Positions 1 to 27,370 of a stretch of DNA of 27,370 nt are shown piece after piece. The translations under genes and the position numbers were made by a program. How positions within the stretch are numbered: position 1 is the first letter of the stretch; the number at the start of each line of letters is the position of its first letter. The notes beneath the pieces are model-generated. The model searched no databases, was not told where the DNA came from, and saw only the letters and a program-made list of their open reading frames with translations. Source of the DNA: a bacterium (GTDB taxonomy: Bacteria > CAIWAD01); the NCBI GenBank assembly GCA_030685015.1, contig JAUXWS010000015.1:1-27370 (forward strand), given 5' to 3'.

Positions 1-313
1 CCCGCTCCGCCGCTTGCGCGGCGTGGCCCTTTCAAGCCCAAGGCGGGATCTCCCCAGCCAAGAACGCCGTCCTTCACCGCACGATGGCCGGATCTACGCC
101 GCCTGACCTTGACCATCGGAGCTTCGCGATCACATGCCCGCTCGCCCCGTCCGGCGTCGCCTCCTATCCGGTTCTTGTCCATCCACCCGCGGTTGATGCT
201 CCACGCGTCCTTCCCACGGTCGGTCGCCCTTCCGCAGCTGCGCTTCGCTTCGATCGCGATGGTCTGCTTACGGGAGGACTTGCACCTCCAGGACGGCGCC
301 CTGCTGGGCGCAC
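1..313 (-). mobile_element. Group II intron (class C-like), 5' part of the RNA, running off the left edge
   Basis: Read on the minus strand, the element begins at 313 with GTGCG, the consensus 5' end of group II introns. A GCGCCC-AGCA-GGGCGC hairpin follows, then GTGCAAGTCCTCC, typical of domain I of bacterial class C introns. The 5' junction lies directly behind a strong rho-independent terminator (stem 322-346, T-rich tail to 314), which is the characteristic target of class C introns. Bases 1-178 match 27192-27370, the matching part of the second copy at the right edge, with scattered substitutions and one indel. The reverse transcriptase and the 3' end of this copy would lie left of position 1. 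No protein-coding gene is supported here; open frames in this stretch are by-products of GC content. Confidence 0.8.
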
Positions 314-352
314 CCAAACGAAAGAGGGCCGCGTCGCGGCCCTCTTCATGCA
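314..352 (-). terminator. Rho-independent terminator of the histone-like gene and intron insertion target
   Basis: Positions 322-333 and 335-346 form a perfect inverted repeat (AAGAGGGCCGCG / CGCGGCCCTCTT). On the minus strand it is followed by TTTCGTTTGG. It begins a few bases after the stop codon of the Lys/Ala-rich gene (355-357), so it ends that transcript. The group II intron begins at 313, immediately after the T-rich tail. Confidence 0.9.
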
Positions 353-354
353 GG

Positions 355-861
355 TCAGGATTTGCCTTCCAACAACTCCCGGACCCAGGTGCTGACGGTT
401 TTCTTGCCCGCCTTGCGTTTCAACTGGGCCATGGTCTTCTCGGAAAGGCGCACGTGCAGCACGGAGCTCAACTGAGCTTCGTGCTTGCCGGCAGGAGCAG
501 GTTTGTCGGAGCTGCCGGACTTCTCATCACCGGCCTTCGCCTTGGGCGTGCTCTTCCTGGCGCCCGGTTTGGTGGCGGGCTTGGCCGGAGCCTTCTTGGC
601 GGCCGGCTTCTTCGCCGCCACCTTCTTGGCGGCCGGCTTCTTCGCCGCCACCTTCTTGACGGCCGGCTTCTTGGCCGCCACCTTCTTGGCCGGAGCCTTC
701 TTGGCGACTGCCTTCTTGACGGCCGGCTTCTTGGCCGCCACCTTCTTGGCCGGGGCCTTCTTGGCAACCGCCTTCTTGGCCGGAGCCTTCTTGGCAACCG
801 CCTTCTTGGCCGCAGGCTTGGCCGCCTTCTTGGCCGGAGCTTTCTTCACCGTTGCGTTCAT
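355..861 (-). CDS. Histone-H1-like Lys/Ala-rich protein with C-terminal ribbon-helix-helix domain
   Basis: The protein is 168 aa. The ATG at 861 is chosen because AGGAGG (872-867) lies five bases upstream; an in-frame ATG at 915 has no such site and adds 18 unrelated residues. Residues 1 to about 100 are a low-complexity tail of AAKK, PAKK, AVKK and KKPA repeats, as in eukaryotic histone H1 tails and bacterial H1-like proteins. A polar linker follows, and residues 131-168 (from [12 protein letters not shown] to VRELLEGKS) read as a ribbon-helix-helix fold: one strand and two helices. Known H1-like bacterial proteins bind DNA through the basic tail, and RHH domains dimerise and bind operators. 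I infer a nucleoid-associated protein with a dimerising or sequence-specific module. The gene is monocistronic, with a promoter at 943-971 and a terminator behind it. The repeats are also visible in the DNA, so copy number may vary between strains. Confidence 0.85.
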
Positions 862-879
862 GGAGACCTCCTTTAAGGT

Positions 880-992
880 GTGATACGAGGGAAGCATCCC
901 CTTGTTCGGGTCCATGCATCGCGGTGATACATGTTGGATCCGAAACTACTCTGATTGAATGAGCATGTCAAGAGTGTTATCGGTTGTATCAC
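880..992. promoter_or_regulatory. Three copies of GTGATAC around the promoter; candidate operator
   Basis: GTGATAC occurs at 880-886 and 924-930 on the plus strand and inverted (GTATCAC) at 986-992. The second and third copies extend to GGTGATACA / TGTATCACC, a 9-bp inverted repeat that brackets the predicted -35 and -10 boxes. The first copy lies in the untranslated leader. Such an arrangement could be an operator for autoregulation by the RHH domain of the downstream protein, but this is inference. Confidence 0.35.
943..971 (-). promoter_or_regulatory. Putative sigma-70-type promoter of the histone-like gene
   Basis: On the minus strand, TTGACA (971-966) is followed after 17 bases by TAGTTT (948-943). 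The -35 box is perfect; the -10 box matches TATAAT at only three positions. It lies about 80 bases upstream of the start codon, between hflX and the histone-like gene, in the only AT-richer stretch nearby. Confidence 0.5.
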
Positions 993-2305
993 CACTTTTC
1001 TTCAATTCTCGCACCTTTTTTTGTGAAAGGGCGAATCAGATCGGCCGCCGAGTCGGCAGGAAGTGAGAGGAGATATAGTCCGCCTTCCGGCGTGGAGCGA
1101 TGATCGAGCACACGAAAGGCGCTTCGCAATTGGGCGGCCACTTCCTGCCGATCCCACGGCACGAGGAGGACGAGGCGGCGCTGGCCCGCCCCGCGGGATT
1201 CCTCAACCCGCTTCAGCAGTGTGTCCAGGCGCAGTCCCTGCGTGGCGCTGACCAGCACGGAGGGACTCCACTCCTCGCTTCGTCGCAACAGGGCGGGGTC
1301 CTCCACGAGATCCGCCTTGTTGAAGACATGGAGCACCGGCGTCTCCCCCGCGCCCAGATCCTGGAGCACCTCCCGCACGGTGCGGATCTGGTTCTCCATG
1401 TGCGGGTGGCTGATGTCCACCACATGGAGGAGGAGATCCGCCTCCGCCGCCTCGCGCAAGGTGGAGCGGAAGGAGGCGACCAGGTGGTGGGGCAGTTTGC
1501 GGATGAACCCCACCGTGTCCGAGAGGAGCACGTCGTTGCCGTCCTCGAGGCGGAGGCGGCGCACGGTGGCGTCCAGCGTGGCGAAGAGGCGGTCCTCCAC
1601 CAGCACGGCGGAGCCGGTCAGGCGGTTGAGCAGGGTGGATTTGCCCACGTTGGTGTAGCCCACCAGGGCCACCTTGTAAGCATCCTCCCGCCCCTTGCGC
1701 CGCGTGTCGCGCTGGCGGTCGATCTGCTTCAGCTCCTCCTGCAGCTGCCGGATGCGGGTGCGCACCAGGCGGCGGTCCGTCTCCAGCTGGGTCTCCCCCG
1801 GCCCCCGCAGGCCGATGCCGCCCTGCTGGCGCTCCAGGTGGGACCAGGCGCGCGTCAAGCGGGGCAGCAGGTAGGTGAGCTGGGCCAGCTCGACCTGGGT
1901 CCTCGCTTCGCGGGTGCGGGCCCGCCGCGCGAAAATGTCGAGGATCAATCCACTGCGGTCCACCACGGGACGTCCCGCCAGTTTCTCCAGGTTGCGGGCC
2001 TGGGCGGGACTGAGGTCGTCGTCGGCCAGGATGAGATCGGCGCCCAGCTCGTCGACCACGGCGGCCAGATGCTGGGCCTTGCCCTTGCCGATCCAGGTCG
2101 CCGTGTCCGGACGGGCGCGGGGCTGGATCACCTGGTCCACCACGTCCGCACCCGCCGTGTCGGCCAGCTGGATCAGCTCGTCAAGATGCTCGAGGGTCTC
2201 GCGCCGATCCTGCCCCCCGAGCACGAGCGCCACGGCGATGGCCCTTTCGCGCCGGACGATGCCCTCGCCGTCGCGGGCAATGCCCACATCAAAACTCTGT
2301 CTCAT
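989..2305 (-). CDS. hflX: GTPase HflX (ribosome-associated)
   Basis: The 438-aa protein has the full HflX layout. An N-terminal domain contains GKGKAQHLA and ELGADLILADDDLSP, followed by a basic coiled-coil linker with GPGETQLETDRR. The G domain has G1 GYTNVGKST (near residue 215), G3 DTVGFIRKLP and G4 NKAD. HflX binds the 50S subunit and splits stalled or stressed 70S ribosomes; length is normal for the family. The ATG at 2305 overlaps the stop of the upstream von Willebrand gene in an ATGA, so translation is probably coupled. The stop lies within a GTATCAC motif upstream of the histone-like gene, and no terminator hairpin is obvious after it. Confidence 0.95.
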   Translation of the reverse strand: MRQSFDVGIARDGEGIVRRERAIAVALVLGGQDRRETLEHLDELIQLADTAGADVVDQVIQPRARPDTATWIGKGKAQHLAAVVDELGADLILADDDLSPAQARNLEKLAGRPVVDRSGLILDIFARRARTREARTQVELAQLTYLLPRLTRAWSHLERQQGGIGLRGPGETQLETDRRLVRTRIRQLQEELKQIDRQRDTRRKGREDAYKVALVGYTNVGKSTLLNRLTGSAVLVEDRLFATLDATVRRLRLEDGNDVLLSDTVGFIRKLPHHLVASFRSTLREAAEADLLLHVVDISHPHMENQIRTVREVLQDLGAGETPVLHVFNKADLVEDPALLRRSEEWSPSVLVSATQGLRLDTLLKRVEESRGAGQRRLVLLVPWDRQEVAAQLRSAFRVLDHRSTPEGGLYLLSLPADSAADLIRPFTKKGARIEEKW

Positions 2306-4323
2306 GATCGGCTCCTTCCCGTGGCCAGCCAGCCCTCCACGGCCAGCAGGGCGAGAGCGGCCGCCAGCAGGAGGGGGCCCAGCTCCGCCGCCTCGACGCC
2401 GCGTCCCGCCTCACGCGGCTGCAGGCGCGTCCAGCCGCCGGCTTCCGGCGCGCGCCAGGCGGCCTCCCCGCCCACCGGCCTTGTCGTCTCGCCCGCCGGC
2501 AGCCGCACCGCCACCCAGGCCACTGGTCGGCCATCCGCCAGCAAGCGGTAGTGTCCGGGCTCCGGGAGGGGTGGGCTATCCAGCCAGCCCCGCACCGGGT
2601 CCAGCACGGCTCGCCACTGGGCGCCCTCCTTCTCCAGGCGCCAGTCGCCGCCCACCACGCCCCGGGGCGGGACGATCCGGCCCGCCGCGCCACAGTCGAG
2701 GATGGCGGGCAGGCGCTCGTCACCGTCCAGCCAGCGCAGGCCCTGTTGCAGGAAGGGCGCCAGCAGGCCGCTCGTCGCCAGGGTGGACCACTCCTCGTCC
2801 GGCGCGGTGGCCAGGAAGAGGAGGCGTCCGCCCTCCCCCTCGAAGGCGCTGATGAGCGGCCGCCCGCCCGCCTCCGCCAGACTGCGCCGTCCCAGGCCGG
2901 TGACTTCGTCCGCTCCCAGTTCAAGCAGGCGCATAACGGCGATGCTCTCCAGGCCGCCCTGCGCCTCGAGGATGGAGGCCAGCACCTCGTGTCCGCGGTC
3001 GAGCCGCTCCAGCCGCCAGGCGCCACGGGCCACTCCCGTCGCCGCGGGCAGTCCCAGCTCGGTCAGTTGTCGTGTCGCCTCGACCGGATCGGCGTCGGGC
3101 GCCGGCAAGAGGAGGAGGCGCACGCCGCGGTTCCGCGCCTCGCGCAGAGACCGCAGCGCCGCCGCCGGCAAGGGATGGCCCAGGGCCAGCACCAGTTGGT
3201 CCAGTCCGGCCGGATCAAGGGCGGCCAGGGTGGCCGCATCCAGCCGCACCAGCTCCAGGCCGCGCCGGTAGCGCTCGTCCGGCAGCAGGGCCGCCGCCAG
3301 CACCCGCTCCTGGTCGGCGCCACCGGCCATCAGCCCCACCCGTCGCACGGCCGGCACATGCAGGACGAAGGGCAGCTCGTTGTCGAGTTCCACCACGTCA
3401 CCATCCAGGCGCAGCACCCCGCGCAACCAGCCGCGTTCCGGCAATTGGAAGTCCAGATCCGCGCCCTGGCGCCAGGGCGCCGACATCGCCGCCAATGGGC
3501 GGCGGGCGCGGGTCTCGCCCTCGATGGCGAGGGAGAGGGCAAGGCCCTCGGCCGCTCCCTCCCCCGCCGTCGTGGCCCGCATCAGGGCCGGCTGGCCCTC
3601 CCGCAACAGGCCGACGCCCAGCTGCAACTCCACCGGCGCGGCGGGCGTCTCGCCAGCGGGGATGACGACCAGATCGCGCCGCAGGTCGGCCGGCAGGCGG
3701 TCGGTCCAATCCGTCGGAGCCTCGAGGCGCAGATCGCTGATGAGCAGAAGCTGCCGCCCCACGGCGGGCGCGTCCTCCAACAGCTCCAGGCTGCGCTCGA
3801 GGGCCACGTCCAGCCGCGCCGCGCCCCAGCCCGGCCGCATGCCGGCCAGGCGCAGACGCGCCCCCTCCGCGGCGAGGGGGCCCGCCGCCTCGCGTGGATC
3901 CGACAGGGGCACCAGCCACACGCGGTCGCGCTCCTCCAGGTGCTCCAAGCGGCGGGTCGCCAGCTCCCTCGTCTGTTCCCACACGGTGAGGCCGCTCTCG
4001 CCGGGCAGGCGGCTGGAGGCGCTGTCGTCCAGGAGCAGGACCAGGGCGCGGGATTCCTTGCCGCCGGGCAGCAAACCGGCTCCGCGGGGCAGCAAGGGCC
4101 GGGCGAAGGCCAGCACGAGGGCCAGCAGGAAGAGCACGCGCGCGGCCAGCAGCAGCCAGCGCCGCAACTGGACGCGGCGCAGGCGCGTGCGCTCGATCTC
4201 CTGCAGGAAGCGGATGGTGGGGATGTCGCGGGCGCGGCGGCGGCGCAGGTTGAGCAGATGGACCAGCACGGGCAGGCCCAGGACCCCCAGGAAGGCCAGC
4301 AGCTCTCCCCCAAGGAAGGTCAT
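2302..4323 (-). CDS. BatA-type membrane protein with von Willebrand factor A domain
   Basis: The 673-aa protein starts with a hydrophobic segment (FLGGELLAFLGVLGLPVLVHLL) and a basic stretch, then a second membrane helix around residues 50-70. This is the usual 'aerotolerance regulator N-terminal' layout of BatA-like proteins. A von Willebrand A-like domain follows, with DDSAS matching the MIDAS pattern DxSxS. A long middle region resembles large BatA-like proteins of the FCB group that carry a glutamine-amidotransferase-like fold. A final hydrophobic helix (LGPLLLAAALALLAVEGWLA) precedes the C-terminus. The start is the ATG at 4323, overlapping the gmhA stop as ATGA; the open frame continues upstream only as an artefact. 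No MoxR ATPase or DUF58 partner is in the window, so the role is unknown; cell-envelope function or chaperone-assisted assembly is likely from the family. Confidence 0.8.
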   Translation of the reverse strand: MTFLGGELLAFLGVLGLPVLVHLLNLRRRRARDIPTIRFLQEIERTRLRRVQLRRWLLLAARVLFLLALVLAFARPLLPRGAGLLPGGKESRALVLLLDDSASSRLPGESGLTVWEQTRELATRRLEHLEERDRVWLVPLSDPREAAGPLAAEGARLRLAGMRPGWGAARLDVALERSLELLEDAPAVGRQLLLISDLRLEAPTDWTDRLPADLRRDLVVIPAGETPAAPVELQLGVGLLREGQPALMRATTAGEGAAEGLALSLAIEGETRARRPLAAMSAPWRQGADLDFQLPERGWLRGVLRLDGDVVELDNELPFVLHVPAVRRVGLMAGGADQERVLAAALLPDERYRRGLELVRLDAATLAALDPAGLDQLVLALGHPLPAAALRSLREARNRGVRLLLLPAPDADPVEATRQLTELGLPAATGVARGAWRLERLDRGHEVLASILEAQGGLESIAVMRLLELGADEVTGLGRRSLAEAGGRPLISAFEGEGGRLLFLATAPDEEWSTLATSGLLAPFLQQGLRWLDGDERLPAILDCGAAGRIVPPRGVVGGDWRLEKEGAQWRAVLDPVRGWLDSPPLPEPGHYRLLADGRPVAWVAVRLPAGETTRPVGGEAAWRAPEAGGWTRLQPREAGRGVEAAELGPLLLAAALALLAVEGWLATGRSRS

Positions 4324-4895
4324 GGTGTGAGGCGCTCTTCTACCAGGTCGATGAGGATGTGGCCGGCCGTGATGTGGACCTCCTGCACGCGCCCGGCGTC
4401 GGTGCCGGGCACAACCAATGCCAGGTCGCAGAGCTCGGCGAGGGGCGCCCCCTCCCCGCCCAGCAGCCCCAATACGCCCAGGCCCAGGGCGCGGGCGGAG
4501 CGGGCGGCGGCCACCACATTGGCGGAGCGGCCGCTGGTGCTGAGCGCGACCAGCAGGTCGCCGGGCCGGCCCAGGGCCTCCACCTGGCGCTGGAAGATCT
4601 GCTCGAAGGAGTAGTCGTTGGCGCAGGCCGTCAGCAGCGAACTGTCCGTGGTCAGGGCGAGGCCGGCCAGGGCTCTCCGCTCCCGGGCGGCGCTGAGGCG
4701 CACCACCAGCTCGGTGGCCAGATGCTGGCTGTCCGCCGCGCTGCCGCCGTTGCCGGCAAAGAGCACCTTGCCGCCGGCCGCCAGGCAGTCCGCCATCCGG
4801 GCCGACATGGCCAGCAGGACCTCGCCGCCCTCGGCCAGCAGCCATTGGCGCAGCCGCAGGCCCTCCTCCACCGCTTGCCGGATGCGCTCCCTCAT
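4320..4895 (-). CDS. gmhA: Phosphoheptose isomerase-like SIS-domain protein
   Basis: The 191-aa protein is a single SIS domain of the GmhA type. It shows GNGGSAADSQH (48-58), a Glu at 62, the sugar-phosphate-binding STSG (119-122) and a C-terminal QEVHI (171-175) holding the conserved His. GmhA converts sedoheptulose 7-phosphate to D-glycero-D-manno-heptose 7-phosphate, the first step to the heptose of lipopolysaccharide or S-layer glycans. Length matches the family. The start ATG (4895) overlaps the stop of the upstream GGGP-synthase gene and its own stop overlaps the next start. No other heptose gene is present, so a related sugar isomerase such as a DiaA-like protein cannot be excluded, although the QEVHI end favours GmhA. 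Confidence 0.88.
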   Translation of the reverse strand: MRERIRQAVEEGLRLRQWLLAEGGEVLLAMSARMADCLAAGGKVLFAGNGGSAADSQHLATELVVRLSAARERRALAGLALTTDSSLLTACANDYSFEQIFQRQVEALGRPGDLLVALSTSGRSANVVAAARSARALGLGVLGLLGGEGAPLAELCDLALVVPGTDAGRVQEVHITAGHILIDLVEERLTP

Positions 4896-5662
4896 CGGGG
4901 ACCTCCTCTCGCCAGCGCGCCCGCCAGGGCCGCCAGTTCCGACTCAAGCTCCTCCAGGGGACAAGTCTCCAGCCGGCTGCCCCCCACCACCAGGTCGGCG
5001 CCCGCCGTGGCGGCGCGGGCCAGATCGGCCGGCTCGCGCAGGCCTCCCCCCACGATCAGCGGGCCGGGGAAAACCTCCTTGACGGCGCGGATCATCTCCG
5101 CGGGCACGGGCAGGCGGGCCCCGCTCCCCGCCTCGAGGTAGAGCTGGCGGAGGCCCAGGGCGCGCGCCGCCTGGGCGTGGGCGGCGGCGATGTCCGGCTT
5201 GCCACGGGGCAGGGGCTGGCTGCCGCTCATGAACTGGGCGCTGGTCGTGGTGCCGGACTCCACCAGCAGGTAGCCGGTGGGCAGGCATTCGATGCCCGAG
5301 GCGGCCAACAGAGGCGCCGAGCGCACCTGCTCGCCGATCAGGTACTGGGGATTGCGCCCGGAGATGAGGCTGAGGAAAAGGATGGCGTCGGCCTCGCCCA
5401 CGACCTGGCTGGCGTCGCCGGGAAAGAGGATGACGGGCAGGCCGCTGCGCTGCTTGAGCCGCCCCACGCGCTGGCCCATGCCAGGACGCGAGAGCAGGCT
5501 GGTGCCCGCCAGGAAGGCGGCCACACCCGCCCCCGGCGCGGCGGCGGCCAGCCGGTCCAAGCGCTCCGCCTCGGCGCGGTCGGGATCCACCAGCACGAGC
5601 AGGCGCGGCCGGCCCAGGCCCTCCCACAGCCAGCTCTCGACCGGACCCAGCTCACAGCGCAT
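4892..5662 (-). CDS. Geranylgeranylglyceryl/heptaprenylglyceryl phosphate synthase family protein
   Basis: The 256-aa protein is a TIM-barrel prenyltransferase. It has VDPD (25-28), the segment SLISGRNPQYLIGEQ (98-112), PTGYLLVESG (128-137), YLEAGSGA (175-182), GGG (205-207) and a phosphate-binding GGS (227-229). Archaeal enzymes join glycerol-1-phosphate to geranylgeranyl diphosphate in the first ether-lipid step; Bacillus PcrB does the same with heptaprenyl diphosphate. The SLISGRNP signature and length resemble the group that includes many archaeal and Bacteroidetes/FCB proteins, so a GGGP-type activity is plausible, but chain length cannot be read safely. The ATG at 5662 is preceded by GGAGG and overlaps the end of the upstream gene by 11 bases; the stop overlaps gmhA as ATGA. 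An open upstream extension to 5785 is rejected because it lies within the upstream gene in another frame. Confidence 0.9.
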   Translation of the reverse strand: MRCELGPVESWLWEGLGRPRLLVLVDPDRAEAERLDRLAAAAPGAGVAAFLAGTSLLSRPGMGQRVGRLKQRSGLPVILFPGDASQVVGEADAILFLSLISGRNPQYLIGEQVRSAPLLAASGIECLPTGYLLVESGTTTSAQFMSGSQPLPRGKPDIAAAHAQAARALGLRQLYLEAGSGARLPVPAEMIRAVKEVFPGPLIVGGGLREPADLARAATAGADLVVGGSRLETCPLEELESELAALAGALARGGPR

Positions 5663-6434
5663 GCTCGACCTCCTCGGCCGCCACCGGGTTCTCCAGCGCT
5701 CCCACCCCCTCGATCTCGATCCGCACCCGGTCGCCGGGCGCGAGGGGACCCACGCCCGCCGGCGTGCCGGTGAGGATGATGTCACCGGGGCGCAGGGTGC
5801 AGAAGGTGGAGATGTGGGCGACCAGCTGGGCGGGTCCGTGCAGCATGGCGCCGCTGCGCTCCCGCTGGACGCACCGGCCGTTCAGCCAAGTCTCGATCAG
5901 CAGGTCGGCGGCGGGCGCCTCCGTCTCGATCCAGGGTCCCAGCGGGCAGAAGGAGTCGTGGCCCTTGGCCCGGATCCACTGCCCGTCGCGCTGCTGCAGG
6001 TCGCGGGCGCTGACGTCGTTGGCGCAGGTGACCCCCAGGATGTGCCCCGCCGCCTCGGTGATGGACAGGCGCCGGCCGCCCCGCCCGATGACAAGGGCCA
6101 GCTCGCCCTCGTAATCGACCCGCCCGGCGCCGGCCGGCAGGACGATGGGCGCGCCGGGTCCGATCAGGGCGCTGTCGGGCTTCATGAAGACGAGGGGCTC
6201 GGGCTGGGACCAGCCCGGGTTCACTTCCTTTATATGGTCGGCGTAGTTGCGGCCGATGCCGAAGATGCGGCCGCCCGCCACCGGCGCCAGCAGCGTGAGC
6301 CCCGCCAGGGGATGCTCCGCCCCCTCGCCGCGGGGAGCGCCACCGCCCGGCCGCCACTCGCGCACGAGGTCCTCCGCGACCAGACCCCAGCGGGCCTCGC
6401 CGTCGGCAGGATGCTGGAAGCGGCAGATCCTCAT
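5652..6434 (-). CDS. Fumarylacetoacetate hydrolase family protein (acylpyruvase/decarboxylase type)
   Basis: The 260-aa protein carries the FAH fold. GRNYADH (61-67) is followed by FMKPDSALIGPG, the metal ligands E109 and E111 in VDYEGELALVIG, D140 in TCANDVSARD, and RAKGHDSFCPLGPW with K157. Family members hydrolyse or decarboxylate beta-dicarbonyl acids; the arrangement is closest to FAHD1-like acylpyruvases, oxaloacetate decarboxylases and the HpaG-type isomerases. The exact substrate is not visible. The ATG at 6434 lies 37 bases after the alaS stop, so the gene is probably co-transcribed with alaS, and it overlaps the GGGP-synthase gene downstream. Confidence 0.88.
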   Translation of the reverse strand: MRICRFQHPADGEARWGLVAEDLVREWRPGGGAPRGEGAEHPLAGLTLLAPVAGGRIFGIGRNYADHIKEVNPGWSQPEPLVFMKPDSALIGPGAPIVLPAGAGRVDYEGELALVIGRGGRRLSITEAAGHILGVTCANDVSARDLQQRDGQWIRAKGHDSFCPLGPWIETEAPAADLLIETWLNGRCVQRERSGAMLHGPAQLVAHISTFCTLRPGDIILTGTPAGVGPLAPGDRVRIEIEGVGALENPVAAEEVEHAL

Positions 6435-6471
6435 CCCCGCCCCCCCATCTCCCCGGCGCGCCGCGCGGAGC

Positions 6472-9099
6472 TCATGCGCCTGTCCGCGTCCGCACGGCCT
6501 GGCGGAAGGCCGCCAGCAGCTCCTCCCAGCGCGCCGGATCGCCCCCGCCGGCCGTGGCCAGCGGGGGACGACCCCCGCCCTTGGCGCCGGCCAGGGGTGC
6601 CAGCTCCTTGACCAGGGCGCCGGCCTGCAGGCCCGCGGCCAGCGCCGCCTCCCCCAGGGCCACCACGAAAGCGAGGCGCTCCTCATGCACCGAGGCAAGC
6701 AGGGCGGCCACCGATCGCCGGCCGTTGCGCAGCTTCTCGCCCAAGTCCTTGAGCGCATCCAGCTCCAGCCCTTCATAGGAGCGGGCAAAGAGCAGCAGGC
6801 CGCCCGCCTCCTCGGCGGCGGCCAGATCCTGTTCCAGACCGGCCTGGGCGAGCTGGTCCTTGAGCCGCTTCAGTTCGCGCTGCAGCTCCTTCTTCTCGGC
6901 CAGGCTGCGCTCCAGCTTCTCCACCTCGTTCTCGCCGCGGCCGCCCAGCAGGTTCCGCAGCTCCTCCAGAGTGCGCCGCTGCTCCTGCCACAGGCGCTGG
7001 GCCTGGCCGCCGGTGACCGCCTCGATGCGGCGGATGCCGGCGGCGATGCTGCTCTCGGCGACAATGGCGAAGGCGCCGATCTGCCCGGTGCGCGCCACGT
7101 GGGTGCCACCGCACAGCTCGGCCGAGAAGTCCCCCATCCGCACCACGCGCACCGTGTCGCCGTACTTCTCGCCGAAGAGGGCGGTCACCCCCTCGGCCAT
7201 GGCCTGGTCGTAGCCGGTCTCGCGGCACTGCACGGGATGGTCGGCCATCACCTGCTCGAAGACCAGCTTCTCCACGCGCTCCAGCTCGCTGGGATCCAAG
7301 CGGGTCGGGTGGCTGAAGTCGAAGCGCAGGCGGCCGGGCTCGACCAGCGAACCCTCCTGGTTGACGTGGGTGCCCAGCACCTGGCGCAGGGCGGCCTGCA
7401 TGAGATGGGTGGCGCTGTGGTTGCGCTCGGTGGCCCGGCGCAGGTCCGCTTCGACGCGGGCGCTGACCAGCTGGGTGGGATCGAAGCGGCCCTGGACCTG
7501 CCCCACGTGGACGCGCAGGTCCTCCTCCAGGCGCGTCTCGCGCACGACCAGGCTCCAGCCCTCGCCTTCGATCAGGCCGCGGTCGCCCACCTGGCCGCCC
7601 GCCTCGGCATAGAAGGGGGTCTGCTCGAGGACCAGCTCCAGCTCGCCCTCCTCCCCCTCCCGCCAGCGCAGGATGCGGGTCATGGTGTCGAGCAGGTCGT
7701 GGCCGACGAACACGCTGCTGTCCCTGGACAGGACCTGCCAGGGCGCCCGCTCGCGCTGGACCGCCTGCTTGCGGGCGCCGCGGCTGGATTCCCGTTGACG
7801 GGCCATCTCCTGCTCGAAGCCCGCCGTGTCCACGGTCAGCCCGTGCTCGGCGGCCATCTGCTGGGTGAGATCGAGGGGGAAGCCGTAGGTGTCGTAGAGG
7901 CGGAAGGCCTCGGCGCCGGGCACCAGCCGGCTGCCCTTGGCGCGCAAGCCTTGGCGCAAGGTGTCGAAGAGGGCCAGGCCCCGGTCCAGGGTGCGGCCGA
8001 AGCCCTCCTCCTCGCCGCCCAGCACATGCTGGATGTGGGCCAGCTTGCCCGGCAGCTCGGGGAAGACATCGCCCATGACCACGGCCAGTTCGGCGGCGAG
8101 GCGGCCCAGGAAGGGCTCGTGCAGGCCCAGCTCGCGTCCGTAGCGGGCGGCGCGGCGCAGGATGCGCCGCAGGACGTAGCCGCGGCCTTCATTGGAGGGG
8201 ATGGCGCCGTCGGCCACGGCGAAAGCCAGGGCGCGCACATGGTCGGCGATGACCCGGTGCGGCGTGCCCGTCGCCTCCTGGTAGGGCACGCCCGAGATCC
8301 GCGCCACCGCCTGGATGAGCGGCTGGAAGACGTCGGTGTCGTAATTGGAGGCCTTGTGCTGCAGCACGGCACAGAGGCGCTCGAAGCCGGCGCCGGTGTC
8401 CACGTGCTGGCGGGGCAGCTGGGTGAGGTGGCCGCCCTCGTCGCGGTTGTACTGGATGAAGACGAGGTTCCACAGCTCGATGAAGCGCGCGCTCCCCGTG
8501 TTGACGAAACAGGAGGCGGGGTCCAGCGCGCCGAAGGCCTCGCCGCGGTCGATGTGGATCTCCGTGCAGGGACCGCAGGGCCCCGTCTCGCCCATCTCCC
8601 AGAAGTTGTCCTTGCGCGGGAAGCGGAGGATGTGGTCAGGCGGGATGTCCGTCTCCTCGCGCCACATGGCGAAGGCCTCCTCGTCGAAGGGGACCCCCTC
8701 GTCGCCGGCGAAGACCGTGGCGTAGAGTTTGTCCTTGGGCAGGCCCCAGACCCCGGTGAGCAGCTCCCAGGCCCAGCGGATCGCCTCGCGTTTGTAGTAG
8801 TCGCCGAAGGACCAGTTGCCCAGCATCTCGAAGAGGGTGTGGTGGTAGGTGTCGCGCCCCACCTCCTCCAGGTCGTTGTGCTTGCCGGAGACGCGCAGGC
8901 ACTTCTGGGTTGAGGCGGCCCGCGCATAGGCCCGCTCCCCCTGGCCGAGGAAGACGTCCTTGAACTGGTTCATCCCCGCGTTGGCGAAGAGAAGGGTCGG
9001 ATCGTCCTTGGGCACCACCGGGGAGCTGGGGACCACCTGATGGCCCCTCTCCTCGAAGAAGCGCAGGAAGTCGCGGCGAATCTGGGCCGAAGCAATCAT
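6472..9099 (-). CDS. alaS: Alanine--tRNA ligase
   Basis: The protein is 875 aa, the usual AlaRS length. The N-terminus (FFEERGHQVVPSSPVVP, then LFANAGMNQFKDVFLG) and TGPCGPCTEIHID mark the class II aminoacylation domain that charges tRNA-Ala. The editing domain has the HSATH zinc-binding motif near residue 560 and CGGTH near 663, which clear mischarged Ser and Gly. A coiled-coil and the C-Ala domain with GAKGGGRPPLATAGGG close the protein. The ATG at 9099 has TGAGG upstream. The frame stays open further upstream through a microsatellite (Arg-Tyr/Arg-Ser repeats) with no start codon until inside purM, so the extension is rejected. The gene follows purM by 137 bases. Confidence 0.98.
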   Translation of the reverse strand: MIASAQIRRDFLRFFEERGHQVVPSSPVVPKDDPTLLFANAGMNQFKDVFLGQGERAYARAASTQKCLRVSGKHNDLEEVGRDTYHHTLFEMLGNWSFGDYYKREAIRWAWELLTGVWGLPKDKLYATVFAGDEGVPFDEEAFAMWREETDIPPDHILRFPRKDNFWEMGETGPCGPCTEIHIDRGEAFGALDPASCFVNTGSARFIELWNLVFIQYNRDEGGHLTQLPRQHVDTGAGFERLCAVLQHKASNYDTDVFQPLIQAVARISGVPYQEATGTPHRVIADHVRALAFAVADGAIPSNEGRGYVLRRILRRAARYGRELGLHEPFLGRLAAELAVVMGDVFPELPGKLAHIQHVLGGEEEGFGRTLDRGLALFDTLRQGLRAKGSRLVPGAEAFRLYDTYGFPLDLTQQMAAEHGLTVDTAGFEQEMARQRESSRGARKQAVQRERAPWQVLSRDSSVFVGHDLLDTMTRILRWREGEEGELELVLEQTPFYAEAGGQVGDRGLIEGEGWSLVVRETRLEEDLRVHVGQVQGRFDPTQLVSARVEADLRRATERNHSATHLMQAALRQVLGTHVNQEGSLVEPGRLRFDFSHPTRLDPSELERVEKLVFEQVMADHPVQCRETGYDQAMAEGVTALFGEKYGDTVRVVRMGDFSAELCGGTHVARTGQIGAFAIVAESSIAAGIRRIEAVTGGQAQRLWQEQRRTLEELRNLLGGRGENEVEKLERSLAEKKELQRELKRLKDQLAQAGLEQDLAAAEEAGGLLLFARSYEGLELDALKDLGEKLRNGRRSVAALLASVHEERLAFVVALGEAALAAGLQAGALVKELAPLAGAKGGGRPPLATAGGGDPARWEELLAAFRQAVRTRTGA

Positions 9100-9142
9100 G
9101 GGATCCTCAGTCTGAACTCGAAGAAGATGTGTGTCCCTACAG

Positions 9143-9232
9143 GATCGATATCGATATCGATATCGATATCGGGATCGGTATCGGTATCGGGATCGGTATC
9201 GGGATCGGGATCGATAGCGATAGCGATTGCGG
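9143..9232. repeat. Hexanucleotide microsatellite between purM and alaS
   Basis: About 15 tandem 6-bp units fill the spacer between purM and alaS. The units follow the pattern (T/G)A(T/G)CG(A/G): four TATCGA, then TATCGG and GATCGG in mixed order, then TAGCGA twice. TATCGA copies are self-complementary with their neighbours (ATCGAT, GATATC) and could form hairpins in the alaS leader. Both strands are open in at least one frame, but I see no coding role. Unit copy number is a candidate for slippage. Confidence 0.92.
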
Positions 9233-9236
9233 CATT

Positions 9237-10247
9237 TCAGCCAATCCTTTCCTTCACCACCCGCCCGATGCGGAAGGGGGCCTCGCCCCGGGCCGCGAGC
9301 AGGGCCTCGGCCGCCGCGGCCTGGTCGGGCGGGAGCACCAGGACCAGGCCCACCCCCAGGTTGAAAGCGCGCGCCATCTCCTCCGCCGGCACGGAGCCGC
9401 AGTCCTGGATGAGACGGAAGAGGGGCGGCCATTCCCAGGCGCCTGGGTCCAGCTCCAGGACGCAGCCGGCGGGCAGGATGCGCCTCGTGTTGCCGACGAT
9501 GCCGCCGCCGGTGACATGGCTGATGCCATGCACCTCGACCTCCGCCAGGAGGGCCTGCACCGGGTGCAGGTAGCTGCGATGGACGGCGAGAAGGACCTGG
9601 GCCAGCGGTCGGCCGTCCGGCAGGGGATGGTCGAGGGGCAGGCCGCCCACCTCGAAGAGGGCGCGCCGCGCCAGGGAATAGCCGTTGGTGTGCAGACCGG
9701 TGGAGGGGAGCGCCAGCAGCAGGTCGCCCGGCTGGATGCGCGCGCCGTCCACGATGCGTTGCCGGTCCACCACGCCGACGATGGTTCCCGCCAGGTCGAA
9801 TTCACCCGCCGCGTAGAAGCCGGGCATCTCGGCCGTCTCGCCGCCGATGAGGGCGCAGCCGTTTTCGCGGCAGGCGATGGTGAAGCCGCGGATCACCTCG
9901 GCGGCGGTGTCCACCTCGAGCCGTCCGGTGGCGAAGTAGTCCAGGAAGAAGAGCGGGCGCGCCCCGCAGGCCAGGATGTCATTGACGCAGTGGTTGACCA
10001 GGTCCTGCCCCACCGTGTGGTGGATGCCCGTCTGGAAGGCGAGGCGCAGCTTGGTGCCCACGCCGTCCACGCTCGAGACGAGGACCGGCTCGGCCAGCCC
10101 GGGAAAGTCCGCCCGGAAGAAGCCGCCGAACATGCCCAGGCCGCCCAGCACGCGGTCGGTGCGCGTCGCCGCGCACCACGGCTTGATGCGCTCGACCAGC
10201 GCCTCGCCGGCGTCGATGTCCACTCCCGCCTCGCGGTAGCTGCTCAT
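9237..10247 (-). CDS. purM: Phosphoribosylformylglycinamidine cyclo-ligase (AIR synthetase)
   Basis: The 336-aa protein is a full-length PurM. It shows FGGFFRAD, the ATP-binding SSVDGVGTKLRLA, NHCVNDILACGARPLFFLDY, GGETAEMPGFY and HVTGGGIVGNTRRILP. PurM closes the imidazole ring in the fifth step of de novo purine synthesis, in the cytosol. The ATG at 10247 (MSSYREAG) gives the family N-terminus; the open frame continues upstream only as an artefact. No other pur gene is nearby. A 9-bp hairpin lies in the leader. Confidence 0.97.
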   Translation of the reverse strand: MSSYREAGVDIDAGEALVERIKPWCAATRTDRVLGGLGMFGGFFRADFPGLAEPVLVSSVDGVGTKLRLAFQTGIHHTVGQDLVNHCVNDILACGARPLFFLDYFATGRLEVDTAAEVIRGFTIACRENGCALIGGETAEMPGFYAAGEFDLAGTIVGVVDRQRIVDGARIQPGDLLLALPSTGLHTNGYSLARRALFEVGGLPLDHPLPDGRPLAQVLLAVHRSYLHPVQALLAEVEVHGISHVTGGGIVGNTRRILPAGCVLELDPGAWEWPPLFRLIQDCGSVPAEEMARAFNLGVGLVLVLPPDQAAAAEALLAARGEAPFRIGRVVKERIG

Positions 10248-10278
10248 GGGATCCGCCCCTTTGACCCTGGATTGACGC

Positions 10279-10300
10279 AGAGGGCCCCGCAGGGCCCTCT
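10279..10300 (-). terminator. GC-rich hairpin between the acyl-CoA ligase gene and purM
   Basis: AGAGGGCCC (10279-10287) pairs with GGGCCCTCT (10292-10300) around a 4-base loop. It follows the acyl-CoA ligase stop (10428) by about 130 bases and precedes the purM start. There is no T-run after it on the minus strand, so it is a weak terminator, a transcript-end stabiliser or a leader structure of purM; I cannot tell which. Confidence 0.4.
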
Positions 10301-10427
10301 GGCAGGCGACAAGATAATGGACCGGCCCCAATCCCCATCCCTTCCACCGGCGATTCGGAATCGCATTGAAGCGGAAGGAGGGGGCGAGGGCCGCCGCGCG
10401 CCGGCGGCCGGTCGGACCTGGCCGCCC

Positions 10428-12257
10428 TCAGCCCGGCAGGCGGTCCTTGTGGTCGCTGGTGAGGTACATGCCCTCGATCACGTTGCCGTACTTCTCCAGG
10501 ACAAAGGAGCGCTTGATCTTGAGGCTGGGCGTCAACTCGCCCGACTCGATGGAGAACTCGCTGCCCAGCACGCTGAACTTGCGCACCCGCTCGTAGGGGG
10601 CCAGCTCCTTGCTCAGGCGCAGGATCTCCTTGTCGATCCGCTCGTAGACCTCGGGATGGTCGGCGATCTGCTGGGTGCTGGGCGGCGGCGAGCCCTCCTG
10701 CAGTCCCAGCACTTCCCGAAGCAGGCCGAAGTTGGGCACGATCAGGGCGCTGACGAAGTTGCGATGGTCGCCCACCAGCATCACCTGCTCGATGAGCGGG
10801 CTGGTGAGAAGCAGGTTCTCGATGGGCTGCGGCGCGATGTTCTTGCCGCCGCTGGTGACGATGAGGTTCTTCTTGCGGTCGGTGATCGTGAGGAAGCCGT
10901 CCGCGTCCAGCCGCCCGATGTCCCCCGTGTGCAGCCAGCCGTCGCGGATGGACTGCGCCGTGTCCTGGGGCCGCTTGTAGTAGCCGGCCATGATGCCGGG
11001 CCCGCGGGCCAGGATCTCGCCGTCGGGGGCGAGGCGCAGCTCGACTCCGGGGTAGACCTTGCCCACGGTGCCGAAGCGCACATGGCCGGGATGGTTGGCG
11101 GCCAGCACGGGGCTGCTCTCGGTCAGCCCGTAGCCCTCGTAGATCTGCAGGCCGACCGAGAGGAAGAACTCGCCCAGATCCCGCCGCAGGGGGGCTCCGC
11201 CCGAGACGGCGAAGCGCAGGCGGCCGCCCGTCCGCTCCCGGATCTTGCCGAAGACGAGGCGGTCGGCCAGCCAGAGGGCGGGGCGGATGTGATAACCGGG
11301 CGCCCGGCCCTCGATGGCGTTCTGGGCGGCGGTGCGTCCCATCCCCAGGGCCCAGTTGAAGATGGCCTGCTTGACCTTGGGACCCTTCATCGCGTTCTCA
11401 AGGATGCGGGCGTGGATCTTCTCGAAGAGGCGCGGCACGGCGATGAGGATGGTGGGCCGCGCCACGGGGAGGTCCTCCCCCACGCTGGTGATGTCCCGGG
11501 CGTAGTAGACGGCGGCCCCCACCGAGATGGGGAAATAGTAGCCGGCCATCCGCTCGAAGATGTGGGAGAGCGGGAGGAAGCTGAGGAAGACGTCCTCCTC
11601 CGTGATGGGATAGTTCTCCAGGGCGCCCTGGATGTTGCTGATCAAGTTGCCGTGGGTGAGCATCACCCCCTTCTGCTCTCCCGTCGTGCCCGAGGTGTAG
11701 ATGATGGTGAAGACCTCGTCCGCGCGGCGAAGGTCGGCCAGGCGGCGCGGCTCGCCCGGGTCGGCGGCCAGGCGGCGGGCGCCCTCCTCCATCACCTCGT
11801 CGAAGGGCGTGATCCCCTCCGCACCCGGTCCCTCCCCATCCAGCAGAATGATCCGCTCAAGGGCGGGCAACTGGTCGCGGTGGCGCAGCACCTTGTTGAG
11901 CTGGCGGTCGTCCTCCACCAGCACGGCGCGGGCGCCGCAATCGGCCAGCACCTTCAGCACATGGGCCGAGGGCAGGCTGGGGTAGACGGGCACCACCACG
12001 ATCCCGGTGAAGAGGGCCGCCATGTCGGCCAGCATCCACTCGTGGCGATTGGATGAGAGGATGGCCAGGCGGTCGCCCTCGCCCAGTCCCAGCTCCAACC
12101 AGCCGGCGCACAAGGTCTCCACCAACTCAAGGGTGCGGGACCAGCTGCGCGTGTCGAAACCGCGGTCCGTGCGGAGCCCGTAGGCGGTGCGCTCGGGAAA
12201 GCGGGCCGCGGTGGCGAGGAACATGGCGGGCAGGGTGCTGGGCATGGCCTGGCTCAT
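10428..12257 (-). CDS. Long-chain acyl-CoA ligase (AMP-forming)
   Basis: The 609-aa protein belongs to the FadD/long-chain acyl-CoA synthetase branch of the ANL superfamily. It has the P-loop IIYTSGTTGEQKGVMLTHGN, the family segment LSFLPLSHIFERM, IYEGYGLTESSPV, and TGDIGRLDADGFLTITDRKK with the hinge before SGGKNIAP. Length and the insert between LIVTSGGKNI and the C-terminus fit the 600-residue class that activates long-chain fatty acids. The ATG at 12257 has GGAAGG eight bases upstream; the open frame upstream to 12383 lacks a ribosome site. The MFS transporter gene ends 139 bases upstream on the same strand. Substrate range cannot be read. Confidence 0.92.
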   Translation of the reverse strand: MSQAMPSTLPAMFLATAARFPERTAYGLRTDRGFDTRSWSRTLELVETLCAGWLELGLGEGDRLAILSSNRHEWMLADMAALFTGIVVVPVYPSLPSAHVLKVLADCGARAVLVEDDRQLNKVLRHRDQLPALERIILLDGEGPGAEGITPFDEVMEEGARRLAADPGEPRRLADLRRADEVFTIIYTSGTTGEQKGVMLTHGNLISNIQGALENYPITEEDVFLSFLPLSHIFERMAGYYFPISVGAAVYYARDITSVGEDLPVARPTILIAVPRLFEKIHARILENAMKGPKVKQAIFNWALGMGRTAAQNAIEGRAPGYHIRPALWLADRLVFGKIRERTGGRLRFAVSGGAPLRRDLGEFFLSVGLQIYEGYGLTESSPVLAANHPGHVRFGTVGKVYPGVELRLAPDGEILARGPGIMAGYYKRPQDTAQSIRDGWLHTGDIGRLDADGFLTITDRKKNLIVTSGGKNIAPQPIENLLLTSPLIEQVMLVGDHRNFVSALIVPNFGLLREVLGLQEGSPPPSTQQIADHPEVYERIDKEILRLSKELAPYERVRKFSVLGSEFSIESGELTPSLKIKRSFVLEKYGNVIEGMYLTSDHKDRLPG

Positions 12258-12396
12258 GATGATGACCTTCCGGATGATCGTGGTTGTGGTAGCCGGCGTG
12301 GTCGCACGGCGGCGACCATTGTCAATATGGAGTTCAGCCCAGCCGTGAACAAGGTTCAAGCCGGGGCCGCCCGGTCCTGCCACGGGCCGCCTCGTC

Positions 12397-13683
12397 TCAG
12401 GCCGCCGCCGCCGCGGGCGACTGCATCCGGCGCTCCATCTCCCGGCCCTGTTGGCGCATCAGCCAACCGGCGGCGAAGAGCAGGCCGGCGGCGATCCAGA
12501 AGGCGGCGCTCCAGCCCAGGGTCTGCTTGATGAGCAGGCCCAGCAGGGGGCCGAGCAAACCGCGGAAGCCGGTCAAGGTGACGTGGATGCCCTGGTAGAG
12601 GGCGCCGTCCTCCGAGCCGGCGAAGACCAGGCTGGACATGGACCAGGCCACCGCCACGCCGCTCATGGCCATGCCCTGGAGCAGGAAGGCCATGTAGAAG
12701 GGAACCAGGCGCATGCCCTCCGGCAGCCAGATGCAGGCGCTGAGCAGCAGCGGGAAGAAGGCGAGCAGGAGGAAGACCTTCGAGCAGAAGGTGGCTGGAT
12801 TGTAACGATCGTGGAAGAAGCCCATCAGCGGCAGGGTGAGGACGCCGCCCAGGCGCAGCAGGGCCAGCTGTCCCACGCTGATCTGGCTGTAGCTGAGTCC
12901 CAACCCCTCGACCAGGTAGCCGGGTTGCACCGTGGAGATGATGAAGAAGGCCAGCCCGTAGATCATGAACTGCCCCTCCCAGCGGGCGAAATCCTTGTTG
13001 CGGTCCAGCACGGCCCGCATGCGGTGGATGGGCTGGGCCAGCTGGTGCCAGGTGGGCAGGCGGCCCATCCAGTCCGGGCTGGACAGGGCGGGCCGGTGAT
13101 GCGCGTAGTCCGGATTGTCAGGCATGCGGTGCCAGATGAGGCGCTCGATGACGCCGAAACAGGCGGCGGCCAGGAAGAGCCATCGCCAGTTGTGGACCGC
13201 GGCGTCGAGGAAGCGGCCGGTGGGCCAGGAGGCGAGCAGGATGATGCCGCTGGAGGCGGCCGCCAGCCGGCTGTAGATGCGACTGCGGCGGTTGGCCGGG
13301 TAGTTGGCCTGCATCACCCGGTTGCGCAGGGGAATGGTCAGGGAATTGCCCAGCTCATAGAGCAGAAGAAGAGAGAGCAGGACGGGCATGCTGCCGTAGA
13401 CGCTCATGAGGGCGAGGGGCAGGACGCCGAAGCCGGCGGCCAGCAGGAAAAGGCGGCGCCAGCGGGTGACGAGGCGGATCAGCTCCACCCAGTAGACGCT
13501 GAGCAGGAAGCAGAGGGGCGCCACCATCATCAGGAGGGTGATCTGCCAATCGGTGGCGCCCAGGCTCTTCTTGGCGATGGTCGAGCCGAACTGCATGCCC
13601 GTCTGCAACAGGGACTCGAAGGGAATGGCCAGCCACTGCAACTGCTGGGTCTGCCGGGCCAGCCGGACCTGATCCGCGCTCAT
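12397..13683 (-). CDS. MFS-type membrane transporter, substrate unknown
   Basis: The 428-aa protein has about 11-12 hydrophobic segments. These include ITLLMMVAPLCFLLSVYWV, LFLLAAGFGVLPLALMSVYG, LSLLLLYELGNSLTIPLRN and FMIYGLAFFIISTVQPGYLV. A central cytoplasmic loop (LIWHRMPDNPDYAHHRP to RNKDFARWEGQF) separates the two halves, as in the major facilitator superfamily. The ATG at 13683 has AGGCAGG just upstream; an open extension to 13830 is rejected because it runs through the divergent promoter region. The C-terminus is a short Ala run. It lies divergent to the histidine kinase and upstream of the acyl-CoA ligase gene. Substrate is unknown. Confidence 0.8.
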   Translation of the reverse strand: MSADQVRLARQTQQLQWLAIPFESLLQTGMQFGSTIAKKSLGATDWQITLLMMVAPLCFLLSVYWVELIRLVTRWRRLFLLAAGFGVLPLALMSVYGSMPVLLSLLLLYELGNSLTIPLRNRVMQANYPANRRSRIYSRLAAASSGIILLASWPTGRFLDAAVHNWRWLFLAAACFGVIERLIWHRMPDNPDYAHHRPALSSPDWMGRLPTWHQLAQPIHRMRAVLDRNKDFARWEGQFMIYGLAFFIISTVQPGYLVEGLGLSYSQISVGQLALLRLGGVLTLPLMGFFHDRYNPATFCSKVFLLLAFFPLLLSACIWLPEGMRLVPFYMAFLLQGMAMSGVAVAWSMSSLVFAGSEDGALYQGIHVTLTGFRGLLGPLLGLLIKQTLGWSAAFWIAAGLLFAAGWLMRQQGREMERRMQSPAAAAA

Positions 13684-13842
13684 CCTGCCTCGCTCATCCC
13701 CGTCCTGCCCCGGGCGGTCGGCGGCGTGGCCCCCCGGCCACAGGTTCCCGGAACTTCCTCCCGGGCGGCGGGGACAAGGAAGTAAATCGCGGGTCCCCTT
13801 CGGCCGATATGCATTCATACACCTGTCCAAGCAGGAGTTGGG
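13684..13842. promoter_or_regulatory. Divergent intergenic region between the MFS gene and the histidine kinase gene
   Basis: These 159 bases must hold the plus-strand promoter of the kinase and could hold a minus-strand promoter of the MFS gene. The part nearest the kinase (about 13790-13825) is the most AT-rich and contains GATATGCATTCATAC, but I find no convincing -35/-10 pair. The ribosome site GGAG (about 13831-13836) lies before the kinase ATG. Confidence 0.35.
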
Positions 13843-16215
13843 ATGAAGCTAGATGCTGAATGGACCTTCCGTTTGCGCAGGCTGCTACTGGCCCTGGTGG
13901 CTGCCGGGTTCGTCCAGTTGGTGGTGCAAAGCTACAACTTCATTCTGGTGCAACACCGGCGGGAGAGCCATGCCATGGCCACGCGCATCACGGCCGAGCA
14001 GGTCGTGCTGCGCATCGAGGAAGGCGTGCGGACCCGCCTGGAGGGCCTGCGCCTCCTGACCACCCTGGACGATCAGGCGGCCGACACCGCCATTTTCCGT
14101 CTGCGGGCGGAGGGACTGATCAGCCAGTTCCCTGATTTCCAGGCTGTCAACTGGATCGATGCCCACGGCATCATCCGCCTCGTCGTCCCGCTGCGGGGCA
14201 ATGAGGGGGCCCTCGGACGCTCCCTGGCCCAGCATCCCGACCCGGGCGTGCCGCTCGCCCTTTCCCGCGCGATCGAGGACGGCGGACCGCATCGCACGGG
14301 CATCATCACCCTGCTCCAGGGCGGTCGCGGCTTCGCCTGTTACTATCGCAACACCAACGCTGCAGGGCGTACGGTGGGCGTGGTGAACGGCGTCTTCCGG
14401 GTGGAGCGTCTGCTGGACGCCTGCCTGCCGGAGGACAACCTGCGCCGGCGCTACAACATCTCGCTCATCACCGACACGCGCCAGGTGGCCTACGAAGTGC
14501 ACCGTGACCGCGTGCTGCCGGAGGGGATCCGACCGGCCCAGTTGCCGGTGACGATCATCGATCCCGGCTGGACCTTCCAGATGGTCCCGACCCGGGCCTA
14601 CCTGCAGGCCCTGGCCAGCCCCTTCGAGGACCTGCTGCCCTGGCTGGGCCACCTCTTCAGCCTCCTGACCGCCTTGCTCACCTGGTACCTCTTCACCCTG
14701 CGCAGGAAGGGACGCCGGGGCGAGGCGCGCTACCGCGAGCTCTTCCAAAGCTCCCTGGACGGCGTCTTCATCCTGGATCGCCACAGCAAACTGGTGGAGG
14801 CCAACCCCGCCGCCCTGGCCATCTTCGGCTACCAGCGCGCCGAGGTGCTCTTCCAGCCCATCAGCCGCCTGGGCCAGAACCGCGACAAGCTCCTCCAACT
14901 GGAGGAGGTCCTGCGGGCCGAGGGGGCGATCCGCCGCCGCGAGGTCAACTTCTTCAACCGCCACGGGCGCGAGATCTGCTGCCTGCTCAGCGCCACCGTG
15001 CGGCGCAACGAGAGTGGCGGCTTCGAGGGCGTGATGGGGATCCTCAGCGACATCACGGAGCATCAGCAGACGCGCGAGCAGCTGCGCCAGGCGCAAAAAA
15101 TGGAGGCGATCGGCCATCTGGCCGGAGGCGTGGCCCATGACTTCAACAACCTGCTCACCGTCATCTCGGGCAATTGCGAGCTGGCCATGATGCAGCTGGG
15201 GGAGGACAACCCCGCCCGTATCGAGCTGCGCGAGATCCGCACCACGTCGGGGCGGGCCGCCAACCTGACGCGCCAACTGCTCGCCTTCAGCCGCAAGCAG
15301 GTGATCCAGCCGCGCCTGCTCAACGCCAACGACACGCTGCACGACATGGACCGCATGCTGCGCCGCATCATCGGCGAGACGATCGAGCTGGGCTGCGAAC
15401 TGCATCCGGCGGCCTGGACGGTCAGGGTGGATCCCGCCCAGTTGGAACAGGTCATCGTCAACCTCGCCGTCAACGCGCGGGATGCCATGGAGAAAGGCGG
15501 CCGCCTGACCATCCGCACCTGCAACGAGACGGCGGAAGACCTGGATCCGGGGAGCGGGGTGTCGCCCGGGGACTACCTCGTCATCGAGATCTCCGACACG
15601 GGCTGCGGCATGCCCCCCGATGTGGTCGAGCACATTTTCGAACCCTTCTTCACCACCAAGCCGGAGGGGGTGGGCACGGGACTGGGCCTGGCCACGGTCT
15701 ACGGCATCATCCACCAGAGCGAGGGCCATGTCCAGGTCCGCAGCGCCCTGGGCGAGGGCACGACTTTCCGCATCCTGCTGCCCCGCCAGCACAGTGTTCC
15801 CGTCGAGGAGCGGGAGAAGTGCCAGCGGGAGATTCCGGGCGGCAGCGAGACCCTGCTTGTGGTGGAGGACGAGCCGGCCGTGCGTCGCATGACGGTGGAC
15901 AGCCTCAAGCGCCAGGGTTACACGGTCCACGAGGCTGGCAACGGCCGCATGGCGCTGGAACTGGCGCGGCGTCTGGGGGCGGAGATCAATCTGGTCGTCA
16001 GCGATGTGGTGATGCCGGAGATGGGGGGGGTGGAGTTCGTCAGCCAACTGCGCCAGCTGCGGCCGGACATGCCCGTGCTCTTCCTCTCCGGCTACTCGGA
16101 GGAGGCGATCCGCCGCCACGGGGAGCTGCAGGCCGACGCCCGCCTGCTCCAGAAGCCTTTTGATCTGCACGAGCTGCACTCCCATGTGCGGGAGCTGCTG
16201 CACAAGGCGGTCTGA
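13843..16215 (+). CDS. Hybrid sensor histidine kinase with CHASE-like sensor, PAS and receiver domains
   Basis: The 790-aa protein has a membrane helix at about 10-35 and an extracytoplasmic region (about 45-260) containing FQAVNWIDAHGIIRLVVPL, typical of CHASE-type sensors. A second helix follows (about 265-288), then a PAS domain (about 300-410, FQSSLDGVFILDRHSKLVEANPAA split over two strands). The kinase core has the phospho-acceptor H432 in GVAHDFNN, an N box VNLAVNARDAM, and G boxes SDTGCGMP and GTGLGLATVYG. A C-terminal receiver domain has VVEDEP, the phospho-acceptor D721 in VSDVVMP, and K771. Such kinases sense small ligands outside the membrane and pass phosphate to the attached receiver or to an HPt protein. 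It is the only plus-strand gene, with no response regulator or HPt beside it. Confidence 0.93.
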   Translation: MKLDAEWTFRLRRLLLALVAAGFVQLVVQSYNFILVQHRRESHAMATRITAEQVVLRIEEGVRTRLEGLRLLTTLDDQAADTAIFRLRAEGLISQFPDFQAVNWIDAHGIIRLVVPLRGNEGALGRSLAQHPDPGVPLALSRAIEDGGPHRTGIITLLQGGRGFACYYRNTNAAGRTVGVVNGVFRVERLLDACLPEDNLRRRYNISLITDTRQVAYEVHRDRVLPEGIRPAQLPVTIIDPGWTFQMVPTRAYLQALASPFEDLLPWLGHLFSLLTALLTWYLFTLRRKGRRGEARYRELFQSSLDGVFILDRHSKLVEANPAALAIFGYQRAEVLFQPISRLGQNRDKLLQLEEVLRAEGAIRRREVNFFNRHGREICCLLSATVRRNESGGFEGVMGILSDITEHQQTREQLRQAQKMEAIGHLAGGVAHDFNNLLTVISGNCELAMMQLGEDNPARIELREIRTTSGRAANLTRQLLAFSRKQVIQPRLLNANDTLHDMDRMLRRIIGETIELGCELHPAAWTVRVDPAQLEQVIVNLAVNARDAMEKGGRLTIRTCNETAEDLDPGSGVSPGDYLVIEISDTGCGMPPDVVEHIFEPFFTTKPEGVGTGLGLATVYGIIHQSEGHVQVRSALGEGTTFRILLPRQHSVPVEEREKCQREIPGGSETLLVVEDEPAVRRMTVDSLKRQGYTVHEAGNGRMALELARRLGAEINLVVSDVVMPEMGGVEFVSQLRQLRPDMPVLFLSGYSEEAIRRHGELQADARLLQKPFDLHELHSHVRELLHKAV

Positions 16216-16327
16216 CGGGTGGACGGCTTCCCGTGATCCGCCGGGAGCTGGTTGCCGCCCGATGGCTCGCCGGCGGGCATGGGCGACGCGCAAGACCTCC
16301 GGGCAGCCGACGTGCCGCCAGCGGACC
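16216..16327. other. Convergent spacer between the kinase and menE
   Basis: These 112 bases separate two converging genes. I see GC-rich short inverted repeats (for example around CGCCGGCGGG near 16270) but no stem followed by a T-run on either strand. A bidirectional terminator is not supported. Confidence 0.4.
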
Positions 16328-17740
16328 TCAGCCCTCCTCCCAAAGGATGGCAGCCCTTGCCACCAGGCGGGCGAGGTTGGGCTTCAAGCCCTTCTCCTCC
16401 ATCGGCCAGGGCCAGAGGCGGACCGGATGCTTGTGGCGGGCAAGTCCCGCCAGGCGGTCGCGCACCCAGGGCAAGTCCCGCGTTGGATTGGCCCCCCAGT
16501 CGACGAAGGCGACGGGGCGCTGGCCGAAGCGCTCGTCGAAGACGGGCACCACGGCGACGCGGCAAAGGCCGGGCAGCGCCAGCAGGGCCTCCTCCACCTC
16601 CTCGGGACGGATCTTCTCCCCGCCCGAATTGATCAGGCGGTCGACCCGCCCGAGGATCACCAGCGATCCCCTCCGCCAGCGGCCCAGGTCGCCGCTGCGC
16701 CACCACGCCTCGCGACGCTCCCGGGGGCGGCCCGCCGCGTCCAGCCGCGCCTCGAAAAGGCAGGGGCTGGCCAGCTCGATCCGCCCTTCACTGTCCAGCC
16801 GCAGCCGGTGGGGCGGCAGGGAGTGTCCGCAGCCCGCCGCGTCCTCCTCGTCTCCTCCCGGGGGAGATGCGCACAGGGCGGCGCCGCTCTCGGTGGCCCC
16901 GTAGCTGCTGATCAGCGGCCAGCCGGCCTGGAAGGCCTCCCGGCGCAGGGCGGCGGACAAGGGCGCCCCGCCCAGCAGCACGGCGCGCAGGCCGGGCGTG
17001 GGCGGTCCCAGCGTCAGCAGATCCCGCAACTGGGTGGGAACCAGGGACAGGAGCGTATCGCCGGGCGCCGACGGGGCGGGGGCCGTGTCCGCGACTGGCA
17101 GGCGCAGGCGGCAGCCCGCCACCAGCGAGCGCAGCAGGATGGCGAAGCCGCCCACGTGGTCGAGGGGCAGGCTGAGCGCCCATTGGTCGACAGGCGAGAG
17201 GCGCAGATGGCGGGCCACCGCCCGTGCACCGATGAGCAGGTTCTCCAGGGGATGGCAGATCCAGCGGGGGGCGCCCTGGCTGCCCGAGCTGCGCAGGACC
17301 ACGCGCCGGGGCCGGCCGGCCGGGGCGCCCGTCCCGGCCGGGGCGAGGGGGTGGCCCGGCCGCCAGGCGGGGCAGGGCAGGCCCTCCGCCACGAGGGGCG
17401 GCGCGACGGCCAGCCGCAGTTCCAGCCGGCGGGCCTCGAGGGCAAGGGTGCGCAGCTCCTCCCGCCGGGGCAGGAGAAGCAGTTCGGCCCCCGCCTCGAG
17501 CAGGGCCAGGGCCGCCAGGATGGACTCCGCCTCCGGCGTCGGCCACCAGCCCGCCCGATCGCCCGGCCGCAACCCGGCGCGGCGCAACCCCTCCGCCTCC
17601 GCGCGCACGCGGCGGGCCGCCTCGTCGCGGGTCAACCCGACCTGCCCGGGAGCTGTCAGCCAGGGTGCGCCCGGTCTCCCCGCAAGCAGGTGCAGCGGAC
17701 CCGGACCGGGCTCCCGCTGATGGCTTGCCGCCGGAGTCAT
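16328..17740 (-). CDS. menE: o-Succinylbenzoate--CoA ligase
   Basis: The 470-aa protein is an AMP-forming ligase of MenE size. It has LRSSGSQGAPRWICHP at the P-loop position, SLVPTQLRDLL, LLGGAPLS, SSYGATESGA, GRVDRLINSGGEKIRPEEVEE and a C-terminal EEKGLKPNLARL with the expected catalytic-Lys position. It activates o-succinylbenzoate to its CoA thioester for MenB. The P-loop is unusual: SSGSQGAPR replaces the common SGTTGxPKG, so the Lys is an Arg. The ATG at 17740 overlaps the menC stop as ATGA, making it the last gene of the men operon. Confidence 0.92.
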   Translation of the reverse strand: MTPAASHQREPGPGPLHLLAGRPGAPWLTAPGQVGLTRDEAARRVRAEAEGLRRAGLRPGDRAGWWPTPEAESILAALALLEAGAELLLLPRREELRTLALEARRLELRLAVAPPLVAEGLPCPAWRPGHPLAPAGTGAPAGRPRRVVLRSSGSQGAPRWICHPLENLLIGARAVARHLRLSPVDQWALSLPLDHVGGFAILLRSLVAGCRLRLPVADTAPAPSAPGDTLLSLVPTQLRDLLTLGPPTPGLRAVLLGGAPLSAALRREAFQAGWPLISSYGATESGAALCASPPGGDEEDAAGCGHSLPPHRLRLDSEGRIELASPCLFEARLDAAGRPRERREAWWRSGDLGRWRRGSLVILGRVDRLINSGGEKIRPEEVEEALLALPGLCRVAVVPVFDERFGQRPVAFVDWGANPTRDLPWVRDRLAGLARHKHPVRLWPWPMEEKGLKPNLARLVARAAILWEEG

Positions 17741-18714
17741 GCCGGCCTCCCCACGTCATGCCAATCCCCCAGGCGGGGCGGGTCGCCCAGCCAGGCCGCC
17801 GTGCCCAAACCCGGCGCGGGTCCGCCCGGCGCCAGGGCCGCCAGCCGGGACAACGCGGCCAATCCCAACGGACTCTCGAAGCAGGAGCTGATGATGCAGG
17901 CGGGCCGGCCCTCCGGCGCCGCGGCCAGGCGGTCCAGTACGGCGGCCAGGCCCAGCCGCTGCGGCTTCAGCACCCAGGCCGCCGCCGCCCTCTCCTCCCC
18001 TCCGTCCAGCTCCGCCGCGCCGAGGCTTTCATCCAAGGCCAGGGGCCAACCGCCCGCCCTTCGCCAGCGAGCCAGGTCGGCCGTCGCGGCCAGCGGCTCC
18101 TCGATCCAGTCCGGGGCCAAGCCGGGACAGGCGCGCTGGAAAGCGAGCCCCTCCTCCAGGGCGAAGGCGCGGTTGGCGTCCAGGCGCAGTGCGGCGGCGG
18201 GCCGGGCCCGGCGCAGGGCAAGCAGGCCGCGCGTCTCGCGCTCCCAGGCATGGCGCCCCACCTTGACCTTCCAGCAAGCAGTGCCAGGCTGGTCCTGGGC
18301 CAGAGCGGCCCACTCCTCCGGATCACCTGCCAGCAGCCCGGCGCTGTCAGGCGCCGTGCGGGGAAGAGTCTCCGCCCAACCCACCATCTCGCCCAGGGCC
18401 CAGCCGGCGGCCCACACCAGGCTGGGCGGCAGCTCGGCCCGACGCATCGCCTCCTCCAGCCGGCGCAGGAGGCGGGGGAAGGGATCCTCCAGCGCCAGGG
18501 ACGCCAGGATGGCGGCCAACGCGGGCAGGGCGGCCACCACCTCGCTCCGCCCCTCCCGATGAAGTCCGGGCAGGGGGGCGGCCTCGCCCCAACCCTCGCC
18601 GCGGGGCGAGGCCAGGCGCAACTCCAGCACCTCGCGCCGGGTGGCGGACGCCCCTGTCGTCAGCGGCGCCCGCAGGGGCCAGTCCACCTCCCGCCAGCCC
18701 AGCCTCATGTCCAT
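17737..18714 (-). CDS. menC: o-Succinylbenzoate synthase (enolase superfamily)
   Basis: The 325-aa protein shows the enolase-superfamily signatures: KVKVG (catalytic Lys pair), the metal ligands in LRLDANRAF, DWIEEPL and LALDESL, then a Lys in VLKPQRLG and ISSCFESPLG. MenC dehydrates SHCHC to o-succinylbenzoate. The ATG at 18714 lies seven bases after the menA stop; a second ATG at 18708 is possible and changes only two residues. The stop overlaps menE as ATGA, which supports an operon role in menaquinone synthesis rather than another enolase-type activity. Confidence 0.93.
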   Translation of the reverse strand: MDMRLGWREVDWPLRAPLTTGASATRREVLELRLASPRGEGWGEAAPLPGLHREGRSEVVAALPALAAILASLALEDPFPRLLRRLEEAMRRAELPPSLVWAAGWALGEMVGWAETLPRTAPDSAGLLAGDPEEWAALAQDQPGTACWKVKVGRHAWERETRGLLALRRARPAAALRLDANRAFALEEGLAFQRACPGLAPDWIEEPLAATADLARWRRAGGWPLALDESLGAAELDGGEERAAAAWVLKPQRLGLAAVLDRLAAAPEGRPACIISSCFESPLGLAALSRLAALAPGGPAPGLGTAAWLGDPPRLGDWHDVGRPA

Positions 18715-18721
18715 GACCGGC

Positions 18722-19621
18722 TCACAGCAGGTAGGCGGCGGCGAAGAGGACGGCGTAGAGCAGTTCCAGGCGGCCGGTCAACCCCAGCAGCCGGTTCATC
18801 GTCCCGCCGAAGGCTTCGTCCTCGCCCGGTTCGCCGGCCATGGCGCGCCAGAGCAGGGGAAGCATGGCCAGGCAGAGCAGGGTCGTGGCCATCAGGGCGC
18901 CGGGCTGGTCCAGGCGGTGGATCATCCACAGCGGGACCAGGGCCGCCCCCAGCAGGGCCAGGCGGTACTCGGCGCGGACGAGGGCGGGGCCGAAACGCAC
19001 GGCCAGGGTCCGCTTGCCACTGCGCCGGTCCTCCGCCCAGTCGCGGAAATTGTTGACCGAGAGGATGGCCACCGAGAAACAGCCCGCCGCCACACCGCCC
19101 CACAGGGCGGCCGGCGACCAGGCCAGGGTTTGCACGTAGGTGGTGCCCGCCACCGCCACCGGTCCGAAGTAGAGGAAGGCGAAGATGTCGGCAAGACCCA
19201 GGTAGGCCAGGGGCAGTGGTCCGGCCGTGTAGAGCAGGCCCAGGCCGACGCTGCTCAGGCCGATCAGCAGGATGGGCCAGCCGCCCCGCGCCAGCAGGTA
19301 GGCGCCCAGGAGGATGGCCAGGGCGAAACAGAGGAGGAAGGCGCGGCGCACCTGGATGGCGCTGATCGCCCCGCTGTGCAGACCGCGGCGGGGACCCAGC
19401 CGGCGCTCCGTGTCGGCGCCGCGGCGGGCGTCGAAGTAGTCGTTGGCCAGGTTGGTCCCCACCTGGATGAGCAGGGCGCAGACCAGCGCCGCCAGCGCCG
19501 CCGGCGGATGGAAGCCGCCCTCGTGCCGGGCCAGGGCCGTGCCCATCAGCACGGGGGCCACTGCCGCCCACAGGGTCTTGGGACGGGCGGCCAGCCACCA
19601 GGCGATCAGGCTCACCTTCAT
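18722..19621 (-). CDS. menA: 1,4-Dihydroxy-2-naphthoate polyprenyltransferase
   Basis: The 299-aa protein belongs to the UbiA superfamily of membrane prenyltransferases, with eight or nine hydrophobic helices. The two Asp-rich motifs are visible: NLANDYFDARRGAD and NNFRDWAEDRRSGKRTLAVRFG. This second motif is typical of MenA. It adds the polyprenyl chain to DHNA at the inner membrane, giving demethylmenaquinone. The ATG at 19621 has AGGAGG four bases upstream. It is separated from menB by 103 bases, the longest gap in the operon. Other UbiA enzymes, such as DGGGP synthase of ether-lipid synthesis, are less likely given the position inside men. Confidence 0.94.
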   Translation of the reverse strand: MKVSLIAWWLAARPKTLWAAVAPVLMGTALARHEGGFHPPAALAALVCALLIQVGTNLANDYFDARRGADTERRLGPRRGLHSGAISAIQVRRAFLLCFALAILLGAYLLARGGWPILLIGLSSVGLGLLYTAGPLPLAYLGLADIFAFLYFGPVAVAGTTYVQTLAWSPAALWGGVAAGCFSVAILSVNNFRDWAEDRRSGKRTLAVRFGPALVRAEYRLALLGAALVPLWMIHRLDQPGALMATTLLCLAMLPLLWRAMAGEPGEDEAFGGTMNRLLGLTGRLELLYAVLFAAAYLL

Positions 19622-19724
19622 GGATCCTCCTGTCGAGTTGTGGGCGGGCCAAGGTTGGGACTTGCGCGATCGGTCCTAGGCCGCGCCCCACATCCGCGAC
19701 CGCGCTGCCGCTGCTCCGGGAAAA

Positions 19725-20561
19725 CTAAGGACGGCGCGGGAAGCGGCCGAAGTCCGGGGGGCGCTTCTCCACCCAGGCGTTGCGGCCCTCCTGGCCCTCC
19801 TCCGTCATGTAGTAGAGCAGGGTGGCGTTGCCGGCCAGCTCCTGGAGACCAGCCTGGCCGTCGCAGTCGGCGTTGAGGGCGGCCTTGAGGCAGCGCAGGG
19901 CCAGGGGGGAGTGGGCCAGCATCTCGCGGCACCACTGCAGGGTCTCCTCCTCCAGGCGCTCGAGGGGGACCACGGCGTTGACCAGCCCCATCTCCAGCGC
20001 TTGCCGGGCGTCGTACTGGCGGCAGAGGAACCAGATCTCGCGTGCCTTCTTCTGCCCCACCACCCGGGCCAGGTAGCTGGAACCGTAGCCGCCGTCGAAG
20101 GAGCCCACCTTGGGCCCGGTCTGGCCGAAGCGGGCATTGTCGGCGGCGATGGTCAGGTCGCAGACCAGGTGCAGGACATGTCCGCCGCCGATGGTCCAGC
20201 CCGCCACCATTGCCACCACCGGCTTGGGGCAGACGCGCAGCTCGCGTTGCAGGTCCAGCACGTTGAGGCGTTCCACCCCCTCCTCGTCGCGGTAGCCGGC
20301 CTCGCCGCGGATCTTCTGGTCGCCGCCGCTGCAGAAGGCGCGATCGCCCTCTCCGCACAGCACCACGACGCCCACCTCCGCATCCGCGCGGGCCAGGTCG
20401 AGGGCCCGCCGCATCTCGTCCACGGTCAGGGGCCGAAAGGCGTTGTGCCGCTCCGGCCGGCAGATGGTGATCTTCGCCACCCCCGCCGCATCGCCGCCGG
20501 GCAAACCCTTCTCATAGCGGATGTCCGTCCATTCCCCCACCGCGCTCCATCGCTCGCTCAT
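19725..20561 (-). CDS. menB: 1,4-Dihydroxy-2-naphthoyl-CoA synthase
   Basis: The 278-aa crotonase-fold protein has [47 protein letters not shown] and [15 protein letters not shown], which are specific to MenB. It closes the second ring of o-succinylbenzoyl-CoA to DHNA-Co[10 protein letters not shown] has Gly where the mycobacterial enzyme has Asp, the pattern reported for bicarbonate-dependent type I MenB enzymes (from my knowledge of the family). The ATG at 20561 lies 13 bases after the menDH stop, with GGAGG in the gap. Confidence 0.96.
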
Positions 20562-20574
20562 CAGGTCCTCCCCC

Positions 20575-23019
20575 TCACATGTCTCCGGGCGGCTTGCCCG
20601 TCGCGTCCCACCAGTCCATCAGGGCGGCCGCCAGGGCCTGCGGCGAATCCAGATGGATGGCGTGGCCCGCCTCCTTCACCTCGACGAAAGTGCCCCGCGC
20701 CGTGCGGGCCGCCGCCCGCCTCATCAGGCCACCATAGCGCTCATCCCGCTCCCCCGCCGCCCAAAGCACGGGCATGGGCAGCTCGGCCAGCCGCGGCCAC
20801 AGGTCCTCCTGGAGGGCGGGGCTGACCGCCCGCAGCACCGCCGCCAGGCTGGCGGCATGGCCCTCGTGGCGACGCTCCACCCACCCGGCCGGCGCCCGCT
20901 CGCGCAGCGAGGCGAAGAGCGGCTGGGCGTACCATGCCGGCAGGAAGGCGGCGAGGCCCTCCCGCTCCAGGCGCTCCGCCCAGGCCTCGTCGCCCGCGCG
21001 GCGGGTTTGTCTTTCCCGCCCGCTCTCCAATCCGGGATTGGCCCCGAGCAGGACCAGGCGGACCACCTGGTCCGGCATGGCCAGCGCCGCCAGCAGGGCC
21101 AAGCGTCCGCCCAGGGAATAGCCCACCAGGTCGAGGGGTCCTCTCCCCGCCATTTCCTCGCGCAGCCAAGCGACCCAGCCGGCCAGGTCGGCGGGGACGG
21201 AAGCCGGCCGCGCGCCATGGCCGGGCAGGAGGGGCGCCAGCTCGCGGCGCGCCGGAGGCAGGTGCGCGCGCAGGGCCGACCAGTCCGCCGGGTGGCCCAG
21301 GAAGCCGTGCAGCCAGACGCGTGTGGTGTCCGCGGGGACGGCGGGCAGCGGTCGCCGACGGGCATGGGCCGTCCGCCGCCCATGGTCCGCCCCGTCCACC
21401 ACGCACTCGACCACCAGGGTGCGGGGCGCGGCGCGGAAATCCGCCAGGACCTCCTCCAGCTGGGCGATGTTCTCCAGGCGGCGGGCCTCCAGGCCCAGCC
21501 CCGCCGCCGCGGGAGCCAGCGCCAGGCCGTGGGGCGCCCAGGACCAGGGGAGCCGGCCGCTGGCGGGGTGAAGACGGAAGATGCCGCCGCCCTGGTTGTT
21601 GAGGAGGACCAGGAGCAGGGGCGGCTGCCGCTGGGCCAGCAGGGCCAGGCTGGACAGGTCGTGCAGGAGGGAGAGGTCCCCCAGCAGCGCCACGACGGGG
21701 CGCGCCAGCCCCGCCTGGAAGCCCTGGGCCGTGGCCAGCAGCCCGTCGATGCCCGAGCAGCCGCGGTTGGCGGCCAGGACGAGATCGTGCTCCAGGCCGG
21801 GCCTCCACTGGTCCAGCAGGCGCACGGGCAGGCTGTTGCCGACGAAGAATCCCCAATCCGGGGGCAGGCCCAGGGCCAGGCGGCGGGCCACCAGGGCCTC
21901 GGACCAGGAGGGGTCGGCCAGGGCCCGCGCCTGGGCCAGGTCCGCCTCCGCGGCCGCCCGGCGCAGCCGGGTCCACCAGGCCTGGTCGGCCTGCGCCGGC
22001 GGTCCGCTCATGATGGAGGCCGCGCCGGCGGCGGGCGACAGGCGCCAGCGTCGCCAGCCCGCCCCCGCCGCGTCCTGCACGCCGGGATGCTCGTCCACCA
22101 CCAGCCCCGGCCGGCCGGCCAAGCCCGCCGCCAGGCTCCGCGAGACGGGCCGTTTGCCCAGCTGGATCACGAAGTCCGCCCTGGCCAATTCCGGCAAGAG
22201 CGCCTCGCCCTGCGTCAACAGAGGCGGACGGGCGGCAACCGCCACGCGGCGGCAGAGGCCGCTGCCCGCGTCGGCAAGCAGGGGCCAGTCCAGATGCTCC
22301 GCCAGGGCGCGGGCGGCCAGACGGTCCTCGCGGCGAGGCAGGTCGCAGGCCCAGACCAGTCCCCGCGCCACGCGGGCCGGTCCCTCCCGCCACCAGGCCA
22401 GTTCGGCGGCCGGCAGCGGGGTCCGCGGCCAGACCTGCCGTGGGGAAGTGGCGCGGACCGGCATGGAGTCGTCCAGCGCCGCTCCTGCCAGCAGGGGTTC
22501 GGGGAAGGGCACATTGAGCTGAAGGGGCCCGGGCGCGTCCAGCGCCTCCTCCAGCGCCTGGCCGACCAGGTCGGCGAGGCCCGCCCAGGCCGCCTCCGCA
22601 GGCAGGGGCAGGTTCCGCTGGGCGGCGAGGAGGGGGGCGAGCGGACCCAGCTGGTCGATGGTCTGGTTGGCGCCGCGCCCGTGCTCGGCGGGGGGACGAT
22701 CGGCACTGAGGATGACGAGGGGCAGCCCCGCCTCGCGGGCCTCGGCCACGGCGGGCAGCAGGTTGAGGACAGCCGTGCCCGATGTGCAGACAGCCACGGC
22801 GGGTGCCGGGCCGCCGCCGCGCAGGGCGTGGCCGCGCATCCAGCCCACGGCCAGGTAGCCGGCGGCGCGCTCATCCAGGCAGGACAGGATGGTCATGTCC
22901 GGCCGATCGGCCAGGACGGCCAGCAGGGGCAGGTTGCGCGCCCCCGGGGATGTGACGAAGCAGTCCGCGCCACCCGCCCGCAGGGCCTCCACGATGGCAT
23001 GCGCCCACCGCCGGTTCAC
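20575..23019 (-). CDS. menD-menH: Fused MenD-MenH: SEPHCHC synthase and SHCHC synthase in one polypeptide
   Basis: The 814-aa protein is two enzymes in one frame. Residues 1 to about 545 are MenD, a thiamine diphosphate enzyme: SPGARN (24-29), catalytic E50 in [25 protein letters not shown], and the ThDP motif from [12 protein letters not shown] to [11 protein letters not shown]. MenD condenses isochorismate with 2-oxoglutarate. After a linker of about 20 residues rich in Arg and Ala, residues about 563-814 are MenH, an alpha/beta hydrolase: [11 protein letters not shown], the nucleophile Ser635 in GYSLGG, an Asp in AGERDERY and His786 in AGHAIH. MenH eliminates pyruvate from the MenD product. 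The start is GTG at 23019, overlapping the menF stop as GTGA. No stop or frameshift separates the halves. Confidence 0.93.
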
Positions 23020-24338
23020 GATTCATCCCCCCAGGCGGCCACCAGCGCGCCCAGTTTCCACCCGGTCTCCTCCCACTCCTCCTCGGGCCGACTGCCGGCC
23101 ACCAGTCCCGCCCCCGCCCAAAGCCGCAGCGTCCGCTTGCTGCGCAGGGCGCAGCGGATCACCACCCGGGCCTCGGCGGCGCTTGCCTCAAGGATGCCCA
23201 GCACGCCGCCGCACAAGCCCCGCCCATCCTCCATGATCCGCAGCCAGCGGCGGGCCTCGCCCCGCGGACGGCCGCAGAGGGCCGGCGTGGGATGAAGGGC
23301 GGCGAGCAGGGCCGCATCGTCCACTTCCGGCCGCAGGTGGCCGCCCAGGCGGCTCTCGATATGCTGCAGCGTGGCGAGGCGGCGCAGGCGCGGCCGACCC
23401 GTCCGCGGCGGTCCGGCCAGCAGGGGGCGCAGCGCTTCCGCCAACCAGGCGGACACCACCTCCTGCTCATGGCGGTCCTTCCCACTGGCCAGTAGGTCGC
23501 GGGCGAGGATGCGGTCGAGGGCGGGCGTGGCGCCGCGCCGTCGCGTGCCGGCCAGGGCCAGGCAGGCCACCTGCCGACGGCGCCGGCGGAAGAGCCATTC
23601 CGGGGTGGCGCCCAGCAGTTCGCCACCGCCCGGCCAGGCGAGGAGGTAGGGCCAGACGGCGGGATCCCGCCGCGAGACCGCCTCGAGCAGGGTGGCACTG
23701 GTGGCGGGGGCCGGCAGGCGCGCCGTGCGCCAGCGGGCCAGCACCAGCTTGTCGAGCGGATCGGCCTCGTCCCCGATGCGCCCCAGCGCCTCCCGGGCCA
23801 GGGCCAGCCAGGCGGGACGTCCTCCCCCGTCGGGTGCGAAGTGCGGGGCGCCGACCGGGTCCCGGGGGGCGGGCCGCGCCACCCGGCGGGCCAGGCCTCC
23901 CAGCAGACGCCGGCAATGAGCCCGCTCGCCGGGATCGGCTCCGTTCAGCAGCCGCAGAACCAGACCCTGTCCGGCGCGCCACTCAAGGCGGGGTGTCCAG
24001 CAGCGCACCCGACCGAAGGGAGCCCACTCTCCGGCGGCGGGCGCATCCAGGTCGAAGGGCAGGCTGAACCAGCGGGCGCGGAAGGGTCCATCTTGGGCCA
24101 GCAGCTCCAGGTCGGCTCCATCCCGCCGCCAGACGGCATCCAGCCCCAGCCGCCCCCGACCGAACTGGGCGCGGGCCACGTGCCGGGGCAGACAATCCAG
24201 CCAGGCGAAGGGCGAGGGGGGGTCGGCCAGCGGAGCGGCCAACTCGCAGGGGCCGACCGGCAGCAGGGCGAGGCGCCGACCCAGGTCGGCCAAGGCTGTC
24301 CGGGCCTGCCCCGGCCACGACCCGTCGGAGCCCATCAT
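23016..24338 (-). CDS. menF: Isochorismate synthase
   Basis: The 440-aa protein belongs to the chorismate-utilising enzyme family. It contains DKLVLAR with the Lys typical of MenF/EntC, GATPEWLFRR, LALAGTRRRG, KDRHEQEVVSAWL, LQHIESRLGGHL, LHPTPALCGRPRGEA and RGLCGGVLG. These line the active site that adds water to chorismate to give isochorismate. The N-terminal third is divergent, as is usual for MenF. The ATG at 24338 overlaps the DAHP synthase stop (ATGATG), and its own stop overlaps menD. PabB/TrpE are unlikely because the HPTPA and Lys signatures match isochorismate synthases. Confidence 0.92.
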   Translation of the reverse strand: MMGSDGSWPGQARTALADLGRRLALLPVGPCELAAPLADPPSPFAWLDCLPRHVARAQFGRGRLGLDAVWRRDGADLELLAQDGPFRARWFSLPFDLDAPAAGEWAPFGRVRCWTPRLEWRAGQGLVLRLLNGADPGERAHCRRLLGGLARRVARPAPRDPVGAPHFAPDGGGRPAWLALAREALGRIGDEADPLDKLVLARWRTARLPAPATSATLLEAVSRRDPAVWPYLLAWPGGGELLGATPEWLFRRRRRQVACLALAGTRRRGATPALDRILARDLLASGKDRHEQEVVSAWLAEALRPLLAGPPRTGRPRLRRLATLQHIESRLGGHLRPEVDDAALLAALHPTPALCGRPRGEARRWLRIMEDGRGLCGGVLGILEASAAEARVVIRCALRSKRTLRLWAGAGLVAGSRPEEEWEETGWKLGALVAAWGDES

Positions 24339-25390
24339 GCGGACCCTTCTCCGCCGCTTCGTCCCAGGGCGGCGGCCAGGGCGCGCAGTTCGGCGGCCAA
24401 GCGGCCGAAGGCCTCCAGCGAGAGGGCCTGGTCGGGATCGCTGATCGAGCGGTCGGGGCGGGGATGGATCTCCACCATGATGCCGTCGGCGCCGGCGGCC
24501 AGCGCGCCCCGGGCCACGGCGGGCACCAGGCGGGCGTCGCCCGTGGCGTGGGAGGGATCGGCCACCACCGGCAGGTGCACGTGCTGCTTCAGCCAGGGCA
24601 GCGCCCCCAGGTCAAAGGTGAAGCGCATGGCCGGCTCGAAGCTGCGGATGCCGCGCTCACAGATGGCCACCTGCGGATTGCCGTGGCACAGCACGTACTC
24701 GGCCGCCAGCACCGTTTCCTCCAGGGTGCAGCCGAAGCCGCGCTTGAGCAGGACGGGCCGGCCGCAGCGACCCAGCTCCTTCAGGAGCGGCAGATTCTGG
24801 GAATTGCGCGAGCCCACCTGCAGCACGTCGCTGCAGGCGGCGAGCAGGGGCAGGTCGCGCAGGTCAAGCAGCTCCGTGATGACGGCCAGGCCGCGCTCGT
24901 CCGCCGCTTCACGCAGCAGTTCCAGGGCGGGGGCGCCCAGCCCCTGGAAGTGATAGGGGCTGCTGCGGGGCTTGAAGGCGCCGCCACGCAGCCAGCCCGC
25001 CCCCGCCTCCGCCGCGGCATGGGCCACCTCCCGCATCTGGACGCGGTCCTCCACGCTGCAGGGTCCGGCGATGAGCTGCCAGGCGCCGCCCCCCAACCGG
25101 TGTCCGCGCGCCGCGATGACGCTGTCCGCCTCCCGCCAGGAGCGGGCGGCCAGGAGGGATCCGTCCTCCTGGACGAAGGCACGTCGCACCCCGGCCAGGC
25201 GCCAGGCGCTTGGAGCGGGCTCGGGCGACCCGGCGGGCAGGGGCACGCGCAGCAGACGGCACCAGCCCGCCTCGACCAGCCGACCTGCCAGGCCGGCCGC
25301 CCCAAGTTGCTGCTGCAGCGCCTCCAGCCCCGCGGCCGGCAGCTCCGTCTCCAAGTCAAGCACCAGGATCCGCCCCGCGCCAGGACTCAT
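24335..25390 (-). CDS. aroF: 3-Deoxy-7-phosphoheptulonate synthase, type I-beta
   Basis: The 351-aa protein has a short N-terminal region (about 1-95) shaped like the ferredoxin-like regulatory domain of Thermotoga-type enzymes, then the catalytic barrel. Motifs are AGPCSVED (109-116, with the metal Cys), GGAFKPRSSPY, KRGFGCTLEE, CERGIRSFEP, VADPSHATGD and MVEIHPRPDRSISDPDQAL. It condenses phosphoenolpyruvate and erythrose 4-phosphate, the first step to chorismate. The ATG at 25390 lies two bases after the tetR stop; the frame is open far upstream through tetR in another frame, which is not real. Its place before menF suggests that it feeds chorismate to menaquinone. The N-terminal domain may mediate feedback control. 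Confidence 0.94.
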   Translation of the reverse strand: MSPGAGRILVLDLETELPAAGLEALQQQLGAAGLAGRLVEAGWCRLLRVPLPAGSPEPAPSAWRLAGVRRAFVQEDGSLLAARSWREADSVIAARGHRLGGGAWQLIAGPCSVEDRVQMREVAHAAAEAGAGWLRGGAFKPRSSPYHFQGLGAPALELLREAADERGLAVITELLDLRDLPLLAACSDVLQVGSRNSQNLPLLKELGRCGRPVLLKRGFGCTLEETVLAAEYVLCHGNPQVAICERGIRSFEPAMRFTFDLGALPWLKQHVHLPVVADPSHATGDARLVPAVARGALAAGADGIMVEIHPRPDRSISDPDQALSLEAFGRLAAELRALAAALGRSGGEGSA

Positions 25391-25392
25391 TT

Positions 25393-26121
25393 TCAGCCCC
25401 CCTCCCGTCCATCCAGCCGCGCCCGCATGCCGTCCAGCATGAGGGACAGGAAATCCCCCATCCAGGTCTCGCGCCGCCGGGCCAGATCCGCCGCGGAAGC
25501 ATCCGCCGCCCCACCACCCTCCGTCTCCTCCTGCCAGGCGCAGAGCAGGCACTCGAGCTGGCGGTTGAGGAGAAAAGCCAGGCGCGGGGCAGGCAGGTCC
25601 CGCCGCAACTCCCCCCGCTCCTGGCCCTGGGCGATCAACTCCTCGAGGAAGACCTGGCTGCGTCGGCGCAGGGCCTCCACCTGAAGGATGCCGCCCGGGG
25701 CCTGTCCTCCCTGCAGCAGGCGGAAGTAGATGCGCGCCAGCTGGGGCCTCGCCTCGAGAAAATCGAAGCCGGCCCGCACCAGGGCCTCCAGTCGGCGGGG
25801 GAAGGGTTCGGCGCTGCTCTCGTCGCGCAGGCGGCGCAGGTCCTGCCGGATGCGGCCCGCGGCCAGGCGGATGACCGCCTCGAAGAGTCCGGCCTTGCTG
25901 CGGAAGTAGGTGAAGAGGCTGCCCTTGCTGATGCCCGCCCGCCGCACCAGCGTGTTCATGGAAGCCGCCGCGAAGCCATGGGCGGCGAATTCCTCCACGG
26001 CGGCGCGCACCACCTGCTCCTGTTTGCCGACGCCAAGGGAACGCCAGAGCGGCGTGCCCACCGCCTCGTCGTCCCCGGCGGGCGCTTCCATCAGTCTGCC
26101 ATGGCTGGAATCGGTTTGCAT
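25393..26121 (-). CDS. TetR/AcrR family transcriptional regulator of the aro-men operon
   Basis: The 242-aa protein has a TetR N-terminal DNA-binding domain at about 33-85 (AAVEEFAAHGFAAASMNTLV, then RRAGISKGSLFTYFRSKAGLF), with the recognition helix around residues 62-72. The C-terminal part is helical and hydrophobic, as expected for a ligand-binding and dimerisation domain; its ligand is unknown. The ATG at 26121 is preceded by AGGAAGG that overlaps the operator palindrome; an in-frame ATG at 26091 is an alternative. The gene is first in the aro-men operon with only two bases to the next start, so it probably represses both itself and menaquinone synthesis. Confidence 0.92.
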   Translation of the reverse strand: MQTDSSHGRLMEAPAGDDEAVGTPLWRSLGVGKQEQVVRAAVEEFAAHGFAAASMNTLVRRAGISKGSLFTYFRSKAGLFEAVIRLAAGRIRQDLRRLRDESSAEPFPRRLEALVRAGFDFLEARPQLARIYFRLLQGGQAPGGILQVEALRRRSQVFLEELIAQGQERGELRRDLPAPRLAFLLNRQLECLLCAWQEETEGGGAADASAADLARRRETWMGDFLSLMLDGMRARLDGREGG

Positions 26122-26122
26122 G

Positions 26123-26163
26123 CCTTCCTGACCACTTGGTCATTGACCACCTGGTCAGGAAGG
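26123..26163. promoter_or_regulatory. Double palindromic TetR-type operator
   Basis: Two perfect 14-bp palindromes of the form TGACCA-nn-TGGTCA lie at 26129-26142 (centre CT) and 26144-26157 (centre CC), with centres 15 bp apart. Together with flanking CCTTCC and GGAAGG they form a 41-bp near-perfect inverted repeat ending two bases before the tetR start codon. Such sites are typical of TetR-family operators. The right arm supplies the Shine-Dalgarno of tetR. A weak TTGGTC-17-TACCTT promoter reading toward tetR lies at about 26187-26159, just beside the intron junction. Confidence 0.8.
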
Positions 26164-26187
26164 TAGAAAGGCGGGAGCGGAGGACCA

Positions 26188-26264
26188 ATCGGCATAGGGG
26201 TGCCGGGGAATCCCCGGCATCCCCTGCCACACCACCCGGCCTGCGGGTCCGCACCGGGCGGTTC
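26188..26264 (-). ncRNA. Group II intron domains V and VI (3' end of the intron)
   Basis: On the minus strand, GAACCGCCCGGTGCGGA (from 26264) and GGCCGGGTGGTGTGG make the domain V hairpin of bacterial class C introns. A GGGG-A-TGCCGGGG / CCCCGGCA-CCCC hairpin is domain VI, ending CCCCTATGCCGAT at 26188. The A in CCCCTATG sits about eight bases from the end, where the branch-point adenosine is expected. The 3' exon is the tetR promoter region. Confidence 0.8.
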
Positions 26265-27103
26265 AAATGCGCCGCGTCGTGTGACGCACCCGCTCCTTCA
26301 GCTTGTCCTGGGCTTTCTTGGCCACCCGGCGCTTCACCCCACCGCCGGGTCCCAGCCAGAAGCTGTAACCCAGCACCTTGCGACGCGTCGCCAGATCCAC
26401 CGCGCTCTTAGCCTCGTTCACCTTCAGATGGAGTCCCGTGAGCAGCCGCCGCAACCAGCCCATCACCCGTTCCCCGGCCCGACGGCTTCACACATGGACG
26501 TTGCAGTCGTCCGCGCAGCGGATGAAAGCGTGGCCCCGGCCTTCCCGTTCCCGGTCCACCTCGTCCAGCAGCACATTGGCCAGAAGCGGCGACAAGGGCC
26601 CGCCCTGCGGCGTGCCCTCGTGCCGTTCCACCGCCACCCCGCCGGATAGCAGCCCGGCCTTCAGAAACCGTGCCGCGAGAAGGTCGGGTCGAACAGCGGC
26701 TGCAGGACCTGAAGCAGGGCCTGCTGGATGAAACGGTCCAGCACGGTCGGGATGCCCAACCGGCGCATCTCGCCCTTGCCTTTCGGGATGAGCGCCTCCT
26801 TCACCGGCGACGGCTGGCAGGTGCCCGACAGCCAGCGCTCCCGGATCGCGTCCCAGTTCGCCCGCAGGTGGTCGGCCAACTCGCCCACCGTCATCCCGTC
26901 GATGCCGGGACTGCCCTGGTTGGACCGTACCCGTTTCTGCGCGGCCAGCAGGTTCGGACGCAGCAGCATCCGCTCCAGCAGGTCGCCCGTGCCTGGGCGC
27001 TCGCTCTCCCTCGTCGCCGTCGGCGTTTCCCCACTCCGCCCCCTGTCGGGGCTTCACCCCTATCCGGGAACGGGAGCTCCAGCTGACTGGACATCTGTGG
27101 CAT
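26263..27103 (-). pseudogene. ltrA-like: Group II intron reverse transcriptase/maturase, disrupted
   Basis: Four lesions are visible. It starts at MPQMSSQLELPFPDRGE (27103) in one frame, shifts to a second frame around 27000 (GTGDLLERMLLRPNLLAAQ), and reads RVRSNQGSPGIDGM to PLFDPTFSRHGF before a stop at 26661. A third frame resumes at FLKAGLLSGG, with GTPQGGPLSPLLANVLLDE and CADDCNVHV, where YADD is changed to CADD. The block normally between FSRHGF and FLKAGLL, with the first catalytic Asp motif, is missing. A TGA at 26490-26488 replaces an Arg codon, after which SRRAGERVMGWL to VRHTTRRI continues in the same frame. The protein ends early, directly at domain V, so the last part of the maturase is absent. 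Full-length relatives have about 400-440 residues. The gene is not functional as read. Confidence 0.88.
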
Positions 27104-27191
27104 GACGCTTCCGAGATCTGGGCCGTCCCGCCCTTCCATTCGTTCGGCCCTTCCCCGCTCCAACTGCGGGTACTACGGCCTCGGCTGACGT

Positions 27192-27370
27192 CCCGCTCCG
27201 CCCGTCGCCCGGCGTGGCCCTTTCAGGCCCAAGGCGGGATCTCCCCAGCCAAGAACACCGTCCTTCACCGCACGATGGCCGGATCTACGCCGCCTGGACC
27301 TTGACCATCGGAGCTTTGCGATCCTGTGCCCGCTCGCCCTGTCCGGCGTCGCCTCCTATCCGGTTCTTGT
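27192..27370. repeat. Right copy of the terminal direct repeat (intron 5' region), partner of 1-178
   Basis: Bases 27192-27370 align to 1-178 with one indel and roughly a dozen or more substitutions. Both belong to the 5' RNA half of group II introns in the same orientation. They are related but not identical, so this is not a circular overlap of one sequence. Confidence 0.9.

Follow-up and report, generated by a model that had tools for sequence, protein, structure and literature searches.

The fusion gene and its surroundings

The window, which is the whole 27,370-nucleotide stretch of bacterial DNA analysed here, contains on its minus strand a gene at 355..861 (ATG at 859-861, stop TGA at 355-357) for a fusion protein with a histone-H1-like tail at its N-terminus and a ribbon-helix-helix (RHH) domain at its C-terminus. 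The 168-aa product has a pI of 11.0, and its charge is computed as +46. The coordinates given for this open reading frame by the original prediction were confirmed, and the strand proved to be minus. Because the Shine-Dalgarno sequence AAAGGAGG (867..874, minus) stands 5 nt upstream of the ATG at 861, this ATG was considered to be the true start. An alternative in-frame ATG at 915 was rejected, as its first 18 codons correspond to the promoter-proximal leader and the Shine-Dalgarno sequence precedes 861.

The gene had also been claimed to possess its own promoter and terminator, and signals of both kinds were found. The promoter TTGACA-N17-TAGTTT (943..971, minus) is also present in the related genome G001 and has the TAGCTT form in G003, so that the consensus TTGACA-N17-TAGYTT is kept in three genomes; a sigma-70 scan found no promoter for the fusion gene. 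The leader element ACATGTATCACCGCGAT (918..934, minus) lies 8-10 nt after the -10 hexamer and is conserved across genera. Its consensus, ACATGTnnyACCGyGAT, contains the near-palindrome ATCAC-C-GTGAT and has only this one perfect match in each of the window genome (G000), G001 and G003. The element at 918-934 is a candidate operator. An inverted GTGATACA...TGTATCAC pair flanking the promoter was set aside as probably coincidental: the other genus lacks its first copy, which overlaps the stop codon of hflX.

Downstream of the stop codon, the sequence reads as a perfect, GC-rich terminator hairpin of 11 bp, AAGAGGGCCGC-GAC-GCGGCCCTCTT (322..346, minus; core -19.9 kcal/mol). Its T tract is weak, because a group II intron begins with GTGCG at 313, 8 nt beyond the hairpin. 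This placement would be expected of class C group II introns, which insert behind terminators. Copies of the intron occupy both contig ends (1-313 and ~26488-27370, minus) and match at 93% identity over 179 bp; at the right-hand end, the reverse transcriptase looks broken across frames.

Two further observations were made around the locus and in the window. A convergent neighbour encoding 55-70 aa was seen in L005 (1783-1995, minus), L013 (~487-690, minus) and L006 (1085-1249); its C-terminus (ENELVEIMQLIAFPEPDKYLDLIKQICNTQKIDRRRVHKID) is nearly identical in two genera, and it gave no Pfam match above cut-off. Elsewhere in the window, 14 ATCGAT-like hexamers are arrayed at 9144-9227, between purM-like and alaS genes.

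The H1-like tail and the C-terminal domain

The N-terminal tail comprises residues 1-107 (541..861, minus), with 39 K, 37 A, 13 P and no D or E, which gives a computed charge of +39.5. KK recurs with a period of 5 residues, 15 times between positions 19 and 89, and a 15-bp DNA repeat array at 580-813 (detected by TRF) matches this repeat. The tail scored 45.5 bits against Pfam HC2 (PF07382; cut-off 40), a family whose matches rest largely on composition. The equivalog level of hist_H1_lk_Burk (NF038053) was not reached by the fusion protein (42.3 bits against a cut-off of 80), and the other Pfam listing was a low-scoring extensin match. The long AAKK/PAKK tail first noticed in the sequence was thus borne out by the HC2 score, the KK period and the absence of acidic residues. 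A linker of mixed charge follows (residues 108-129; 475..540, minus), which is conserved within the genus and absent from the other genus.

The RHH domain (residues 130-168; 358..474, minus) was delimited from an ortholog alignment, profiles and predicted structures. When searched as a single sequence against Pfam, NCBIfam and PDB, the window C-terminus gave no significant match; the best Pfam match was NikA-like (E 0.072, below significance), nothing meaningful was returned from the PDB, and a PHROGs search yielded a single weak match to a DNA binding protein (E 0.078). The ortholog L012, from the genome G003 of another genus in the same family, passes Pfam RHH_1 (PF01402) with 20.7 bits against a cut-off of 20.5, and its nearest Pfam profile is CopG_antitoxin (PF12441, E 1.2e-4). 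For this reason the missing match of the window domain was not taken as a refutation; and as that domain reaches only E 0.07 against the nearest Pfam family, the RHH call leans on L012. The loop between the two helices is 2 residues shorter in the window genus than in L012, which may account for the weak Pfam score of the former.

Profile-profile comparison was made with an RHH set consisting of four textbook members and three RHH_1 matches from the window genome. Against this set, hhalign gave E values of 0.0016 and 0.00022 with the strand and both helices (A and B) aligned in register, and the score against RHH sequences was reached by none of 300 column shuffles.

The predicted structures agree with this assignment. 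AlphaFold gave a ribbon strand, VLHVRLS (residues 134-140; 442..462, minus; extended, pLDDT ~90), followed by helices at residues 141-151 (409..441, minus) and 156-167 (361..396, minus). In model positions of the AF2 prediction, the window domain is extended at 24-33 and helical at 34-44 and 49-60, with pLDDT ~90. The AF2 model of L012 likewise has an extended strand and then helices at 75-88 and 92-102 (pLDDT 77-90). Its best structural match is the CopG/DNA complex 1ea4 at a low Z of 4.0 (2.7 A over 36 residues), and RHH proteins make up most of the matches listed. For the window-domain model, AtaR and Reg576 were found at a low Z of 2.3, level with TCP domains; Foldseek returned weak matches only (E above 2), and none that was significant among viral models. 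Taken together, the L012 score, the strand-helix-helix prediction in both proteins and the shuffles uphold the RHH domain that the original prediction had placed at the C-terminus, the profile search being significant through L012. We conclude that the window C-terminus is very probably a divergent but genuine RHH domain.

Conservation and distribution of the fusion

The tail-RHH fusion is present in all four genomes of the family examined, so the search for the same architecture in other genomes found it conserved. The copies in two species of the window's genus are 75-84% identical across the final 58 residues; the copy in G003 (L012) is diverged. The gene adjoins hflX in the window, G001 (L014) and L012, while the locus in G002 is cut at the contig end. 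Meanwhile, the promoter and the ACATGT leader occur together once per genome in the window genome, G001 and G003. Based on the hflX neighbour and this unique promoter and leader, the genes of the window, L014 and L012 are orthologs.

The RHH domain is under purifying selection, with dN of 0.11-0.15 against dS of 1.1 (dN/dS ~0.1). Tail length varies among orthologs (61, at least 82, 107 and 156 residues). The residues V134, H136 and R138, which alternate along the predicted strand, are invariant in all four orthologs. RHH strand positions such as those in Arc and CopG touch DNA bases. Invariant positions also lie in the second predicted helix, namely S157, which opens helix B, and V160, R161 and L164 within it.

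Outside these four genomes the combination was not encountered. A domain-profile scan of the contigs of 84,980 genomes, resting on one short peptide pattern, returned three relatives only, and among 386 genomes, mostly of other lineages, strong domain-profile matches were confined to this family. The fusion gene is absent from the same-class genome G004, which is 67% complete, and no relative of the domain was found in viral contigs, plasmids or phages. H1-like tails by themselves occur in 52 of the 386 genomes. No RHH domain was found on any of 25 tailed ORFs scanned in up to 386 genomes, and no H1-like tail at any of 60 RHH loci read; samples of this size leave room for the fusion elsewhere. 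In the open-access literature, we came across no account of an H1-like/RHH fusion.

H1-like tails occur widely as additions to unrelated proteins. Tailed ORFs in other genomes (L025, L029, L030, L032, L033 and L035) include ObgE, FlpD (N-terminal), a PEP-utilising enzyme and ribosomal protein L30, and the remaining ORFs among the 25 have no partner domain. As tails are carried by ObgE, PEP-utilising enzymes, FlpD and L30, a tail by itself need not point to a nucleoid role. A 'bacterial linker histone' (L049; genome G138, contig 69) was rejected as eukaryotic contamination, since histone H3 and H4 genes adjoin this histone H1.

Proposed function and comparison with known systems

The fusion is probably a small dimeric nucleoid-associated protein, whose RHH domain sits on DNA while its tails condense it, and which is perhaps autoregulated. 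The C-terminal RHH domain would form the dimer, whose two-stranded ribbon would dock in the major groove by means of H136 and R138. Each subunit would contribute an N-terminal tail of about +40, and these two tails may run along or bridge neighbouring DNA, neutralising its charge and thereby condensing or bridging it. The RHH part would provide both the dimer and some site preference, and therefore local compaction could begin at chosen sites. The protein would be abundant, and the conserved element shortly after the -10 may allow it to repress the promoter of its own gene. AAKK-type tails bind DNA in mycobacterial HbhA and HupB (PMC10665949), AlgP peptides of Pseudomonas bind DNA as well (PMC9239181), and SegB, an RHH protein, both compacts DNA and forms loops in it (PMC12284271). 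It should also be considered that the window genome has four HU/IHF-type matches, so DNA packing would not be the task of the fusion protein alone.

A wider significance can be imagined. Bacterial H1-like proteins are generally regarded as binding DNA with no preference for sequence, and joining such a tail to a usually sequence-specific, dimeric class of domain would provide a point from which condensation could start. The fusion might then represent a new class of bacterial nucleoid protein, limited to one obscure family, in which H1-like condensation is nucleated at chosen chromosomal sites by a site-specific RHH dimer that also regulates its own amount, a possibility that we regard as rather doubtful. 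Since the tail and RHH parts are short and separable, the effect of an H1-like tail on a DNA-binding domain is directly testable in vitro.

Four other explanations were weighed. The protein might act only locally, as a CopG-like repressor that controls its own gene and perhaps a few others, and in which the polylysine tail merely raises general DNA affinity and speeds sliding without any structural role in the nucleoid. Many plasmid RHH proteins are autorepressors, and ACATGTnnyACCGyGAT lies right behind the -10, none of the three genomes having a second perfect match. However, every ortholog carries a tail of 61-156 residues, more than the 40-residue domain itself, which appears excessive for a small affinity aid and makes a purely local role unlikely.

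A granule-chromosome tether resembling AlgP/PhaF, with the tail on polyphosphate or DNA and the RHH domain on the chromosome, is improbable. AlgP, a well studied H1-like protein, sits at polyP granules and needs its tail for spacing (PMC9239181). By contrast, no phasin or AlgP domain was detected in the fusion protein by Pfam at E up to 10, and its two putative DNA-binding parts leave only the tail itself as an obvious granule binder.

A C-terminus folded as a short helical hairpin of some kind other than RHH is very improbable. Such a reading could draw on the lack of a significant single-sequence match of the window domain in Pfam, NCBIfam or PDB and on a loop 2 residues shorter than usual, but the orthology to L012, which passes RHH_1, the shared strand and helix pattern and the shuffle test all speak against it. 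Last and least probable is an orphan antitoxin-type RHH protein whose tail was gained by repeat expansion and which has little function left: although CopG_antitoxin is the profile nearest to L012, purifying selection acts on the domain, the gene is preceded by a conserved promoter of its own, its neighbours (hflX and, in relatives, the convergent 55-70 aa gene) include no known toxin, PADLOC gave no match, and no adjacent co-directional toxin gene was found at the fusion locus, where the window side ends in the group II intron, or in relatives.

Read as a dimeric nucleoid-associated protein, the fusion can be compared with several known systems. Its domain resembles the CopG/MetJ-Arc type of RHH (PF01402, PF12441) in the strand-helix-helix of about 40 residues, and its ortholog passes RHH_1 and aligns best to CopG; unlike that type, the domain is divergent, has the shorter loop of its genus, and lies C-terminal to a long H1-like tail with no toxin partner. 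The histone H1-like proteins of the HC2/HctB and BpH1 type (PF07382, NF038053) consist of the tail only. The fusion shares their Lys/Ala/Pro repeats and strongly basic character and exceeds the PF07382 cut-off, but a folded RHH domain follows its tail and NF038053 reaches only 42 against 80. AlgP/PhaF of Pseudomonas also carry an H1-like tail on a folded part; theirs is of the KPAA type, whereas the fusion has KK every 5 residues, an RHH rather than a helical/phasin domain, and the opposite order of parts.

In HupB (HU plus an AKKA/PAKKA tail) and HbhA of Mycobacterium, the folded parts are a dimeric HU or a coiled coil. The fusion is like them in combining a folded part with an AAKK tail, which in HupB and HbhA binds DNA (PMC10665949), and differs in that its partner domain is RHH and its tail is N-terminal. 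SegB of Sulfolobales has an RHH DNA-binding domain at its C-end, as does the fusion, but it is archaeal and works with SegA; it compacts and loops DNA and binds upstream of its own genes (PMC12284271). A folded domain joined to an H1-like tail is a kind of protein already known. We know of no H1-like tail on SegB, and the tail-RHH fusion puts known parts together in a new way, within a single bacterial family.
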